This document shows, one piece after another, positions 1 to 64,000 of a stretch of 64,000 nucleotides of DNA. Each line of letters starts with the position of its first letter. The first letter of the stretch is position 1. The translations under genes were made by a program, and so were the position numbers. The stretch is from Pseudomonadota bacterium (GTDB taxonomy: Bacteria; Pseudomonadota; Alphaproteobacteria; Micropepsales; Micropepsaceae), in NCBI GenBank assembly GCA_021851325.1, contig JAJZDZ010000004.1, forward strand, positions 62,001-126,000, given 5' to 3'. The notes under the pieces are model-generated. The model ran no database searches. It was not told the origin of the DNA and was given only the letters and a program-made list of their open reading frames with translations.

Positions 1-356
1 ATTACGTGCGGGTCTGTTTGCCGCTTTATAATCCCGGTCCGCCCAACCCGCAGGTTGCAGAAGGCTGGGCCCGGGCGATCCGTCGCCCCGAAGTATCGGC
101 CCACTTCATCCTGGGTGAAATGCGGACCATGGACCTGCGCCGTGGCCTGCCCGGGTTTGGTTGCCCAACCCTGGTTCTGGCCGGCGGCTATGACCCCATC
201 ACACCACCGGTTTGCAGCACGGAGATCGCGGAGCTGATACCAGGCGGGCTGAGCCAGCTTCACATACTCAAGGAAGCAGGTCATGGCATCCACCGTGACT
301 GTCCCCAGGAGGCGGAGCGTATTCTGCGCAGCTTTCTGGAAGGCTCTGGCTTATGA
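1..356 (+). CDS. alpha/beta hydrolase, C-terminal part only
   Basis: The reading frame is open to the left edge, so the 5' part of the gene lies outside the window; the GTG at 6 is not needed as a start. The visible 117 or so residues carry a beta strand ending in a Asp-Pro-Ile-Thr-Pro-Pro motif and, further on, a Gly-His-Gly-Ile-His motif. These positions fit the acid and histidine of the Ser-Asp-His triad in the C-terminal half of alpha/beta hydrolases of the proline iminopeptidase or TAP-like type. The nucleophile elbow is not visible. The stop overlaps the ATG of the following transporter by four bases (ATGA), so the two genes are probably translated together and the transporter may import or export the hydrolase substrate or product. 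The substrate cannot be told. Confidence 0.75.
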   Translation, partial: YVRVCLPLYNPGPPNPQVAEGWARAIRRPEVSAHFILGEMRTMDLRRGLPGFGCPTLVLAGGYDPITPPVCSTEIAELIPGGLSQLHILKEAGHGIHRDCPQEAERILRSFLEGSGL

Positions 357-1624
357 GCAAGAGCGGCACCGCGCCGCTCAAGCGTCATGTCGCGGCCGTC
401 GTAGCTGGCAATGCGCTCGAATTCTACGATTTCCTGACTTATTCCTTTTTCGCCATCTATATCGGCGACACCTTTTTTCCCGCCAAGGATCCAGTAACCA
501 GCCTGCTTGCCTCACTCGCCACCTTCGGCGCCGGGTTTGCAACCCGCCCGCTCGGCGGGGTCGTACTTGGCATGCTGGGCGACCGGATCGGGCGCAAGCC
601 GGCCATGTACCTGTCCTTTACCTTGATGGGGCTTGGCATGCTGGGCGTTACGCTGACCCCGTCTTATGCCGCCATCGGCGTGGCCGCACCGGTCCTTCTG
701 ATCACCTTCCGCCTGATCCAGGGATTTGCCCTGGGCGGAGAGGTAGGGCCGACGACGGCGTTTCTGATCGAGGCACCTCCACCATCACAGCGAGGCTTCT
801 ACGGCTCGCTGCAGTCGGCGTCGCAATATGTGGCAACGCTCGTGGCAGGCGGTGTCGGCACCTTGCTGGCAGCGCTTCTCACCCACACCCAACTGGCTAC
901 CTGGGGCTGGCGCGTCGCCTTCCTGGCCGGAGCTGCCATCATTCCGTTTGGTCTGATGGTACGGCGCTCGCTGCCAGAGACGCTTGACGGCACGGTCTCC
1001 TTGCCCTCCCAGGCCTTACGCCAGCATTGGACCACGGTCGTATTCGGCCTGATGCTGATGGCAGGAGCCACGATTGCCACTTACGTAATCCTGTCCTTGA
1101 CGACCTATGCCCAGGCAACCTTGCACATGCAGGCACAATGGAGCTTTGCCGCCACCGTGGCCATCGGGCTGGGCGGTGTCAGCGGCGCCCCCTTTGGCGG
1201 ATATGTTTCAGATCGCAAGGGACGCAAGCCGGTGATGCTGGTGAGCAATGGCCTGCTCATGCTCTCTACCATCCCGGTCTACTTTGCGCTCTCCCAGCTG
1301 CGTTCCGGCCTGGTTCTGGTCCTCGCCAGCTTTTATCTGACCTTCTTGCTGGCGATGAATGCCGGGGTCGGGATCATGGCGTTGTGCGAACTGCTACCTC
1401 CCAAGGTGCGTTCGGGGGCAATGTCGACCATCTATGCGCTGGCCATTGCGGTATTCGGCGGCAGTGCCCAGTTCATCGTCGTATGGCTCACCAATCGGCT
1501 CCATGACCCCATGGCTCCCGCCTACTACATGGCTGCGGCCCTGGCCATCAGTTTCATCGCCATCGCGGCCCTGCACGAGTCGGCGCCAATCCGGTTGGCG
1601 CAATCGCGTTCGCCGCGCAGCTGA
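353..1624 (+). CDS. MFS transporter, metabolite:H+ symporter (MHS) type
   Basis: A 423-residue integral membrane protein with about 12 hydrophobic segments. The first segment contains the signature Gly-Asn-Ala-Leu-Glu-Phe-Tyr-Asp-Phe seen in MHS-family permeases, and the loop between helices 2 and 3 has Gly-Asp-Arg-Ile-Gly-Arg-Lys, the MFS motif A. A second loop, Ser-Asp-Arg-Lys-Gly-Arg-Lys, repeats the motif in the second half, as expected for the duplicated MFS fold. Family members carry small organic anions or zwitterions (citrate, shikimate, proline, betaine) with protons; the substrate here is unknown. It overlaps the upstream hydrolase gene by four bases. It is clearly related to the transporter at 36716-38035. 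Confidence 0.9.
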   Translation: MSKSGTAPLKRHVAAVVAGNALEFYDFLTYSFFAIYIGDTFFPAKDPVTSLLASLATFGAGFATRPLGGVVLGMLGDRIGRKPAMYLSFTLMGLGMLGVTLTPSYAAIGVAAPVLLITFRLIQGFALGGEVGPTTAFLIEAPPPSQRGFYGSLQSASQYVATLVAGGVGTLLAALLTHTQLATWGWRVAFLAGAAIIPFGLMVRRSLPETLDGTVSLPSQALRQHWTTVVFGLMLMAGATIATYVILSLTTYAQATLHMQAQWSFAATVAIGLGGVSGAPFGGYVSDRKGRKPVMLVSNGLLMLSTIPVYFALSQLRSGLVLVLASFYLTFLLAMNAGVGIMALCELLPPKVRSGAMSTIYALAIAVFGGSAQFIVVWLTNRLHDPMAPAYYMAAALAISFIAIAALHESAPIRLAQSRSPRS

Positions 1625-1723
1625 ACAGAGCTAGCGGCAGCCTGTCACCTTGATCCAGAAGGCTGTGGATTGACGCTCAGGCTGACAGCTGCCTTCATAG
1701 ACAACATCGTAATATAGGTCCTC

Positions 1724-2410
1724 ATGATGAACGAAGCCACGCCGCGCGTCGAAGACGCCATCCAGTCCCGCAAATCCATTCGCGCCTTCCTGCCCGACCC
1801 GGTCCCACGGCAGCAGCTGGAACATATATTACGGGTGGCATTGCGTGCTCCGTCCGGTGGCAATCTGCAGCCGTGGCGGCTCTACGCGCTGACCGGTGCC
1901 GCCCGTGACCGGCTCGTCGCCGCGGTTCGCGAATATCGCAAAACTTCTCCCATGGGCGATGCTCCGGAATATCCCGTCTATCCGCCGCATCTGAACGAGC
2001 CCTATCGCAGCCGCCGCTTTCTTCTGGGCGAGGCGATGTACGCCACCATGAGTATTCCCCGTGAAGACAAGGCGGCACGCTTGGCCTTCTTTGCCCGCAA
2101 CTGGGAATTTTTTGGCGCACCGGCGGGCCTGATCATCACCATGGATCGCCAGATGGGAGTTGGGCAGTGGGCGGATCTCGGTATGCTGCTGCAGAACATC
2201 ATGCTCCTGGCCCGGGCCCATGGCCTGCACACCTGCCCCCAGGAATCCTGGTCGTCGTTTCATCAGGTGGTTCGCCGCGAACTGGCGATTGGCGAACACG
2301 AGATGGTGTTTGCCGGAATGGCGATCGGCTACGCCGACAGTGCCCATCCGGTCAACACGCTCCACTCTGAACGCGCGCCCCTGGAGGAAATCGTAACCTT
2401 CGTAGAATAA
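1724..2410 (+). CDS. nitroreductase family FMN-dependent oxidoreductase
   Basis: A 228-residue protein of usual family length. It opens with a helix followed by an Arg-Lys-Ser-Ile-Arg-Ala-Phe stretch that binds FMN phosphate, and then an Ala-Pro-Ser-Gly-Gly-Asn-Leu-Gln-Pro-Trp motif typical of nitroreductases. The C-terminal part has the Gly-Met-Ala-Ile-Gly-Tyr motif near residue 204. Such enzymes use NAD(P)H to reduce nitro compounds, quinones or enones in the cytoplasm as homodimers. There are two adjacent ATG codons (1724 and 1727); an AGG lies about nine bases upstream. About 100 bases separate it from the transporter, so it may have its own promoter. The physiological substrate is not predictable. 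Confidence 0.88.
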   Translation: MMNEATPRVEDAIQSRKSIRAFLPDPVPRQQLEHILRVALRAPSGGNLQPWRLYALTGAARDRLVAAVREYRKTSPMGDAPEYPVYPPHLNEPYRSRRFLLGEAMYATMSIPREDKAARLAFFARNWEFFGAPAGLIITMDRQMGVGQWADLGMLLQNIMLLARAHGLHTCPQESWSSFHQVVRRELAIGEHEMVFAGMAIGYADSAHPVNTLHSERAPLEEIVTFVE

Positions 2411-2970
2411 CGCTGATCGGAGCCAGGTGACGACCACCATCCAAGGTAAAGCGAAGCGCTCTGGTAGGCTGTCAGCACCCAGGGTTTCGCCTGCACCAAT
2501 CCTACACTGGTATGCATGACCTTGCTTGCTACCGCGCTGTCGTCGTTCATGTCAGGCCTCTGAGACCAGTCCAGCAGTGCCTGCGCCTTGCCACCACAGC
2601 GTTTGACATAGCGCATGCACGCTTCCTCATAGCTTCCGTTGCGAGCCAGGTACATTCTGGCCGGCACACCTGACCTTCCAAGCTTCAGTGGTAGCAATGC
2701 GATCGCAGAATTAAGCCTGTTTTCTATGTCACACAGGCATAATGGCGTGGGGCGCCACGAGCCTAGTATTTGGCCTTCAACGCCGGCAGAAATGCCCCAG
2801 TCACAACAAGCCGTCGCGCCGTTACTGCACATTTGGCAGGCCCCCCACGTGCATCATTTGCCTGGGAAGATATAGCGCCTACATTTCCCGCCTTTCTCAC
2901 CTTGACCAATACGTTGATATCAACTTAATCTAGCCGATCAGAGCGGGATTCATGGCGAAGCAAAACATTT
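2411..2970. other. 560-base stretch without a confident gene
   Basis: No gene on either strand is convincing. The minus-strand frame with an ATG at 2655 reads through to 2329 and has coding-like codon use between about 2655 and 2430, but it then runs antisense over the nitroreductase end and shows no family motif. It may be a decayed gene or chance. The right end, from about 2880, is A+T-richer and carries the promoter of the MarR gene. Confidence 0.5.
2902..2930 (+). promoter_or_regulatory. promoter with embedded palindromic operator for marR-type gene
   Basis: TTGACC at 2902-2907 and TTAATC at 2925-2930 are separated by 17 bases, a fair match to a housekeeping sigma promoter. The spacer contains the perfect 12-base palindrome GTTGATATCAAC at 2913-2924. 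TTG-N4-CAA palindromes are the usual operator form of MarR-family dimers, and the first gene downstream (2971) encodes such a regulator. A bound dimer would cover the promoter, so autorepression is the likely mode. This is inferred from sequence only. Confidence 0.6.
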
Positions 2971-3411
2971 ATGAACAGGCATGACGCGTTACCCTTCGAA
3001 GCCACACTCTATGTGAAAGAGCATTGCCTGTGCCTGGCAGCACAGCGCGCAGCACGGGCGCTCGCCCGCAGGTTCGATGCGGCATTTGCCCCGCTTAATT
3101 TGACGAACGGCCAGTTCTCACTTCTGATGGCACTGAACCGGCCGCAGCCTCCGCTGATGCGCGACGTCGCCAGCCTGCTCGCCATGGACCGGACAACGCT
3201 GACCGCCATGCTGAAACCCTTGGAGCGACGCAAACTTGCTCAAGTGCAGGTCGACGCCAAGGACCGTCGCGGGCGACGGCTGATGATCACCCATTCGGGG
3301 CGCGTCCTGCTGGCAAAGGCCTTCCCGGTATGGACGCGCACGCTCGGCGAACTCGAACGCGTCACCGCTGACGCCGAGGGCCTGCGCGCAGCGTTATGGG
3401 GCATATCATGA
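2971..3411 (+). CDS. MarR family transcriptional regulator
   Basis: A 146-residue winged-helix protein. After an N-terminal dimerisation helix comes the recognition region around residues 45-85, with Leu-Thr-Asn-Gly-Gln-Phe-Ser-Leu-Leu and Met-Asp-Arg-Thr-Thr-Leu-Thr-Ala-Met, followed by the wing Asp-Arg-Arg-Gly-Arg-Arg. This Asp-Xaa-Arg wing motif is diagnostic of the MarR family. Members repress by binding short palindromes and release DNA on binding phenolics or on cysteine oxidation. Two cysteines lie close together near residue 15-20, so redox control is possible but unproven. A palindromic operator sits in its own promoter. The regulated genes could include the BNR protein that follows 80 bases downstream. 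Confidence 0.9.
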   Translation: MNRHDALPFEATLYVKEHCLCLAAQRAARALARRFDAAFAPLNLTNGQFSLLMALNRPQPPLMRDVASLLAMDRTTLTAMLKPLERRKLAQVQVDAKDRRGRRLMITHSGRVLLAKAFPVWTRTLGELERVTADAEGLRAALWGIS

Positions 3412-3490
3412 ATAGCGGCACAGAACGGTCTCGTCGGGCGGAAGGTCCACCAGTTCAGAGATATTCAACCGGTCGTGACAGGAGGCTGAG

Positions 3491-4669
3491 ATGGCACGCA
3501 GCGCATCACCGAGAGCAAGACCCACGTCCACGCGAATGATGGACACGAAGCACACGCTCCTGATGGTGGCGACACGCAAGGGTGCCTGGCTCTTCAAAAG
3601 CGATCCGGCGCGGCGCAACTGGCAGGCCGATGGCCCGCATTTTTTGGGTCATATCATCAATCACCTTGTGCTGGACCCACGTGACGGATGCACCATGTTG
3701 GCTGCCGCCTCGACCGGACATCTCGGGCCGACCATCTTTCGTTCCTCCGACAGAGGCAAACACTGGAAGGAAGCGAGGCTTCCGCCGGCCTTCTCAAGAC
3801 AGGCAAACGGGGCGGGCCGCAGTGTCAAGAACACATTCTGGCTCACCCCGGGCCACGTGAGCGAACCTGGCGTATGGTATGCCGGCACCTCGCCGCAGGG
3901 GCTGTTCCGCAGCGAGGATCACGGCAAAACTTGGGAGCCTCTAGCCTCCGTCAATGACAATCCCGATTTTCAGGCGATTTGGGGTGATGACCAGGGAGGA
4001 ACGCCAGACGGGCCGACCGTCCACTCCATCAATGTTGACCCGCGCGATGCCAGCCACCTGTATTTCGGCATGTCGAGTGGCGGCGTGCATGAATCAACGG
4101 ATCGCGGTCGCAGCTGGACGCCGTTGCTCGCTGGCATGGAGGTTGTCGAAGGTTTGGATGTGACGAACATGGCCTTCCACGATCCACATTGTGTACGGCT
4201 CTGCCCCTCCAATCCCGACCGTCTCTATCAGCAGAATCACTGCGGCATCTACCGCCTCGACCGGCCGGGAAAAACCTGGGATCGCATAGGCGCAAAAATG
4301 CCCAAAAAGGTCGGTGACATAGGCTTTCCGATGGTGGTGCATCCCTATGACGACAAGACCGCCTGGGTCTTTCCCATGGACGGCACCTCGGTGTGGCCAC
4401 GCACCAGCCCGGAGGGAAAGCCCGCGGTCTATGTCACCACCAATGCCGGTAAAACATGGCGCCGCCAGGCTGAAGGTCTGCCCGGCGCCCAGGGTTGGTG
4501 GACGGTGAAACGGCAGGCGATGACGAGTGATACGTCCACCCCTCTGGGGCTCTATTTTGGTACCACAAGCGGCGAACTCTGGATGAGCCGTGATGAAGGC
4601 GGACATTGGCAAAATCTGACCCGTCACCTGCCGGAAATCTATGCGGTGGAAGCTGCCTGCATGGTCTAA
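3491..4669 (+). CDS. BNR/Asp-box repeat beta-propeller protein (sialidase-like fold)
   Basis: A 392-residue protein with five Asp-box motifs (Ser/Thr-Xaa-Asp-Xaa-Gly-Xaa-Xaa-Trp), at about residues 84-92, 139-148, 201-210, near 320 and near 365. This spacing matches blades of a beta-propeller like those in sialidases and WD40/YVTN/BNR-like repeat proteins. No arginine triad of true sialidases is evident and there is no signal peptide, so a cytoplasmic binding or scaffold role is as likely as hydrolysis. The start at 3491 has an AGGAGG six to eight bases upstream; an internal ATG at 3536 is a weaker alternative. A gene for a MoaD/ThiS-like protein follows 203 bases later on the same strand, which may be a functional pairing. 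Confidence 0.8.
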   Translation: MARSASPRARPTSTRMMDTKHTLLMVATRKGAWLFKSDPARRNWQADGPHFLGHIINHLVLDPRDGCTMLAAASTGHLGPTIFRSSDRGKHWKEARLPPAFSRQANGAGRSVKNTFWLTPGHVSEPGVWYAGTSPQGLFRSEDHGKTWEPLASVNDNPDFQAIWGDDQGGTPDGPTVHSINVDPRDASHLYFGMSSGGVHESTDRGRSWTPLLAGMEVVEGLDVTNMAFHDPHCVRLCPSNPDRLYQQNHCGIYRLDRPGKTWDRIGAKMPKKVGDIGFPMVVHPYDDKTAWVFPMDGTSVWPRTSPEGKPAVYVTTNAGKTWRRQAEGLPGAQGWWTVKRQAMTSDTSTPLGLYFGTTSGELWMSRDEGGHWQNLTRHLPEIYAVEAACMV

Positions 4670-4872
4670 ATCAGTCTTTCGTCTACTGTCTTCAGTCACT
4701 GGAAGAAAACGGAAAGCTTGGTCGACGTGCAAAGCGGAACAGCCAGAACATCGCGCAGCCTGCGGGCAACAGCTTTATCGTACCAGGCTAACAGCTTTTC
4801 CTCAGCGCTGTATCACAACAGCGCCCATGTTTCACGGCCTCTGATGAGTGGGCTCAGCGTCAGGAAAGCGCA

Positions 4873-5130
4873 ATGAAGATCAGCATGGCCAGTCCGCTGC
4901 AATCCTACACCGGGGGCAGCATGCTTGAAGGTCATGGAAAGACCCTTGCCGAGCTGCTCGAAGACCTTGAGCGTCGCTTTCCAGGGATTCGGTTTCGCAT
5001 GATCGACGAACAGGAGCGTATACGCCGGCATCTGCGCATTTTCGTCAATGATGCCCAGGTCTTCGACCTTCATCACCCTCTGCGACCAGACGATGAAATT
5101 CACATTGTCCAGGCGCTCAGCGGCGGTTAG
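4873..5130 (+). CDS. MoaD/ThiS family ubiquitin-like sulfur carrier protein
   Basis: An 85-residue beta-grasp protein ending in Ser-Gly-Gly, the C-terminal di-glycine that is adenylated and thiocarboxylated in MoaD and ThiS proteins. The sequence Arg-Ile-Phe-Val-Asn-Asp followed by an Asp-Asp-Glu-Ile turn and a hydrophobic last strand fits the fold. No molybdopterin or thiamine genes lie nearby, so it is probably a specialised sulfur carrier rather than the canonical moaD or thiS product. It follows the BNR protein on the same strand. A GGAAAG precedes the ATG. The last four bases overlap the convergent kinase gene. Confidence 0.82.
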   Translation: MKISMASPLQSYTGGSMLEGHGKTLAELLEDLERRFPGIRFRMIDEQERIRRHLRIFVNDAQVFDLHHPLRPDDEIHIVQALSGG

Positions 5131-6587
5131 CGCATCGCCGGCAGGATAAGCCGCGCCTCTAGCCCGCCTAAAGCGCTGCTCTGCAGTTCCACGCTGCCGC
5201 TGTAAAGCCGGGCAATGTCACGGGCGATGGCAAGTCCAAGACCACTGCCCGGTACGCTTTCGTCCAGACGCTCTCCGCGTTCACCGACCCGCATGCGCTC
5301 CTCTTCGGTCAGACCAGGCCCGTCATCTGCGATGGCGATGACGAACTTCCCGGCGCCATGCATCGCAACACGCACACGGACCTCGCTACGCGCCCATTTG
5401 CAGGCGTTATCCATGAGATTTCCGGCCATTTCCTCGAGATCCTGGCGCTCACCACGAAACCCCATGTCGGGCGGACATGTAAGCGAGATATCAATCCCGC
5501 GATGCCCGTGAATGCGCCGCAGAACCCGGCTCAGATCATCAAGCACCGGGGCAACGGGCGTAGATACGCCCAAGACTGCCTGGGCTCCTGCGGCGCGGGC
5601 CCGCATCAGGTGGTGATCGATATGCCGGCGCATGACCTCGACCTGACGCATCATGGCATCGGCCAGTGGTCCCGGATTGGCGGCGGCTTCACTTGTCAGA
5701 ACTGAAAGCGGGGTCTTGAGGGCATGAGCGAGGTTTGAGGCATGGGTGCGCGCGCGCCCGACGACCTCCGCTGAATGCTCGATAAGCCCGTTCATTTCCT
5801 CAGCCAATGGCGTCAGTTCAGCGGGAAAGCGGCCTTCGAGACGACGCGCCTTGCCATCACGGACGCGTGCAAGGGCAATGGAAAGCCTGCGCAACGGCTT
5901 CAGGCCGACGCGAACCTGGATGAAAACCGCACCGATGAGGCCGACACCCAAAAGTGCGAAGGCCTCAAACATCATGCGATTGAACTGAGCGATGTCGCCC
6001 TCGAGGTCTCCCAGATCACCGGCAACGACAAAAACGAATGTCCGTGACGGTTCCTTCGCCGTTTCTCCAGGGAAAATTATGCGCTGCTCAGCGATGCGCA
6101 CCGGCCGTCCATATGGACCAATGCTGTTCGCGTACAGGATGGCATCCGCCTTATGCCGTTTGGCGGGTACTGCGCTTGGCTTGATGGTCCGATCGAACAG
6201 CGAGCGTGAGATCCGTGCCTGGGCAAGATCAAGTCTGCCGGCGATCTCCGGCACGATTTCCCAATAGGATCCCGAGTAGATCCGTTCAAAGCGCGGATCG
6301 TTGAAGCGTCCCTGCAAGGTAACCTGGCCGGCTGGCGTCAGCGCCGCAGCCGCAATCATGCTGCCGAGATCAGCCGCGAGCCGCTCGTCAAACTCATCCT
6401 GCACCGCCGCCCGAAATACGCCTGACAAGATCAGACCACCAACCACAAAGCCGACAATGGTCCAAACTGCAGCCGCGGCGATGAGGCGCGAGGCCAGGGA
6501 GTTGAACTGCAGCCGCGGCCATAAGAAGCGCATGCCGCCGCCACGCCGGGATCCGAACACCCGTTCCTTGCGGTCTGACGCCGTCAT
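5127..6587 (-). CDS. feuQ: membrane sensor histidine kinase, FeuQ/PhoQ-like
   Basis: A 486-residue kinase with one transmembrane helix at about residues 35-60, a periplasmic sensor region of about 150 residues, a second helix near 215-235 and then a HAMP-type linker. The phospho-acceptor motif is His-Ala-Leu-Lys-Thr-Pro-Leu, a form typical of the FeuQ and PhoQ group. The ATPase domain has the N box Asn-Leu-Met-Asp-Asn-Ala, the G1 box Asp-Asp-Gly-Pro-Gly-Leu and the G2 box Gly-Ser-Gly-Leu-Gly-Leu. It is the third gene of a minus-strand operon after the PepSY-like protein and the response regulator, 51 bases after the latter. GGAGAA precedes the ATG. In rhizobia FeuQ responds to osmotic conditions; the signal here is unknown. 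Confidence 0.87.
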   Translation of the reverse strand: MTASDRKERVFGSRRGGGMRFLWPRLQFNSLASRLIAAAAVWTIVGFVVGGLILSGVFRAAVQDEFDERLAADLGSMIAAAALTPAGQVTLQGRFNDPRFERIYSGSYWEIVPEIAGRLDLAQARISRSLFDRTIKPSAVPAKRHKADAILYANSIGPYGRPVRIAEQRIIFPGETAKEPSRTFVFVVAGDLGDLEGDIAQFNRMMFEAFALLGVGLIGAVFIQVRVGLKPLRRLSIALARVRDGKARRLEGRFPAELTPLAEEMNGLIEHSAEVVGRARTHASNLAHALKTPLSVLTSEAAANPGPLADAMMRQVEVMRRHIDHHLMRARAAGAQAVLGVSTPVAPVLDDLSRVLRRIHGHRGIDISLTCPPDMGFRGERQDLEEMAGNLMDNACKWARSEVRVRVAMHGAGKFVIAIADDGPGLTEEERMRVGERGERLDESVPGSGLGLAIARDIARLYSGSVELQSSALGGLEARLILPAMR

Positions 6588-6638
6588 GTCGTTCTCCGCG
6601 GCTGCACGTCGTGCCCGAATAATGGCTGATAGGTCACT

Positions 6639-7316
6639 TTATTGCGGCGGCAGCTGGCCTGGGTCATCCAGGCAATAGCCAAGACCTCTTACCGTTTGGA
6701 TGGTATCCGGTCCGAGCTTTTTGCGCAGGCGCCCCACAAAGACCTCAATGGTATTCGAATCGCGGTCAAAGTCCTGATCATAGAGATGCTCAATGAGTTC
6801 GCTGCGGCTCACCACCTTCCCCTTGTGATGGGCGAGGTAAGAAAGCAGACGGTATTCCAGGCTGGTCAGCCTGATCAGGGCCCCATCGTAGGTGACCCTG
6901 CTGGTGCGTGTGTCAACCCGAAGCTTTCCGATCTCGATCTCTGCCGATGCATGCCCGGCTACGCGACGCAGTACCGCCCGCAGGCGCGCCAGCAATTCCT
7001 CGGTGTGGAAGGGTTTGGCCAGATAGTCATCCGCGCCCGCATCAAAGCCTGCAACCTTGTCGCTCCAGCGGTCCCGCGCCGTCAGGATCAGAACCGGCAT
7101 CGTGCGCCCAGCCTTACGCCATTTTTCCAGCACAGTGACACCGTCCATCTTCGGCAGCCCGAGGTCGAGCACGATCGCATCATAGGGTTCCGTATCGCCC
7201 AGGAAATGCGCCTCCTCGCCGTCAGCAGCACTGTCGACGGCATAGCCGGCATCGGCCAGGGCCTTGACCAGGAGGCGCTGCAGATCACGATCATCCTCAA
7301 CGACTAAGATACGCAT
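6639..7316 (-). CDS. feuP: OmpR/PhoP-type response regulator, FeuP-like
   Basis: A 225-residue regulator with an N-terminal receiver (acidic pair Glu-Asp-Asp at residues 7-9, phospho-acceptor Asp in Ile-Val-Leu-Asp-Leu-Gly near 51, Lys in Ala-Lys-Pro-Phe near 101) and a C-terminal winged helix. The stretches Leu-Thr-Ala-Arg-Asp-Arg-Trp-Ser-Asp-Lys-Val and Tyr-Asp-Gln-Asp-Phe-Asp-Arg-Asp-Ser-Asn match my memory of rhizobial FeuP closely. The longer frame starts with GTG at 7328, but ATG at 7316 gives the family start Met-Arg-Ile-Leu-Val-Val-Glu-Asp-Asp and has GGGA upstream. It sits 18 bases after the PepSY-like gene and precedes the kinase gene. Confidence 0.9.
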   Translation of the reverse strand: MRILVVEDDRDLQRLLVKALADAGYAVDSAADGEEAHFLGDTEPYDAIVLDLGLPKMDGVTVLEKWRKAGRTMPVLILTARDRWSDKVAGFDAGADDYLAKPFHTEELLARLRAVLRRVAGHASAEIEIGKLRVDTRTSRVTYDGALIRLTSLEYRLLSYLAHHKGKVVSRSELIEHLYDQDFDRDSNTIEVFVGRLRKKLGPDTIQTVRGLGYCLDDPGQLPPQ

Positions 7317-7334
7317 GAGAAATCCCACAAAGGG

Positions 7335-7685
7335 TCAGCGATGATGCCTGGCCGGCAGCCGCGGGGCTGGGCGGCCGGCATGCGGGCCAGATGGCAGACT
7401 ACGCGGACCATGGACCTTGCCGAGAACAGCGCCACTGCGTGCATCTGTATCGTACCAGACCATGTGACCTTGCGGTGTCATCCATTTGAGACGGTAGTGC
7501 ATGCGACCATCCTGACCGCGGTAAGGCCCCTCCGCATCGTAAAACGTGCCAGGATGCGAGTGCCGGAACCTTGGCAGGATCTTGTCGAGCTGTTGCGCCG
7601 GTGCAGGCCCGGGGCCATGACCTCGGGCCAGCGTCGCCGCGGGTAAGGACACCACGATGCACAGGAAGAAGGTGGAGGCGCGCAT
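7335..7685 (-). CDS. small secreted PepSY-like protein
   Basis: A 116-residue protein with a clear signal peptide (hydrophobic core at about residues 5-17, Ala-Xaa-Ala-type end). The mature part has a single PepSY-like unit: a helix with Leu-Asp-Lys-Ile-Leu followed by strands Tyr-Arg-Leu-Lys-Trp and a Trp-Tyr-Asp-Thr-Asp turn. The C terminus is Pro-, His- and Arg-rich. ATG at 7685 is chosen because AGAAGG lies six bases upstream and it places the signal peptide at the N terminus; a longer frame to 7730 has neither. It is the first gene of the operon with the FeuPQ-like pair, so it likely modulates the kinase from the periplasm, as the small protein FeuN does in Sinorhizobium. Confidence 0.72.
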   Translation of the reverse strand: MRASTFFLCIVVSLPAATLARGHGPGPAPAQQLDKILPRFRHSHPGTFYDAEGPYRGQDGRMHYRLKWMTPQGHMVWYDTDARSGAVLGKVHGPRSLPSGPHAGRPAPRLPARHHR

Positions 7686-7893
7686 AAGACCTTCTAGCGC
7701 GCCCTGCCTGAATGGTCGATGAACGGGCACCTCCCCCGGCGAATTGCCTCAGCGAGGCTGGCCGGACGGCTGTCAGGAGAAGCGCTCTGGCCGTGCGCAG
7801 CGTGCAGTGTGGGGACTTGAAGACTGTCGGGGTCCTGACACCGGCGGACCGATACCGCCCAGGGCGGCTCCCCACCGGGACCTCCTGTCCGCG

Positions 7894-9291
7894 CTAGGCG
7901 GCCGCCGACGGCAGCGCTGCCCGCCCGCGGCGGCGCAGATATTCCCCTTCACTGAGGCCAAGCATCCGGCTTGTCAGCTGCGCTGCAAATTCCAGGGCAT
8001 CTTCAGCCCCGGCACGGGTTTCCGGACCAATACTGCGCAATAGCCGCAGCAATTCCTCATTGTAGGTGCACAATTCGCGCACGGTTTCCTCTTCCGCAGC
8101 GTCCAGCGCCGCCGAGATCGACACCGCGGCCGCAAACGGTCGGCAGCCAACCACCAGATCAGCGTAGCGAATCGCGCGCTCGCGCTTTTCGGCAGGTGCT
8201 GGACGGGCAATGTCTGGAACCCGCGGACCACCGTTGAACCCTGCCCGCTGGGTGGGGAGCGAGCCCAGGATTTCACGGCTGCTGCGCCCGATCAGCGCGT
8301 CAAGACATTCTGCCGCCGTGGCGCGCGCCTTGATCAGACGCTGTCCCCATTTGCCATAGCGGCGGACCTCAACCTCCTTGACGAGACCCATCGACAGCTC
8401 GGCAAAGCCAGCCACGGCCATGCTGAGTGCTTCAGGATCAAACTGGGGATGACGGGCACTGCATATGACTGACAGGTAGTTTTCCATTTCCTCGAGCAGA
8501 AGCTCGCCGACAAGCCCCATATCGGTTGCCGAAATCAGGGTATCGACCTGCTGGCGGGCGACAAAGCGCGGCAATCTCAAGGCTTCCCAGGGTCGGGCAA
8601 GGCGGTGCATGGTGATGACTGCGACGTAGGGGGCAGCATCGGGCACCCGGACGACAACCCGTTCATAGAGCCCTCGCAGTTCAAGCAGAATGGGCTCGCT
8701 CAGGCTTGGCAATCCGCGCGGGATCAGTTTCTGCAGCTCGACGATTTCCGGTCCGATCATCAGCAGCCGAAGCATTTCTTCGGCATCCGCCACGATCGCT
8801 TCGCTACCAAGCTGGGCTTTAGCCTTGGCCCGGCCGGCGTCATCCGTCAACGCCTCGGACATCGCGGCAGCCGCCGCCAGCCAGAATTCATTCGCCCGCG
8901 CCAGAGCGCCGGCTTCATCACGTGCGAGGAGTGCGGCCCGGCAGTCACTTACATAGGCGGCCATGGCTTCAGGCAGCAGAGTCTGTTCAAGCCAGGTCCA
9001 GACCGGACCAATGCTTTCGCGCGAGATTGCACCCTGACTTTTTGCCCGCCGCGGCCCGCTGGCGAAAAGATCCTCGAAGGGAGTGCAGAACAGCCGGCAG
9101 GGTGAGGCCACCCGTGTCCCCTGCGTGCCACGCAGATTGGGGCGCAGCCCCTGCAGGATGATCTCATGGGGCAGCGCCTGGCCACCCGTGAGCCGGTCCA
9201 CCTCGACAGCCTTGGCCAAGCGCTGCGCCACCGGGATGGGCAGGGTCGACAGAAGACGGTGGAGGGTTTGCACCTTTTGGGGCGCCATCAT
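7894..9291 (-). CDS. unrecognised 465-residue mostly helical protein
   Basis: I do not recognise a family with confidence. The protein is rich in Ala, Leu, Arg and Glu and appears alpha-helical throughout, with no signal peptide and no transmembrane segment. Noticeable parts are a Cys-Arg-Leu-Phe-Cys-Thr-Pro-Phe-Glu-Asp-Leu-Phe block at about residues 65-76, a long central helical region, and a low-complexity Pro/Ala segment near 360-375 that separates a C-terminal helical domain of about 90 residues. Codon use looks like its neighbours. It stands alone on the minus strand, downstream of a TTAA-N7-TTGA motif. A cytoplasmic structural or regulatory role is possible, but nothing in the sequence assigns one. 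Confidence 0.75.
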   Translation of the reverse strand: MMAPQKVQTLHRLLSTLPIPVAQRLAKAVEVDRLTGGQALPHEIILQGLRPNLRGTQGTRVASPCRLFCTPFEDLFASGPRRAKSQGAISRESIGPVWTWLEQTLLPEAMAAYVSDCRAALLARDEAGALARANEFWLAAAAAMSEALTDDAGRAKAKAQLGSEAIVADAEEMLRLLMIGPEIVELQKLIPRGLPSLSEPILLELRGLYERVVVRVPDAAPYVAVITMHRLARPWEALRLPRFVARQQVDTLISATDMGLVGELLLEEMENYLSVICSARHPQFDPEALSMAVAGFAELSMGLVKEVEVRRYGKWGQRLIKARATAAECLDALIGRSSREILGSLPTQRAGFNGGPRVPDIARPAPAEKRERAIRYADLVVGCRPFAAAVSISAALDAAEEETVRELCTYNEELLRLLRSIGPETRAGAEDALEFAAQLTSRMLGLSEGEYLRRRGRAALPSAAA

Positions 9292-9367
9292 GACGGCAGT
9301 CTTCCATGGCCCCCGCTGACCACCACGGTCGCGGACCTGCCACCCCTACTGGTTAACCCAAGTTCCG

Positions 9368-9382
9368 TTAACACCGCGTTGA
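9368..9382 (-). promoter_or_regulatory. possible CtrA-like half-site pair (one mismatch)
   Basis: TTAA at 9368-9371 and TTGA at 9379-9382 are seven bases apart, one mismatch from TTAA-N7-TTAA. Another GTTAAC-like word lies at 9352. The site is 77 bases upstream of the unrecognised gene that starts at 9291 and a similar distance before the helix-turn-helix gene. One-mismatch motifs occur by chance a few times in a window this size, so support is weak. Confidence 0.25.
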
Positions 9383-9449
9383 ACAGGGCAGGCAATGGTC
9401 ACGGCGCGGCCGCTCGTCTATCCTCAGGCCGGGCTGCGAGCCCGAACAG

Positions 9450-9680
9450 GTGCCAGGTGCGGGGCGGAAGGTGCGACCAGGCGATTTCAGACGCTGGCGA
9501 AAGGACTTAAAGCTGTCCCAGCAGGAGGCCGCCAATGCGCTGGGGCTGAAGCGCCGGGTGGTCCAGTACTATGAAAAGGGTGAGCGCGACGGCGAGCCGG
9601 TAGAGATTCCCAAAGCCGTGCGCCTGGCCTGCTATGCCCTCGCCCAGGGCATTTACGATTACCACGGCCCGCGCGATTAG
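9450..9680 (+). CDS. small helix-turn-helix DNA-binding protein
   Basis: A 76-residue protein that is almost entirely a Cro/C1-type helix-turn-helix: Phe-Arg-Arg-Trp-Arg-Lys, then Leu-Ser-Gln-Gln-Glu-Ala-Ala-Asn-Ala-Leu-Gly-Leu, then a recognition helix ending in Val-Gln-Tyr-Tyr-Glu-Lys-Gly. The start is uncertain: GTG at 9450 opens the longest frame, while GTG at 9471 gives a family-like start seven residues later and follows a GGGCGG. It lacks any sensor domain. It is transcribed away from the unrecognised protein at 7894-9291, which it might control. It ends six bases before the convergent small gene. Confidence 0.75.
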   Translation: MPGAGRKVRPGDFRRWRKDLKLSQQEAANALGLKRRVVQYYEKGERDGEPVEIPKAVRLACYALAQGIYDYHGPRD

Positions 9681-9686
9681 CCGGCC

Positions 9687-10031
9687 CTAGTGGGCATGAT
9701 GATGCAGGATCTCGTCATTGAGCCCGGTGTCGTAGGCAAGACCGGCCGGGGTCAGGATGATCTGGCGCGGCCACTCGGCGCGGGCCACGCCTTTACGCTC
9801 CAGGGCATGCCAGACCTTTTCGTTGAACAGTCCGGTGGCATCACGACTGGCAACGGTGGCATCGCCCAGGTGGAAATGATCTCCATGGGCATTGGGAAAG
9901 ACATGGATGGTCACCTCTCCATCCCCCGGCCCCGCCATCGCGGCCTGAGGAAGGCCGGCCAAGACCTGCAGGAGGGTGAGCGTGCGCAGCTGCAAGGGAT
10001 TGAGTTTGAGCGGATTGGTGCGTGGCGGCAT
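9687..10031 (-). CDS. small conserved-looking protein with histidine-rich end
   Basis: A 114-residue protein of unknown function. The N-terminal 35 residues include Asn-Pro-Leu-Lys-Leu-Asn-Pro-Leu-Gln-Leu; then come Phe-Pro-Asn-Ala-His-Gly-Asp-His-Phe-His-Leu-Gly and a winged-helix-like C-terminal part ending in His-His-His-Ala-His. The clustered histidines suggest possible metal binding, which is inference only. ATG at 10031 has GGAGA eight bases upstream; the longer frame to 10073 runs into the ribosome-binding region of the divergent CoA transferase. I have no name for the family. Confidence 0.68.
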   Translation of the reverse strand: MPPRTNPLKLNPLQLRTLTLLQVLAGLPQAAMAGPGDGEVTIHVFPNAHGDHFHLGDATVASRDATGLFNEKVWHALERKGVARAEWPRQIILTPAGLAYDTGLNDEILHHHAH

Positions 10032-10093
10032 ATCGTTCTCCAGTTCAATGCGTATAGTCGCCAATGCGGCCATACTTCAAGGAGGCACCCCTT

Positions 10094-11290
10094 ATGGAGG
10101 CGTTGCTGAAAGACATCCGGGTCATTGACTTCGGACGCTACATTGCCGGGCCCTACTGTTCGGCCCTGCTCGCGGATTTCGGGGCCGAGGTCATTCGGGT
10201 GGAGAAAAAGGACGGTCGCGAGGACCGCACACTCATACCGCTCGCCCGCAATGCAGATGGCAGCCCCCGGGAGGGCGCGATGTTCCTGCAGATGAACCGC
10301 GGCAAGAAGAGTCTCACCCTCGATCCCATGCATGAACGCGGCCGCGAGGTCGTACGCCGGCTGATCCGCAGTGCTGATGTTGTCGTAGCCAACCTTCCAG
10401 GTGACACTCTGACTGCCATGGGGCTCGACTGGCCCACAGTGCACGCGCTCAATCCGCGCACGATCCTCGCTGCAACCTCCGCTTTTGGGCTTGATGGCCC
10501 CTACGCCCGACGCGTCGGCTTTGATGGGGTAACGCAGGCAATGAGTGGCGCCACCCATTATGGCGGCTGGCCAGAGCAGCCCGTACGTGCCGCAGCCCCT
10601 TATGTGGACTTTGGTACCGCCTCCTTGATGGCCTTCGGGGTCATGGCCGCGCTCCGTGCGCGCGAGCAGACGGGACAAGGCCAGCTCGTCGAGGGGGCGT
10701 TGCTGCGCACCGCGATGACCTTCTTCTCTACCATGCTGATCGAGGAAGACGCCCTTCACTGCGGCCGAACGCCCACGCTCAATCGCAGCCAGACGGCAGC
10801 ACCGTCAGACATTTACCGGGCCAAGGATGGCTGGCTTACCGTCGCGGTCAATGGTGATCCGCTGTTTCGCAGAGTGTGCAAACTGATTGGTGCGACGGAT
10901 TGGCTGACAGATCCGCGCTTTGCCAGCGATGCCGACCGTGGCACCCACAGCGAAATCATCAGTGAACGGATTAATTCCTGGTGTGCCCTCAGAACCCGCG
11001 ATGAGGCCATTGCCGCCTTCGAGGAAGCCCGGGTTCCTGCCGGTCCGGTGTACACGATGGCCGAAGCGCTGTCCGATCCACATGTCAGGGCCTGCGAACT
11101 TTTCCGTCCGGTCGATTTTCCCGGCTTACCTCCTGCCGTGGTCGCAGACACACCCGTGCGCCTGCATGCGACGCCTGGCCAGGTGCGCGGACGCCCGCCG
11201 CTATTGGGAGAACACAGCGATGCGGTTCTGGAAGGGCTTGGCTACACCTCTGCCGAGATTGCCGCGCTGCGCACAGCTGGGGTGGTCTGA
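10094..11290 (+). CDS. CaiB/BaiF family CoA transferase
   Basis: A 398-residue class III CoA transferase. Family marks are Val-Ile-Asp-Phe-Gly-Arg-Tyr-Ile-Ala-Gly-Pro-Tyr near the N terminus, Leu-Ala-Asp-Phe-Gly-Ala-Glu-Val-Ile-Arg-Val-Glu, and Arg-Gly-Lys-Lys-Ser-Leu. The catalytic aspartate that forms the acyl-anhydride intermediate is probably the Asp in Tyr-Val-Asp-Phe-Gly-Thr-Ala, which precedes the conserved Arg-Ala-Arg-Glu-Gln-Thr-Gly-Gln-Gly. ATG at 10094 is chosen because AAGGAGG lies nine bases upstream. Substrates vary from carnitine to oxalate and dicarboxylates in this family and cannot be named here. It is related to the protein at 62269-63483. Confidence 0.88.
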   Translation: MEALLKDIRVIDFGRYIAGPYCSALLADFGAEVIRVEKKDGREDRTLIPLARNADGSPREGAMFLQMNRGKKSLTLDPMHERGREVVRRLIRSADVVVANLPGDTLTAMGLDWPTVHALNPRTILAATSAFGLDGPYARRVGFDGVTQAMSGATHYGGWPEQPVRAAAPYVDFGTASLMAFGVMAALRAREQTGQGQLVEGALLRTAMTFFSTMLIEEDALHCGRTPTLNRSQTAAPSDIYRAKDGWLTVAVNGDPLFRRVCKLIGATDWLTDPRFASDADRGTHSEIISERINSWCALRTRDEAIAAFEEARVPAGPVYTMAEALSDPHVRACELFRPVDFPGLPPAVVADTPVRLHATPGQVRGRPPLLGEHSDAVLEGLGYTSAEIAALRTAGVV

Positions 11291-11361
11291 GGCAAAGCCG
11301 CAGCGCCATTTCCGCTCTGGCACCGACCAGTCAGACGGACGAGACCATGCATACCACTGAC

Positions 11362-12798
11362 TTACCGCCGTGGATGGCGGACAAACTCAAGACTGGCTTT
11401 CAAGCCAGGTCCGTTATCAGCAAGCACAAAGCGCGCCTCATGCAGGCGCGCGACAGCTGCCACGAGAGACAGCCCCAGCCCTGTACCCGGCGAATTACGG
11501 CTTTGCTCAAGCCGTACAAAGCGTTCAGTGACCCGCTTGTGCTCCGAGGCCGGAATGCCCGGGCCGTTGTCAGCAACAGATAGTACCACAACGCCACTGC
11601 GTTCTTCGAGACGGACGTCAATTTTGCCGCCCTCAGGAGTATATTTGATCGCGTTGTCGACGAGATTGGCGAGGGCCTGGCTGATCAGAGTCCGGTTTGC
11701 CTCCAGCGTCAGGGGCTCACCCAGATCGACAGCAAGTTCGATTCCCTTCTCTTCCGCCACCGGAGCGTAGAGTTCGGCAACGCCCTCCACGACGCTGGTC
11801 AGATCAACCAGCGTCATCGCCTCACGTACCACACCGGCCTCGGCCTGGGCGATGAGCAGAAGCGCGTTGAAGGTGGCGATAAGGTGGTCGGTCTCTGCGA
11901 TTGCCGCATCGATTTGCGCCGCGGTATGGGTATCAGGATCGAGGCGCGTTGCTGCAGACTCAAGCCGGTTTCGCAGGCGGTTTAGTGGCGAGCGCAGGTC
12001 ATGGGCGACAGAATCCGTCACCTCACGCATGCCCTTCATCAGCTGTTCGATGCGGTCGAGCATCGAATTCAGGTTGGACGCCACAAGATCAAATTCATCA
12101 TGGGCCCGAGAAACCGGAACCCGCCGCGTCAGATCCCCCGCCATGATCACCTTGCTTGTGGAGTTGATCACGTCAAGGCGTCGCAGCAGATCACTGCTAA
12201 GAAGAACACCGCCGCCAAGCGCGAGCAACAGAAGCAAGCCCACAGACCAAGGCAACGCTGTTGTGAACAGCCGCTCGCTTTCGTACTGTTCGTGAATATC
12301 CCGGGCCACTAAAAGATGTAGTCCGCCGGTCAGATTGAAGACAAATCCCCGGGCATGGCGGGTCTGTCCGTCTCGGTCATATTTGAAGTTCTGATAGTCG
12401 CTCTCGCGCGCGCGAACTTTCGGCCAACCATCAAGATTTCCCGCAATGCGCCGGAATCTCGGGTCAGTCAGCACATAGAGCATCTGTCCGCCGCGCATTG
12501 AGCGCACATTGAGGGCATTGATCAGCCCGACCAGCCCCAGCTCCTGGTATTGCCCCTCAAGAGCTGAGAGCTCCGCCGAAACGATGGAATCGGTTTCCGA
12601 GTTGAGAGCACGCTTGGTATTCCAATAGGTAAAGGCAAGGATTGCGGTCGTGGAGATCGCAAAAAGGGCGACGTAGAGCAGGACAATACGAAAGGCGACC
12701 GTACGCAGCAGGCCGATACGCCATGTCTGCGGCCGGGTCTGCACCTCGTAGGGGGAATGATCTGCGTCCCGCCGTGCGCTCCCCGAACGTTCCTCCAC
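11362..12798 (-). CDS. membrane sensor histidine kinase of OmpR-type pair
   Basis: A 478-residue kinase with transmembrane helices at about residues 30-58 and 185-205, a periplasmic region of roughly 125 residues, a HAMP domain, a dimerisation helix with Ser-Val-Ala-His-Asp-Leu-Arg-Ser-Pro-Leu (phospho-acceptor His) and an ATPase domain with Asn-Leu-Val-Asp-Asn-Ala, Asp-Asn-Gly-Pro-Gly-Ile and Gly-Thr-Gly-Leu-Gly-Leu. The start codon is GTG, 10 bases after the regulator stop, without a strong ribosome-binding site, so translational coupling is likely. Gene order ccm-degP-regulator-kinase suggests it senses envelope or redox stress, but the ligand is unknown. Confidence 0.88.
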   Translation of the reverse strand: MEERSGSARRDADHSPYEVQTRPQTWRIGLLRTVAFRIVLLYVALFAISTTAILAFTYWNTKRALNSETDSIVSAELSALEGQYQELGLVGLINALNVRSMRGGQMLYVLTDPRFRRIAGNLDGWPKVRARESDYQNFKYDRDGQTRHARGFVFNLTGGLHLLVARDIHEQYESERLFTTALPWSVGLLLLLALGGGVLLSSDLLRRLDVINSTSKVIMAGDLTRRVPVSRAHDEFDLVASNLNSMLDRIEQLMKGMREVTDSVAHDLRSPLNRLRNRLESAATRLDPDTHTAAQIDAAIAETDHLIATFNALLLIAQAEAGVVREAMTLVDLTSVVEGVAELYAPVAEEKGIELAVDLGEPLTLEANRTLISQALANLVDNAIKYTPEGGKIDVRLEERSGVVVLSVADNGPGIPASEHKRVTERFVRLEQSRNSPGTGLGLSLVAAVARLHEARFVLADNGPGLKASLEFVRHPRR

Positions 12799-12807
12799 GA
12801 CAGCAGC

Positions 12808-13485
12808 TCAGCCACGCGCCCGGATCATGTAGCCGGCGCCGCGAACGGTATGCAGCAGAGGTACGTCAAACCCCTTGTCGATCTTGGCCCGCAGCCGGGA
12901 GATGTGCACATCGATGACATTGGTCTGGGGATCGAAGTGATATTCCCATACACTTTCGAGCAGCATTGTGCGCGTCACCACCTGGCCCGCATGCCGCATG
13001 AGGTATTCGAGGAGACGAAATTCACGCGGTTGCAGATCGATATCAACATCACCGCGCCGGGCAGTCCGGGTCAGAAGATCAAGTTCAAGGTCCCCAACCT
13101 GCAGCAGCGTCTTGACCGCGCCGGGCTGGCGACGGCGCATCAGGGCATCAAGCCGTGCCAGCAGTTCAACAAAAGCGTAAGGTTTGGTGAGATAATCATC
13201 ACCTCCCGCCTTCAATCCCTTGACGCGATCATCGACGTCGGACAGGGCCGACAGAAACAATACCGGCGTGACGTTCGAGTGTTCACGTAGCTCTTCCACC
13301 ATCTTCAAGCCATCCATGCGAGGCAGCATGCGATCGATGATGGCGACATCATAAGGCCGCGAGAGCGCCAGGGTCAGACCGAGTTCGCCATCAGCTGCGT
13401 CATCGACGACATGTCCGGCCTCCTTGAGGCCATTGACGAGGTAACGCTGAGCTTCCAAATCGTCTTCTACTACCAGAATACGCAT
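12808..13485 (-). CDS. OmpR-type response regulator downstream of degP
   Basis: A 225-residue regulator: receiver with Glu-Asp-Asp at 7-9, phospho-acceptor Asp in Val-Ala-Ile-Ile-Asp-Arg near 51, Lys-Pro near 102, and a winged-helix output domain with Leu-Gln-Pro-Arg-Glu-Phe-Arg-Leu-Leu-Glu-Tyr-Leu and the terminal Thr-Val-Arg-Gly-Ala-Gly-Tyr. A GTG start six bases earlier is possible, but ATG at 13485 gives the usual Met-Arg-Ile-Leu-Val-Val-Glu-Asp-Asp and has GAGG eight bases upstream. It is co-transcribed with the kinase. A direct repeat upstream of degP is a candidate target. Confidence 0.9.
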   Translation of the reverse strand: MRILVVEDDLEAQRYLVNGLKEAGHVVDDAADGELGLTLALSRPYDVAIIDRMLPRMDGLKMVEELREHSNVTPVLFLSALSDVDDRVKGLKAGGDDYLTKPYAFVELLARLDALMRRRQPGAVKTLLQVGDLELDLLTRTARRGDVDIDLQPREFRLLEYLMRHAGQVVTRTMLLESVWEYHFDPQTNVIDVHISRLRAKIDKGFDVPLLHTVRGAGYMIRARG

Positions 13486-13591
13486 GACCACCTCATCCTC
13501 TTTCCAAGACTAGCTCTTCGGACATTCCCGGCAGTTTTGGGCTAACCCGACTGCACCGCCCGATCATTTACCGCTCAGCCACGACCACATC

Positions 13592-15205
13592 TCAGCCCTT
13601 CTGCTTGATGGTGAGTGCGACATAGCGTTCGCCTACCTGCGTCATGAGCAAAGCGAGGACACTTTTACGCCCAAGCTGACTGGCGCGACTAACTGCCTTC
13701 TGCACCTGTTCTGGTGTGCGCACTTTATGGTCGCCGACTGCGATGATGACGTCTCCGGGCTCGACGCCCTTGTCTGCCGCGTCTCCATTGGGATTGACTT
13801 TGGTGATGACAACGCCATCAACCCTGGCATCGAGATTAAAGTGGCGGCGCGTTACTGGCGTGAGCTCTGCGAGGCCCAGCCCCAACGCTGTCAAGGTTGG
13901 CTTGATCGTGTTATCCGGTCTTGTGTAGCGGGCCACTACCTGGGGCTGGCGCAAGGCAATGCGCGCCGTAAGATGTTTAACATGTTCACCCCGAAGAACG
14001 GTGAAACTGGCAAGTTGACCGGCTGAAATATTGGCTATCTGCTGCGTCAAGTCGCGGCTGTCGTGTACTCTTCTGCCATTGAGCGCCATCACCACGTCAC
14101 CCTGGCGGAAGCCCGCCAGCTGCGCGGGGCTATGGGGCAGTACGCGCGCCACGATCGCTCCGGTAATATCAGGCTTGCCGATGCTGGCAGCCATCCCGGG
14201 CGTGAAATCCTGGATCTCGACACCGAGCCAGCCACGTGAGACTTTGCCATGGGCCTTGAGCTGCGCCACGATGGCATGAATGGTCGAGGCGGGAATTGCA
14301 AAGCCGATGCCGACGCTGCCACCGCTCGGAGAGTAGATCATCGTATTCATGCCGATCACCCTGCCCTCGATGTCAAAGGCCGGGCCTCCGGAATTTCCGC
14401 GATTGATCGGGGCATCGATCTGGATGTAGTTGGTGTATTCACCATTACCGATCGTGCGTCCGAGACTGGAAACGATCCCGGCCGTAACCGTGTTGGAGAG
14501 GCCGAAGGGGTCTCCCACCGCGATCACCCAGTCGCCCACCCGTACATTGCGGTCATTGGCAAACTGCACCGCGGGCAAGGGCTTGCCGGCATTGATTTTG
14601 AGCAGCGCAATGTCGGTCGCAGGGTCGGTTCCCAGCAGCTTGGCGACAAATTTGCGTCCGTCCTTGAGCTTGACCGTGATCTTGCGGGCATTGGCTACCA
14701 CATGATTGTTGGTGACGATGTCGCCTGACGGATCGATGATGAAGCCAGAGCCCATGGCGATGGGATGCTGCGGGTGAGGCATGTCACGGAAAAACTTGCG
14801 CAACGGCGCAGGCAGGCTCTGCGCAGAAACCTTTGGTTCGGGTTTCACCTTTTCGTCGACGGTAACCGTCACGACACTTGGTGCCACCCTCTCGACAAGA
14901 TCGGCGAAGCTGAAGGGGGCGCCCCGATCCCAAAAATGGGGCACGCGCTGCTCGGGCACATTATCGGCAAGTTCGTCCCGGCTTGCGCCAGAGATGGTGC
15001 CACGGACCCCGGGAAGATGACCGACGGCGGCGACAGCGGCCGGAGCGAAGGCTGCGAGCCCTGACGCAGCCCAGGCAAGAAATACGGTTGTATAAAATAG
15101 CCGCCGAGTGTTCCTCTTGCTGACCGGCGCTGCCGCACTGTGCGTCTCTGAGCCTTGCGCAAACCTCTGCGCCTCGTGCCCGGTCCCAACCAGATGATCG
15201 ATCAT
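13592..15205 (-). CDS. degP: DegP/HtrA (Do) periplasmic serine protease
   Basis: A 537-residue envelope protease. The N terminus has a basic stretch and a hydrophobic segment at about residues 35-60 (signal peptide or anchor). The trypsin-like domain shows the triad His168 (Thr-Asn-Asn-His-Val-Val), Asp198 (Ala-Thr-Asp-Ile-Ala-Leu) and Ser272 (Gly-Asn-Ser-Gly-Gly-Pro). Two PDZ domains follow. It degrades or refolds damaged periplasmic proteins. ATG at 15205 has GGAGAGG five bases upstream and is preferred to the GTG at 15250. It lies between ccmH and a two-component pair, an order known from rhizobia. Confidence 0.93.
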   Translation of the reverse strand: MIDHLVGTGHEAQRFAQGSETHSAAAPVSKRNTRRLFYTTVFLAWAASGLAAFAPAAVAAVGHLPGVRGTISGASRDELADNVPEQRVPHFWDRGAPFSFADLVERVAPSVVTVTVDEKVKPEPKVSAQSLPAPLRKFFRDMPHPQHPIAMGSGFIIDPSGDIVTNNHVVANARKITVKLKDGRKFVAKLLGTDPATDIALLKINAGKPLPAVQFANDRNVRVGDWVIAVGDPFGLSNTVTAGIVSSLGRTIGNGEYTNYIQIDAPINRGNSGGPAFDIEGRVIGMNTMIYSPSGGSVGIGFAIPASTIHAIVAQLKAHGKVSRGWLGVEIQDFTPGMAASIGKPDITGAIVARVLPHSPAQLAGFRQGDVVMALNGRRVHDSRDLTQQIANISAGQLASFTVLRGEHVKHLTARIALRQPQVVARYTRPDNTIKPTLTALGLGLAELTPVTRRHFNLDARVDGVVITKVNPNGDAADKGVEPGDVIIAVGDHKVRTPEQVQKAVSRASQLGRKSVLALLMTQVGERYVALTIKQKG

Positions 15206-15299
15206 CAACCTCTCCTGCGGGAGATGACCTCGCCCGCAGGCTGCGATCACATCCCAGCCTGTCCATATCGCGGTGAACTTAACTGATTATGTATGTCGG

Positions 15300-15315
15300 A
15301 TTACGTATACATTAC
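15300..15315 (-). promoter_or_regulatory. direct-repeat candidate operator upstream of degP
   Basis: The plus strand reads ATTAC-GTATAC-ATTAC, two five-base direct repeats spaced 11 bases start to start around the palindrome GTATAC; ATGTAT at 15289-15294 also pairs with ATACAT at 15307-15312. Tandem half-sites one helical turn apart are the usual binding form of OmpR/PhoP-type regulators. The element lies about 95 bases upstream of the degP start, in an A+T-richer patch, and the regulator gene is next but one downstream. The assignment is inference. Confidence 0.4.
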
Positions 15316-15362
15316 AATCGACGCCCGCAAGGGGCCAATCACGTTCCCGACAGCTGCACCTG

Positions 15363-15809
15363 CTATACCGCGCCCTGCACCCTTTTGCGGGCCTTCAGGA
15401 CTACGGCCCCGGCAACTCCGGCGGCGACCACAAGGATGAAGACCGGACCAAACCACAAAGCGTAGGTCTGAGGCATCAGCGGCGGCTTCATCAGAATGAA
15501 ATCACCATAGCGGGATACGAGATAGGCGGTTATCTGGCGGTTTGACTGGCCTTCGAGGATTCGTTTGCGAATGAGCCGGCGCAAATCCGCCGCCAATGGA
15601 GCATTGGACTCATTGAGGCTCTCGCCTTGGCACACGACACAGCGGAACTTCTTCTGCAGCGCCACCGCACGGGCCTCAAGCACCGGGTTGGCCAGGTGGT
15701 CAGGTCCGTTGCGGTCCTCGATCTGCGGTGGCAGGTGCGGATTGGCCAGCGCCGGGGAGGCCAGCACCGGACCGAGGGCGAGCACCAATACCGCGATCCA
15801 GCGCCTCAT
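15363..15809 (-). CDS. ccmH: cytochrome c maturation protein CcmH (CycL)
   Basis: A 148-residue membrane-anchored periplasmic protein. It has a signal peptide, then the redox motif Arg-Cys-Val-Val-Cys-Gln-Gly-Glu-Ser at about residues 56-64, a three-helix domain, and a C-terminal transmembrane helix near 118-140. CcmH reduces apocytochrome c cysteines before CcmF attaches haem. The length fits the short alphaproteobacterial CycL form rather than the fused CcmH-CcmI of enterobacteria. The ATG overlaps the ccmF stop by four bases. degP follows 157 bases later. Confidence 0.93.
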   Translation of the reverse strand: MRRWIAVLVLALGPVLASPALANPHLPPQIEDRNGPDHLANPVLEARAVALQKKFRCVVCQGESLNESNAPLAADLRRLIRKRILEGQSNRQITAYLVSRYGDFILMKPPLMPQTYALWFGPVFILVVAAGVAGAVVLKARKRVQGAV

Positions 15810-17743
15810 TCCGCCGGCACTCCCTGGGCTTCGGTCATAGCGACCGTCGCGCGCCGCCGCAGCCGGGTGGTCAGGCTCGCAAGCCCGCCCAAGGCCATAA
15901 AGACGCCACCGAACCAGATCCAGGGTGCCAGAGGATTTTCGTAGGCGCGCACGGTCCAGCGCCCGCCACTGCGCGGATCCCCCAGAGCCAGATAAAGGTC
16001 GGACAACCCGGTGGTTCGGATGGCTGTATCGGACGTCGCTACACGCTGAAGCGGGAAACTGCGCTGTTCTGGTCCCATGGTGGCGATGTGACGCCCTCCC
16101 CGGCTGACGTCGATAACCGCGCGCTCCGCCTCGAAATTCGGGCCCTTAATTGGCTCGACGCGTTTGAGCGTCAGAGTGTAACCGCCAACCTTCATCGACT
16201 GGCCAGGACCAAGCACATCAAGGGCGCTAACCCGCCATACCGTAGTTCCCGTGATCCCGATCAGTGTCACTCCAAGACCAAAATGTGCCAGAACAGATGC
16301 CCACCGCGACAGTGGCAGCGCGCGGATGGGGCGGGCCTTCACAAGATCAAGCACACTTGAGCACATCACCCATACGGCAAGCGCAAAAGCTCCGGCTGCC
16401 GCCACCGAATGCGGCGCCACCACCGCCAGAACCACCACAAAGGCAACGCCAGCCATCGCCATCGCCGGCAGCAGTGTGCGCACAGCGTCACGGAAATTAC
16501 CCCGGCGCCAGCCCAGACGCGGCCCGAATGGCAGCAATACCATCATCGCTACGAAGATGGGGGCAAAGGTGATGGCGTAATAAGGCGGACCAACACTTAT
16601 CTTGGCGCCGTTATAGGCCTGCAGAGCGAGAGGATAGAGCGTACCGATAAAGACCGTTGCCGTCGCCGCGACCAAAAACACATTGTTGATGAGAAGCGTG
16701 GTATCCCTGCTGGCAATATCAAACTCCGCACCACCCTCCATTTGCGGCGCACGCCAGGCAAACAGAGCCAAAGCTCCACCGATCGCCAGTACCAGCATGA
16801 TGAGAATGTAGGATCCACGCTCCGGATCCGTGGCAAAGGAGTGAACCGAGGACAGGATACCGGAGCGCACCAGGAAGGTGCCGATCAGGCTGAGAGAAAA
16901 TCCTCCGATCGCCAGCAGCAAAGTCCAGGTCTTGAACGCCCCGGTACGCTCGGTCGCAAGTGCCGAATGCAGAAGTGCAGTGGCCAGTAGCCATGGCATC
17001 AAGGCCGCATTTTCCACTGGATCCCAGAACCAGAAGCCCCCCCATCCCAGTTCATAATAGGCCCACCAACTCCCCAGCGTGATGCCAAGCGTTAGTGCAA
17101 TCCATGCCGCTAGCATGAACGGCCGCGCTGCCCGTGCCCAAGCCGCATCTGCAAGCTTGGTGATCAGCGCCGCAGCCGCATAGGAGAAGGTCGCTGATAG
17201 CCCCACATAGCCGATGTAGAGCATCGGTGGATGCAGGGCCAGACCAGGATCCTGCAACAGAGGATTGAGGCCATTGCCCTGGAACGGCGGCGGATCAAGA
17301 CGAAGGAACGGGTTGGACGTGAACAGGGTGAAGACCGCAAACGCCAGGGCAAGTAGACCCTGGACTCCAAGAGCTGCACTGGTGAGCCGCTCTCCTCCGC
17401 GCTGCAGCACTGTCATTGCTGCAGTAAAGATGCCGAGAACCAGCAGCCATAGCAGCATCGAGCCTTCGTGATCACCCCACACGCCGGTGATTTTATAGAG
17501 CAGCGGCTTGTTCACCGCCGAGTTCTGCGCGATGTTCAAGATCGAAAAGTCATTGGTGACGGCAGCGTAGGTCAGGCAGCCGAAAGCCAGCGCGATAAAG
17601 ACAAAAAATCCCATCGCCGCGCCAGAAGCCATCGCGCGGGCCCGCACGGCATTGGGCCGCGCTCCGACCAGGCCGGAGATTGATTGCACCAGCGCGAGCG
17701 CCATGCTGAGGGACAGCGCCAGTTGTCCGAGTTCGCCCGTCAT
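15806..17743 (-). CDS. ccmF: haem lyase CcmF (CycK)
   Basis: A 645-residue polytopic inner-membrane protein with about 15 hydrophobic segments, the family length. The periplasmic tryptophan-rich WWD domain is visible as Gly-Gly-Phe-Trp-Phe-Trp-Asp-Pro-Val-Glu-Asn, at about residues 230-245. Conserved histidines and the Trp-Gly-Asp-His-Glu-Gly-Ser motif near residue 90-98 also match. CcmF takes haem from holo-CcmE and ligates it to the CXXCH motif of c-type cytochromes together with CcmH. It overlaps both ccmE and ccmH by four bases, so the three genes form a translationally coupled operon. A separate ccmG gene is absent between ccmF and ccmH. Confidence 0.95.
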   Translation of the reverse strand: MTGELGQLALSLSMALALVQSISGLVGARPNAVRARAMASGAAMGFFVFIALAFGCLTYAAVTNDFSILNIAQNSAVNKPLLYKITGVWGDHEGSMLLWLLVLGIFTAAMTVLQRGGERLTSAALGVQGLLALAFAVFTLFTSNPFLRLDPPPFQGNGLNPLLQDPGLALHPPMLYIGYVGLSATFSYAAAALITKLADAAWARAARPFMLAAWIALTLGITLGSWWAYYELGWGGFWFWDPVENAALMPWLLATALLHSALATERTGAFKTWTLLLAIGGFSLSLIGTFLVRSGILSSVHSFATDPERGSYILIMLVLAIGGALALFAWRAPQMEGGAEFDIASRDTTLLINNVFLVAATATVFIGTLYPLALQAYNGAKISVGPPYYAITFAPIFVAMMVLLPFGPRLGWRRGNFRDAVRTLLPAMAMAGVAFVVVLAVVAPHSVAAAGAFALAVWVMCSSVLDLVKARPIRALPLSRWASVLAHFGLGVTLIGITGTTVWRVSALDVLGPGQSMKVGGYTLTLKRVEPIKGPNFEAERAVIDVSRGGRHIATMGPEQRSFPLQRVATSDTAIRTTGLSDLYLALGDPRSGGRWTVRAYENPLAPWIWFGGVFMALGGLASLTTRLRRRATVAMTEAQGVPAE

Positions 17744-18216
17744 AAGCCAGCCTTTGCCTTGATCATTCCATTGGGATCGGCATACGCACGCCAGCGCCCT
17801 GTCTTCTTCAGCGCCGCTTCCACCTCTGGCGGCATATAGCGCGCATCATGTTTGGCCAGGACCTGGCTTGCGATGAATGTACCGCTGTTATTCAGTTTGC
17901 CAATGGCAACGACGCCCTGACCCTCGCGGAACAGGTCCGGTAGCACGCCGTCGAAATCGACCGGGACCGTCGCCTTGCCATCCGTTACCTTGAAGACCAC
18001 TGCTGCGCCCTTGCCATGGACGACGCTACCGCGGGCGACAAGTCCGCCAATGCGGAAGTCCACGCCAGGCCGCACATGCTCCTTTTGGATCTCGCTCGGG
18101 CTGTAGAAATAGAGCACATTCGGACCGAGGGCATTGAGAACCAGCCACGTACCTCCGCTGGCAGCGATCAGAAGCGCTACCGCGAAAGCCAGGCGACGGC
18201 GTTTTTTGACATTCAT
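17740..18216 (-). CDS. ccmE: haem chaperone CcmE (CycJ)
   Basis: A 158-residue protein with an N-terminal Lys/Arg-rich tail, one transmembrane anchor at about residues 8-28 and a periplasmic beta-barrel domain. The covalent haem site is the His in Ala-Lys-His-Asp-Ala-Arg-Tyr-Met-Pro-Pro, close to residue 126. ATG at 18216 has GAGGGG eight bases upstream and gives the usual start; the frame upstream of it has no family sequence. It is the first gene of the ccmE-ccmF-ccmH operon. The usual first gene in rhizobia, cycH (ccmI), is not here; instead a decarboxylase gene is divergent. Confidence 0.93.
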   Translation of the reverse strand: MNVKKRRRLAFAVALLIAASGGTWLVLNALGPNVLYFYSPSEIQKEHVRPGVDFRIGGLVARGSVVHGKGAAVVFKVTDGKATVPVDFDGVLPDLFREGQGVVAIGKLNNSGTFIASQVLAKHDARYMPPEVEAALKKTGRWRAYADPNGMIKAKAGL

Positions 18217-18338
18217 AAGCGGAACCCCTCGCTGGTCGCGCAATTCTTGACAAGTATAGGATCTAATACCTCCGCTCTCCAAGCGGACCAAGGTCGCAGT
18301 CATGACCGCAACATGACAGCTAGCCCAATGCTTTCGTC

Positions 18339-18367
18339 TTGACCCCCAGCCCCGGCGCCACTATTGG
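18339..18367 (+). promoter_or_regulatory. candidate promoter of the decarboxylase gene
   Basis: TTGACC at 18339-18344 and TATTGG at 18362-18367 are separated by 17 bases, 35 bases upstream of the gene start. The -35 box is good and the -10 box weak. The 185-base divergent region must also hold the ccmE promoter, which I could not place. Confidence 0.35.
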
Positions 18368-18401
18368 GGGCCGGAACATTACCCCTTCAGGAGGGGCGTG
18401 C

Positions 18402-19568
18402 ATGACTGTGCAGCCCGTGCATGGCGAGGCGACCCCGGCATTCGCCTCGATCAGGGATATCATTGCCCAGACCCCGGTTGAACCAGTCTATGTGCTGTAC
18501 CCGGAAAAGTTCCGCGTTGCCGCCCGGCGCTTTCTCGACAGCTTTCCTGGCGATGCCCTTTACGCGGTCAAGGCTAATCCCGCCCCCCAGGTGCTTGATC
18601 TGGTGTGGGCCGCTGGTATCCGCCATTTCGATACCGCCTCATTGCGGGAGGTCGAGCTCATCAAGGCGCGATTTCCCGACGCCCATTGTCATTTTATGGC
18701 GCCGGTGCGCCTGCCGGGTGCGGCCAGAGATGCCTTTCACCGCTATGGCGTTACGGATTATGTCGTCGACTGCGATTTCGAGCTGGACAAGCTCCTGTCC
18801 GAGACCAGAGATCCCAAGCGGCTGCGCATTTTCGTCCGTATCGCAACACCCTTGGGCGGGGCGGTGCTGGAGCTGTCGAGCAAGTTCGGGACGCCACCGC
18901 AGGAGTCCGCACGGCTGCTGCGTCGGGTTGTCGACGCAGGGGCTAAACCCGCCCTCACCTTCCACGTCGGATCACAATGCCTGTCACCGTTCTCCTACGC
19001 GCAGGCCATCGAAATGGCCCGGCGTACCGCGACGCTGGCAGGGGTCAGGATCGAGGCCCTCGACATCGGTGGCGGCTTTCCCGGTCCTTATAGAAATAAT
19101 GATGTACCGCCCTACCACTGGTACTTCGACACCATCCGCGAGGCGCTTGACACTCTGCCGCAGCCCATCCCGGTGCTTTGCGAGCCCGGTCGGGCGCTCA
19201 CGGCCGAAGGTGTATCGCTTGTCACCCAGGTCATCCTGCGCAAAGGTGACACGATTTACATAAATGATGGCACCTACGGCTCCTTTGATGAGCTTACCCT
19301 GCCGGGATGGAGCGCGGACTATCCCGTGCGCGTCTTCAGCCTTGATACGGCCGGACGGGTGCGGGAGCGTGACACCCAGGGCACGGCGTTTCGCGTTTAT
19401 GGTCCGACCTGCGACACCTTGGATGTGCTGCCACGCCCGATCACGCTGCCGCAGACGATCAAAGCCGGCGACTTCATCGTGTTTGACAATATCGGTGCCT
19501 ATTCCGTCGCCGTACGCACCAGCTTCAATGGCTTTTACCCTGATCGCTGGGCCATTGTCGGCAATTAA
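18402..19568 (+). CDS. type III PLP-dependent decarboxylase, ornithine decarboxylase-like
   Basis: A 388-residue alanine-racemase-fold enzyme. The PLP lysine is Lys57 in Tyr-Ala-Val-Lys-Ala-Asn-Pro; further marks are His-Val-Gly-Ser-Gln-Cys, the phosphate-binding Gly-Gly-Gly-Phe-Pro, Cys-Glu-Pro-Gly-Arg-Ala-Leu and the C-terminal Gly-Pro-Thr-Cys-Asp-Thr-Leu-Asp with the catalytic cysteine. These fit ornithine or lysine/ornithine decarboxylase, which makes putrescine in the cytoplasm. Length matches the short bacterial and eukaryotic-type ODC, not arginine decarboxylase. ATG at 18402 follows AGGAGG by seven bases; a longer frame to 18339 would include the promoter. Substrate choice between ornithine and lysine is not certain. 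Confidence 0.88.
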   Translation: MTVQPVHGEATPAFASIRDIIAQTPVEPVYVLYPEKFRVAARRFLDSFPGDALYAVKANPAPQVLDLVWAAGIRHFDTASLREVELIKARFPDAHCHFMAPVRLPGAARDAFHRYGVTDYVVDCDFELDKLLSETRDPKRLRIFVRIATPLGGAVLELSSKFGTPPQESARLLRRVVDAGAKPALTFHVGSQCLSPFSYAQAIEMARRTATLAGVRIEALDIGGGFPGPYRNNDVPPYHWYFDTIREALDTLPQPIPVLCEPGRALTAEGVSLVTQVILRKGDTIYINDGTYGSFDELTLPGWSADYPVRVFSLDTAGRVRERDTQGTAFRVYGPTCDTLDVLPRPITLPQTIKAGDFIVFDNIGAYSVAVRTSFNGFYPDRWAIVGN

Positions 19569-19669
19569 GCCACTGCAGACATGCTAGCCGGAGCGTTGCG
19601 GGTGGCGCCTGCTCTCACCGGAAGATCGTGCACTGTCCGCAACGAGGCCGCGATTGCTGGACCACCCAC

Positions 19670-21256
19670 TTAGGCCTGGATCTCATGGCGCTCGCGGGTG
19701 CGGGCAAACACGATCTCCTTATATTTGTCAGCGGCATAGCCCACTTCCCAGGCACTCTTAGCCAGGAAGACAAGCGCACCATCGCGATCCTGTGCGATCT
19801 GATTGCGATAGGTAGACACAAATTTCTCCAGCGTCGCATCCGGACCCGTGATCCAGCGCGCGGTCTCATAGGGTGACGGTTCAAGCTCAGCATCCAGCCC
19901 ATATTCTGCACGCAGACGCGAACGCAGCACATCCAGCTGCAGAGCACCGACAACGCCAACCACCCATTGTGCACCCAGCATCGGCTTGAACACCTGGGTA
20001 ACGCCTTCTTCAGCCAAGCTTTCAAGCGCACGAGTCAGGTGCTTCTGCTTCATAGGATCGGAAAGCCTGACCCGCCGCAAAATTTCCGGTGCAAAGTTTG
20101 GGATCCCTGTGAAAAGAATCTTGCCGCTTTCCGATAAGGTATCGCCCACACGCAGCACTCCGTGATTGGGAATGCCAATGATATCGCCGGGAAAGGCCTC
20201 ATCTACGGTTTCCCGTTCCTTGGCAAAAAACAGAATCGGGTTATGGACCCCGAGCTGCTTTCCGCTTCCGGACTGACGCAGCTTCATGCCACGACGAAAG
20301 CGTCCTGAAACCAGGCGCAGGAAGGCGACACGGTCGCGATGATTGGGGTCCATGTTAGCCTGGACCTTGAAGACAAATCCCGACACTTCATCGCGACCAG
20401 GTTCGACCTCGCCTTCACTCGTAGCCTGGGCCCGTGGTGGCGGTGCAAAGCGCGCGAGTGCCATGATCAGCTCGCGCACACCAAAGTTCTTCAGTGCCGA
20501 ACCGAAAAAGACCGGAGTCTGATGGCCCTCGAGGTAGGTCTTCAGATCAAACTCGGCAGAGGCCCCACGCACCAGCTCGACATCGTCATTGAGGCGGGTG
20601 ACGTCCTCAGCTGCAAGCACGGACGAAAGCGCATTGTGGCCAACCCGAGGCAGTTCATCACCGCGGCTCGAATATGGAACAAACTCGCCACTCGCTATCT
20701 CGTAGATGCCGCGGAAGTTCAGCCCCATGCCTACCGGCCAGTTCATCGCGGCACATTCGAGCTGCAGCTGGTCGGCAATTTCATCGAGCAGTTCGATCGT
20801 ATCGCGCGCTTCCCGGTCCATCTTGTTGACGAACGTGATGATCGGAATGTCACGCAAACGGCAGACTTCAAACAGCTTGCGGGTCTGAGCTTCGATGCCC
20901 TTTGCCGCATCGATCACCATCACGGCCGAATCGGCGGCGGTCAGGGTACGATAGGTATCTTCCGAAAAATCCTCGTGGCCAGGAGTATCGAGCAGATTGA
21001 ATATGGCGCCCCCATATTCGAACGTCATAACCGCACTGGTTACCGAGATCCCGCGCTCCTGTTCGATTTTCATCCAGTCCGAACGCGCCCGCCGGGCCTC
21101 ACCACGCGCCTTGACCTGGCCGGCCGCGTGGATGGCACCACCGAGCAAAAGCAGATGCTCGGTCAAGGTGGTCTTGCCCGCGTCAGGGTGCGAGATGATG
21201 GCGAAGGTGCGCCGCCTCGCGGCCTGCGTCGCAATGGTTTCGAGGGGCTGGCTCAT
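19670..21256 (-). CDS. prfC: peptide chain release factor 3
   Basis: A 528-residue translational GTPase of normal RF3 length. G1 is Asp-Ala-Gly-Lys-Thr-Thr-Leu near residues 25-31, G3 Asp-Thr-Pro-Gly-His-Glu-Asp-Phe-Ser-Glu-Asp-Thr with the RF3-specific Phe-Ser-Glu-Asp, and G4 Asn-Lys-Met-Asp. RF3 recycles RF1 and RF2 from the ribosome after termination. The gene stands alone, convergent with the decarboxylase gene. The ATG at 21256 gives the expected N terminus although its ribosome-binding site is weak. Confidence 0.95.
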   Translation of the reverse strand: MSQPLETIATQAARRRTFAIISHPDAGKTTLTEHLLLLGGAIHAAGQVKARGEARRARSDWMKIEQERGISVTSAVMTFEYGGAIFNLLDTPGHEDFSEDTYRTLTAADSAVMVIDAAKGIEAQTRKLFEVCRLRDIPIITFVNKMDREARDTIELLDEIADQLQLECAAMNWPVGMGLNFRGIYEIASGEFVPYSSRGDELPRVGHNALSSVLAAEDVTRLNDDVELVRGASAEFDLKTYLEGHQTPVFFGSALKNFGVRELIMALARFAPPPRAQATSEGEVEPGRDEVSGFVFKVQANMDPNHRDRVAFLRLVSGRFRRGMKLRQSGSGKQLGVHNPILFFAKERETVDEAFPGDIIGIPNHGVLRVGDTLSESGKILFTGIPNFAPEILRRVRLSDPMKQKHLTRALESLAEEGVTQVFKPMLGAQWVVGVVGALQLDVLRSRLRAEYGLDAELEPSPYETARWITGPDATLEKFVSTYRNQIAQDRDGALVFLAKSAWEVGYAADKYKEIVFARTRERHEIQA

Positions 21257-21566
21257 GGGCGCTGGGCTCTAGCAGGCACAGCCCCGAAGAGCAACAGCGA
21301 CGCACAAGGTCGGGCGAGACCCTGCCCGGGACCATGAGGGGTGCGGCCGATGTTCGGCCCCGGCCGCGGTCCAGAGGTGGCCGGGATGGCCCCTTGGCGC
21401 ACCGCCATTCGTTCGGCTCCGCATGTCCGACGACCCTACCGTGCCCGCTTGAATCGTATCCAAGTCAAATTTGAATCTTGCTTTGCCCCTGATTGGCGCA
21501 AACCGCTAACACTTCGGCCTTATGCTGGCGAACGCGCATGATCCTGCGCAAAGGGAGAAGCATCAC
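21257..21566. other. 310-base intergenic region
   Basis: This divergent region between prfC and a small membrane-protein gene must hold both promoters. It contains a G+C-rich inverted stretch (about 21341-21378, gcggccg words on both sides) and, from 21440, an A+T-richer part. No gene, RNA or clear promoter could be supported. Confidence 0.4.
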
Positions 21567-21752
21567 ATGGGCGAGCGGTCTGCCGCCTTTGGCGGGCTTT
21601 TGATTGGCATCACGATTGTCCTGGCGTTGGCTTACAGCCTTGGTGACAGCCAGCACCTCATCAGCTGGAGCTTTGACGCGTTAAGGGACGGTGGCAGGTT
21701 TGCCGATCAGGTAGGGCGGCGGGCTGCAGCCAGACTGCAGCGCACCCTTTAG
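21567..21752 (+). CDS. small single-pass membrane protein
   Basis: A 61-residue protein of unknown function. A short hydrophilic start is followed by one hydrophobic helix at about residues 8-26 and an amphipathic, arginine-rich tail of 35 residues. The ATG at 21567 has GGGAGAAG six bases upstream, a good ribosome-binding site, and this is the main reason to believe the gene. It ends 13 bases before the convergent DUF1491 gene. No homologue is known to me. Confidence 0.55.
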   Translation: MGERSAAFGGLLIGITIVLALAYSLGDSQHLISWSFDALRDGGRFADQVGRRAAARLQRTL

Positions 21753-21765
21753 GCACCCAGGGACA

Positions 21766-22101
21766 TCAAACGATGGTTTCGTCAACAAAGCTGCGGCCCT
21801 GACGGTCCTCGATCTCGACGACCCACAGGTCCGGATCAAAGCGCCGCTGCTTGTCAACAAACGCGGCTGCCGTCTTCTCGTCACAAGGTCCGCCAAGCGG
21901 GCGCATCCAGACAAGCCCGCCCTCCGCGCCTGCCCGCGCTTGAACCAGAATCGTGGTTGTTCCATCGAGCGGCGAGAGCTTGATGATGACCGCACCGGCA
22001 TCTTCAGATCCCTTGTGCAGGACATATCCCGCCGCCCCCGCCACCTCTGCCCTGCGGATGAGGGCACGCACATAAATCCCGGGTTTCAGGCGTGGCTGCA
22101 T
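21766..22101 (-). CDS. DUF1491 family protein
   Basis: A 111-residue protein that fits the alphaproteobacterial DUF1491 family: Ala-Leu-Ile-Arg-Arg near the N terminus, Gly-Asp/Glu-Asp-Ala-Gly-Ala-Val-Ile-Ile-Lys, and Arg-Arg-Phe-Asp-Pro-Asp-Leu-Trp-Val-Val-Glu-Ile-Glu-Asp near the C terminus. Function is unknown. Its ATG lies inside the 3' end of the PAS_5 gene (16-base overlap in another frame), so the two are translated from the same transcript. The kinase gene lies further upstream. Confidence 0.82.
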   Translation of the reverse strand: MQPRLKPGIYVRALIRRAEVAGAAGYVLHKGSEDAGAVIIKLSPLDGTTTILVQARAGAEGGLVWMRPLGGPCDEKTAAAFVDKQRRFDPDLWVVEIEDRQGRSFVDETIV

Positions 22102-22640
22102 GGCATCTCAAGGTCGATCAGATGAAACTCCCGCGCCAGAGCGAAGCCGGCCGCACCGTCAACGCCGAGCCATTCTTCCCCCTGTGGCCGCCAGCTCGAA
22201 TGTACGAGGACCGGGGTTACACCGTCTGCGGAAACAAAGGGCAAGAGAAGTTCCTCTATCACTTCGGGCCGGACTTGATCGCGTCCGGGAATGGTTCGCC
22301 TGGCGACCCCAATCGCACCTTGGGCGATAGCGCTGAATCTGATCAGCCGCTGACGCCGGTGCGCTTTGAGGGTCCTGTTGAGCCAGTCCTCACCCGCAAG
22401 ATCGGTGCCAAATGCCAGCTGGAAAACCGTGCCGGCGAGCCGACAGATCACACTTTGACCGATCCTGACTTCAAACAGCGCACAGCCACGCAGCACCTCT
22501 CCGAGGTGCACAGGATCAAAGGCCCTATGCGAGGGCAGGCTAGCCTCACCCGCAAGAGCGAGCCAGTAGTCGAGCAGCTGACGATTGAGCCCATGAAGCC
22601 CAAGACGCGCCGCCTCATCGCGCACATGGAGGCAGTTCAT
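22086..22640 (-). CDS. single-domain PAS_5 protein
   Basis: A 184-residue cytoplasmic protein made of one PAS_5 domain: an N-terminal Leu-Leu-Asp-Tyr-Trp helix, a Leu-Pro-Ser-His-Arg-Ala-Phe-Asp-Pro segment, the Cys-Arg-Leu-Ala-Gly-Thr strand, Phe-Gly-Thr-Asp-Leu-Ala-Gly and a C-terminal Glu-Leu-Leu-Leu-Pro-Phe strand. No output domain is attached. In Caulobacter the single-domain PAS protein MopJ acts on the kinases DivJ and DivL; here the gene follows a DivJ-like kinase by 53 bases on the same strand, so a partner role is plausible. Ligand and partner remain inference. Confidence 0.82.
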   Translation of the reverse strand: MNCLHVRDEAARLGLHGLNRQLLDYWLALAGEASLPSHRAFDPVHLGEVLRGCALFEVRIGQSVICRLAGTVFQLAFGTDLAGEDWLNRTLKAHRRQRLIRFSAIAQGAIGVARRTIPGRDQVRPEVIEELLLPFVSADGVTPVLVHSSWRPQGEEWLGVDGAAGFALAREFHLIDLEMPCSHA

Positions 22641-22693
22641 GGAGCGAGTCTAGTCCAAAGCGACTGTGTCACGCTACAGTTCACGGCACGAGA

Positions 22694-24421
22694 TCAGGCC
22701 GCAGCCCCCCGGCGCAGGCGCCGGCTGGGCAGCCGCTGGACCCCTTCGGGCGTGGGATTGGCGTGTGGCAACAACAGCCGTACCGTCGTCCCCACACCGA
22801 GCTCTGATTCAATCACGGTCTGCCCGCCATGCATGGCTGCCAGCGCCTTGACGAGTGCAAGGCCAAGGCCGGTACCTTCCTGCGTGCGCACATGGGTACC
22901 TTCGGCCTGCTCGAAGGGACGACCCAGGCGAGCGAGATCTGCGGAATCAATCCCGATTCCGGTGTCGACGACCACAAGTTCGATCCCATGTGAAACGGGA
23001 CTGACGTGCAACGAGACGCAACCGCCGCGCGGTGTGAACTTGACCCCGTTGCTCAACAGATTGACCAACATCTGCTTGACGGCCCGGCGATCCGCATAAA
23101 CCCGCTGGCACTCAGCGGGGACCTCCATGCGCAGCGCCACGCCCTTACGATCAGCCTGGATCTTGACGTAGGCAAGTGCCTGGCTGGCGACGTCATCGAG
23201 GGCGAATTCCTCTTCGGCAAGTTCAAATTTTCCAGCCTCGATCTTGGACATGTCGAGTACGCCATTGATGAGTTCGAGGAGGTGGTTGCCGGACTCATGG
23301 ATCAGGCGGACGTACTCGCTGTAGCGTGCTACGCCGATTGGGCCAAAGATTTCCTCGGTCATGACCTCTGAAAAGCCGATGATCGCATTCAGCGGCGTGC
23401 GCAGCTCGTGGCTCATATTGGCCAGAAATGCGGACTTGGCACGGTTAGCCTGTTCGGCCAGATCCCGCGCATCAATGAGATCACGTTCATGGGCCTTGCG
23501 ATCGGAAATATCGCGTGTGACAGCGACAATATCGACCGCGTCCGCGTCAGCCCGTGGCGCCGGCCGACAGCGTATTTCCGTCCATAGATAGGAGCCATCC
23601 GCACGCCTTTGCCGCACTTCGGCGGTTGCGGCGCGACCAAAATAGCTGGCCTCGACAAAAGCCGCCTGCAGACCCTTCAGATCCTCAGGATGGACAAGCG
23701 CCGTCGGCGCCTCGCCGATCAGCGTTTCAGGCGACCGGCCCAAAAGGTTGCGTGCCGCCGGGCTCGCAAAGCAGATGCGCCCGTCTGCCGAGTGCCGGGT
23801 GATGAGGTCCATCGCATTATCAGCCAGGAACCGATACATCGCGGCGCCTTCGGCTGCGGCCAGATCGGCCTCACGCTGGCGATCCTGGGCCGCTGCCGCA
23901 ATAAAGGCGGCCTGGATGATGGCCACGAATGCCGGCGCCGCATAGAGGAGCCAGGCCGGCAGATGTGCCGCTGCGTGCAGGCGAGATGCCGGCAGCACGC
24001 CCAGGGCCTCAGCCGCTGCCACGGCAATCAGGGCCAATGCCGCAGACAGTCCCGCCCGCATGACTGCTGGCCTGCCGCCGGCCAGCGCCGCCTCCGCCGG
24101 CACCAGCGCGAGCCAGATGATGAGCGGCGAGTTGACGCCGCCGGTCAACGCCGCCAGATACCCGATCAGCCCGGCAAACCCCGCCAGGCTGGCGCTTTCC
24201 AGAAGGGTCAGCGGGACCCGCAAATAGGCCAGCAGGGCAAAGCACCCCGGAAGCACCAGTGCGCCAAATACGATCCAGACCGGCAGGTCGGGAGGGCCAA
24301 CCAGCACCAGGTAGGAGACCGCCACGAGCAGCCCGAGACAGGCCTTGATCGACTGAAGCACGGCAAAGCGGCGACGCGCCGGGGCTTCGTCTGGATAAGC
24401 CGGAATGCTCTCTTTGGCCAA
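22694..24421 (-). CDS. membrane PAS sensor histidine kinase, DivJ-like
   Basis: A 575-residue kinase. About six hydrophobic segments fill residues 20-175, a short coiled linker follows, then a PAS/PAC domain at about 190-310. The dimerisation domain has Phe-Leu-Ala-Asn-Met-Ser-His-Glu-Leu-Arg-Thr-Pro-Leu with the acceptor His, then Asn-Ala-Ile-Ile-Gly-Phe-Ser-Glu. The ATPase domain has Asn-Leu-Leu-Ser-Asn-Gly, Asp-Thr-Gly-Ile-Gly-Ile and Gly-Thr-Gly-Leu-Gly-Leu. No receiver domain follows. Architecture and length resemble Caulobacter DivJ, which phosphorylates DivK and so lowers CtrA activity. The first codon of the frame is TTG, so the exact start is uncertain. Confidence 0.83.
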   Translation of the reverse strand: MAKESIPAYPDEAPARRRFAVLQSIKACLGLLVAVSYLVLVGPPDLPVWIVFGALVLPGCFALLAYLRVPLTLLESASLAGFAGLIGYLAALTGGVNSPLIIWLALVPAEAALAGGRPAVMRAGLSAALALIAVAAAEALGVLPASRLHAAAHLPAWLLYAAPAFVAIIQAAFIAAAAQDRQREADLAAAEGAAMYRFLADNAMDLITRHSADGRICFASPAARNLLGRSPETLIGEAPTALVHPEDLKGLQAAFVEASYFGRAATAEVRQRRADGSYLWTEIRCRPAPRADADAVDIVAVTRDISDRKAHERDLIDARDLAEQANRAKSAFLANMSHELRTPLNAIIGFSEVMTEEIFGPIGVARYSEYVRLIHESGNHLLELINGVLDMSKIEAGKFELAEEEFALDDVASQALAYVKIQADRKGVALRMEVPAECQRVYADRRAVKQMLVNLLSNGVKFTPRGGCVSLHVSPVSHGIELVVVDTGIGIDSADLARLGRPFEQAEGTHVRTQEGTGLGLALVKALAAMHGGQTVIESELGVGTTVRLLLPHANPTPEGVQRLPSRRLRRGAAA

Positions 24422-24632
24422 GGTTAACAGCCTGCCTTGATCGCGTCAGCTGGCGGTCGCGATGCGCGCCGCCCTTGGTAATACTTTCCTCAATATCATT
24501 AACGAATCTTGAATCCCCCGGTCCCGGGTTGGCAATTTCCAAACCTCTGCGTCATCACTTGTTAAGCCTTTCGCGCAAAAGCCTTCCGCTGGGCAACGTT
24601 CCGCAAGCTTTGCGCAAGCAGTTTGTGGCACT

Positions 24633-26249
24633 GTGCGCGCCAATAGAGGTGGCAGGACCTTGAACCAGGTACAGTCCGCACACGCGCTCACTAGCTTGAA
24701 TGAGCCTCCTTCCGGGGCAGACTCTCTGCGTCAAGCTCTGGACTGTCTGCGTATTGGCATCACGCTTTATGACGGCAGCCAGCGCTTCAGCTATGCGAAC
24801 CGGCACTACTTCTATCTCTTCCGCGAATTTCCAGGGCACGACCAACTGGTTGGCCGCAGCTATGACGAACTCGTAAGGCTGGAAGTGGAAACCGGCGCAA
24901 CCCGTCTGCCCGACGGGGTTAGCGGGCTTGAGGCCTACGTCGCGTCGCGATGCCGGCAACTCGCCGAGGGCACCTCCGCACCGCGTGACATTTTCCTCGA
25001 TGATGGACGCATCATCGAGATCAAGATGCGTCGCACACCGAGCGGCTCTATCGGACTGTGGGCCGACGTTACCCAGGCACGGGAAAATTACGGCCGGCTG
25101 ACAAATGCGGTTGAGATGTCTACTGACGCCTTTGCCTTTTGGGACAGCAGGGATCGGCTGGTCATGTGCAATGCCGGCTTCGCCCAGATTCACGGTCATA
25201 GCGGGGAACGTGCGCTTCACGGCATCGGTTACGAGGATCTTCTTTCTGAAACGCTAGACCACGACCTCATCGCCCTTGATGAAAGCCGTACCGACTTCAT
25301 GGCGCGCCGCCTGCAGGCCCATCGCGCTCCCGCCGGGGCCATCACCATGCGTCTCAAAACCGGTCAGGCTTTCCTCTTGCGTGAGCGCGCCATGCCGGAT
25401 GGCGGACGGGCAAGTGTCTTTACGGACGTCACCGACCGGACGCGAACCGAGGCAGCCTTCGCGGAACAGGGTCAGGTACTCGCGCGCACCCGTCATACCC
25501 TGGAACGACAGAACGAATACCTGGCCGCCCTTGCCCGCCGTCTCGATGATGCTGAGCGCAGCGCCACTGAGACGAAACAGGCATTCCTGCGGACGATGAG
25601 CCACGAACTGAAGACCCCGCTCAATGCCATCATTGGCTTTTCCGATCTTTTGCGCACCAGTTCCGGACGCTTCTCCCCCTCCCAGGTCACCGAATATGCC
25701 GACCTCATTCATGGTGCTGGAAACAACCTGCTAAGGATGCTGAACCAGATCCTCGATCTCACCAAAATCGCATCCGGTCAGTTCCGGCTTCGCCGTGATA
25801 GGCTTCGCGTGAGCGCTGTCTTTGGGCGCGCCTGCGAGAGCGTGGAGGATGCGGCGCACGCCAAGGGACTCAACCTCACGGTTGACTGCCCCGACGATCT
25901 GTCGATCACAGCCGATGAGGGCGCACTTTTGAACGCACTCGGACAGGGCCTGCACAACGCCGTCTCCTTTACAGGACATGGCGGCAACATCCGGCTGGCG
26001 GGATGGCGCGACGGCAGCCTCCTGTGTCTGCAGATCGACGATGATGGTCCTGGTATCGCGCCGGAAAAACTGCCGTCACTCGTGCAGCCCTTCACACAGG
26101 TACCCGTCCCAGGTGCCGAACACCATGGCGGTGCCGGGTTGGGATTGACGCTGGTCAAGGCGATCACCGAACAGCTCGGGGGCCAGATGACATTGTCCTC
26201 GGAACCCGGCAAGGGATTTTCGCTGGCACTGCGGCTCCCCGCGCAGTAG
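24633..26249 (+). CDS. soluble PAS-domain sensor histidine kinase
   Basis: A 538-residue kinase without transmembrane segments. Two PAS-like domains occupy about residues 30-145 and 150-265; the first has the PAS_7-like Gly-Ile-Thr-Leu-Tyr-Asp motif. A coiled coil leads to Phe-Leu-Arg-Thr-Met-Ser-His-Glu-Leu-Lys-Thr-Pro-Leu, the phospho-acceptor helix close to that of PleC and DivJ kinases, and an ATPase domain with Asp-Asp-Asp-Gly-Pro-Gly-Ile and Gly-Ala-Gly-Leu-Gly-Leu. The frame starts at GTG 24633; TTG at 24660, after GAGGTGG, is a real alternative. It is divergent from the DivJ-like kinase across 211 bases. Its response regulator is not in the window. Confidence 0.83.
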   Translation: MRANRGGRTLNQVQSAHALTSLNEPPSGADSLRQALDCLRIGITLYDGSQRFSYANRHYFYLFREFPGHDQLVGRSYDELVRLEVETGATRLPDGVSGLEAYVASRCRQLAEGTSAPRDIFLDDGRIIEIKMRRTPSGSIGLWADVTQARENYGRLTNAVEMSTDAFAFWDSRDRLVMCNAGFAQIHGHSGERALHGIGYEDLLSETLDHDLIALDESRTDFMARRLQAHRAPAGAITMRLKTGQAFLLRERAMPDGGRASVFTDVTDRTRTEAAFAEQGQVLARTRHTLERQNEYLAALARRLDDAERSATETKQAFLRTMSHELKTPLNAIIGFSDLLRTSSGRFSPSQVTEYADLIHGAGNNLLRMLNQILDLTKIASGQFRLRRDRLRVSAVFGRACESVEDAAHAKGLNLTVDCPDDLSITADEGALLNALGQGLHNAVSFTGHGGNIRLAGWRDGSLLCLQIDDDGPGIAPEKLPSLVQPFTQVPVPGAEHHGGAGLGLTLVKAITEQLGGQMTLSSEPGKGFSLALRLPAQ

Positions 26250-26425
26250 GGCTGGCAATCCACAAGCGGCGGGGTTGGCGGGGCTGAGCGCTGCCGGCGC
26301 AAGCCGGGCGGGCGCCCGTTTCGGGCTTGCCACGGGAATCGTCCACCTCCCTGTTACCCGGACTTGAAGGGGCCTCCGGCCCGGGCTAGAGCAGCCACTG
26401 CCCGCCCTTGCCAAAAGAGGACGTC

Positions 26426-26887
26426 ATGAACTGTGGTGCGCTCATCCATGCCGGCCTGGTGCCGCTCCTTGCGACCAGCACGCTCGGCGAGGCCGCCGGG
26501 CTTCTGGCGCAAGCACCGGTGCAAAGCCTGCCTGTCGTCACCGCAGAGCGTGTCTATGTCGGCGTATTCGGTCTCAGCGAGCTGCTGGCACGCATTGTGC
26601 CACGCGTCGCGGTCGCTGGTGACATGAAGGCCAATCTGCGTTTCATTCCCGACGACATGAGTGAACTGCACACCAGGTTTGAGGCCATAGGCGCAGAGCA
26701 GGTCGGCAAGTGGTGCAATCGACAGGCCGCCTTTGTCCGGCCAGACACACCCGCCATCGAGGCTCTGCAGCTGTTCTGTCGTGGCCACAGCATGCTCCCA
26801 GTGGTGGCAGCCGATGGCAAACTGCTCGGTCTGCTCTCCCCGTCCGCGGCAATCCGTGTCATAAGCTCCCGACCGGACCAAACCTGA
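26426..26887 (+). CDS. CBS-pair protein
   Basis: A 153-residue soluble protein made of two CBS motifs, at about residues 5-65 and 90-150, each with the Leu-Pro-Val-Val strand (Ser-Leu-Pro-Val-Val and Met-Leu-Pro-Val-Val). CBS pairs bind adenine nucleotides and often gate transporters or enzymes. The transporter gene starts 12 bases downstream, so regulation of that transporter is the likely job. ATG at 26426 has AAGAGGA five bases upstream; a TTG at 26408 is less likely. Confidence 0.75.
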   Translation: MNCGALIHAGLVPLLATSTLGEAAGLLAQAPVQSLPVVTAERVYVGVFGLSELLARIVPRVAVAGDMKANLRFIPDDMSELHTRFEAIGAEQVGKWCNRQAAFVRPDTPAIEALQLFCRGHSMLPVVAADGKLLGLLSPSAAIRVISSRPDQT

Positions 26888-26899
26888 TCAGGGGGTATC

Positions 26900-28213
26900 A
26901 TGGCGCAAGGCACGGCGCTGTTCTGGACAGCGACCGGCATACTCATCTTTACCTATGCTGTGATCATCAGTGATCGTGTCAACCGCGCGGTGATCGCCCT
27001 TCTGGGCGCATGCATCATGGTCATCGCCGGAGTTCTGACCCAGAATGAGGCCATTGCAGCGATTAACTTTAATGCTCTTGGCCTCCTTGCAGGAATGATG
27101 ATGATCGTGGGTGTCGCCCGCAAAAGCGGCCTCTTCGCCTATGCGGCCATCGTCGCGGCCAAGCTGGTGCGCGGCTCCCCGGCAGGTCTAATGGTGGTTC
27201 TGTCGCTGCTGACCGCGGTCTTTTCAGCCCTTCTTGATAATGTCACGACGGTTATGCTGGTGGTCCCCGTGACGTTCGTAATTGCAGAGCAATTAGAACT
27301 TCCGGTTTACCCTTTTCTGGTCGCCGAGATATTCGCAAGCAATATTGGCGGCACCGCAACCTTGATCGGTGATCCGCCCAATATCCTGATTGGAACTGCT
27401 GCACACCTGTCGTTCAATGCCTTTCTGGTAAATCTTGGACCACTTGTGGTGGTGCTTCTGGGCCTGCAGATCATCGTCAACCACCTAGTCTGGGGGATGC
27501 ATCTGAACGCCGATCCAGAACGGCGGGAGCGTCTGATGGGGCTGAGAGCATCAGCCATGATCGAGGACAGGTGGCTACTCGCCTGCTCCGTGGTGGTGAT
27601 TGCTGCCGTGATCGCAGGCCTTGTCCTGGCGCGCCGGCTTCAGCTCGACGTAGCAACCGTTGCCCTGAGCGGTGCCGGTGCATTGATGCTCCTGGAAACC
27701 ATTCCGCATCATCATCGTAAGCATAGCGAGCTCGTCGCCCACGCCTTTGGCCAGATCGAGTGGATTACGCTGTTTTTCTTCATCGGGCTCTTTGTGATCG
27801 TTGGCGGCGTCGAGCATGCGGGCGTGCTCGACTGGCTGGCACTACATCTTATGAAGGCGACACAGGGTGATCCCTTCAGAACCACCACCGCCATTCTTTG
27901 GGGCAGCGCCATCCTGTCGGCAATTGTCGACAACATCCCGTTCGTGACCACCATGATCCCGCTCATCCAGCACCTGGAAGGTGCACTTCGTGGCGCGCAT
28001 GACTTGGCGCCCTTGTGGTGGGCCCTGTCTCTTGGCGCCTGCCTCGGCGGCAATGGCACACTGATCGGGGCTAGTGCCAATCTCACCGTTGCCGGTCTGG
28101 CCGAGAAAAATGGCGTGCACTTTTCCTTTATACGCTTTGCCGCCGCTGCCATGCCCATGATGCTCGCGGCGATAGTCCTCGCTCAGCTTTACCTCAGCTG
28201 GCGCTATTTTTAG
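26900..28213 (+). CDS. ion transporter of the ArsB/NhaD superfamily
   Basis: A 437-residue membrane protein with about 11-12 hydrophobic segments. It shows the two-half repeat of the ion transporter superfamily: Asp-Asn-Val-Thr-Thr-Val-Met plus Gly-Gly-Thr-Ala-Thr-Leu-Ile-Gly-Asp-Pro-Pro-Asn in the first half, and Asp-Asn-Ile-Pro-Phe-Val plus Gly-Gly-Asn-Gly-Thr-Leu-Ile-Gly-Ala-Ser-Ala-Asn in the second. Relatives include ArsB, NhaD and the melanosomal P protein, which move arsenite, Na+/H+ or unidentified anions. No arsenic genes lie nearby. A GGGGG lies just upstream of the ATG. It forms an operon with the CBS protein. Confidence 0.88.
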   Translation: MAQGTALFWTATGILIFTYAVIISDRVNRAVIALLGACIMVIAGVLTQNEAIAAINFNALGLLAGMMMIVGVARKSGLFAYAAIVAAKLVRGSPAGLMVVLSLLTAVFSALLDNVTTVMLVVPVTFVIAEQLELPVYPFLVAEIFASNIGGTATLIGDPPNILIGTAAHLSFNAFLVNLGPLVVVLLGLQIIVNHLVWGMHLNADPERRERLMGLRASAMIEDRWLLACSVVVIAAVIAGLVLARRLQLDVATVALSGAGALMLLETIPHHHRKHSELVAHAFGQIEWITLFFFIGLFVIVGGVEHAGVLDWLALHLMKATQGDPFRTTTAILWGSAILSAIVDNIPFVTTMIPLIQHLEGALRGAHDLAPLWWALSLGACLGGNGTLIGASANLTVAGLAEKNGVHFSFIRFAAAAMPMMLAAIVLAQLYLSWRYF

Positions 28214-28308
28214 GCCTGTCCGGCAAGATCACCATATGATGGTGCCAGCCGAGAGAGCCTCTCCCCTGTCTGCATGGCCTGTTGCGCGCCGGCATGCTAT
28301 GAGGGCAC

Positions 28309-28611
28309 ATGAAGAGGCTTTACCTTCCCTTATTGATGGCCCTCACGCTCGCAGGCTGTACGGGCCTCGGCGGTCCGGCCACGCAGCACAGCCAGCCCTA
28401 TCGGGCAGGCTATGAGGATGGCTGCGCTGCAGCTACCGGCGCGGGAACCGCGGCCTATAAAGACACGGCCGTGCGAAACAATTCCGCCTATCAGACCGTA
28501 CCTTCTTACCGCGCTGGATGGAACGCCGGCTATCTGAGTTGCCGGCGCACACCGACGGGTATGGGAACAGGCCAGTCCTCGATCCTAAGCCAGCCAGGGC
28601 CCGGTCATTAG
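28309..28611 (+). CDS. small lipoprotein with internal repeat
   Basis: A 100-residue protein with a lipoprotein signal: basic start, hydrophobic core and the lipobox Leu-Ala-Gly-Cys at residues 14-17. The mature part repeats a Tyr-Arg-Ala-Gly-aromatic motif twice (near residues 28 and 66), each followed by a Gly and a Cys about five to nine residues later, which could form a disulfide. The tail is Gly/Ser/Pro-rich. GAGGG precedes the ATG. Function unknown; it is 95 bases after the transporter gene and may be independent. Confidence 0.75.
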   Translation: MKRLYLPLLMALTLAGCTGLGGPATQHSQPYRAGYEDGCAAATGAGTAAYKDTAVRNNSAYQTVPSYRAGWNAGYLSCRRTPTGMGTGQSSILSQPGPGH

Positions 28612-28777
28612 ACCAGGCATATTGCCGCAAAGGCCATGGCACGCACCAGTCCCACGCTCTGTTCTCATTACCAGAGTGAAGGCTTTCGCTTCCTACGCTC
28701 CAAGCCAACACCCGTCCGCCGGCAGCAATGCAATCGCGTCAGCATATGTCTGCCGGCATCCGGCCTTGGGAGACGGG

Positions 28778-29683
28778 TCAGGAATATTTCCGTTCCGGCC
28801 ACCATGGATAATAGCGCGGCATATCACGCGACACCTTGTCGGGAAATTTGGCCGGTCGCTTTTCGAGAAAACTTACCACACCTTCCCGTACATCTGCAGA
28901 CGCTCCACGTGCATAGATACCCCGACTGTCAATCTTGTGAGCTTCCATAGGATGATCAAGAGCTGACAAGCGCCACATCATCTGACGGATCAGTGCAACC
29001 GAAACTGCAGACGTGTTGTCACGGATTTCCCCTGCTATCTCATAGGCGCGAGCAAGGAGCTGATCAGGCGGCACTACTTCCTTGACGAGACCTCCGGCAA
29101 GAGCTTCCGCAGCCGGGAAGACCCGACCTGACATGCACCAGTCCAGCGCCTGCCCGATACCAACGATCCGCGGCAGGAACCAGCTCGAGCAGGCTTCAGG
29201 AACAATACCCCGACGCGAAAAAACAAAGCCAAAACGTGCTTGTTCGCTCGCAATGCGGATATCCATGGCCAGTTGCATGGTCGCCCCGATACCGACCGCT
29301 GGACCATTGACGGCCGCGATGACCGGCTTCAGACAGTCAAAGATGGCCAGGGTCACGCGACCACCGCCGTCACGCACACGCTCGTCGGAAAAATCAACGC
29401 TGTCGGCAGGCCCTGCATTGCGTTCCGGCCTGTCATCCCGCCGGGTGGCATTGAATGTGTCGGCACCCTGCGAGAGATCCGCACCGGCACAAAAACCCCG
29501 GCCAGCTCCCGTGACCACAACGGCCCGCACCTCATCGTCCTCATTCACGCGTGTGAAGACGTCGATCATCTCGCGCATCATCGTGGCCGTGAAGGCATTG
29601 AGCTTTTCCGGACGATTGAGGGTAAGAGTAAGGATGCGGTCACGTACTGCGACCATTACCTCCTGATAAGGACCATAATTCAT
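28778..29683 (-). CDS. enoyl-CoA hydratase/isomerase family protein
   Basis: A 301-residue crotonase-fold enzyme, slightly longer than the usual 260. The oxyanion-hole segments are Gly-Phe-Cys-Ala-Gly-Ala-Asp-Leu at about 60-70 and Gly-Pro-Ala-Val-Gly-Ile-Gly-Ala near 127-135; the Ile-Val-Pro-Glu segment near 160 supplies a catalytic glutamate. An insertion of about 25 residues after the first motif accounts for the extra length. It would hydrate or isomerise 2-enoyl-CoA esters. GAGGAAA precedes the ATG. A terminator lies between it and fadB, so it has its own promoter despite facing the same way. Confidence 0.88.
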   Translation of the reverse strand: MNYGPYQEVMVAVRDRILTLTLNRPEKLNAFTATMMREMIDVFTRVNEDDEVRAVVVTGAGRGFCAGADLSQGADTFNATRRDDRPERNAGPADSVDFSDERVRDGGGRVTLAIFDCLKPVIAAVNGPAVGIGATMQLAMDIRIASEQARFGFVFSRRGIVPEACSSWFLPRIVGIGQALDWCMSGRVFPAAEALAGGLVKEVVPPDQLLARAYEIAGEIRDNTSAVSVALIRQMMWRLSALDHPMEAHKIDSRGIYARGASADVREGVVSFLEKRPAKFPDKVSRDMPRYYPWWPERKYS

Positions 29684-29836
29684 TGGCGTTTCCTCACATG
29701 CTGTTGTGACGGAACTCTAAAGCAGAAATTTTCCGAAGCAAGCTTATGAGGCGCGAGCCAGAAAGTGACATCAATGGGCGCCGTCGCCCCCCTATTATCA
29801 GATGGATTGAGCATGCAGCTATTAGCGGACAAAATT

Positions 29837-29860
29837 CGGGGGCCGGCAAGCCGGCCCCCG
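29837..29860 (-). terminator. intrinsic terminator after fadB
   Basis: Arms at 29837-29847 and 29850-29860 form a perfect 11-base G+C-rich stem with a two-base loop. On the minus strand the stem is followed by AATTTTG, a short T run. It lies 28 bases after the fadB stop and should separate that operon from the enoyl-CoA hydratase gene. Confidence 0.75.
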
Positions 29861-29887
29861 TAGAAGGCGCACAATCACAGTAGGGCT

Positions 29888-32080
29888 TCAGGCGGCCTGT
29901 TTTTGCGGCGCGAACCGGGTATAGAAGCTCTGATTGGTCTGGGCCATTTCGAGAAGCAGTGCACAAGGCTTGAACCGTTCACCAAACTTTTTCTCAAAAT
30001 TGCGGCAGCGTTCCACAAAAGCCTTGGTTCCAAGCGTGTCGATGTAAGAGATCGGTCCACCCGTAAACGGCGCAAAGCCCCAACCCAGAATGGCGCCCAC
30101 ATCGGCATCGCGTGGATCGGTGATAACCTTCTCTTCGAAGCAGCGGGCAGCCTCAAGCGCCTGGATGGTCAAAAACCGCTGCTTCATTTCCTCCACATCG
30201 GCGTCAGTCTTCCAGGCTCGGCTGGCAATCATGTCCGGCCAGATCCGCAACCGCTTGCCGTCATCAGAATAGTCATAAAAGCCCTTGGCGTTCTTACGGC
30301 CCAGGCGGTGCTTGGTCTCCACCATATCGGCCAGGAACTCTTCCATGGCGTCAGGTGTATTGGTTCCAAGGTCCTTGCGGGTCTGGCGCACGACCTTGAG
30401 CGGCGTATCGAGACCAACCGAATCGAGCACTTCGAGCGTACCCATCGGCATGCCGGCCATACGTCCGACATTCTCGACCATGGCCGGATGTATACCTTCT
30501 GCCACCATCGCAAGACCTTCGCGGGTGTAGGTACCAAAGCAGCGTGAGGTATAGAAGCCGCGGGAGTCGTTGACGACAATTGGTGTCTTTTTGATCTTCT
30601 GCACATAGTCGATGGCAACGGCCAGCGCGCGTGAGCTGGTCTTCTTGCCCAGAATGATCTCAACCAGTCCCATCCGGTCGACCGGCGAAAAGAAGTGAAT
30701 CCCGATAACGCTTTGCGGTCTCTGGCTCGCTTCAGCAAGGCCGGTGATGGGCAGGGTCGAAGTATTGGTGCCATAGATCGCCGAAGCCGGAAGTACTGCT
30801 TCTGCCTTCTTGGTTACCTCCGCCTTGACGGCGCGATCCTCGAATACCGCTTCGATCACAAGATCAGCGTGAGCAAGTCCGGTATAATCGGCTGTAGCCT
30901 GAATGCGACCCAGCACTTCCGCCTTTTTTTCCGGTGTTGATTTGCCGCGCGAGATCGCCTTGTCGAGGATCCGGGCGCAGTTCTCCTTACCCGTATCTGC
31001 ACGCTCCTGGGTAGAATCGATGAGGATGACCTCAATTCCGGCGAGGGCCGAGACATAGGCAATACCAAAGCCCATGACCCCTGCTCCAATCACGCCCACG
31101 GTCTTGACCTCGCTTTTGGGTTCACCCTGGGGTCGACGCGCGCCTTTTCCAAGTTCCTGCATCGACAGGAACAGGGAGCGGATCATGTTGCGGCTCTCCG
31201 GCTGCATCAAAAGCTTGGTGAAATACCGCGCCTCGATTCTCAGGCCGGCGTCGATCGGAACAATGAGCCCCTCGTAGACGCAGGACAGTATATAGCGTTG
31301 CGCCGGGTAGTTGCCGTAGCTTTCCTTTCGCAACATGGAGCTGCCCATCGTAAATGCCTGGCCGCCGCCCGGCGAATACGGACCACCGCCCGGAACCTTG
31401 AAATCCTTTTTGTCCCAGGGCTGTACTGCCTCCGGCTTGGTACGGAGAAAGGCTTTGGCCTCCGCGAGCAGCTGTGCGGCCGGCACGACCTTGTGCACGA
31501 GTTTCATTGCCAGGGCCTTCTGCGGGTCAATGCTCGAGCCCTGCAGCAGCATCGGCAGGGCCTGCATGGCGCCTATCAGGCGCGGCACCCGCTGCGTACC
31601 TCCGCCACCGGGCAGGAGGCCGACCTTGGCTTCCGGCAGTCCAAGCGCGATGCGCGGGTCATCCGCAACAAAACGATAGTGGCAGGCCAACGCCACTTCC
31701 AGGCCGCCGCCAAGCGCCAGACCATTGATCGCAGCCAGAACCGGCTTGCCGCAGGTTTCGAGCTGGCGCAACGCCTTGTGGAAGACCATCACGCCGTCGA
31801 AGCGCCGCTTGGCCGCGTCGGCATCTGATGAAGTTGCCGCCCCGGCAGCAGCATTGTCCTGCATTTCATCAAGCGCAGCGCCGGCGCAAAAGCCATTGCG
31901 TTTGCCACTGGTGATGATGATTCCGGTGACCTGCGCATCCGTCGCTGCGGTCTGCGCGATCTGTGCAAGTTCGCCAATGGCAGAATTGGTCAGCACGTTC
32001 ATGGTGCGCCCGGGCACATCCCACACCACCGTGAGAATGCCATCGCTGTCGCGCTCGATCTTGAAATTGGTGAAGCTCAT
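29888..32080 (-). CDS. fadB: FadB/FadJ-type enoyl-CoA hydratase/3-hydroxyacyl-CoA dehydrogenase
   Basis: A 730-residue fusion enzyme. The N-terminal crotonase domain (about residues 5-190) has Gly-Phe-Cys-Ala-Gly-Ala-Ala-Leu and Gly-Leu-Ala-Leu-Gly-Gly-Gly-Leu-Glu. The dehydrogenase part starts with the NAD fold Gly-Val-Ile-Gly-Ala-Gly-Val-Met-Gly near 330 and has the catalytic His in Gly-Ile-His-Phe-Phe-Ser-Pro-Val. It carries out two successive steps of beta-oxidation; the thiolase gene lies just upstream. ATG at 32080 has AAGG nine bases upstream and begins with family sequence; 44 codons of upstream open frame do not look coding. Confidence 0.92.
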   Translation of the reverse strand: MSFTNFKIERDSDGILTVVWDVPGRTMNVLTNSAIGELAQIAQTAATDAQVTGIIITSGKRNGFCAGAALDEMQDNAAAGAATSSDADAAKRRFDGVMVFHKALRQLETCGKPVLAAINGLALGGGLEVALACHYRFVADDPRIALGLPEAKVGLLPGGGGTQRVPRLIGAMQALPMLLQGSSIDPQKALAMKLVHKVVPAAQLLAEAKAFLRTKPEAVQPWDKKDFKVPGGGPYSPGGGQAFTMGSSMLRKESYGNYPAQRYILSCVYEGLIVPIDAGLRIEARYFTKLLMQPESRNMIRSLFLSMQELGKGARRPQGEPKSEVKTVGVIGAGVMGFGIAYVSALAGIEVILIDSTQERADTGKENCARILDKAISRGKSTPEKKAEVLGRIQATADYTGLAHADLVIEAVFEDRAVKAEVTKKAEAVLPASAIYGTNTSTLPITGLAEASQRPQSVIGIHFFSPVDRMGLVEIILGKKTSSRALAVAIDYVQKIKKTPIVVNDSRGFYTSRCFGTYTREGLAMVAEGIHPAMVENVGRMAGMPMGTLEVLDSVGLDTPLKVVRQTRKDLGTNTPDAMEEFLADMVETKHRLGRKNAKGFYDYSDDGKRLRIWPDMIASRAWKTDADVEEMKQRFLTIQALEAARCFEEKVITDPRDADVGAILGWGFAPFTGGPISYIDTLGTKAFVERCRNFEKKFGERFKPCALLLEMAQTNQSFYTRFAPQKQAA

Positions 32081-32108
32081 GAGTTCAGCCTTCGTTGTGG
32101 TTTGCCGG

Positions 32109-32124
32109 CTGGACAGGTGTCCAG
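32109..32124. repeat. short inverted repeat between thiolase and fadB
   Basis: CTGGACA and TGTCCAG are separated by GG, a perfect 7-base inverted repeat. It lies in the 85-base gap between the thiolase stop and the fadB start. It could be an mRNA hairpin or a protein site; no T run follows, so it is not a standard terminator. Confidence 0.45.
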
Positions 32125-32165
32125 ATTCTGGGCCTTCCCGCCGGCAGGATTCTTTGGACCCGCTA

Positions 32166-33374
32166 TCAAATCCGTTCGATGATGGTTGCCGTCCCCATGC
32201 CGGCACCGACACAGAGTGTCACCAGGGCGGTGCTGAGATTGCGTCGCTCGAGTTCATCGAGAACGGTCCCGAGGATCATCGCACCGGTCGCGCCAAGAGG
32301 GTGGCCCATGGCAATGGCACCACCGTTCACATTGACCTTGTCGTGATCAATGTTGAGCACGCGCATAAAGCGCAGCACCACACTGGCAAAAGCCTCATTA
32401 AGCTCGAAAAGATCGATGTCGGAAGTTGTCATTCCTGCACGTTTCAGAACCTTTTCGGTCACAAGAGCAGGTCCGGTCAGCATGATGCAGGGTTCAGAGC
32501 CGATCGATCCAAAGGCCCGAATGCGCGCGCGCGGCTTGAGGCCATTTGCCTTTCCAGCTTCCTTACTACCCAGCAATACGGCCGCCGCGCCATCGACAAT
32601 GCCGGATGAATTGCCCGCATGGTGAACGTGATTGAGAGTTTCAACCTGGGGATAGCGTTGCTGTGCCACCGCATCGAAACCGGCAAATGCGCCCAATTGT
32701 GCAAAGGACGGGCTGAGCGAAGCCAGCGACTGCATGGTGGCATCAGGACGCATGTGCTCATCGCGGTCCAGAATTGTCTGGCCAATGATATCTTTGACCG
32801 CGATGACAGAATTCTTGAAGTATCCCTTTTCCCATGCATTGGCTGCCCGCCGCTGGCTCTCTACGGCATAGGCATCGACATCGTCGCGCGAGAAGCCATC
32901 GAGTGTCGCAATCAGATCCGCGCCAATACCCTGGGGGGCGAAGTAGCTCTTGATCGCGATCGCAGGGTCCGTCGACCATGCCCCGCCACTGGCACCCATT
33001 CCGACACGGCTCATCGATTCAACGCCGCCGCCGATGGTCATGTCCGACTGGCCGCTCATGACCTGGGCCGCCGCCATGTTGGTCGCCTCAAGGCCGCTCG
33101 CGCAGAAGCGGTTGATCTGAACCCCTGCAACGCTATCCGAGTAATCTGCATTCAGCACCGCAATACGGGCAATGTCCGATCCCTGCTCACCAACCGGATC
33201 TACACAGCCAAGCACCACGTCATCGACCCATTGGGTGTCCAGCTGATTGCGGTCACGGATGGCCTGCAGCGCCTGTGTCGCCAACTCGAGCGCCGTCACT
33301 TCATGCAGCGCGCCGTCCTTCTTGCCCCGTCCACGTGGCGTGCGGACAGCATCATAAATGTAGCATTCCGTCAT
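32166..33374 (-). CDS. acetyl-CoA acyltransferase (thiolase)
   Basis: A 402-residue thiolase. The nucleophile is Cys91 in Asn-Arg-Phe-Cys-Ala-Ser-Gly-Leu; the C-terminal half has [13 protein letters not shown] with the catalytic His, and the last active-site Cys in Thr-Leu-Cys-Val-Gly-Ala-Gly-Met-Gly. It cleaves 3-ketoacyl-CoA with CoA, completing beta-oxidation with the FadB-type protein encoded next. GGAGAAACC precedes the ATG. FadA-type degradative thiolase is favoured over biosynthetic PhaA by the gene context. Confidence 0.92.
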
Positions 33375-33455
33375 TGGTTTCTCCTGCTCGGAAAATTAGG
33401 TGATCGCGCGGTCCCGTCCCGGGCACGCGTGAAATCAGCGATAGGGGTAAGGATG

Positions 33456-33887
33456 CTAGTCAGCGGGAATCATCCCAAAGCCAATCGCACGTGGTGAAGG
33501 ACGTGCGGTTTCTTGGTGTTCGGCCAGACGGTGATCGATGGCTTCCAGACCGAGCTTGAGCTCGGCGAGGCTTTCGTCGATGTCACGCCGCTGGCGTTCA
33601 AGGGCATCGATGCGCTGCACGAATTTGTCGCGTGAGTGCGCGAGTTGGGCCATGCCGCCATCGCCAGGCGTGTAGAGGTCGAGAATTTCCCGCATTTCCG
33701 CCAGCGAGAAGCCAACCCGGCGGCCCCGCAGGATGAGGGTCAGGCGGGCACGGTCCCGGCCCGAATAGATACGCGCTTGTCCCCGGCGGCTGGGCGACAG
33801 GAGCCCCTCCTGTTCGTAGAACCGCAAGGTACGCGCGGTCACGGAAAACTCCCGGGTGAGTTCACGGATAGTATAGGTACGGCTCAT
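33456..33887 (-). CDS. MerR family regulator, LiuR-like
   Basis: A 143-residue regulator. The MerR winged helix occupies residues 1-70 (Tyr-Thr-Ile-Arg-Glu-Leu, Thr-Ala-Arg-Thr-Leu-Arg-Phe-Tyr-Glu-Gln-Glu-Gly-Leu-Leu), followed by a long coiled-coil dimerisation helix to about 120. No cysteine cluster for metals is present. This matches the LiuR type that controls branched-chain amino acid and acyl-CoA degradation. The gene is first in line before thiolase and fadB, 81 bases upstream of the former. A LiuR-like palindrome lies 70 bases before its start. Confidence 0.85.
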   Translation of the reverse strand: MSRTYTIRELTREFSVTARTLRFYEQEGLLSPSRRGQARIYSGRDRARLTLILRGRRVGFSLAEMREILDLYTPGDGGMAQLAHSRDKFVQRIDALERQRRDIDESLAELKLGLEAIDHRLAEHQETARPSPRAIGFGMIPAD

Positions 33888-33957
33888 GAGCTTTCCCGCC
33901 CAGAGGTCTTTGCCCTGGCACGGCCCTTCTGTTCACTCCCTGAACAACCGTATTCCG

Positions 33958-33973
33958 TTGACGTGAACGTAAA
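33958..33973 (-). promoter_or_regulatory. LiuR-like operator upstream of the MerR gene
   Basis: TTGACGTGAACGTAAA on the plus strand is a near-perfect palindrome built on ACGT-like halves (TTTACGT-TC-ACGTCAA on the other strand). It closely resembles the published form of LiuR sites as I remember it. It lies 70 bases upstream of the MerR start, the usual place for a MerR-family operator between promoter elements. No second copy was found before thiolase, fadB or the acyl-CoA ligase. Confidence 0.6.
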
Positions 33974-33987
33974 GCAAGATAAAAAAT

Positions 33988-34017
33988 GAAAGGGGCGCAA
34001 AACTTCGCGCCCCTTTC
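33988..34017 (-). terminator. intrinsic terminator of sodB
   Basis: Arms 33988-33998 and 34007-34017 give a perfect 11-base stem with an eight-base loop. On the minus strand it is followed by ATTTTTTAT, a clear T run. It starts 24 bases after the sodB stop. Confidence 0.88.
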
Positions 34018-34040
34018 CGAAAATTGCGCGGATAATCCCG

Positions 34041-34637
34041 CTACTTGGCCTTAGCCAGGTTTTCGGCGGCAAAATCCCAGTTGAGCAGCTTGTCGATAAC
34101 AGCGCTCACATAGTCCGGGCGCCGGTTCTGGTAATCGAGGTAGTAGGCGTGCTCCCAGACGTCGATGGTCAGGAGAGCTGCGGCGCCGCCGACCAGCGGG
34201 GTTTCGGCATTGCCCGTCTTCAGCACTTCGATCTTGCCGCCACGGGCTGCGATCCAAGCCCAACCAGAGCCGAACTGGGTCTTGGCCGCTTCGGCAAACT
34301 CAGCCTTGAGCTTTTCAAGCCCGCCAAAAGCCTCGATTGCCTCCTTGAGCTTGCCGCCGGGCTGGCTGCCGCCGGGCTTCAGGCTGTGCCAGTAGAAGGT
34401 GTGATTCCAGACCTGCGCGGCGTTGTTGAAAATGCCAGCATTCTTGCCATGGCTTTTGCGGATGACGTCCTCGAGCCCCATGCTCTCGAATTCAGTGCCC
34501 TGGACCAGTTTGTTGAGGTTGGTGACATAGGCCTGGTGATGTTTCCCATAATGAAAACCGAGCGTGTTCGACGAAATTACAGGCTCAAGTGCCTTTTGGT
34601 CATAGGGCAGCGGCGGCAACGTGAACGGGTCGGCCAT
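34041..34637 (-). CDS. sodB: iron superoxide dismutase
   Basis: A 198-residue Fe/Mn superoxide dismutase. Metal ligands are His29 (Phe-His-Tyr-Gly-Lys-His-His), His79 (Trp-Asn-His-Thr-Phe-Tyr-Trp), Asp159 and His163 (Asp-Val-Trp-Glu-His-Ala-Tyr-Tyr). The residues Ala-Ala-Gln-Val around 73-76, including Gln before Val-Trp-Asn-His, point to the iron form. There is no signal peptide, so the enzyme is cytoplasmic. AGGAGA lies eight bases before the ATG and a strong terminator follows, so it is a single-gene unit. Confidence 0.95.
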
Positions 34638-34970
34638 AGCAAAACTTCTCCTAAAGTGCGTTTGTGCAAATTTGCGAGCTCAGGCTCACGGCAACGGTCC
34701 GGCAGGCACTAGTCGACCCGCCCAACCGGTAACCAATTAGAGCATGGCTGGTTCCGCTTCTGCTACCGCTTTTTGAGTGCGGCAAGGGCACAACCTTCAG
34801 CTTGACCGCACGCGAAGACCAGCACCACGAGCGCCAAGTTCAAAGCTTATCTAGTCCCAATATCCTGCCCTGTTCCGGATGCCCCGCGAAACACGTTGAT
34901 GATACTGGACAATTTTCATTGTTAACCGCCGACCAGCGAGCCTCGGCTGCAGCTCGCCAGGGAGGCAAGC
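34638..34970. other. 333-base intergenic region
   Basis: This stretch lies upstream of sodB and downstream of a small minus-strand gene. It must hold the sodB promoter, which I could not place with confidence. No reading frame on either strand looks coding, and no RNA gene was recognised. Confidence 0.4.
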
Positions 34971-35183
34971 CTACCCGGACACGTTAACACGCACGACCTT
35001 TGCGGGAGTTCTGCGCTTTCGCCGCGATCCGGGGTCACCGGAGGTGGCCGCGCGGCTACGCTCTTCACTTTCCTTCGCCAGGCGCAGAGCACGTAATCGC
35101 TCGGTCTTATGCGCGATGGCCGCGCGTTCTTTTTCGATTTCAGCAAACACGGTCGCCGTCAGCACATCCAGAGGGCTAGACAT
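34971..35183 (-). CDS. small hypothetical protein, helical and basic
   Basis: A 70-residue protein of unknown function: an Asp-Val-Leu-Thr-Ala-Thr start, a charged helix rich in Glu, Lys and Arg (about residues 10-45) likely to form a coiled coil, and a basic tail with Arg-Arg-Lys-Arg-Arg-Thr. The ATG at 35183 has GGAAAGGA four to six bases upstream. Codon use resembles neighbouring genes. A nucleic-acid-binding role is possible but not shown. Confidence 0.6.
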   Translation of the reverse strand: MSSPLDVLTATVFAEIEKERAAIAHKTERLRALRLAKESEERSRAATSGDPGSRRKRRTPAKVVRVNVSG

Positions 35184-35299
35184 AGGGTCCTTTCCATCTC
35201 GGCACAGTCGAGCCACATCCGCCAGACCGGTATCCGGGCGACCCGACTTTCAACACAGCGTTAACGCGCCGCACCACAGATGTGTTCCAGCCAGCCACA

Positions 35300-36685
35300 T
35301 CATCCGCTGAGCAGAGCTTCCTTGCGAACCCAGTCAAGAGCGCGGTCAAGGCCGCGGCGGAGACGGGAAAAAAGCTCATCAATTTCTACTTCAACAATCA
35401 CCAGGGGCGGACAGATCGCCAGCCTGTCTCCCATCAATGGGCGGACGATTACGCCTTCTTCCTGCGCGAAACGCGCAGCCGTCAGGGCAACCTGGCGGCC
35501 ACTATCGAAGCTTTTACGGCTCTGCTTGTCAGCGACAAGCTCAATACCCCCGATCAGGCCAACACCTTGCGCCTCTCCCACCAGCGGATGGGTGCAAAGC
35601 GCCTGAAGCTGCTGCTGAAACCGGGGAGCCATTCGTGCCGCATGGCCCACAACGTCACGGGTCTGATAAATTTCGATCGTCTTCAGCGCAACGGCGCAGG
35701 CCACCGGATGTCCACCATAGGTGAAGCCATGACCAAAAGTCCCGATCCGGCCGCTTTCGGCCTCTACCGCAGCTGCAAGCTCGTCACCCAGCAAGACAGC
35801 TGAGATCGGCAGATAAGCGGACGATAACGCCTTGGCAATCGTCATGCTGGCAGGTTTCATGGCGTAGGTCTCGCTGCCAAACCACTTCCCGGTTCGACCA
35901 AAGCCGGTGATAACTTCATCAACGATAAGCGGTATGGCATAGCGCTCGAGCACCTTGCCGATCTGTTCCCAATAGCCGCGCGGTGGCAGGATCACACCGC
36001 CTGCCCCCTGCAGCGGTTCTGCGATCATTGCCGCAATGCGGTCTGGTCCCTCTTTCTCAATGAGGGCGGTCAGACCGGCCGCCATCCGCTCAGAGAAGGC
36101 GGCTTCGTCTTCGTCCGTTCTGCCGGCCCTGTAATAATGCGGGCATTCAGTATACCGGACAAAATCAAAGGGAAGATCGAAACTGCGATGATTGGCTGGC
36201 AGCATTGTCAGTGATGCAGACGCCAGAGTCACTCCATGATAGGCCTTTTCGCGACTGATGATGGCTTTCCTGTTCGGACGGCCGAGCGCATTATTGGCAT
36301 ACCAGTAAAGCTTTATCTGCGTATCGTTGGCTTCCGATCCGGAGTTGGCGAAAAATACCTTGGCGACCTTGAACGGCGCGATCTCCTTAAGCTTCTCGGC
36401 CAGGGCGATGGCGGGTTCATGGCTACGCCCGGCAAAGAGGTGACCAAAGGCAAGCTTGCGCATTTGTTCGCTGGCCGCCTCAACAAGTTCAGCATCTCCC
36501 CATCCCAGTGCCGTGCACCACAGACCGGCCATCGCTTCGATGTAATCTCTGCCCTTGTCATCATATATGTATATCCCTTGGGCATGGTCAAAAATGACGG
36601 GACCGACACTGCGATGCCGGACAAGATCGGTATAGGGGTGAAGCAGAGCTTCCACATCGCGTGTTTGAGCGTTTGACAGTGACAT
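35300..36685 (-). CDS. class III PLP aminotransferase (omega-transaminase type)
   Basis: A 461-residue aminotransferase. Key parts are Phe-Phe-Ala-Asn-Ser-Gly-Ser-Glu-Ala-Asn-Asp (PLP phosphate), the Asp-Glu-Val-Ile-Thr-Gly-Phe-Gly-Arg-Thr motif that contacts the pyridine, and the Schiff-base Lys in Thr-Ile-Ala-Lys-Ala-Leu-Ser. The sequence is of the putrescine- or beta-alanine-pyruvate transaminase kind. ATG at 36685 has GGATGG seven bases upstream; an ATG at 36700 would add five residues. The MHS transporter gene lies just upstream on the same strand with 15 to 30 bases between them, suggesting joint uptake and use of an amine or amino acid. Confidence 0.88.
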   Translation of the reverse strand: MSLSNAQTRDVEALLHPYTDLVRHRSVGPVIFDHAQGIYIYDDKGRDYIEAMAGLWCTALGWGDAELVEAASEQMRKLAFGHLFAGRSHEPAIALAEKLKEIAPFKVAKVFFANSGSEANDTQIKLYWYANNALGRPNRKAIISREKAYHGVTLASASLTMLPANHRSFDLPFDFVRYTECPHYYRAGRTDEDEAAFSERMAAGLTALIEKEGPDRIAAMIAEPLQGAGGVILPPRGYWEQIGKVLERYAIPLIVDEVITGFGRTGKWFGSETYAMKPASMTIAKALSSAYLPISAVLLGDELAAAVEAESGRIGTFGHGFTYGGHPVACAVALKTIEIYQTRDVVGHAARMAPRFQQQLQALCTHPLVGEAQGVGLIGGIELVADKQSRKSFDSGRQVALTAARFAQEEGVIVRPLMGDRLAICPPLVIVEVEIDELFSRLRRGLDRALDWVRKEALLSG

Positions 36686-36715
36686 CTGAAGACCATCCAT
36701 GGGTTAGGAGGAGAC

Positions 36716-38035
36716 CTAGGTATGTTCTGGGGCAGCAGCACTTGACTTCAGCGTTACCGTCAAATGCTCAACCCGGACCGGCGCTGTTTCCGGGAGCATC
36801 ATCAGCGCAACCTGCGCCACTGCTGTCGCGCCGGCAACATACCATGCCGGAGCCATCGCACTGCCGGTAAGATGGATCAGCCATGTAACGACGAATTCCG
36901 TCGAGCCGCCACAGACCGCCATCGCAAGTGAATAGACTGTACCGAAGGCACTGGAACGGATTGCATGGGGCAGGCCTTCGCCCAGGGCCGCACACACCAC
37001 ACCGAAAGTTAGGTTGGAAACGAAGCCAAGCAGAGTCATGCTGGCGATGAGAACTCCGGCGGATCTGAGGTCCACGGTCCAGGCAAAGAGCGGTACCACG
37101 AGCACGAGTAGCAGCGCATTGGCCAAGACGTTGACCGGCCAGCGGCCAAAACGATCCGATAGCCAGCCTCCCAGTAACAAAGCCGGGATGGCGGCCACCG
37201 CATTGGCACACGAAGCAAGAAATCCAGCGCGTGCCGAAAGGCCAAGCGCATGCTGGGCAAAAGTGACGATGTACATCTGCACATAGCTGCCGATCGTGCC
37301 CATACCAAGAATAATGAGACCAAGGGTCATTACGCCCCAGTGTCCCCGGGCGAGGCTTGCGCGCGTAGCTGTGGACTCGGGCACGGAGCCCCGCACATGC
37401 AGGGTCTCAGGCAAACGTCGGCGCAGCGACCAGCCCAGCGGCACAACCAGGCCACCGAGCGCGAAGGCGATGCGCCAGCCATAGGCAGTCAACGCATCAG
37501 CAGACAGCACTGCGGACAGCACCGCACCAACCACGCTGCCAGCGAGGACCGCAGCCATCTGGCTTGCGCCCTGAAAGGAAACAATGAAGCCACGCGTCGA
37601 GGGTGGAGCCGCTTCTACCAGAAATGCGGTGTTGGAGCCGATTTCTCCGCCAAGGGAAAATCCCTGCAGCATCCGCGCTACAACGAAGAGTATCGGCGCG
37701 GCCAGCCCTATGCTGCGGTAGGTCGGTATGAGGGCCATGGCAAAAATCGACAGCCCGATCAGCACAAAGCTGAGCAGCATCGCCGGTTTGCGTCCGACCT
37801 TGTCGGCATACTGGCCGATCACAAGGGCCCCTAGGGGCCGGGTCGCAAAGCCTGCACCAAACGTCGCAAGCGAGGCCATCAGACTTCCGTACCCGCTCTC
37901 ACTTGGGAAGAAGCAGTGACCAATCTGGATGGCGAAAAACGAATACGTCAGAAAATCGTAGAATTCGAGTGCATTGCCGAGCGTAACGGCTGAGATATGC
38001 CGGCGCGTCGCCGAGGTGGAGTGTTCGCAGCTCAT
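36716..38035 (-). CDS. MFS transporter, MHS type (second copy)
   Basis: A 439-residue permease with about 12 transmembrane segments. It has the MHS opening Gly-Asn-Ala-Leu-Glu-Phe-Tyr-Asp-Phe-Leu-Thr-Tyr-Ser, motif A as Ala-Asp-Lys-Val-Gly-Arg-Lys, and Ser-Asp-Arg-Phe-Gly-Arg in the second half. The N-terminal 150 residues are strikingly similar to those of the transporter at 353-1624, so the two are paralogues. It is followed by the transaminase gene. Likely substrates are small organic acids or amino compounds. Confidence 0.9.
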   Translation of the reverse strand: MSCEHSTSATRRHISAVTLGNALEFYDFLTYSFFAIQIGHCFFPSESGYGSLMASLATFGAGFATRPLGALVIGQYADKVGRKPAMLLSFVLIGLSIFAMALIPTYRSIGLAAPILFVVARMLQGFSLGGEIGSNTAFLVEAAPPSTRGFIVSFQGASQMAAVLAGSVVGAVLSAVLSADALTAYGWRIAFALGGLVVPLGWSLRRRLPETLHVRGSVPESTATRASLARGHWGVMTLGLIILGMGTIGSYVQMYIVTFAQHALGLSARAGFLASCANAVAAIPALLLGGWLSDRFGRWPVNVLANALLLVLVVPLFAWTVDLRSAGVLIASMTLLGFVSNLTFGVVCAALGEGLPHAIRSSAFGTVYSLAMAVCGGSTEFVVTWLIHLTGSAMAPAWYVAGATAVAQVALMMLPETAPVRVEHLTVTLKSSAAAPEHT

Positions 38036-38361
38036 CGTGGTCCCGGGTTTGCGTTTGGCTTATGACGGCAAAAGCATGAGCAGGAAGTCAGGCGGGTGCA
38101 ACCGCCATTGTACGCCCCCGTCCAGCCGCCAGGAGAGCCTGTGACCTGCCGACCCGGAGGCGAGCTATGTCCTCAGGAACAGGCTCTGATGGGTGTGACC
38201 GGCCCCCGGCCCTGGCACCGCCCCCTCCCGCCCTGCCCGGCCCACACCGGAGATCGCCGCCAAGGCCGGGACGGGCTCGGCGCGGCTTATGACGGAACCG
38301 AAAGACAAAGCCGGATTGCTCCCGTCGCCGGGCTGGCTATGATGCGGCCATTATCGGGGAT
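38036..38361. other. 326-base divergent intergenic region
   Basis: It separates the minus-strand MHS transporter from the plus-strand acyl-CoA ligase and must hold both promoters. A G+C-rich, C-tract-bearing middle (about 38190-38260) is flanked by less biased sequence. A plus-strand frame from 38096 runs into the ligase gene in another phase and looks like noise. No operator was recognised. Confidence 0.4.
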
Positions 38362-39999
38362 ATGTGGATGTTTGGTCTCATGCAGGACTGGCCGTTGCTG
38401 GTCCACAAAATCATTGATCATGCTGCGCTCTACCATGCTCGGCGGGAAATCGTGACCCGCTCCATGGAAGGGCCGATCGTACGTACGACTTATGGCGAAC
38501 TCGCCTTGCGCGCCCGTAAAGTGTCACAGGCGCTGGATCGGCTCGGCATCAAGGAGGGCGAACGGGTTGCCACCTTGGCCTGGAACACAGCCCGTCATCT
38601 GGAAACCTGGTACGGCATAACCGGGATAGGAGCAGTCTATCACACCATCAATCCACGCCTGTTTCCTGAGCAGATCGCCTGGATTGCCAACCATGCGGAA
38701 GACCGCGTTCTGTTCTTTGACTCCAGTTTCGCAGCCCTCGTCGAACAGATTGCCCCCCAGCTGCCGGCGATCAAGCTCTTTGTAGCTTTGACCGATCGCG
38801 CCCATCTGCCTCAGATCTCCGTGTCCAACCTCCTCGCCTACGAAGACTTCATAGCCGGGGGTGACGGCGATTTTGCCTGGCGTGAGCTCGACGAACGGGC
38901 AGCTTGTGGGTTGTGCTACACCTCCGGAACAACCGGAAATCCCAAGGGTGTCTTATATAGTCACCGCTCCAATGTGCTACTGAGCCTGATGGCCGGCGGG
39001 AGCGACGCACTCGGTGTCAGCGGCCGCGACACGGTGCTGCCGATCGTCCCAATGTTTCATGCCAATGCCTGGGGCCTTGCCTTCCTCGCGCCGATGGTGG
39101 GCGCCAACCTCGTCATGCCGGGCGCCAAGCTGGACGGCAATTCGATCTGCGAGCTGCTTGAAACCGAGAAGGTGACAATGACCGCCGCAGTCCCCACGGT
39201 ATGGCTTGGACTGCTGCAATTTCTCGAGACCTCGGGAAAAAAATTGCCGCATCTGAAGCGGGTCGTGATTGGCGGGTCGGCCGCACCAAGGTCGATGATC
39301 GAAACCTTCGAAACCAAATATGGGGTCGAAGTCGTTCATGCCTGGGGCATGACCGAGATGAGCCCGTTGGGCACCTTGGGGACACTCAAGGCCGGTTTCG
39401 AAGAACTCCCTTACCCCCGCCAGCTGGATTACAAGGTCAAGCAGGGACGGCCCTTATTCGGCGTCGAACTCAAGCTTGAGGGCGATGACGGGCAGGAGAA
39501 GCCCCGCGACGGCAAAACCTTCGGTCGCCTCAAGGTGCGCGGGCCTGCTATCGCCAAAGGATATTTTCGCGGTGAGGGAGCCAGTGCCTTTGATGCCGAG
39601 GGCTGGTTTGATACCGGCGATGTAGCGACCCTCGATGAAGACGGCTACATGACGATCACTGATCGTGCCAAAGACGTCATCAAGTCTGGCGGAGAATGGA
39701 TTTCGTCCATTGAGATCGAGAATCTTGCTGTCAGTCATCCTGCTGTCGCCGAAGCTGCCGTGATCGGTGTCCATCATCCCAAATGGGATGAACGCCCGCT
39801 GCTTATCGCGGTTCTGAAGCCAGGCAGAACCGCAACGCGCGAGGACATTCTCAATCACCTTACCGGCAAGATCGCCAAATGGTGGATGCCCGACGACGTC
39901 GTTTTCGTTGACAGCATCGCCCATACCGCAACCGGCAAGATCCAGAAACTGGAACTACGCAAAGCCTTCGCCAACTATCGCCTGCCGGGCGTTGCCTGA
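38362..39999 (+). CDS. long-chain fatty-acid--CoA ligase family protein
   Basis: A 545-residue adenylate-forming enzyme. The P-loop is Tyr-Thr-Ser-Gly-Thr-Thr-Gly-Asn-Pro-Lys-Gly near residue 190, followed by His-Ala-Trp-Gly-Met-Thr-Glu-Met near 330 and Gly-Trp-Phe-Asp-Thr-Gly-Asp near 415; the C-terminal Lys in Thr-Gly-Lys-Ile-Gln-Lys completes the active site. It activates a fatty or related carboxylic acid to its CoA ester. Two in-frame ATGs (38362, 38368) follow GGGGAT; the second gives the more typical N terminus. It would feed the beta-oxidation genes at 28778-33374. Confidence 0.9.
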   Translation: MWMFGLMQDWPLLVHKIIDHAALYHARREIVTRSMEGPIVRTTYGELALRARKVSQALDRLGIKEGERVATLAWNTARHLETWYGITGIGAVYHTINPRLFPEQIAWIANHAEDRVLFFDSSFAALVEQIAPQLPAIKLFVALTDRAHLPQISVSNLLAYEDFIAGGDGDFAWRELDERAACGLCYTSGTTGNPKGVLYSHRSNVLLSLMAGGSDALGVSGRDTVLPIVPMFHANAWGLAFLAPMVGANLVMPGAKLDGNSICELLETEKVTMTAAVPTVWLGLLQFLETSGKKLPHLKRVVIGGSAAPRSMIETFETKYGVEVVHAWGMTEMSPLGTLGTLKAGFEELPYPRQLDYKVKQGRPLFGVELKLEGDDGQEKPRDGKTFGRLKVRGPAIAKGYFRGEGASAFDAEGWFDTGDVATLDEDGYMTITDRAKDVIKSGGEWISSIEIENLAVSHPAVAEAAVIGVHHPKWDERPLLIAVLKPGRTATREDILNHLTGKIAKWWMPDDVVFVDSIAHTATGKIQKLELRKAFANYRLPGVA

Positions 40000-40015
40000 G
40001 GTCGGGAGAGCAGCC

Positions 40016-40780
40016 ATGCGCATTGTACCGGCATTAGGCAAACTGGCCTTTACGGGATTCGTGCTTTCCGCAGGACTTGGCCTGACCGCAGGCTTTGGCA
40101 CCCGTCTGGGATTTTGGACCTATCATGTCGGTCTCGACGTTCTGCTGCCGTGGTGCGTCTATGTCGCCATCGCCGCCCTCGCCATCGGCCTTGTTTGGGG
40201 AATACTGGCCTGGTTCGGCAAGAATGACGGGGCAACCGCCTACGGACTTATCGGCGTCTTTGGCGCAGCACTGGTATTGGCACTTCCGATCTACGACTAC
40301 TATACCATCGAGAACTCGCCGCCGATCCACGATATCACCACAGACATCGCCAACCCCCCGCATTTTCGCGCCCTGCTCGCATTGCGTAAGGGCGCACCCA
40401 ACAGCGCCCGATATGATGGCAACGAGCCCGTCACCTGGCACGGCAAGACCCGGACTGTGGCCCAGTGGCAGCGCAAATACTATACGGACATCTATACGCT
40501 GCGTTTGCTCATGAGCCCGGCGCAACTCTATGCACGCGCGCTCAAGGCCGCGCGGCAGATGGGGTGGCACATTGTTGCTCAAAGCCCGGACGAGGGGCGC
40601 ATTGAGGCAACCGATACCAGCTTCCTATTTGGTCTCGTAGACGATATTGTCATTAGAGTGCGTCCTTCGGGCGCCGGCGCCAAAGTCGACATTCGCTCGG
40701 AAAGTCGCGTCGGACGCAATGATGGAGGGCGCAATGCCAACGCCATTCGCAGCTTTATCCGGACCGTCAAGCAGAACTGA
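40016..40780 (+). CDS. DUF1499 family membrane protein
   Basis: A 254-residue protein with three hydrophobic helices in the first 110 residues and a DUF1499 domain at about 130-250. The domain shows Ala-Arg-Ala-Leu-Lys-Ala-Ala-Arg-Gln-Met-Gly-Trp, Glu-Ala-Thr-Asp-Thr-Ser and the Asp-Ile-Arg-Ser-Glu-Ser-Arg-Val-Gly-Arg-Asn-Asp-Gly-Gly-Arg-Asn-Ala motif near the end, which is characteristic. ATG at 40016 follows GGGAGAG; the longer frame from 39908 is only the ligase gene read in another phase. Function of the family is unknown. Confidence 0.85.
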   Translation: MRIVPALGKLAFTGFVLSAGLGLTAGFGTRLGFWTYHVGLDVLLPWCVYVAIAALAIGLVWGILAWFGKNDGATAYGLIGVFGAALVLALPIYDYYTIENSPPIHDITTDIANPPHFRALLALRKGAPNSARYDGNEPVTWHGKTRTVAQWQRKYYTDIYTLRLLMSPAQLYARALKAARQMGWHIVAQSPDEGRIEATDTSFLFGLVDDIVIRVRPSGAGAKVDIRSESRVGRNDGGRNANAIRSFIRTVKQN

Positions 40781-40827
40781 CACCCCCGTGCACACCGGCG
40801 CCCTCAGGAGTGCGTGCAGGCACGGCC

Positions 40828-41079
40828 ATGAGTAACCGCCCGGCCCTGCCAAAAGGTACGCCTCTGGGCCCGGCCGGCTGGTTCGCGATCATTGTGCTGT
40901 TTGGGTTTCTGGCCTGGGCGGCCTGGATTTTCCTGCGTACGTGGACGTCGCTGCACGGCGTAGCCATGAGCCCGCTCGGCTGGCTGTTCATGGGCCTCGG
41001 CATCGTCGTCACGCTGGCAGTTGGTGGCGGTCTGATGGCGTTGCTGTTTTACTCCAGCCGGCATGACTACGACCGTTAG
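40828..41079 (+). CDS. small two-helix membrane protein
   Basis: An 83-residue protein with hydrophobic segments at about residues 17-36 and 48-72 and short polar ends. No family is known to me. The ATG at 40828 is preferred; an in-frame GTG at 40810 would place the ribosome-binding site too close. It follows the DUF1499 gene by 47 bases and may belong to the same transcript. Confidence 0.65.
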   Translation: MSNRPALPKGTPLGPAGWFAIIVLFGFLAWAAWIFLRTWTSLHGVAMSPLGWLFMGLGIVVTLAVGGGLMALLFYSSRHDYDR

Positions 41080-41289
41080 GCCATCATTCCCTCTTGCCGC
41101 AGATGCTCCACGACGCCGCCTCCGAAAGCAGCACAGAGGCCACGCGCTGGCGGCCGCCCTGCGAATTTCCCCCAATCCAGACAGCGCGCCACCGGACTGC
41201 GGAGTGGGCATCTGACCGTGCATCAGGGTTGCACGTGTGGAGCGGCGCCACCAGCAGGCCCGCTTGATTCAGGCGCCCATCGGCGCAGT

Positions 41290-42069
41290 TCAGCACCGAC
41301 CGCGGGCTACGAAATAGGGATTTTCATAGTTGGGCTTGCCGTAAAGCAACGGTGAGCCATCAAGCTGCGTCACCGTTCCGCCAGCCGCCGCCAGTACGGC
41401 ATGTCCTGCGGCCGTATCCCACTCCATAGTGGTACCGTGACGCGGATAGATGTCAGCCGTACCCGCGGCAACGAGACAGAACTTGAGGCTGGATCCGGCC
41501 GCGATAAAATCCTTTATCCGATAATGCGCGAGATATTCGTCGGTTTTGCTGTCGCGATGCGAACGACTGGCGACCGCGATCATGCCATCGGACGGCGCAC
41601 ATCGCGCCCGGATCGACACCACCGAAGACAGGTCCGGTTTAAGTTCGGGGCGTACGCTCAAGCTCACGGCACCGTTTGCACCGTCGCCAATCCACATTCG
41701 ACCCTGAGCCGGCGCATAGACCACACCGCGCACCGGTTCCCGGTCGCTAATCTCCGCAATGTTGACGGTAAACTCACCATTGCGGTTGATGAACTCTTTG
41801 GTGCCGTCGAGCGGATCAACCAGAAAGAAGTGACTGCCGGCTATGACGCGGTGACCTGCGGCAACCTCCTCTTCGGCAATGACCGGAATTTCCGGCCAGT
41901 TGGCCCGCAATCGCGACAGGATGAGAGCTTCGGCCTCTTCATCTGCGATAGTTACCGGCGAGCTATCCTGCTTGCGACGCATCTCCACGCTCCCGCCATA
42001 GTGACCCAGGATCACGGTTCCGGCTTCCCAGGCAATATCGGCAAGCGCGCGGGCTTGGCTGCTTAGCAT
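41290..42069 (-). CDS. cysQ: 3'(2'),5'-bisphosphate nucleotidase CysQ
   Basis: A 259-residue inositol-monophosphatase-fold enzyme. Metal-binding motifs are Ala-Glu-Glu-Glu (near 63-66), Asp-Pro-Leu-Asp-Gly-Thr-Lys-Glu-Phe (near 85-93) and Trp-Asp-Thr-Ala-Ala-Gly-His near 215. The Gly-Thr-Lys-Glu-Phe form is typical of CysQ rather than SuhB. It removes the 3' phosphate from PAP, the by-product of sulfate assimilation. It follows the aminopeptidase gene by 12 bases on the same strand. Confidence 0.92.
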   Translation of the reverse strand: MLSSQARALADIAWEAGTVILGHYGGSVEMRRKQDSSPVTIADEEAEALILSRLRANWPEIPVIAEEEVAAGHRVIAGSHFFLVDPLDGTKEFINRNGEFTVNIAEISDREPVRGVVYAPAQGRMWIGDGANGAVSLSVRPELKPDLSSVVSIRARCAPSDGMIAVASRSHRDSKTDEYLAHYRIKDFIAAGSSLKFCLVAAGTADIYPRHGTTMEWDTAAGHAVLAAAGGTVTQLDGSPLLYGKPNYENPYFVARGRC

Positions 42070-42081
42070 ATGCGATCATCC

Positions 42082-43479
42082 TTAATGCGCCGAAGCGCGA
42101 CGGACCCGCGCGGGCGCGTAGCGGGCAGAGAGCAAGGCATAAAGGGCGCGCACCCCGTTAAGATCGGGGCCAACCTTCCGTCCAGGCCGTGGCCTGTCAT
42201 TCCAGGCTGGGATATCCAGATGCATCCAGCGCGCTGTTTTCGTAACGAAGCGGTTGAGGAAGAGGGCTGCGGTTATCGCGCCAGCCAGCGTATAGCCGGG
42301 CGCATTGTTGAGATCGGCGATGGAACTGTCGAGTGTATTCTCATAACCGCGCCACAGTGGCAGGCGCCACAGGGGATCGGCCACCGCGTGTCCATGTTGC
42401 TCGAGCGCCTTGGCCAAAGCTTCGTCATCCGTAAAGAAGGGAGGCAATTCCATTCCGGTGGCTGCGCGCGCTGCTCCGGTCAGCGTCGCAATATCGATAA
42501 GGAGGTCCGGTTCTTCTTCATCGGCCAGACTGAGGGCATCGGCCAGCACGAGACGGCCTTCCGCATCGGTATTGCCAATTTCGACGGTCAATCCTTTACG
42601 GCTCCGCAGGACGTCCCCAGGACGATAGGCCGTGCCGGAAACGGCATTTTCGACTGCGGGGACAAGGATACGCAAGCGCACGTCAAGTCCTGCAGCCATG
42701 ATCATGTGACCAAGGGCGAGTACGGCCGCAGCGCCGCCCATGTCCTTCTTCATCGTCAACATGCCTGCAGCCGACTTGAGATCCAGACCCCCACTATCAA
42801 AACAGACCCCCTTGCCAACCAGGGTAAGCTTGGGGGCTCCTCGGTTTCCCCAGATAAGATCAATGAGACAGGGCGGCCGGGCCGATCCGCCCCCCACCGC
42901 CTGGATCATGGGATAGCCCTCGGCGAGGGCTGTCCCCGCAGTGACGCGGCATCTGGCGCGGTGACGCCTTGCCAGGCTGCGGGCCGCAGCTGCGAGATCC
43001 TCAGGTCCCATCTCATTGGCCGGAGTTGCCACCAGATCGCGACCCCAGAACAGCCCCGCAGCGATCCGGCTTACCGCCTCCCCATCGCATCCCTCCGGCA
43101 GCACCAGCTTTGGCGCTGAGCGCGGCGGCGCGGAGCGGTAGCGGGTATAGCTGTAGGTACCGAGCAACCAGCCAAGGGCCGCAAGATCCGCATCCGATGG
43201 CCCTGACGCCAGCCGATAGGTTCCAGCCGGCAGTTTCTCGGCCGCAGTGGCCAGCGCGAGCGGATCCTCATTGCTGCCCAGGCCGAACAGGATTGCGTCC
43301 ATCCGCCCGTCGTCATCAGGGACCGGCAGTATCTCCCCGGCTCTGGCCTGGAACCCCGCATTCTGAGCCCATTGTTCGATGCGATGGCCCCGCGCGCGGA
43401 GCACCGCCCCGCGCTCCTTTGCAGCGACCGCATAAAGTGGGGTCGCGATTTTTGCGCTTTTGACAAGGCAGCTGTGCAT
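42082..43479 (-). CDS. leucyl aminopeptidase family (M17) protein
   Basis: A 465-residue M17 metallopeptidase. Its C-terminal catalytic domain has Val-Gly-Lys-Gly-Val-Cys-Phe-Asp-Ser-Gly-Gly, Met-Lys-Lys-Asp-Met-Gly-Gly-Ala and the signature Asn-Thr-Asp-Ala-Glu-Gly-Arg-Leu, which together carry the two zinc ligands sets and the catalytic Lys and Arg. The N-terminal domain is shorter and more divergent than in PepA. It acts in the cytoplasm on N-terminal residues of peptides. It is first in a two-gene unit with cysQ. Confidence 0.92.
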   Translation of the reverse strand: MHSCLVKSAKIATPLYAVAAKERGAVLRARGHRIEQWAQNAGFQARAGEILPVPDDDGRMDAILFGLGSNEDPLALATAAEKLPAGTYRLASGPSDADLAALGWLLGTYSYTRYRSAPPRSAPKLVLPEGCDGEAVSRIAAGLFWGRDLVATPANEMGPEDLAAAARSLARRHRARCRVTAGTALAEGYPMIQAVGGGSARPPCLIDLIWGNRGAPKLTLVGKGVCFDSGGLDLKSAAGMLTMKKDMGGAAAVLALGHMIMAAGLDVRLRILVPAVENAVSGTAYRPGDVLRSRKGLTVEIGNTDAEGRLVLADALSLADEEEPDLLIDIATLTGAARAATGMELPPFFTDDEALAKALEQHGHAVADPLWRLPLWRGYENTLDSSIADLNNAPGYTLAGAITAALFLNRFVTKTARWMHLDIPAWNDRPRPGRKVGPDLNGVRALYALLSARYAPARVRRASAH

Positions 43480-43549
43480 GAAGACCCTTTGCGTTTACCG
43501 ACGCCCGACCTTAAGTAGCACCGTCGTCGACCGCAAATGAAAGCGCATC

Positions 43550-44200
43550 ATGACCTTTCGGTACACCCTTGTTGTGGGCAGCAAGCAGCTTTCGAGCTGG
43601 AGCCTGCGCCCCTATCTGGCAATGCGGGCAACTGGCGCCCCATTCCAGGAAGTCGTCATCGCTCTCAACCGCCCGCAAACCCACGCTGACATCCTGCGCC
43701 ACTCGCCTTCCGGCAAGGTCCCGGCGCTCAAGATCGAAGAGAACGGCGAAGTTGTGACCGTGTTTGACAGCCTGGCGATCTGCGAAACCCTGGCCGAGCG
43801 GCATCAAGAGGCGGGTTTGTGGCCGGATTTACCGCTCGTCCGAGCCCGCGCGCGCGCCTATGCCTGTGAAATGCATGCGGGGTTTGCGGCCCTGCGCAAA
43901 ACCCTGCCGATGCAGATTGCGAGCCGCTTGCCAACGCCGGAACTCGGTGACGAGGTCAGACAGGACATCGCCCGCGTGACCACGGCCTGGGAGGAGGCGC
44001 TCGTTCGTCATGAAACGGACGGAGGCTTCCTGTTTGGACGGTTCTCAATCGCCGATTGCATGTATGCGCCGGTGGTGAGCCGCTTTGTCACCTATGGGGT
44101 CAGTTTAACTCCCCGCCTTACCCAATACTGCGAACGCATCATGGCGCTTGCGGGCATGCAAGACTGGACCGCTGCGGCCCGCAAGGAACTTGGAGCCTGA
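43550..44200 (+). CDS. glutathione S-transferase family protein
   Basis: A 216-residue protein: an N-terminal thioredoxin-like domain with Ser-Lys-Gln-Leu-Ser-Ser-Trp-Ser-Leu-Arg-Pro (putative catalytic Ser), the cis-proline motif Gly-Lys-Val-Pro-Ala-Leu, and Asp-Ser-Leu-Ala-Ile that binds the gamma-glutamyl group; then an all-helical C-terminal domain with Ser-Ile-Ala-Asp-Cys. The form resembles bacterial GSTs annotated as YfcF/zeta-like. It is divergent from the aminopeptidase gene across 70 bases. Substrate unknown. Confidence 0.88.
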   Translation: MTFRYTLVVGSKQLSSWSLRPYLAMRATGAPFQEVVIALNRPQTHADILRHSPSGKVPALKIEENGEVVTVFDSLAICETLAERHQEAGLWPDLPLVRARARAYACEMHAGFAALRKTLPMQIASRLPTPELGDEVRQDIARVTTAWEEALVRHETDGGFLFGRFSIADCMYAPVVSRFVTYGVSLTPRLTQYCERIMALAGMQDWTAAARKELGA

Positions 44201-44358
44201 TCAGCACCAGACGGCAGTAAGGCGTGCAGGCGGACTAAGATCCAACCGCCACGGTCCAAGGTCGCGCAAGGCGCCTTTTGGCCGATGCGACCCCAGGAAA
44301 TTCAGCCGCACGGGGCAAGTGTCCTGCCATTGGGAAAAGGCAGATTTTCGCGAGACAC

Positions 44359-44373
44359 TTAAGTTTTTATTGA
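44359..44373 (+). promoter_or_regulatory. CtrA-box-like motif upstream of tadD
   Basis: TTAA at 44359-44362 and TTGA at 44370-44373 are seven bases apart, one mismatch from the CtrA consensus TTAA-N7-TTAA. It lies 49 bases before the tadD start, as do similar motifs before other pilus genes in this window. Confidence 0.45.
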
Positions 44374-44421
44374 GGCATCAGGGTCATTATAGAGCACGGA
44401 AAACCCGTCCCTGGTTCCTCA

Positions 44422-45315
44422 ATGCGTCGGCATCTGCTTCGCCTGGCCGTACTTGGCGCAGCCGCCTTGGCGGTAAGTGGCTGTGCAGGCAGTCCTGCGA
44501 CATCGCAGGCCGTCAAGCCCTCAGCTGTGGCGCGCACACAGCCGGCGAAGGGCAGGCCGGGCAAATATCCGCAAAACCTTTCGGGTGAAATCAGTCGGGC
44601 GCGGCAGCTGCGCACGGATGGTCACTACAAGCGGGCTCTGCGCGCGTTGGCGCAGCTGATGTTGCTCTCACCTGACAATCCACAAGTGGTCGGAGAATAT
44701 GGCAAGGACCTGGTCGAGCTGGGTCGGGCCAAGGAATCCCTGGCTTTCCTCGACCGGGCGATCGAACTGAAGCCACATGACTGGTCATACTTGTCTGCCC
44801 GCGGCGTTGCGCAAGACCAGCTCCATGAGACCAAGGCGGCGGCCCAATCCTATCGCGCTGCTTTGGCTATCAGCCCTGATCAGCCCAGTGTTCTCAACAA
44901 TTATGCACTGAACCAGATGATGCAGGGGTACACAGATCAGGCCAAGACCCTGTTCGAGGCAGCGCTCGCGCACGGCGGCAGGGATCCGCGCATTGCCGAG
45001 AACCTGGCGCAGCTAACCCACCCTGCAGCCGCCACCACCAGCACGGTGCCCAGCGCCGTGAAAGCCGCCCCCTCTGCACCGCACCCTGCCGCTTCGGCGC
45101 CTGGCCCCGGGGCTGCGGCCGTGCCAGTCAGCACGCGCAAAGCCGCGGCAATGGTGGTGAAAAAGCTTCCTTCCATTGCGGCGACCGGTAAGCCCGGTCA
45201 GTCCGCGTCGGCCGCGGTAAAGGTCGTCGCCTCCAAGGCACAGCCCGCGTCCCCGAACGCCACTGCAACGCCCTATAAAATTCCGGCCCTGCGGACTGCG
45301 GAAGATAATTACTGA
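44422..45315 (+). CDS. tadD: TPR-repeat pilus lipoprotein, TadD-like
   Basis: A 297-residue protein. The signal peptide ends in the lipobox Val-Ser-Gly-Cys at about residues 18-21. Three to four tetratricopeptide repeats fill about residues 55-195 (for example Ala-Leu-Arg-Ala-Leu-Ala-Gln-Leu and Ser-Leu-Ala-Phe-Leu-Asp-Arg-Ala). The last 100 residues are an Ala/Pro/Ser/Val-rich, low-complexity tail, longer than in most TadD proteins. TadD helps secretin assembly in Tad pili. It lies 1.7 kb from the main operon, on the other strand. The ATG has no clear ribosome-binding site. Confidence 0.78.
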   Translation: MRRHLLRLAVLGAAALAVSGCAGSPATSQAVKPSAVARTQPAKGRPGKYPQNLSGEISRARQLRTDGHYKRALRALAQLMLLSPDNPQVVGEYGKDLVELGRAKESLAFLDRAIELKPHDWSYLSARGVAQDQLHETKAAAQSYRAALAISPDQPSVLNNYALNQMMQGYTDQAKTLFEAALAHGGRDPRIAENLAQLTHPAAATTSTVPSAVKAAPSAPHPAASAPGPGAAAVPVSTRKAAAMVVKKLPSIAATGKPGQSASAAVKVVASKAQPASPNATATPYKIPALRTAEDNY

Positions 45316-45327
45316 CACCAGGTTCAT

Positions 45328-46248
45328 TTAAGACGTCAGGGCGCCGGCCTGCCTCAACCGTCGTGGAATGGCGTCCGCAAGGACTTCGATCAGGGTGCGC
45401 AGGCGTCTTGAGGGTGGACGATCCGGCAGCCACACAGCGCTGATCGGCCCGTTTTCGAGGCTGATCCCAGGCAACAGACGAACCAGTTCACCACGGGTGA
45501 TAGCTTCGGCAACACAAAACAATGGCAGGCGCGACACGCCAAGACCAGCCTTAGCAGCATCGAGCATCACATCGGTACTGTTAACTGTGAGCCGCGGTTC
45601 AACAGTGATACTGCGTGCCGGACCAGACTCGCTATCAAAGCGCCACTGATGAGGCATCGCCGCATTGCCATAAGCAAGAACCTTATGCTGGCTCAGATCT
45701 TCGATCGTTTGAGGCGCCCCGGTGCGCGCCACGTAATCAGGACTTGCCACCAATACCATTGTGGCGGCGCAAATTTTGCGCGCGATCAAGGCTGAATCCG
45801 AAAGCCGCCCGATGCGGATTGCCAGATCGTAGCCGCCGCCCCGGATATCGACCCAGCGGTCGTCACAGTCCAGGGTGAGCAGCACTCCAGGATGATCGAC
45901 GGCAAAGCGGACAAACAGATCACTGAGATAGAGTCGGGTGAACGTTAGTGGCGCGGCCACCCGCAGTGGGCCGCGCAGCGGTCCCTCATCCGCAGCGCTT
46001 TCCTCCAGCGCGGCATCAAGTTCAGCAATGATGCGTTTGGAACGCAGGTAAAACGCTTCACCAGCATCGGTTGGCTGGCTGGCACGCGAGGAACGACGGA
46101 TCAGCTCCGCACCAGCAATCGCCTCCAACTCTGCCAGACGTTTGGAGGCAACCGACTTGGCGATTCCAAGCCGTCTTGCGGCTGGGCTGACACCCCCGCC
46201 CTCGACGATGGCGATAAAGGTGGTGATGGCATCGAGACTGGGCTTCAT
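45328..46248 (-). CDS. LysR family transcriptional regulator
   Basis: A 306-residue regulator: N-terminal winged helix with Phe-Ile-Ala-Ile-Val-Glu-Gly-Gly-Gly-Val-Ser-Pro-Ala-Ala-Arg-Arg-Leu and Ser-Val-Ala-Ser-Lys-Arg-Leu-Ala-Glu-Leu-Glu, then the two-lobed effector domain. It resembles the CrgA/DhcR-like LysR subgroup that often controls divergent oxidoreductase genes. wrbA is divergent 98 bases away, and a palindrome sits at its own start. It ends 12 bases from the convergent tadD gene. Confidence 0.9.
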   Translation of the reverse strand: MKPSLDAITTFIAIVEGGGVSPAARRLGIAKSVASKRLAELEAIAGAELIRRSSRASQPTDAGEAFYLRSKRIIAELDAALEESAADEGPLRGPLRVAAPLTFTRLYLSDLFVRFAVDHPGVLLTLDCDDRWVDIRGGGYDLAIRIGRLSDSALIARKICAATMVLVASPDYVARTGAPQTIEDLSQHKVLAYGNAAMPHQWRFDSESGPARSITVEPRLTVNSTDVMLDAAKAGLGVSRLPLFCVAEAITRGELVRLLPGISLENGPISAVWLPDRPPSRRLRTLIEVLADAIPRRLRQAGALTS

Positions 46249-46249
46249 C

Positions 46250-46266
46250 GTTCGGTAAATTCGAAC
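46250..46266. promoter_or_regulatory. palindrome at the LysR start, possible operator
   Basis: GTTCG at 46250-46254 and CGAAC at 46262-46266 flank a seven-base A+T-rich spacer. LysR regulators bind interrupted palindromes of this size, and this one lies directly upstream of the lysR start, 81 bases from wrbA. Autoregulation and control of wrbA would fit. Confidence 0.45.
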
Positions 46267-46346
46267 ATCAGAGTTCCATTCGGACGCCTAGCACGAATGG
46301 ACTTGTGACGCCATCTTCTGAGCTGTTCTAACCCAGGAGGCGGTAT

Positions 46347-46943
46347 ATGACCAAAGTCCTAATTCTCTATCACTCCAGCTATGGCCACATCGAGCGCATG
46401 GCCAAGGCAGTCGCCGAAGGGGCCACCGAGGCGGGCGCAGAGGTTGCCATCCGCCGGGTGCCAGAGCTGATGAACGAGGAACATGCCCGGCAGGCGGGCA
46501 TGAAGTGGCAGCAGGAAGCCCAGTTCGCCCGTGTCGAAGAGCTCCCAGACTACGATGCCATCATCGTCGGCACGCCGACCCGCTTTGGCAACATGGCAGC
46601 GCAAATGCGCAATTTCTGGGATATGACCGGGCCTTTGTGGGCCAAAGGCTCACTCATCGGAAAGGTAGGCTCGGCCTTCACATCTTCCGCAACCGGCGGC
46701 GGCAATGAGGCGACGATCCTGACCGTCATCCCCACCCTGATTCATCATGGCATGATCTATGTCGGGGTTCCCTACAGCGTCAGTGAGTTGCTCGACATTT
46801 CCGAAGTGCGGGGCGGTTCTCCTTACGGTGCGGCCACGATGGCCGGCGGTGACGGCTCACGCCAGCCAAGCGCCAAGGAGCTTGCGATTGCCAAGGCCCA
46901 GGGCCGGCGTGTTGCCGAGGTGGCGACGAAACTGAAGGGGTAG
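46347..46943 (+). CDS. wrbA: NAD(P)H:quinone oxidoreductase WrbA
   Basis: A 198-residue flavodoxin-fold protein of the normal WrbA length. The FMN phosphate loop is Tyr-His-Ser-Ser-Tyr-Gly-His-Ile near residues 8-15; further marks are Gly-Thr-Pro-Thr-Arg-Phe-Gly-Asn-Met near 75-83 and Gly-Gly-Gly-Asn-Glu near 118. WrbA reduces quinones by two electrons, avoiding semiquinones. AGGAGG lies six bases before the ATG. The divergent LysR gene is its probable regulator. Confidence 0.95.
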
Positions 46944-46990
46944 CGAGGGAGCGGACCATCTCACCGTCCGCCCCAGATCCTCCTGCCTAC

Positions 46991-47028
46991 GTCCGTGCCC
47001 TCCGACCACGCCAACGGCGGGCACGGAC
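46991..47028. terminator. inverted repeat between convergent wrbA and tadC
   Basis: GTCCGTGCCC at 46991-47000 and GGGCACGGAC at 47019-47028 form a perfect 10-base stem; three further pairs are possible inside the 18-base loop. It lies between two convergent genes, where a two-way terminator is expected, but neither strand has a good T run. Confidence 0.5.
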
Positions 47029-47045
47029 AAGGGCCCAACGCACAC

Positions 47046-48023
47046 TCAGTGCATCAGGTGCATAACCCGCATCGCGGCCGGACCCAGAATGACGATAAAG
47101 AGACTGGGCAGGAAAAAGACAATCATCGGCACGGTCAGCTTTGCCGGCAATGCGGCAGCCTTGCGCTCGGCCTCCTGCATCCGCATCTCCCGGTTCTCCT
47201 GAGCCGTCACCCGCAACGCCTGGCCCAGCGGCGTCCCGTAGCGTTCAGCCTGATTTAGCGCAGCCGCCACCGCCTTCACTCCGCTATGCCCGCAGCGTTT
47301 GGCCAGGTTCTCGAAGGCCTGCCGCCGGTCCGGCAGATATGACAGCTCCGCAGTAGTGAGCGCAAACTCTTCTGCCAACTCCACCGACTGAGATCCGATT
47401 TCGCTCGCAACACGTGTGAAGGCCGCCTCGATCGACATCCCGGACTCGACGCAGATCAGCAGCAGATCCAGCGCATCGGGAAAGGCTCTCATGATTGATT
47501 CCTGCCGGCGCTGGATCTTGTTGGTGACGAACAGGTCCGGAAGGTAGTAGCCAAACCCGGCCGCCAGAAACGACGCGACGAGCTTTTCGCTAGCAGACCA
47601 CGACAGATGCAGCACCACGAACAGATAGAACAGAGACACCGCGAACACGATAAACGGCATCACAAATCGGAAAAACATGAAGGCAATCAGCGGAGCCTGA
47701 CCGCGGTAGCCGGCCCTGATCAACTTGTCCCGGGTGCTGTTGGTCTCCATGATCCTTGACAGCCTGAGACGATCGACCGTGCTCTTCATAAAGCTGACTG
47801 GCTCACTTCTCAGCCCCCGCTTGCCTTTCTTCAACGTGGCATGATGGCGTGCCCGAAGTTCATCCCGTCGTTCGGCCACGGACTTCATACGTGCTGCCAG
47901 TGCATTGCGTTCCATAAGAGGAATGCCAATCGTCACAATCGTGGCAAACGCCAGTACCGCCGTCAAAACCGTAACCACGAATTGCAGATTGAACAGCAAG
48001 GCAATGAGATGATGTATGCCCAT
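47046..48023 (-). CDS. tadC: Tad pilus inner-membrane platform protein TadC
   Basis: A 325-residue type II secretion F-like protein with hydrophobic helices at about residues 10-32, 100-145 and at the C terminus (about 295-320). The F domain (about 165-290) has Ala-Phe-Pro-Asp-Ala-Leu-Asp-Leu-Leu-Leu-Ile-Cys-Val-Glu-Ser-Gly and Gly-Thr-Pro-Leu-Gly-Gln-Ala-Leu-Arg, typical of TadC. It works with TadB under the CpaF motor. It is the last gene of the operon, starting nine bases after tadB. Confidence 0.92.
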   Translation of the reverse strand: MGIHHLIALLFNLQFVVTVLTAVLAFATIVTIGIPLMERNALAARMKSVAERRDELRARHHATLKKGKRGLRSEPVSFMKSTVDRLRLSRIMETNSTRDKLIRAGYRGQAPLIAFMFFRFVMPFIVFAVSLFYLFVVLHLSWSASEKLVASFLAAGFGYYLPDLFVTNKIQRRQESIMRAFPDALDLLLICVESGMSIEAAFTRVASEIGSQSVELAEEFALTTAELSYLPDRRQAFENLAKRCGHSGVKAVAAALNQAERYGTPLGQALRVTAQENREMRMQEAERKAAALPAKLTVPMIVFFLPSLFIVILGPAAMRVMHLMH

Positions 48024-48032
48024 GCTAGCCTC

Positions 48033-49010
48033 TCAATGCTTGAAGGTGATCATGCGTTGCATGACAAATATGCCGCAACTCATCCATAATACGCACGCCG
48101 TCAACATCAGATTGCCCGTTCGGGTCGTGAACAGCGGCAGAATGTAGTTCGGCGACGACATATACACCATGAGTGCCACGCTGGGAGGCAGTGACCCAAT
48201 TATCATCGCCGACGCCTTGGCTTCCGAACTCATCGCCCGGATTTTCCCCTGCAAGCGCTTGCGATCACGCAACACCGTTGAAAGGTTGCTCAATGCTTCC
48301 GAAAGATTACCTCCCGTTCGCGCCTGGATCGTCATCACAATACCGAAGAAATTGACCTCCGCTGTCGGCATACGTTCATACATACGCCGTACACCCTGCT
48401 CGAGCGTAACCCCAACTTTAAGACTCTCAACCAGCTGATCAAATTCGCCCGAGACCGGCTGCGGCATTTCGCGGGCAACGATTTTCAGCGCCTCATTGGT
48501 GGGAAGACCCGATTTGACACTGCGAACAATGACGTCAATCGCATTGGCGAACTCAGCGGTAAAGGCCTTTTGCCGGCGTGACCTAAGGAACAGGAGCAGC
48601 CAGCGCGGCAAACCGAGACCGGCAGCAAAAGCGCTAAACACCGTAGCCAACAGCGAAAAGTGAGAAATCTCACAGGCGGCCGCTGCGATCAGTCCGGAAA
48701 ATCCTGACACAACATAAAACGTACGCGGGTCCATCTTGAGCCCGGCTTGCTCGATGCGTTTACGCATACTGGGCCGGACTTTGTTAGCCTTCTGCTGCTT
48801 TTCCAGATCTTTGAGCAAAGCGGACACGCTCTTGCGCCGCTGCTGCACATCTGCGCCCCCCCGTGCGGCCGGGCTTGCTGGAGCGGCGTTACCTCCTCGC
48901 GCAACAGCAATGACCCGCTTCTGCGCACGCCCGCTGCCAGGAGTCATAACCGCATACGCCAGTCCACCCACCGAAACAAATATGAGTGCGAACAAACCCA
49001 CTGTCATCAT
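48033..49010 (-). CDS. tadB: Tad pilus inner-membrane platform protein TadB
   Basis: A 325-residue F-like membrane protein: one N-terminal helix, two central helices near 100-145 and a C-terminal helix pair. The F domain has Phe-Ala-Asn-Ala-Ile-Asp-Val-Ile-Val-Arg-Ser-Val-Lys-Ser-Gly-Leu-Pro and Gly-Gly-Asn-Leu-Ser-Glu-Ala-Leu-Ser-Asn-Leu, as in TadB. A TTG at 49016 opens the frame, but ATG at 49010 has GAGGTGA seven bases upstream and is preferred. cpaF ends seven bases before it. Confidence 0.92.
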   Translation of the reverse strand: MMTVGLFALIFVSVGGLAYAVMTPGSGRAQKRVIAVARGGNAAPASPAARGGADVQQRRKSVSALLKDLEKQQKANKVRPSMRKRIEQAGLKMDPRTFYVVSGFSGLIAAAACEISHFSLLATVFSAFAAGLGLPRWLLLFLRSRRQKAFTAEFANAIDVIVRSVKSGLPTNEALKIVAREMPQPVSGEFDQLVESLKVGVTLEQGVRRMYERMPTAEVNFFGIVMTIQARTGGNLSEALSNLSTVLRDRKRLQGKIRAMSSEAKASAMIIGSLPPSVALMVYMSSPNYILPLFTTRTGNLMLTACVLWMSCGIFVMQRMITFKH

Positions 49011-49017
49011 TGTCAAA

Positions 49018-50490
49018 TCACCTCAAGCCGCCAGCCGACTGCAATTCGTCCAGTGCTTCCGCAAGTTCCGCCTCAAGTCCGTAATAGCGTGCCCGCTCCC
49101 AGAATGCGGGACGCACGATTCCTGTCCCCACGTGTGTTCCCTTGATCCGGCCTGCTTCGTCTTCGCCCGTGATGTCGTAGTTGAGCAGATCCTGGGTAAT
49201 GACGACCTCCCCTTCCATGCCGATCACTTCCGTAACGTGAGTTATACGCCGCGAACCATCGCGCAGCCGTTCCGCCTGAATGATGACGTCGATTGAGGCA
49301 ACGATCATCTCGCGGATAGTCCGCGTCGGAAGCTGAAACCCGCCCATCGTAATCATTGACTCAAGACGCGAAAGAGCTTCACGAGGTGAATTGGCATGCA
49401 ACGTACCCATGGAACCGTCATGGCCAGTATTCATTGCCTGCAGGAGATCAAACGCCTCCGGACCACGCACTTCACCGACGATGATCCGTTCCGGGCGCAT
49501 GCGCAGGCAGTTGCGCACCAGATCGCGCATCGTAATCTGACCCTGACCCTCGAGATTTGGCGGCCGCGTTTCCAGGCGTACGACGTGTGGTTGCTGCAGC
49601 TGCAGTTCAGCGGCATCTTCACAGGTAACCACACGTTCATCCTGCTCAATAAAAGCAGTGAGACAGTTTAGCAGGGTCGTCTTTCCAGACCCGGTTCCGC
49701 CGGAGATCAGCACATTGCATCTAGAGCGACCAATAATTTTTAGGACGTTGGCTCCCGCCGGACTGATCGATCCGAAGCGGACAAGATCTTCGAGCTTCAG
49801 TTTGTCCTTCTTGAACTTGCGTATGGTTAGCGTCGGCCCGTCCAGGGCCAACGGTGGCGCAATGACGTTCACGCGCGAGCCATCCAGCAGTCTGGCATCG
49901 CAGATCGGCGAACTCTCGTCGACCCGACGGCCCACCTGGCTGACTATCCTCTGGCAGATGTTCATGAGCTGGGCATTGTCACGAAATCTGATATCAGTCA
50001 GCTGAACCTTACCGTCAACTTCAATGAAGACGCGATCCGCTCCGTTGACCATGATATCAGCAATATCATCGCGTGCGAGCAATGGCTCGAGTGGCCCATA
50101 GCCGAGAACATCATTGCAGATGTCCTGCAGCAGGTGCTCCTGTTCGGCGATCGACATGACCACCGACTTGATCGAAATGATCTCATTGACAATGTCGCGG
50201 ATTTCTTCGCGTGCTGATGCCGCATCCAGCTGCGCCAGCTGCGCCAAGTCTATACTGTCGATGAGGGCATTAAATATGGTTGTCTTAACCGCATAATAAT
50301 CCCCCGACCGCGTCTCCGGGAGCGCCGATTTGACCACAGGACTCGCCGGCGGGGGGGCAGTTTCAGCTTTTGGCGCCAGGCGTGAAACCGCTACCGGAGG
50401 GACTTCGGGTAACGCAGCCGGGGATGGCGCCCGTGCACTCGCCGCAGGACGGGCAGGCAGTTCCGAGATGGCTGAACGCTTGCCAAACAT
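49018..50490 (-). CDS. cpaF: Tad pilus assembly ATPase CpaF/TadA
   Basis: A 490-residue secretion ATPase. A variable, Pro/Ala-rich N-terminal tail of about 60 residues precedes the N domain (70-240). The Walker A loop is Gly-Gly-Thr-Gly-Ser-Gly-Lys-Thr at 264-271, and the Walker B and His-box regions follow (Glu-Asp-Ala-Ala-Glu-Leu, Gly-Glu-Val-Arg-Gly-Pro-Glu, and Thr-Gly-His-Asp-Gly-Ser near 360). CpaF hexamers power pilus extension and retraction. It starts three bases after cpaE. Confidence 0.95.
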
Positions 50491-50493
50491 GGA

Positions 50494-51753
50494 TCAGGCC
50501 CGTTTGCGCCCCATCAATAGCGACAGCAGAGGATTGACGGCTTTTGTCGACGCCATGCCACCCCGTCCCGTCAACGCTCCGGCAAGCTGCGCAAGGGCAA
50601 GGCTAACTGCCGCATTCGGCTGGCTCTCAAACACCATCTGACCGTTATTCGACGCAGAGCCGAAAAGAGCAGGCTCGAATGGAAGCACAAGCGAAGGATT
50701 GAGCTCCAATGCTTGACCAAAATCCTTGATCGGGATCTGCGGGCGCTTGGGAATTCCATCCTGGTTTAGGACGAGCTTGGGCGGCGAGTCATTGCGGCGG
50801 CCCTGCCTCAGGAGCTCACACATGCCCCTCGCATTTCTTAGAGCAGGCAAGTCCGGAGTAGCGACAATCACAATGTCGTCTGAGTGCAGCAGAAGTTGTC
50901 GGACCCAAGGTGACCAGACGTGTGGCAGGTCAAGAACGACGCAAGGTGAAACCGCACGAACGGCATCAATAACCGCAGTGAAAGCCTCTGGGGCAGTCTC
51001 ATATTCGCGTTCGAGCATGGCCGGCGCGCTGAACAGAGAAAGTCGCTCTCCAACCTTCTGCAGAACCCGGTCAAGGAGAACCTCATCAAGTCTTTCGGGT
51101 GCGGCCAACGCGTCCGCAACCCCTTGTCCGGGGTCTTCATCAAAATTGAGGCTCGCCGTACCAAATGGCAGGTCCAGATCCACCAGAACTGTACTAACGC
51201 CCAGCTGTTCGGCGATATACCAGGCGATATTGTGGGATATTGTCGATGCGCCGGCACCACCACGGGCGGCGATAAAGCTGATGACCCGCCCAATCGGCGC
51301 ACCATCCGGATCGAGATACAGCCCAGAAACAGTCTCGATTAAATGCAGCGGCTTCACTGGTCCAACAAGATACTCACTGACCCCACGGCGCATGAGCTCG
51401 CGGTACAGCTCGACATCGTTTGCTCGCCCGATGACGATGACCTTGGTCGCCGGGTCGCATACTTCCGCCAGGCGATCGATCTCGGCAAGTGCCTCGGCGC
51501 CGTGTAGGGCCGTTTCAACGATAAGCAGATTAGGGGTGATCTGCCCCGTATAGTGATTAACTGCTTCGCTTATGCCACCAAGCTCTATTTTCAGGGTTGC
51601 CTTTGCCAGGCGACGATCCTCGGCCGCGAGCTGTAGGGCGGACTGGTTCTCACCAGAGTCGCAGAATGCGTGCATGGTGATGCGCGGTACGGGACGTTCG
51701 TGCGGCGCCGTGCCAGAAAATTCCCGATCGCCTCTGTCCATCGGCTTAGCCAT
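50494..51753 (-). CDS. cpaE: Tad pilus localisation ATPase CpaE/TadZ
   Basis: A 419-residue protein. A receiver-like domain without the phospho-acceptor set lies at about 75-140 and a MinD/ParA-type ATPase domain at 155-400. The P-loop reads Ala-Arg-Gly-Gly-Ala-Gly-Ala-Ser-Thr at 163-171, so the signature lysine of deviant Walker A motifs is an arginine and the usual Lys before Ser/Thr is Ala. Walker B is Leu-Val-Asp-Leu-Asp-Leu. CpaE places the pilus machine at the pole in Caulobacter. GAGGAGA precedes the ATG. Confidence 0.9.
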   Translation of the reverse strand: MAKPMDRGDREFSGTAPHERPVPRITMHAFCDSGENQSALQLAAEDRRLAKATLKIELGGISEAVNHYTGQITPNLLIVETALHGAEALAEIDRLAEVCDPATKVIVIGRANDVELYRELMRRGVSEYLVGPVKPLHLIETVSGLYLDPDGAPIGRVISFIAARGGAGASTISHNIAWYIAEQLGVSTVLVDLDLPFGTASLNFDEDPGQGVADALAAPERLDEVLLDRVLQKVGERLSLFSAPAMLEREYETAPEAFTAVIDAVRAVSPCVVLDLPHVWSPWVRQLLLHSDDIVIVATPDLPALRNARGMCELLRQGRRNDSPPKLVLNQDGIPKRPQIPIKDFGQALELNPSLVLPFEPALFGSASNNGQMVFESQPNAAVSLALAQLAGALTGRGGMASTKAVNPLLSLLMGRKRA

Positions 51754-51768
51754 GTCATTCTCCTCAAC

Positions 51769-52434
51769 CTAGTCGCCAATCCGCGCTACCGACTGCGGGG
51801 GTTGCGCAGATGTCGTGAGCTTGCCCGCTTCGTATTTTTGCATCATCTGCGTGCGCTCAGTGGCATCGCTTGCACCGAGTCTGCGGGGGGTAACGAGATC
51901 TCTGGGGTCAGCGACCATGACGGCCAGATTATGCTGGGTTGCGCAGCCAAAATTCTCCATCGGCAGATTGGAACCGGTATGACTGATATTGTTCCAGTCG
52001 CCGCAGTGCGGTGCCTTGGCTTCATAGGTCATAAACTGCAGTTCGACATGTCCAGGCGCCACTGCACCATCGGTTCCCGCCAGAATGCGCTTCACGCTTA
52101 CTCCATAGTGAGCGAGCTTGTGTCCAAAAAGAGCCAGTTGCTGCCGGGCCTCTGCATTCTGGGGGGCCACAATTGAAAGTGCCCCATGGCCACTGCTGAG
52201 ATAGCGCGCAGCAAATTGCCGAAGGCGACTTTCGCTTTGTGGCGTCAGACCGCCTGTGCGGGTGGCAAAAGGCACCGCCAGGCTTACATTGTGCGGGGCG
52301 ACCGTGATGGGATGATTGGCGGCAGCGTCATATTGAAGATTGGCCAGATCGCTGTCCGAGCTGCATCCTGCGGCAACAAGGGTTAGAGCTAGCGCAGCAG
52401 ATGCGACGAGCAGTCGTGAAGGTTGAACGTGCAT
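51769..52434 (-). CDS. cpaD: Tad pilus lipoprotein CpaD
   Basis: A 221-residue lipoprotein with the lipobox Ala-Ala-Gly-Cys at about residues 20-23. The mature part matches CpaD: Arg-Gln-Phe-Ala-Ala-Arg-Tyr, Gly-His-Val-Glu-Leu-Gln-Phe, a Cys-Gly-Asp-Trp pair and Asn-Phe-Gly-Cys-Ala-Thr-Gln-His-Asn-Leu-Ala near 160-172; the two cysteines may be bridged. It aids outer-membrane secretin function. ATG at 52434 has AGGAGC upstream; the 48 codons before it overlap the cpaC end and are not coding. Confidence 0.88.
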   Translation of the reverse strand: MHVQPSRLLVASAALALTLVAAGCSSDSDLANLQYDAAANHPITVAPHNVSLAVPFATRTGGLTPQSESRLRQFAARYLSSGHGALSIVAPQNAEARQQLALFGHKLAHYGVSVKRILAGTDGAVAPGHVELQFMTYEAKAPHCGDWNNISHTGSNLPMENFGCATQHNLAVMVADPRDLVTPRRLGASDATERTQMMQKYEAGKLTTSAQPPQSVARIGD

Positions 52435-52444
52435 GTGCCTGCTC

Positions 52445-53920
52445 CTATTGGACGATGAAGCGTTGATCGGGCTTGTGTGCAAGCTTGGGCGGTACCTTTT
52501 GATGGGCTTGATTGAGGTTACCAAACAGGAGCGTCTGGACGTCGGTGGCCGGCTTGAAGCCATCTGTGGGGAGCGCAATCTTGTCGGGTGCTACCGGATT
52601 GACGAGGTATGGGGTAACCATAACAACGAGTTCGGTTTCGTTATTCTGAAAATCCCTGCTGCGGAAGAGTGCGCCCAATACCGGCATGTCCTTCAGCCCG
52701 GGAAAAGCGTCAATCTGCTGTTTGGTGGTATGTTGAAGCAGGCCGGCGATTGCAAAGCTGCCTCCAGACGGCAGTTCAACCGTGGTTTGGGCGCGCCGCA
52801 CAGAGAGCGCAGGTATGGTGAGATTGCTTCCTGGTGTAGTCCCGGTGAGGGTGAAAGAACCGGTGTTCGTCAACTCGCTCACCTCAGTTGAGATCTGCAG
52901 TGAGATGCGATGCGGACTGAGAACGACCGGAGTAAAGGACAGGCCGACCCCGAACTTTTTGAAAACGACCGTGACGTTACCTTCGAGGTCTCGACCAGCC
53001 GGTACGGGGAATTCTCCGCCCGCCAGGAACTGCGCGGTTTGCCCGGAGACTGCGGTCAAATTAGGCTCCGCGAGCATGTGTACGAGGCCTACAGTCTCCA
53101 GCGCCTTCAACGTGCCCTGAACATTGTTGCGGATCTGGCAGACACCTCCACCCTGCAGCGCCTGCAGGGGGTTGATCGCGGAACTCGCCGCAGAGCAGAC
53201 CTGTCCCGCCTGAAAGCCGGAGAGATCGCTCAGTGCCTGTCCCACCAAGCCATAGGGATTAGATGTCGATACTCCTATCGGAACACCGCCGGCGACAACA
53301 GCGCCAGCCAGATCAATTCCCAATTGTTTGGCGACGGCGCGCTGCACTTCGGCGATCCGGACGCGCAGCATGACCTGTTCGCCACCACCGATATTGAGCA
53401 TGTTTACGACCTTCTTGGGGTCGCCTGCAAAACGTGCCGCCAGGTCTGCCGCCCGGGTCGCCTGCACCGCATTTTCGACATCCCCGGTAAGCACCAGGTT
53501 GTCATTGAGTGCCGCAACGTGAATGTCACTGCCCGGCATATCCGTATGCAGCATCTTGGAAAGCGCGGTCACATCGCGTTCGACCCGGATATCAATCGAT
53601 AGCAGCTGATGCCCAGCGGCATCGAAAAAGAATGCATTGGTCTGACCGATTTTTTTCGCCAGCAGAATGATCCGCCGAGGGCCCTTCACGATGGCGTCAA
53701 CGATATCAGGATTGGAGACCAGGACGTCACGCGCGTTTTCGTCGAGGTGCACCAGTTCAGCCTTGTGCAAGGAAAGCTGGATACGCTCATGCACGCCGCC
53801 CTGCGCCGCCTCAGCCCTGAGGACCTGCGGTGTCGCTCCAGCTGAAGATGCCTTCGCCGTGAACGCGAAGACCGGCATTGCCAAAAGACCTACAAAAAGA
53901 CCAGCAGCGAGAATACGCAT
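52445..53920 (-). CDS. cpaC: Tad pilus outer-membrane secretin CpaC/RcpA
   Basis: A 491-residue secretin. A signal peptide (about residues 1-25) is followed by a pilus-formation N-terminal domain with Asn-Pro-Asp-Ile-Val-Asp-Ala-Ile-Val near 68-76, a BON-like middle part and the secretin domain from about 270, with Leu-Ala-Glu-Pro-Asn-Leu-Thr-Ala and Gly-Gly-Glu-Phe-Pro-Val-Pro, both typical. Secretin rings form the outer-membrane channel of the pilus. cpaB ends three bases before its ATG; cpaD follows 10 bases after its stop. Confidence 0.93.
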   Translation of the reverse strand: MRILAAGLFVGLLAMPVFAFTAKASSAGATPQVLRAEAAQGGVHERIQLSLHKAELVHLDENARDVLVSNPDIVDAIVKGPRRIILLAKKIGQTNAFFFDAAGHQLLSIDIRVERDVTALSKMLHTDMPGSDIHVAALNDNLVLTGDVENAVQATRAADLAARFAGDPKKVVNMLNIGGGEQVMLRVRIAEVQRAVAKQLGIDLAGAVVAGGVPIGVSTSNPYGLVGQALSDLSGFQAGQVCSAASSAINPLQALQGGGVCQIRNNVQGTLKALETVGLVHMLAEPNLTAVSGQTAQFLAGGEFPVPAGRDLEGNVTVVFKKFGVGLSFTPVVLSPHRISLQISTEVSELTNTGSFTLTGTTPGSNLTIPALSVRRAQTTVELPSGGSFAIAGLLQHTTKQQIDAFPGLKDMPVLGALFRSRDFQNNETELVVMVTPYLVNPVAPDKIALPTDGFKPATDVQTLLFGNLNQAHQKVPPKLAHKPDQRFIVQ

Positions 53921-53923
53921 GGT

Positions 53924-54697
53924 TCAATCCTGCTTCTGTCCAGTGCTGGACGGGATCCCGTAACGAATGACAGAGATGGGAGCATCGGCGTAAGTCTGCT
54001 CGGCCACCGGTGCATTGACGAGTGGACGAAGGGCCAGGGTGAGCGTGCCGCTGGCCGCAGCATTGGCGAGCGCGTCCGCACCCTCTGGAGTCACTTCCAG
54101 TGTCGCGGTCTTTCCCGTTATGATCTTTTCGCCCTGTTGCTGCTTGTAGGTCTGTCCAATGGCCAAGACGCGAACATCCTGCAGAATCGTCCGCGTTTGA
54201 CTGCCGGTACCGGTTGCGTTGCTCGTCATAAGGACATCGACGCGGTCATTCGGCAGGATGAATCCGCTCGCGCCGGTAGAGTCGCTGATATGGATTGACA
54301 CCGCGCGCATGCCCTGCATCAGCTGCGCCGACATGAATCCGGCAGATGCGGCGTGAACGATATTGGTCGTGGTAAGAGGCTGTCCCGCGAAGATGGGCGC
54401 TCGTGCCACCGTCCCGTTGACAATCTGAGCTATATCTGTGGCCTGACGTGACGAGATAATGCTGGCACTTACACTTGCATCTGGCCACGTCTGCCACCTG
54501 ACCTCAGACGGAGTGATCTTCATACCTGGCTGCAAATCACTGCGTGCCACAAGGACTGACAGAGTTGAGCTCGGAGCCGGTTCAACGGCGGCGTGGGCGG
54601 TGGTGGTACTGTGCCCGACGAGATTACGCACCATCAACGCCGCGAGAACGGCGGCGATGCCCGCGACGCTCAAAACGATGATACGTGACCTGTCCAT
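53924..54697 (-). CDS. cpaB: Tad pilus assembly protein CpaB/RcpC
   Basis: A 257-residue protein with one N-terminal transmembrane helix (about 6-24), then an SAF domain (Val-Leu-Val-Ala-Arg-Ser-Asp-Leu-Gln-Pro-Gly at about 48-58) and a RcpC-like domain with Val-Asp-Val-Leu-Met-Thr and Asp-Val-Arg-Val-Leu-Ala-Ile. SAF domains may bind cell-wall sugars. AAAGGAGC lies ten bases before the ATG. A CtrA-like motif lies 40 bases upstream, so cpaB may have its own promoter in addition to read-through from cpaA. Confidence 0.92.
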   Translation of the reverse strand: MDRSRIIVLSVAGIAAVLAALMVRNLVGHSTTTAHAAVEPAPSSTLSVLVARSDLQPGMKITPSEVRWQTWPDASVSASIISSRQATDIAQIVNGTVARAPIFAGQPLTTTNIVHAASAGFMSAQLMQGMRAVSIHISDSTGASGFILPNDRVDVLMTSNATGTGSQTRTILQDVRVLAIGQTYKQQQGEKIITGKTATLEVTPEGADALANAAASGTLTLALRPLVNAPVAEQTYADAPISVIRYGIPSSTGQKQD

Positions 54698-54736
54698 GGA
54701 ACGATGCTCCTTTGTGCAGATGGCACCATGAAGACT

Positions 54737-54751
54737 TTAGAAAACACTTAA
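54737..54751 (-). promoter_or_regulatory. CtrA-box-like motif upstream of cpaB
   Basis: TTAG at 54737-54740 and TTAA at 54748-54751 are seven bases apart, one mismatch from TTAA-N7-TTAA. The motif fills part of the 74-base gap between cpaA and cpaB. Confidence 0.42.
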
Positions 54752-54771
54752 GGATGTATGCGGCAATGCAG

Positions 54772-55278
54772 CTAACTGACGACAAAGTGCACGAAGTTGC
54801 TTCGAAAAATGACCACCAGAGCCGCCAGCGCTAATGCCACGCCGTAGGGAATCCCTTCACGCGCATCATGCAGGCGGACGAGCCAACCCTGGGTCGAAAG
54901 AGGCGCGGGCAAGGGCAACTGGCGCATCGCCAGCAATGCAACAGCCATGGCACCGCCAAAGAGAGCGGCAAGCAGCGTATAGTCCAGCGCCAGAGATGGA
55001 CCGAGTATCAGCGCTGTGGCTGCAAAAAGCTTGGCATCGCCACCACCGATCCAGCGCAGGGTAAACATCACGAAGCCAGCTGCCAGGGCCGCAATGCCGG
55101 TCGCGACATGCATGCCGAAGCCGAGCCAACCCGCTCCCGACGCCATCGCGACTGCAAAGTACGCAAGAGCAAGCGCGGCCGGTAGAGGATTGGGAATTGT
55201 ATAGCGCGTCAGGTCGCAGAAGCCTGCAACGACGATTAGGGCCGGTATAACAACGAAGTCCACGAATTGCCCAATCAT
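54772..55278 (-). CDS. cpaA: prepilin peptidase CpaA/TadV
   Basis: A 168-residue aspartic membrane protease of the short TadV type, without the N-terminal methylase domain. It has about five hydrophobic segments. The two catalytic aspartates are in Cys-Asp-Leu-Thr-Arg-Tyr-Thr-Ile-Pro-Asn (near residue 23) and Gly-Gly-Gly-Asp-Ala-Lys (near 80). It cleaves the leader of the Flp pilin encoded just upstream. Confidence 0.93.
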   Translation of the reverse strand: MIGQFVDFVVIPALIVVAGFCDLTRYTIPNPLPAALALAYFAVAMASGAGWLGFGMHVATGIAALAAGFVMFTLRWIGGGDAKLFAATALILGPSLALDYTLLAALFGGAMAVALLAMRQLPLPAPLSTQGWLVRLHDAREGIPYGVALALAALVVIFRSNFVHFVVS

Positions 55279-55307
55279 CTGTCAGCTCCCACCTTCCACA
55301 AAATGCA

Positions 55308-55334
55308 AACGGCCGCCGGAACACGGCGGCCGTT
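55308..55334 (-). terminator. attenuating terminator between flp and cpaA
   Basis: Arms 55308-55318 and 55324-55334 form a perfect 11-base stem with a five-base loop; on the minus strand GCATTTTG follows, a short T run. It lies 41 bases after the pilin stop. It should end most transcripts after flp and leave limited read-through into cpaA. Confidence 0.72.
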
Positions 55335-55374
55335 GCCAGGTTTGCGCAACTTTTGGCGCTCGCCGCCGCGACCC

Positions 55375-55551
55375 TCAGGAGGCCGGCCCCTTAACCGCAC
55401 TGGCTACGGTGTTAAAGGTTGTGGTGAGGTTTGTACCAATGAGCTGAACCGCGGCGATGATGACCACGGCGATGCCGGCAGCAATCAACCCATATTCGAT
55501 GGCGGTAGCGCCAGATTCGTCGGCGAAGAACTGAGACAAAAGGTTTTTCAT
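55375..55551 (-). CDS. flp: Flp-type major pilin
   Basis: A 58-residue Flp pilin. A 14-residue leader ends in Glu-Ser-Gly, and cleavage before Ala-Thr-Ala-Ile-Glu-Tyr-Gly leaves the conserved Glu at +5 and Tyr at +6 of the mature pilin. A single hydrophobic helix (about residues 20-40) and a short polar tail follow. CpaA should process it. ATG at 55551 has GGAG eight bases upstream; the longer frame adds non-family sequence. A perfect CtrA-like box lies 93 bases upstream. Confidence 0.93.
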   Translation of the reverse strand: MKNLLSQFFADESGATAIEYGLIAAGIAVVIIAAVQLIGTNLTTTFNTVASAVKGPAS

Positions 55552-55643
55552 GGAAGACTCCGCTTGTTTGACACCCATGATCCGATGCGGACGCTTCTTC
55601 TGCTGCCGCACCATCGGAACGCGTTCATGCTAGGCCCGGAGAT

Positions 55644-55658
55644 TTAATGGGCACTTAA
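55644..55658 (-). promoter_or_regulatory. perfect CtrA box upstream of flp
   Basis: TTAA at 55644-55647 and TTAA at 55655-55658 are exactly seven bases apart, the CtrA consensus. It lies 93 bases upstream of the pilin start in the 353-base divergent region (55552-55904). In Caulobacter the pilin gene pilA is activated by CtrA. The rest of the divergent region is A+T-rich and holds a GATTC word at about 55774 and a second CtrA-like motif on the other side. Confidence 0.65.
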
Positions 55659-55838
55659 TCGGAATTGGCACCTAAAGCGCCCAAGCGTTCCTTATTGAAA
55701 CAAAACCGCCTAGTTGTAAGCAATTTTACGTATCGGGAGTATCAATTGATAAGGCTATTCCACGAAAAGACATCGATTCAATATCATTAAAATGCAATCT
55801 GCTTGCGTTTTTCCGTCGAGCGTGACGCGGGCTGCGTT

Positions 55839-55853
55839 TTAAGCGTTCCTTTA
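55839..55853 (+). promoter_or_regulatory. CtrA-box-like motif before the divergent pilus gene
   Basis: TTAA at 55839-55842 and TTTA at 55850-55853 are seven bases apart, one mismatch from the consensus. It lies 52 bases before the ATG at 55905, the same placement as the tadD and cpaB motifs. Confidence 0.42.
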
Positions 55854-55904
55854 CGTGGCTATTTCTATCCTTGCCTCCGCACTTCGTTATCGTGGAGGCC
55901 GTGT

Positions 55905-56357
55905 ATGCGCAGATTTTCCCTTGGACTGGCAGCCAGCATTGCATTGAGTGCTCTTGCCGCGCGAGCTGGTGCGCTGTCCGTACAGATGGACCAGGCGCGG
56001 CTAGTTACATTTTCGCAGCCGGTTGCAACGGTTGACGTTGGCAATCCGTCTATCGCCGACGTCCAGGTGGTTGATGCGCGCCATGTGCTGGTACTGGGCA
56101 AGGTTTTTGGCGTCACCAATCTCATAGGTCTCAACGGCCGTGGAGATCAGGTGGTCAACGATGTCGTGACTGTGGTTGCCCGCGCCGCTGATGAGGTCAC
56201 GCTCGACCGGGGGACGGAGCAAATGACCTATGCCTGTGCCGACCATCATTGCGAACCCGGGGCGCTACCATCGGATTCGGCAAAGTACTTCAATGCAGCA
56301 AACGCGCAGGCGCAGAGTTATGAGGCGCGCGGAACCACCGCGGCTGGCGGCCATTGA
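55905..56357 (+). CDS. secreted protein with pilus-formation N-terminal domain
   Basis: A 150-residue protein with a signal peptide (about 1-22, Ala-Arg-Ala end) and one domain like the N-terminal part of CpaC secretins: Gln-Pro-Val-Ala-Thr-Val-Asp-Val-Gly-Asn-Pro-Ser-Ile-Ala-Asp-Val and Gly-Val-Thr-Asn-Leu-Ile. Two cysteines near the C terminus (Cys-Ala-Asp-His-His-Cys) could bind metal or form a disulfide. No secretin domain follows. ATG at 55905 has GGAGG six bases upstream; the upstream part of the frame is unlikely to be coding. It probably works with the pilus channel. Confidence 0.8.
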   Translation: MRRFSLGLAASIALSALAARAGALSVQMDQARLVTFSQPVATVDVGNPSIADVQVVDARHVLVLGKVFGVTNLIGLNGRGDQVVNDVVTVVARAADEVTLDRGTEQMTYACADHHCEPGALPSDSAKYFNAANAQAQSYEARGTTAAGGH

Positions 56358-56421
56358 TGGGACCACGTCGGATCTGGAACAGCCCCTGAGCTTGCACGAG
56401 CACGCGCAGGTCAGAAGATCG

Positions 56422-57321
56422 TCAATCGGCGCGTGTCCGGATTAGGCCTTCCTGCGCCACCGAGGCGACGAGCTTTCCATCGCGTGTATAGACAAGACCG
56501 CGATTGAACCCCCGCCCACTGCCGGCAAACGGGCTATCCTGGACATAGAGCAGCCACTCGTCGGCGCGAAACGGCCGGTGAAACCACATGGCGTGATCGA
56601 TACTTGCCATCTGCATATGGGGATCAAACCAGCCAATGCCATGCGGCAGCAGGCAGGTATCGAGCAGGGTCATATCCGAAGCATAGGCGAGCACGCATTG
56701 CTGCAGTGGTCCGTCATCCGGCAATTTGCCGGTAGCGCGTACCCACACGGCCTGCTGTGGTGCGCGCTTGGCGGGAATGAGGCTGTCCGATGGCTCAACT
56801 GGACGCAGTTCGATTGGCCGTGGGCGCAAAAAATGTTCGCGCATTTCGGGCGGCACCTGATCAATCATCTTGTGACGATAGGCGTCTTCGCTTTGCAAGG
56901 CTTCCGGAGGTGGAACCTCAGGGGCCGCAAGCTGGTGCTCGAGCCCGGCTTCATCGATCTGAAAAGAAACTGACATATGAAAAATAGGTCGGCCGTGTTG
57001 AATGGCAACGACCCGGCGCGAGCTGAAACTCTTGCCGTCGCGACTGCGGTCTACTTGATAAAGGATTGGTACCTTGGGGTCGCCAGGAAGCAGAAAATAG
57101 GCGTGAAGTGAATGGCAGATCCGATCGCTGACGGTGCGGGTGGCGGCGACAAGGGCCTGGCCCAGCACCTGGCCGCCAAAAACACGCTGCGAGCGGTCCT
57201 TGGGACTCACCCCGCGAAAGATATTCACCTCGACAGGTTCAAGGTCGAGCAACGCCAGAAGCTCGGTAACCGGATCTGGCTGGGAGGTATCACAGTGAGG
57301 CCTGGTATCTTGCATCGTCAT
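56422..57321 (-). CDS. tesB: acyl-CoA thioesterase II
   Basis: A 299-residue double hot-dog thioesterase of normal TesB length. It has Phe-Arg-Gly-Val-Ser-Pro and Arg-Val-Phe-Gly-Gly-Gln-Val-Leu-Gly-Gln-Ala near residues 35-55, Ser-Ile-Asp-His-Ala-Met-Trp-Phe-His-Arg-Pro-Phe with the catalytic Asp, and Gly-Arg-Gly-Phe-Asn-Arg-Gly near the end. It hydrolyses acyl-CoA of medium to long chain. Starts at 57321 or 57315 are possible; further upstream the frame overlaps btaA on the other strand. Confidence 0.92.
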   Translation of the reverse strand: MTMQDTRPHCDTSQPDPVTELLALLDLEPVEVNIFRGVSPKDRSQRVFGGQVLGQALVAATRTVSDRICHSLHAYFLLPGDPKVPILYQVDRSRDGKSFSSRRVVAIQHGRPIFHMSVSFQIDEAGLEHQLAAPEVPPPEALQSEDAYRHKMIDQVPPEMREHFLRPRPIELRPVEPSDSLIPAKRAPQQAVWVRATGKLPDDGPLQQCVLAYASDMTLLDTCLLPHGIGWFDPHMQMASIDHAMWFHRPFRADEWLLYVQDSPFAGSGRGFNRGLVYTRDGKLVASVAQEGLIRTRAD

Positions 57322-57406
57322 CCGTTCGCGCGCGGCCGTCCATGTGGCCGCGTCGGGCTTGCCTACACCGAAACACCCAGCTCCGAAAAGGACCGAGACG
57401 CCCCCC

Positions 57407-58633
57407 ATGGCCACTAATCTTCTTCTCGAACGTGCCGCCCATACCCGTCCGGCAGCGAGCCGGCGAGGGGCAATGGAGAGACTGTTCACGCGGATGTTCC
57501 GGGGCTTCGTCTACAACCAGATCTGGGAAGACCCCCAGGTCGATCTCAAAGCGCTGGCGCTGCGTCCGCATCACCGACTGGTGACCATCGCCTCCGGGGG
57601 CTGCAACGTCCTCAATTACCTGGCTGCCGATCCGGCCCGCATCATCGCGGTCGACCTCAACCCCAACCATGTCGCCTTGACCAGACTGAAGCTGACGGCG
57701 CTTGCTGAGCTTCCCTCCTACGAGGAATTCTTCCGCTTCTTCGGCCGTGCGGACGACACCGCAAATCAGGCGGCTTATGACTGTTTTCTCGCGGATCAGC
57801 TCGATCCTGACACTCGCCTTTACTGGGAAAAGCAGAGCCCCCTTTTGGGGCGGCGGATCAATATGTTCGCGCGGAACCTCTACCGCTATGGTCTGCTCGG
57901 TCGCTTTATCGGTATCCTGCACGCCGTTGCCCGGCTACATGGCAAGAGGCTCGATGACATCGTCACGGCCAGTACCCCAGAAGAGCAAAGGGCCCTTTTC
58001 GAGCAGCTGATCGAGCCTCTGTTTGAGTCGCGGCCGATTCGCCTGCTGGCAAAGTCGCCCCTATCTCTCTACGCCCTGGGTATCCCACCCGCACAGTACG
58101 ACGAACTCATCGCCGACGCGCAGGAAGACCCGACGCGGATCTTGCGGCAGCGGGTGGAAAAATTGGCCTGCAGCTTTCCCATCAAGAACAATTACTTTGC
58201 CTGGCAGGCGTTTACCCGCAGCTATGACATCCATAACCGTGACGCGGTACCGGACTATCTGCGCGCCGATGTCTATGATTCGATTCGCCAGCGGGCCGGG
58301 CGGGTAGAAGTACACCATGCGTCGCTGATCGATTTCCTCAAGGCCCAACCAGAGGGGGCTCTTCACCGCTTCGTACTTTTGGACGCCCAGGACTGGATGA
58401 CGCCGGACCTGCTCTCAGAGCTCTGGACGCAAATTGACCGAACCGCCGACATACATGATGCGCGCGTCATCTTTCGCACGGCGGGATCAAGCTCGCCGCT
58501 TGCGCGCAAATTGCCACCGCTGCTGCTCGCGCCATGGCTCTATCTGGAGGAAGAAAGCCGGGCCCTGCATGCTGAGGACCGTTCTGCCATTTATGGCGGC
58601 TTCCATATCTATACCAGAAGGCCGCTGTCGTGA
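57407..58633 (+). CDS. btaA: BtaA, diacylglycerol 3-amino-3-carboxypropyltransferase
   Basis: A 408-residue protein of the DUF3419/BtaA family. It has Tyr-Asn-Gln-Ile-Trp-Glu-Asp-Pro-Gln-Val-Asp near residue 36, the SAM-binding Ala-Ser-Gly-Gly-Cys-Asn-Val-Leu and Ala-Val-Asp-Leu-Asn-Pro, and the C-terminal Ala-Arg-Val-Ile-Phe-Arg-Thr-Ala. BtaA moves the aminocarboxypropyl group of SAM to diacylglycerol, the first step to the betaine lipid DGTS. ATG at 57407 is most likely. btaB overlaps its stop. No Pho-box-like repeat was seen upstream. Confidence 0.9.
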   Translation: MATNLLLERAAHTRPAASRRGAMERLFTRMFRGFVYNQIWEDPQVDLKALALRPHHRLVTIASGGCNVLNYLAADPARIIAVDLNPNHVALTRLKLTALAELPSYEEFFRFFGRADDTANQAAYDCFLADQLDPDTRLYWEKQSPLLGRRINMFARNLYRYGLLGRFIGILHAVARLHGKRLDDIVTASTPEEQRALFEQLIEPLFESRPIRLLAKSPLSLYALGIPPAQYDELIADAQEDPTRILRQRVEKLACSFPIKNNYFAWQAFTRSYDIHNRDAVPDYLRADVYDSIRQRAGRVEVHHASLIDFLKAQPEGALHRFVLLDAQDWMTPDLLSELWTQIDRTADIHDARVIFRTAGSSSPLARKLPPLLLAPWLYLEEESRALHAEDRSAIYGGFHIYTRRPLS

Positions 58634-59361
58634 GCCTGGCAACTCCAGGGGCAGGTCACGCCCAGCTGATGGATGAGGTCTATCGCCATCAGCGCTACTT
58701 CTATGATTTTACAAGAAAATATTATCTTTTTGGGCGTGATCGCCTGATCGGGAGGCTCGCCTTGGCGCCGCGGGAGCGGGTGATCGAGATCGGCTGTGGA
58801 ACCGCCCGCAATCTGATCTGCATGGCGCGCCACTACCCCGAGGCTTATTTCTTCGGGATCGACGCGTCGGAACAAATGCTGGACACCGCCCGCCGGCAGA
58901 TCGCCGGCGCCGGCCTCGGCAGCCGCATCAAGGTCGCCCAAGGCTATGCCGAAGGCCTTGATCCCGCCCAGTTCGGTGTACCGGACTTCGAGCGGGTCGT
59001 GTTCTCTTACAGCCTCTCGATGATCCCCGACTGGCAGGGCGCGCTCGCCACCGCCCTGGGCAGCCTTGCTCCCCAAGGGCGCCTGCATGTCGTTGATTTT
59101 GCCGATTTCGCGGGCTTGGGGAGCTGCGGACAGGCGATCATGCGCGCCTGGCTTCGTCGCTTCCATGTCGAGCCCCGTACGGCAATACTCACCCACCTGG
59201 AGATGGTCTTCGACAGTAAAGAGGCAGCATTGGACGGGAGCCTGGAGATTTTGCGAGCTCGCTATGCCTTTATTTTCGAAGGCTCCGCCGGGCTTTTGTC
59301 ACAGATTTTGACCTATGTTGCAGGCGCGACACAGCCCCTGGAATTCCCGACTGTTCGCTAG
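58630..59361 (+). CDS. btaB: BtaB, DGTS N-methyltransferase
   Basis: A 243-residue class I SAM methyltransferase. Motif I is Val-Ile-Glu-Ile-Gly-Cys-Gly-Thr-Ala-Arg-Asn-Leu at about 52-63, followed by Gly-Ile-Asp-Ala-Ser near 76; the first 35 residues (Tyr-Arg-His-Gln-Arg-Tyr-Phe-Tyr-Asp-Phe-Thr-Arg-Lys-Tyr-Tyr) are typical of BtaB. It methylates the homoserine amine three times to give DGTS. The GTG start overlaps the btaA stop (GTGA), so the pair is translationally coupled. Confidence 0.9.
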   Translation: MSLATPGAGHAQLMDEVYRHQRYFYDFTRKYYLFGRDRLIGRLALAPRERVIEIGCGTARNLICMARHYPEAYFFGIDASEQMLDTARRQIAGAGLGSRIKVAQGYAEGLDPAQFGVPDFERVVFSYSLSMIPDWQGALATALGSLAPQGRLHVVDFADFAGLGSCGQAIMRAWLRRFHVEPRTAILTHLEMVFDSKEAALDGSLEILRARYAFIFEGSAGLLSQILTYVAGATQPLEFPTVR

Positions 59362-59486
59362 GAAACAACCGGCCAGGACAGCCATTATAGCTCCACATCG
59401 GGGACGATATCTTTTATAGGATACCCGCGATCCCAGACGCGTCGGTGGGGGAATCCCCGCCCGTCGGTACATTATGAGGGAAAAAT

Positions 59487-60575
59487 ATGAAGATTCGTAT
59501 GATGGCCCTAGCGGGCGTGGCGCTGCTGGCCTTGAGTGGCACGGCATCTGCCGGTCAAGGGTGGTATCTCGGCCTTGGTGCCGGCCTCGACCATATGGGC
59601 AATTTCAAAACGAGCTTTTCGGGCATCAGCCCGACAACCTCCGGCCTCCAGGGCAAGGTACGTACCGATAATTCGGCACTGCTAACGCTCACAGCCGGCT
59701 ACAAGTTCAAGAACGACATCCGTCTGGAAACCGAAATCGGCTATGCCCCGCACAACATCAACGGGACCTTGCTCGGCAGCCAGACCGACGGGCATCTGAA
59801 CATCCTGTCGACCATGTTCAACGCCGCTTACGATATTCCGCTGGCCAAAAAGTGGGCCTTCAGCCTCGGTGCCGGTGCCGGTATCGGTCAGGTTGACATT
59901 AAGGAAAACAACGTAACGGCTGGCTTGGTCGACATGAACGGCAGTCGCACAGGCTGGATGTGGCAGGCGATGGCTGGTTTCACCTACACGGTGAACCCGA
60001 ACGTCGATGTCTATCTTGACTGGCGCTACCGCAATGTGGGCATCCACGGCGCCTATGCCTCGTCCTATACGAGCTATTATGTGCGTCCGGGCGACCTGAA
60101 CGAACAGGCGGTCATGATCGGCGTGCGCTATTTCTTCGGTCACTCCGAAGCTGCACCACCGCCACCGCCACCGCCGCCACCGCCGCCTCCTCCGCCACCT
60201 CCGCCGCCGCCTCCGCCGCCTCCGCCGCCAGTTAAGACTTATATTGTGTTCTTCAACTTCAATAAGTCGAACCTGACGACCGAGGCACGGTCGGTTGTGT
60301 CTGAAGCGGTGAAGACCGCCAAGGAACACGGCATCGTCAAGGTGCTGATCACCGGGCACACCGACACAGTCGGTTCACATAGCTACAACCAGGCCCTGTC
60401 CGTGCGTCGTGCAGACGCGGTCAAGGCGCAGATGGTGAAGGAAGGCATGAACGCCGCCGACATCACCACCGAGGGCAAGAGCTACGATGATCCGCTGGTT
60501 CCGACTGGTCCTGGCGTGCGCGAGCCGCAGAACCGCCGCGCGGTCATCGAACTGGGTGCTGGTAGCGGCATGTAA
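59487..60575 (+). CDS. OmpA-family outer-membrane protein with polyproline linker
   Basis: A 362-residue protein: signal peptide (about 1-22, Ala-Ser-Ala end), an eight-strand beta-barrel domain to about 215, a run of exactly 25 prolines (bases 60156-60230), and a C-terminal OmpA peptidoglycan-binding domain with Thr-Gly-His-Thr-Asp-Thr-Val-Gly, Leu-Ser-Val-Arg-Arg-Ala and Asn-Arg-Arg-Ala-Val. The domain should hold the outer membrane to the cell wall. The proline codons are a mix of CCG, CCA and CCT with no CCC. GAGGGA precedes the ATG and a strong terminator follows, so it is a single-gene unit. Confidence 0.93.
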   Translation: MKIRMMALAGVALLALSGTASAGQGWYLGLGAGLDHMGNFKTSFSGISPTTSGLQGKVRTDNSALLTLTAGYKFKNDIRLETEIGYAPHNINGTLLGSQTDGHLNILSTMFNAAYDIPLAKKWAFSLGAGAGIGQVDIKENNVTAGLVDMNGSRTGWMWQAMAGFTYTVNPNVDVYLDWRYRNVGIHGAYASSYTSYYVRPGDLNEQAVMIGVRYFFGHSEAAPPPPPPPPPPPPPPPPPPPPPPPPPVKTYIVFFNFNKSNLTTEARSVVSEAVKTAKEHGIVKVLITGHTDTVGSHSYNQALSVRRADAVKAQMVKEGMNAADITTEGKSYDDPLVPTGPGVREPQNRRAVIELGAGSGM

Positions 60576-60599
60576 GTTGCCGGCTCCTCGCCGAACGGA

Positions 60600-60629
60600 A
60601 AAGGGCGGGCTTAAAAGCCCGCCCTTTTT
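60600..60629 (+). terminator. intrinsic terminator of the ompA-like gene
   Basis: Arms at 60600-60612 and 60615-60627 pair as AAAGGGCGGGCTT and AAGCCCGCCCTTT, followed by TT. The stem is nearly perfect and the right arm ends in the T run. It starts 25 bases after the stop codon. Confidence 0.9.
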
Positions 60630-60712
60630 CTATGTCTTTACGTCACCTGGGAAGGGACACATGTGCCTCTCCCGCACCGGTTATGGCGTCAGAGGCACGA
60701 GCGAGGAGGTTT

Positions 60713-61303
60713 TTATTGCCGGGATTGCGTGACCGCGCTGCCGTGAGCTCTTTCAAGTACCGCAACACGCAGAGGATTGGGCGTTGGAACGATGCTCGGG
60801 ATTGGTTCGCGTGCAGCGCTCAAGGAGGAGCAACTGGGAACAGGTCCGGGATCCTTCATCGGCAGGGCCTCCACAAACTCAGACAGGCTTGGCCGGTCCT
60901 GTGCCTTCATCGCCGCAAAAGCGTCATTGGCAGCTTTGCAGTAGGCCGGATTGTTATGGATGCTGAGCATCGAATCATCGTTGGCAAGACGCGTCTTGAA
61001 ACTGTAGTAGCGGCTTTCGCCCCGAGCCCCGTAAATGCGCCGGAAGAACATCTGCAGGTGCTGATCCGACTGCCGCAGCCGCTCGAGGTACCCGCGCTGA
61101 AACCTGTTGAAATCGGCCACGTCATTGCAGGTCAAAGCTGCCACCATCAGGCGCTGCTGCACCGCAGCAACCCTAACCGATAACTCCTCGGCGGGACGCG
61201 CACATTTCTGGGGCATCTGCCGCGCCCAGGCTGCCGGACCTATGCCTACAGAGACGACGACAGCGAGCATGCCAGCTCCCAATCTTCGCACCATTGAAAC
61301 CAT
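60713..61303 (-). CDS. secreted four-cysteine protein of unknown function
   Basis: A 196-residue protein with a signal peptide (about 1-27, Ala-Trp-Ala end). The mature part is mostly helical and has four cysteines, near residues 32, 56, 120 and 155, enough for two disulfides; a Tyr-Tyr-Ser-Phe-Lys-Thr-Arg-Leu-Ala segment lies in the middle. The C-terminal 45 residues look disordered. GTG at 61306 opens the frame and ATG at 61303 is preferred. I recognise no family. It faces the ompA-like gene, with kynA divergent. Confidence 0.68.
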   Translation of the reverse strand: MVSMVRRLGAGMLAVVVSVGIGPAAWARQMPQKCARPAEELSVRVAAVQQRLMVAALTCNDVADFNRFQRGYLERLRQSDQHLQMFFRRIYGARGESRYYSFKTRLANDDSMLSIHNNPAYCKAANDAFAAMKAQDRPSLSEFVEALPMKDPGPVPSCSSLSAAREPIPSIVPTPNPLRVAVLERAHGSAVTQSRQ

Positions 61304-61414
61304 CACTCAGGATCGCTACAGGCTGACGATAGCACCGTATCTGTGCAGCTGGCTATTCTCCCAAATGGGTGGATCACCAAATTTCGGCCAGGGCCTTAAC
61401 AAAAGAGTCCCGCC

Positions 61415-62269
61415 ATGACTAAAACACCGGCCAAAGGCCACGCCGTCGATTTGAGCAATGAAGCGGTTCACTGGGATCTTCGCGATGCGATGTCCTACGG
61501 TGACTACCTACATTTGTCACAGCTTCTGGACTGTCAGCATCCGCTGTCAGGCGCGCACGACGAGATGCTGTTCGTCATCATCCATCAGTCCAGTGAGCTT
61601 TGGATAAAATTATGCCTGCACGAGATTGAAGGAGCAGTCCGCTGTATCTGCGCCGATGACCTTGGCCCGGCCTTCAAGATGATGGCGCGCGTTGGGCGAG
61701 TCCAGGCCCAGCTCATCCAGAGCTGGGAAGTGCTCTCGACCATGACACCGTTCGATTACGGGCGTTTCCGTGGCGCCCTCGGCAAGGCCAGCGGCTTTCA
61801 GTCCTTCCAGTACCGGATGCTGGAGTTCCTGCTTGGCAACAAGAATGCGAAAATGGCGGATGTCTTCAGCGCTGACGCAACCATTTCAGCGAGGGTGCAA
61901 GGGGCCCTGCATAGTCCCAGTATCTATGATGAGACGCTGCGACTTCTAGCCCGTCGGGGCTTTGAGCTTCCTGCGGACAGGCTCGCGCGCGATTTCAGCG
62001 CCCCCTATTCCCCCCACCCCCTGGTTACGAACGCCTGGCGCCAGGTCTACCGTGATACGCAGACCCATTGGGACCTTTATGAGCTGGCAGAAAAACTTGT
62101 CGATCTTGAATACCGCTTTCATCTCTGGCGTTTCAGCCACATGAAGACCGTGGAGCGGATTATTGGCGCCAGAGCGGGGACGGGCGGAACATCCGGCGTC
62201 GCCTATCTGCAGAAGGCTCTGGATCTGCGCTTTTATCCTGAACTTTGGGAGGTTAGGACGGAAATCTGA
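61415..62269 (+). CDS. kynA: tryptophan 2,3-dioxygenase
   Basis: A 284-residue haem enzyme of normal bacterial TDO length. It has Ser-Tyr-Gly-Asp-Tyr-Leu, then His-Gln-Ser-Ser-Glu-Leu-Trp-Ile-Lys-Leu near 55-64 with the active-site His, and the proximal haem ligand His242 in Trp-Arg-Phe-Ser-His-Met-Lys-Thr-Val-Glu-Arg, followed by Gly-Thr-Gly-Gly-Thr-Ser-Gly. It opens the indole ring of tryptophan to N-formylkynurenine. Its stop overlaps the CaiB-type gene by one base (TGATG). No kynB or kynU gene lies in the window. Confidence 0.95.
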   Translation: MTKTPAKGHAVDLSNEAVHWDLRDAMSYGDYLHLSQLLDCQHPLSGAHDEMLFVIIHQSSELWIKLCLHEIEGAVRCICADDLGPAFKMMARVGRVQAQLIQSWEVLSTMTPFDYGRFRGALGKASGFQSFQYRMLEFLLGNKNAKMADVFSADATISARVQGALHSPSIYDETLRLLARRGFELPADRLARDFSAPYSPHPLVTNAWRQVYRDTQTHWDLYELAEKLVDLEYRFHLWRFSHMKTVERIIGARAGTGGTSGVAYLQKALDLRFYPELWEVRTEI

Positions 62270-63483
62270 TGGGCGCCTTGTCACATATAAAAGTGCTCGA
62301 TCTCAGCCGCGTACTGGCAGGCCCGTTCGCAGCCCAAATCCTCGGCGACCTTGGTGCCGACGTCATCAAGATCGAAAAGCCAGAAGAGGGCGATGAGACC
62401 CGTAGATATGGTCCGCCCTTTCTTGCTACCGAGGGCGGGCGCGGAGATGCTGCCTACTTCCTTTCTGCCAACCGCAACAAGCGGTCGGTGACCATCGACT
62501 TTGCCCGTCCCGAAGGCGCCGCCCTCATTCGGCGACTGGCCCGGCGCAGCCATGTCGTGATCGAGAATTTCAAGACTGGTGCGCTGGCCCGATATGGGCT
62601 CGACTATGCGAGCCTCTCTGCCGAAAATCCGGCGCTGGTTTATTGCTCGCTGACCGGATTTGGTCAGGACGGACCCTATAAGGACAAGTCCGGCTACGAT
62701 TACCTGATCCAGGGTATGGCTGGGCTCATGTCCATCACTGGTCAGGCCGATGGCGTCCCCGGAGGTGAGCCGATGCGGGTGGGAGTTGCAGTGTCCGATC
62801 TGTTCACCGGCCTTTACTCGACGATTGCCATTCAGGCCGCCCTGATTCACCAGGCGCGTACCGGCGAAGGGCAGTGGATCGACATGGCCCTGTTTGATTG
62901 CCAGACCGCTGCCCTCGCCAACCAGGCGATGAATTATCTTGTCAGCGGCAAGCCACCTGGACGCCAGGGTAACAGCCATCCCAACATCGTGCCCTATCAG
63001 GTATTTGCAACCCTCGATGGCCACATGATCCTCGCCATCCCCAATGACGGACAGTTTCGCAGGTTCTGTACCGCAGCCGGCCTCGCCGACCTCGCCAACG
63101 ATCCACGCTTTGTCGATAATCCGAGGCGGGTGGAGCACCGCGCCGAGCTGATCGATTACCTGCGGCCCGCACTGGCGAGCCGCACCACAGGGCAATGGAT
63201 CAGTCTTCTGGAAGCGGCCAATGTTCCTTGCGGTCCTATCAACCGGCTCGATCAGGTCTTCGCGGATCCCCAATCCCTGGCCCGCGGCCACCGTATAGCC
63301 ATGACCCATAGCGCAGCTGGCCCGATTTCCCTGGTGGCGAGCCCGCTCAGACTGGCCAAGTCTCCTCCCAGCTACCGCCGTGCGCCCCCCCTGCTCGGTG
63401 AACACACCGACGAGGTCCTGCACAGCGAACTGAACCTGGAAGAAGGCCAGATCCGCAGCCTGCGCGAGCAGGGGATCATCTGA
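62269..63483 (+). CDS. CaiB/BaiF family CoA transferase (second copy)
   Basis: A 404-residue class III CoA transferase. Marks are Val-Leu-Asp-Leu-Ser-Arg-Val-Leu-Ala-Gly-Pro-Phe, Leu-Gly-Asp-Leu-Gly-Ala-Asp-Val-Ile-Lys-Ile-Glu, and Gly-Val-Ala-Val-Ser-Asp-Leu-Phe-Thr-Gly-Leu-Tyr with the catalytic Asp, then Arg-Thr-Gly-Glu-Gly-Gln. It is closer to the family norm than the copy at 10094. It is translationally coupled to kynA, so its substrate may derive from tryptophan or be linked only by expression. The acyl group is unknown. Confidence 0.9.
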   Translation: MGALSHIKVLDLSRVLAGPFAAQILGDLGADVIKIEKPEEGDETRRYGPPFLATEGGRGDAAYFLSANRNKRSVTIDFARPEGAALIRRLARRSHVVIENFKTGALARYGLDYASLSAENPALVYCSLTGFGQDGPYKDKSGYDYLIQGMAGLMSITGQADGVPGGEPMRVGVAVSDLFTGLYSTIAIQAALIHQARTGEGQWIDMALFDCQTAALANQAMNYLVSGKPPGRQGNSHPNIVPYQVFATLDGHMILAIPNDGQFRRFCTAAGLADLANDPRFVDNPRRVEHRAELIDYLRPALASRTTGQWISLLEAANVPCGPINRLDQVFADPQSLARGHRIAMTHSAAGPISLVASPLRLAKSPPSYRRAPPLLGEHTDEVLHSELNLEEGQIRSLREQGII

Positions 63484-63682
63484 GCGGCGCCTCCGCCGGT
63501 GTGACGCCAGCAGACCTGCCCCGCCGACGTGATCGCGGGACAGGGAAGCGCGTGCCGGCTGCGTTAGGAGATCTTTGCCTGCCCCAGGCCCGTGCCAGCT
63601 CTTTTCCGCAACCGCACAATGCCGTAAAGCACGCTCAGGGTACGCCAACTGGCCCGCCCGGTCACAACTGAAGGAAATGGCC

Positions 63683-64000
63683 ATGTCCTATAAGGTCGCC
63701 ATCGTCGGCGCCACCGGCAACGTCGGACGCGAGATGCTGAACGTGCTCGCCGAGCGCGCTTTTCCAGCCTCCGAAGTCGTCGCCCTGGCCTCAACGCGCT
63801 CCGTCGGCATCGATGTCTCGTTTGGTGATCGGACGCTCAAGGTCAAGGCTCTCGACTATTATGATTTCAAGGGTACGGACATCGTGCTGATGAGCGCGGG
63901 CGGCGCCGTCTCCAAGGAATGGTCACCCAAAATTGCTGAAGCCGGCGCGATCGTCATCGACAATTCCTCGCAGTGGCGGATGGATCGGCAGGTGCCGCTC
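63683..64000 (+). CDS. asd: aspartate-semialdehyde dehydrogenase, N-terminal part
   Basis: The gene runs off the right edge with about 106 codons visible. The N terminus has the NADP-binding Ala-Ile-Val-Gly-Ala-Thr-Gly-Asn-Val-Gly-Arg-Glu, then Leu-Ala-Ser-Thr-Arg-Ser-Val-Gly, Met-Ser-Ala-Gly-Gly-Ala-Val-Ser and Val-Ile-Asp-Asn-Ser-Ser, all typical of Asd. The catalytic cysteine lies outside the window. Asd makes aspartate semialdehyde for lysine, threonine, methionine and cell-wall diaminopimelate. ATG at 63683 fits AAGGA spacing better than the ATG at 63677. The 199 bases before it, which follow the CoA transferase, hold no gene I can support. Confidence 0.93.
   Translation, partial: MSYKVAIVGATGNVGREMLNVLAERAFPASEVVALASTRSVGIDVSFGDRTLKVKALDYYDFKGTDIVLMSAGGAVSKEWSPKIAEAGAIVIDNSSQWRMDRQVPL

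Follow-up and report, generated by a model that had tools for sequence, protein, structure and literature searches.

Near the start of the window (the whole 64,000-nucleotide stretch of DNA that was analysed) we identified two genes on the forward strand. The first (3491..4669) encodes a seven-bladed Asp-box (BNR) propeller of 392 amino acids without a signal-like stretch, and AGGAGG at 3480..3485 on the same strand, which resembles a ribosome-binding site, is read 5' of its start at 3491. The second (4873..5130) encodes a CysO-like sulfur carrier of the ThiS/MoaD family, 85 amino acids long and with the C-terminus LSGG; the codons of its terminal Gly84-Gly85 occupy 5122..5127. Asp boxes 1 to 5 of the propeller cover residues 85-92 (3743..3766), 141-148 (3911..3934), 202-209 (4094..4117), 316-323 (4436..4459) and 366-373 (4586..4609), all on the forward strand. 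An earlier reading, made from the sequence alone, had described a five-box propeller followed by a carrier that keeps its Gly-Gly; both open reading frames, the five boxes and the LSGG end were confirmed.

A 203-bp gap (4670..4872, forward strand) separates the two genes. Compared with the nearest relative (locus L016), its conservation is far below that of both flanking genes, which excludes an overlooked conserved gene inside it. Directly 5' of the propeller gene and on the same strand lies a gene for a MarR-family regulator (2971..3411), 79 bp away, which is possibly an operon member with the pair. A promoter scan of 3350-5200 returned no promoter-like sites, and a terminator scan of the same interval found one terminator-like site only, on the opposite strand and within the propeller gene.

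The propeller

The propeller exceeds the Pfam cut-offs for BNR_6 (44.3 bits, cut-off 27), BNR (30.3 bits, cut-off 27) and Sortilin-Vps10 (58.2 bits, cut-off 33), and by sequence it matches PDB entry 3b7f with an E value of 1e-157. Its structural model (pLDDT 89.8) superimposes on 3b7f with Z 57.3 and an rmsd of 1.4 over 362 residues at 60% identity. The five boxes, the BNR_6 and BNR matches and the 3b7f fold place it among the Asp-box propellers. Entry 3b7f is Reut_B4987 of Ralstonia eutropha JMP134, a member of the same family, whose structure was released in 2007 and deposited under the name 'putative glycosyl hydrolase'. The available part of a survey of Asp-box propellers gives 3b7f 7 blades, 5 boxes and a function that is not known (PMC2716378).

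The next folds after 3b7f are GH74 xyloglucanases, at Z of about 29-30. Thiocyanate dehydrogenases also appear in the list of folds (Z about 24-25), level with many other seven-bladed proteins, and for that reason were given no weight. Both the GH74 xyloglucanases and the GH33 sialidases are Asp-box propellers like the window protein. In GH74 xyloglucanases a catalytic Asp pair sits in the cleft between two propellers, and GH33 sialidases typically carry an F/Y-R-I-P motif. The window propeller differs from these enzymes in having no [F/Y]RIP motif, no signal-like stretch and a single seven-bladed domain, and its resemblance to the GH74 enzymes is one of fold alone. The [F/Y]RIP motif is missing from all 144 paired propellers that we aligned, and a sialidase identity was rejected on that ground. 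The protein also scores 73 bits against the F510_1955 family glycosylhydrolase model (NF045728), below the cut-off of 175. Public annotation nonetheless describes the pair as a 'MoaD/ThiS family protein' adjoining an 'exo-alpha-sialidase'.

Within propeller residues 1-60 the highest 15-residue hydropathy is 0.64, with no signal-like stretch. The earlier reading had called the protein cytoplasmic; the lack of such a stretch supports that location, although it does not prove it.

The carrier

The carrier belongs to the ThiS/MoaD-type family, with 38.5 bits against PF02597 (cut-off 22.5), and its model has a pLDDT of 93.9, lowest in the last block. Of the solved structures, CysO proteins are nearest, that of M. 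tuberculosis with Z 16.0, rmsd 1.3, 84 residues and 30% identity and that of Amycolatopsis with Z 15.5 and 31% identity. Further folds are a MoaD-related protein of Thermus (Z 13.9), SAMP1 (12.5), MoaD (about 10; 9.7 for 1fm0_D) and ThiS (6.0). CysO is closest by both measures, holding ranks 1-3 by structure and ranks 1-2 by sequence in the PDB. Against the NCBIfam models for SAMP1 (NF041918, 35.9 bits, cut-off 60) and archaeal MoaD (TIGR01687, 35.2 bits, cut-off 49.5) the carrier stays below the cut-offs.

The Gly-Gly pair is present in 140 of the 141 distinct carriers found beside a propeller and absent from one, and in 18 of the 141 the reading frame extends beyond it. A carrier-like open reading frame at an actinobacterial locus (L159) also ends without Gly-Gly. 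In a carrier tree that comprises 65 of 142 distinct carriers, with few columns and many open forks, 18 MoaD-type carriers with PPxTGG tails fall on a separate branch (80/86), away from the propeller-linked carriers.

The genome of the window has three ThiS-family matches by Pfam, namely the start of a ThiS-ThiG open reading frame, a gene directly before MoaE, and the window carrier. The separate ThiS-ThiG frame and the moaD-moaE genes rule out that the carrier is the only thiS or moaD of its genome. Nor does it fit either role by position: the moaE-linked gene and the ThiS-ThiG frame lie elsewhere, and no MoaE or ThiS-ThiG relative was found in the window. The neighbours of a CysO-type carrier are likewise missing, with no relative of cysM or a mec-type JAMM gene in the window for the queries used. 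Overall, one query each for MoaB, MoaE, ThiS-ThiG, MoeB, CysM, threonine synthase and JAMM gave no match at E 1e-3 across the 64 kb. The genome does encode, elsewhere, an E1 of the MoeB/ThiF type (253 amino acids) and a JAMM-family peptidase (140 amino acids). With the E1 and JAMM genes outside the locus, activation in trans is possible.

The statement of the earlier reading that no molybdopterin or thiamine genes lie around the pair holds for the window with the MoaB, MoaE and ThiS-ThiG queries, but it does not extend to a second subtype of the pair. Within the window's genus, seven genomes carry this subtype after genes for a UDG, a lytic transglycosylase and a MoaB/Mog-type protein (PF00994). 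The seven genomes share one synteny block, so the proximity to the MoaB/Mog-type gene is probably a single event.

Adjacency of the two genes across genomes

We scored a propeller as paired when a ThiS-family gene lies no more than 250 bp away in the same orientation. Four samples were used, a contig scan and whole-genome samples of Pseudomonadota, Acidobacteriota and Planctomycetota, with every match of the latter three examined. The contig scan gave 12 loci: in all ten close relatives (51-84% identity) the gene immediately downstream is a carrier, and two remote loci without a carrier (L024 and L025, 23-28% identity) were left out of the adjacency count. The propeller occurs in 28 of 398 Pseudomonadota genomes (that of the window included), in 49 of 149 genomes of the phylum of an Acidobacteria-titled genome, and in 63 of 149 of the phylum of a Planctomycetes-titled genome. 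A carrier is adjacent to 45 of the 51 matches in Acidobacteriota, 72 of 81 in Planctomycetota and 16 of 27 in Pseudomonadota, not counting the window's own genome. Over the four samples this amounts to 143 of 169 rows or, with the duplicates L021 = L100 and L023 = L136 removed, to 141 of 167 distinct loci; the duplicates are also excluded from the propeller tree described below.

Two further samples agree. In one, the phylum to which a Nitrospirae-titled genome belongs, the propeller was found in 44 of 198 genomes, and 28 of the 30 loci examined (from 47 matches) are adjacent to a carrier, one more having its carrier at 343 bp. Among the window's relatives the propeller is present in 18 of 61 genomes, its own included; 16 of the 18 loci from other genomes are adjacent, and both misses lie at contig ends. 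Between the Nitrospirae and window-relative samples and those above, L319 repeats L019 and L350 repeats L016.

Sixteen plasmid records were kept outside these counts and inspected singly. Six of them have the carrier directly upstream, as judged by position or annotation (two from C. metallidurans and one each from B. stagnalis, Paraburkholderia sp. PGU19, P. aeruginosa and Mitsuaria), and it lies downstream in Nonomuraea and Arthrobacter. No carrier was found at three Rhodobacterales loci and one Streptomyces locus. Among these plasmid loci three are actinobacterial, two with a carrier-like gene downstream (one lacking Gly-Gly) and one without. Eleven other BNR loci, made up of L024, L025 and nine in the genome of the window, among which several belong to a single gene, have no such carrier nearby.

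The earlier reading had named two findings that would count against its proposal, adjacency in few genomes or a carrier that is the only moaD or thiS present. The 141 of 167 distinct loci and the ThiS-ThiG and moaD-moaE genes elsewhere in the genome speak otherwise, and together with the two gene orders they strongly support a gene pair with a dedicated carrier.

Gene order and exceptions

The carrier lies upstream of the propeller in 72 and downstream in 69 of the distinct loci counted. On a propeller tree that combines the 26 unpaired sequences with 142 distinct paired ones (a single tree from a short search, with SH-aLRT support only), gene order requires five changes. The order flips while the adjacency stays, and therefore adjacency seems to outlive several rearrangements, which is stronger evidence for a joint function than an inherited order would be. 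Carrier and propeller distances are correlated across 144 pairs (r = 0.83, the highest of 999 permutations being 0.05), a correlation also expected from shared vertical descent, which alone gives much of it.

The 26 propellers without an adjacent carrier comprise 11 from Pseudomonadota, ten of them in one family, and 15 others. In three of the 15 the propeller is the second of a tandem whose members share one carrier; one locus has its carrier 803 bp away, one (L123) has it beyond an intervening gene, and three are at contig ends. For seven no carrier was found, in four of these within a searched flank of only about 1.5 kb.

The main exception is the Pseudomonadota family that retains the propeller alone. 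Each of the 11 Pseudomonadota genomes in which the propeller is unpaired has one to three ThiS-family genes; none has a carrier of the propeller-linked type at E 1e-9, and the ThiS-family ends inspected are like those of ordinary MoaD, ThiS or another type.

Conversely, a similar carrier (E 1e-9) occurs in 88 of 398 Pseudomonadota genomes and is propeller-linked in 17, the window's genome included. In four of five loci inspected from the other 71 genomes the carrier lies near two genes for PLP-dependent enzymes (by Pfam for L218 and L228). We read the two enzymes as threonine synthase and cysteine synthase, a setting that CysO-type carriers would be expected to have.

Conserved residues of the propeller

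Conservation was assessed in an alignment of 144 paired propellers, the duplicates L021 = L100 and L023 = L136 included. H233, H250 and R341 (R341 at 4511..4513) are invariant in all 144, Q248 is kept in 141 and H178 (4022..4024) in 142; the stretch from H233 to Q248 and H250 is encoded at 4187..4240. K30 (3578..3580) is Lys in 133 sequences, with Arg replacing it in 8 and a gap in the remaining 3, and is the only lysine conserved in at least 93% of the pairs. R304 is Arg in 117 of 144, though invariant in smaller alignments, and was left outside the conserved set. The codons given here are all on the forward strand.

In the model, K30 and H250 lie in loops, H178 and H233 at strand starts, Q248 at the end of the strand that follows that of H233, and R341 just before a strand. 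We read these positions as lying on the face opposite the Asp boxes, and the conserved residues may form one pocket there, with an active site. That face is the one recommended as functional in the available part of the survey cited above (PMC2716378).

All six residues (K30, H178, H233, Q248, H250 and R341) are also kept in ten of ten unpaired propellers compared, from one Pseudomonadota family. Unpaired propellers thus keep the conserved residues while having no carrier, and the propeller is therefore able to act by itself or with a different donor. F139 is Phe in all 144 paired propellers and in none of these ten, which represent a single lineage and are too few for interpretation.

Neighbouring genes

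Across 88 neighbourhoods we found no third gene common to all or most loci, and a conserved third gene was rejected; nor is there a natural propeller-carrier fusion among them. One query each for MoeB (E1), JAMM, threonine synthase, MoaB, MoaE and ThiG recovered no relative in the 88, and a cysteine-synthase relative appeared in two (one query). As raw counts, with no background control, relatives of the MarR regulator occur in five neighbourhoods (the window included), glyoxalase/VOC genes in six, ECF-sigma-like genes in four and YCII-domain genes in six (L014, L026, L075 and L082 by sequence search, L170 by Pfam, L172 by cluster). At two Acidobacteriota loci the YCII-domain gene comes directly after the propeller, and in one of them it stands between propeller and carrier.

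Proposed function of the pair

Side-by-side occurrence across several bacterial phyla means that the pair very probably acts together, and we regard a functional link between carrier and propeller as highly probable. Adjacency by chance or by shared descent, with no common function, can point to the 26 of 167 distinct propellers that have no adjacent carrier. It would also have to account for 141 adjacent loci spread over several phyla through five inferred changes of order; it is extremely improbable, and chance adjacency was rejected on these grounds.

Carriers of the ThiS/MoaD/CysO fold pass sulfur from a C-terminal thiocarboxylate to an enzyme that is usually encoded next door, as in MoaD-MoaE, ThiS-ThiG and CysO-CysM. 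The MoaD-MoaE and ThiS-ThiG pairs resemble the window pair in that a carrier with a glycine tail adjoins its sulfur acceptor, and differ from it in that both already exist elsewhere in the same genome. The CysO-CysM pair of M. tuberculosis (PDB 3dwg, 3dwm) has the carrier closest in fold, with the Gly-Gly tail common to both, but the neighbour in the window is a propeller and not a PLP-dependent synthase; a related carrier type is flanked on both sides by genes for PLP-dependent enzymes. BexX is a ThiG-like 2-thiosugar synthase with a fold unrelated to the propeller, and in Amycolatopsis orientalis it forms a complex with CysO (PDB 4n6e), showing a carrier of the same fold together with another enzyme. 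From the CysO-like fold and Gly-Gly tail of the carrier, sulfur transfer or protein conjugation by the pair, as the earlier reading had suggested, is plausible.

By analogy with these systems, the propeller could be the enzyme that accepts sulfur from the carrier dedicated to it, a reading that we favour tentatively and place just short of an even chance. The MoeB/ThiF-type E1 of the genome would adenylate the C-terminal glycine of the carrier, and a sulfurtransferase would then convert this end into a thiocarboxylate. The propeller would hold its substrate on the top face, where K30, H178, H233, Q248, H250 and R341 would line a pocket that the flexible Gly-Gly tail enters to donate its sulfur, in the manner of CysO with CysM and of MoaD with MoaE. 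Thiocarboxylate formation, carrier-propeller binding and the transfer of sulfur are the steps that we infer.

The carrier might instead be a ubiquitin-like modifier or regulator, conjugated or reversibly bound to the propeller, or to proteins that the propeller presents, and switching their activity, in the way that molybdopterin synthase of Haloferax is switched by SAMP1. SAMP1 structures are among its nearest folds (Z 12.5), the genome has the 140-amino-acid JAMM-family peptidase, and the available part of one study describes SAMP1 and HvJAMM1 as reversibly regulating an enzyme (PMC4443979). CysO is clearly nearer than SAMP1, however (Z 16.0 against 12.5), and the NCBIfam SAMP1 score of 35.9 bits falls short of the cut-off of 60. 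One query found no JAMM gene in the 88 neighbourhoods, and K30, the sole lysine conserved in at least 93% of the pairs, would lie inside the presumed pocket, so we consider a modifier unlikely. Another reading has the carrier perform no sulfur chemistry and act as a structural or regulatory subunit, with the propeller as an enzyme of stress response or detoxification. It draws on the YCII, glyoxalase/VOC, ECF-sigma-like and MarR neighbours in a minority of loci, and on the conserved polar residues retained by unpaired propellers. The neighbour counts have no background control, however, and a purely structural role would not need the Gly-Gly that all but one of the 141 distinct adjacent carriers keep; this reading, too, is rather unlikely.

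Participation in a variant of molybdenum-cofactor biosynthesis is suggested by the second subtype near a MoaB/Mog-type gene (PF00994) in seven genomes of one genus and by MoaD as a fold relative (1fm0_D, Z 9.7). Yet the seven genomes represent one synteny block and perhaps a single event, neither MoaB nor MoaE has a relative in the other 88 neighbourhoods or in the window by one query each, and the genome already has its own moaD-moaE. We therefore judge such a role very unlikely.

Significance

Returning to the propeller as sulfur acceptor, we know of no earlier case of a ubiquitin-like carrier passing sulfur to a propeller, and to our knowledge the propeller fold has not previously been associated with carrier-acceptor sulfur chemistry. 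The two families are known separately, and the pair, which would be of the carrier-acceptor kind, was not found described as a unit. A search of the open-access literature by titles and the starts of abstracts returned no such description, an absence that is weak evidence with subscription papers mostly outside. One paper (PMC1779556) makes no mention of propeller, BNR, sialidase, glycosyl hydrolase, neuraminidase or WD40, and in the available part of another (PMC1949818) BNR and sialidase are absent and 'propeller' occurs once, in the abbreviation list of a figure legend.

Carrier-acceptor pairs are behind the synthesis of thiamine, molybdenum cofactor, cysteine and thiosugars. The pair may, in a still more tentative proposal, represent a new class of sulfur-transfer synthase, in which a seven-bladed Asp-box propeller with its own CysO-like carrier makes a thio-metabolite or a sulfur-modified product in several phyla. 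It is directly testable, since cultivated species have the pair, its size is small, and one of the partners has a close relative with a crystal structure. If true, the proposal would give a function to a family that has had a structure since 2007 and is still annotated as sialidase or glycosyl hydrolase, and it suggests that many 'exo-alpha-sialidase' genes are misnamed. A widespread pair with this acceptor fold would point to an unrecognised sulfur product.

Subtypes and arrangement of the pair

The propeller, the seven-bladed Asp-box (BNR) protein, has a patchy distribution in the window's genus, occurring in 16 of the 37 same-genus genomes (the window's own genome included). Two subtypes are present in this genus, one with scores like those of the window's propeller and the other scoring far lower (E about 1e-92 to 1e-98). 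Seven genomes of the genus (L377-L383) encode a second propeller-carrier subtype, located after genes encoding UDG, a lytic transglycosylase and a MoaB/Mog-type protein.

Three loci of the Planctomycetota sample (L287, L290 and L297) have one carrier gene per two tandem propeller genes. Directly 3' of the propeller in two Acidobacteriota loci there is a YCII-domain gene with a signal-like start (L170, 5192-5890, assigned by Pfam; L172, 5241-5933, assigned by cluster), which in L170 separates the propeller from the carrier. On a plasmid of Rhodobacter sp. CZR27 (L028, 7583-11110), a carrier-less propeller adjoins the ergothioneine genes egtB and egtD, which lie on the opposite strand.

Carrier C-termini

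The ORF extends at least one residue beyond Gly-Gly in 18 of the 141 distinct adjacent carriers (L100, L101, L113, L117, L118, L152, L153, L155, L158, L253, L257, L258, L271, L289, L306, L307, L309 and L311). These carriers may require trimming by a peptidase ahead of activation. The CysO-type carriers whose ends were compared likewise continue one residue past Gly-Gly. The carrier-like ORFs 3' of the propeller in L133 (Planctomycetota sample) and L159 (a Nonomuraea plasmid) have C-termini without Gly-Gly, possibly reflecting a frameshift, decay or an altered role.

Related carrier and probable conjugation genes

A plasmid of Paraburkholderia megapolitana (L031, 5261-16258) encodes consecutive YcaO, TfuA-like, hypothetical, MoaD/ThiS and ThiF proteins, and close by is a second set composed of YcaO, TfuA-like, carrier-like and ThiF ORFs. 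Based on gene neighbourhood, the carriers at this locus are associated with YcaO-type chemistry.

Elsewhere in the window's own genome, on contig C52 (about 12359-12790; L248, 555-2166), a Multi_ubiq-domain gene is followed by a gene of the DUF6791/ThiF family. The two genes probably constitute a distinct bacterial operon for ubiquitin-like conjugation in that genome.
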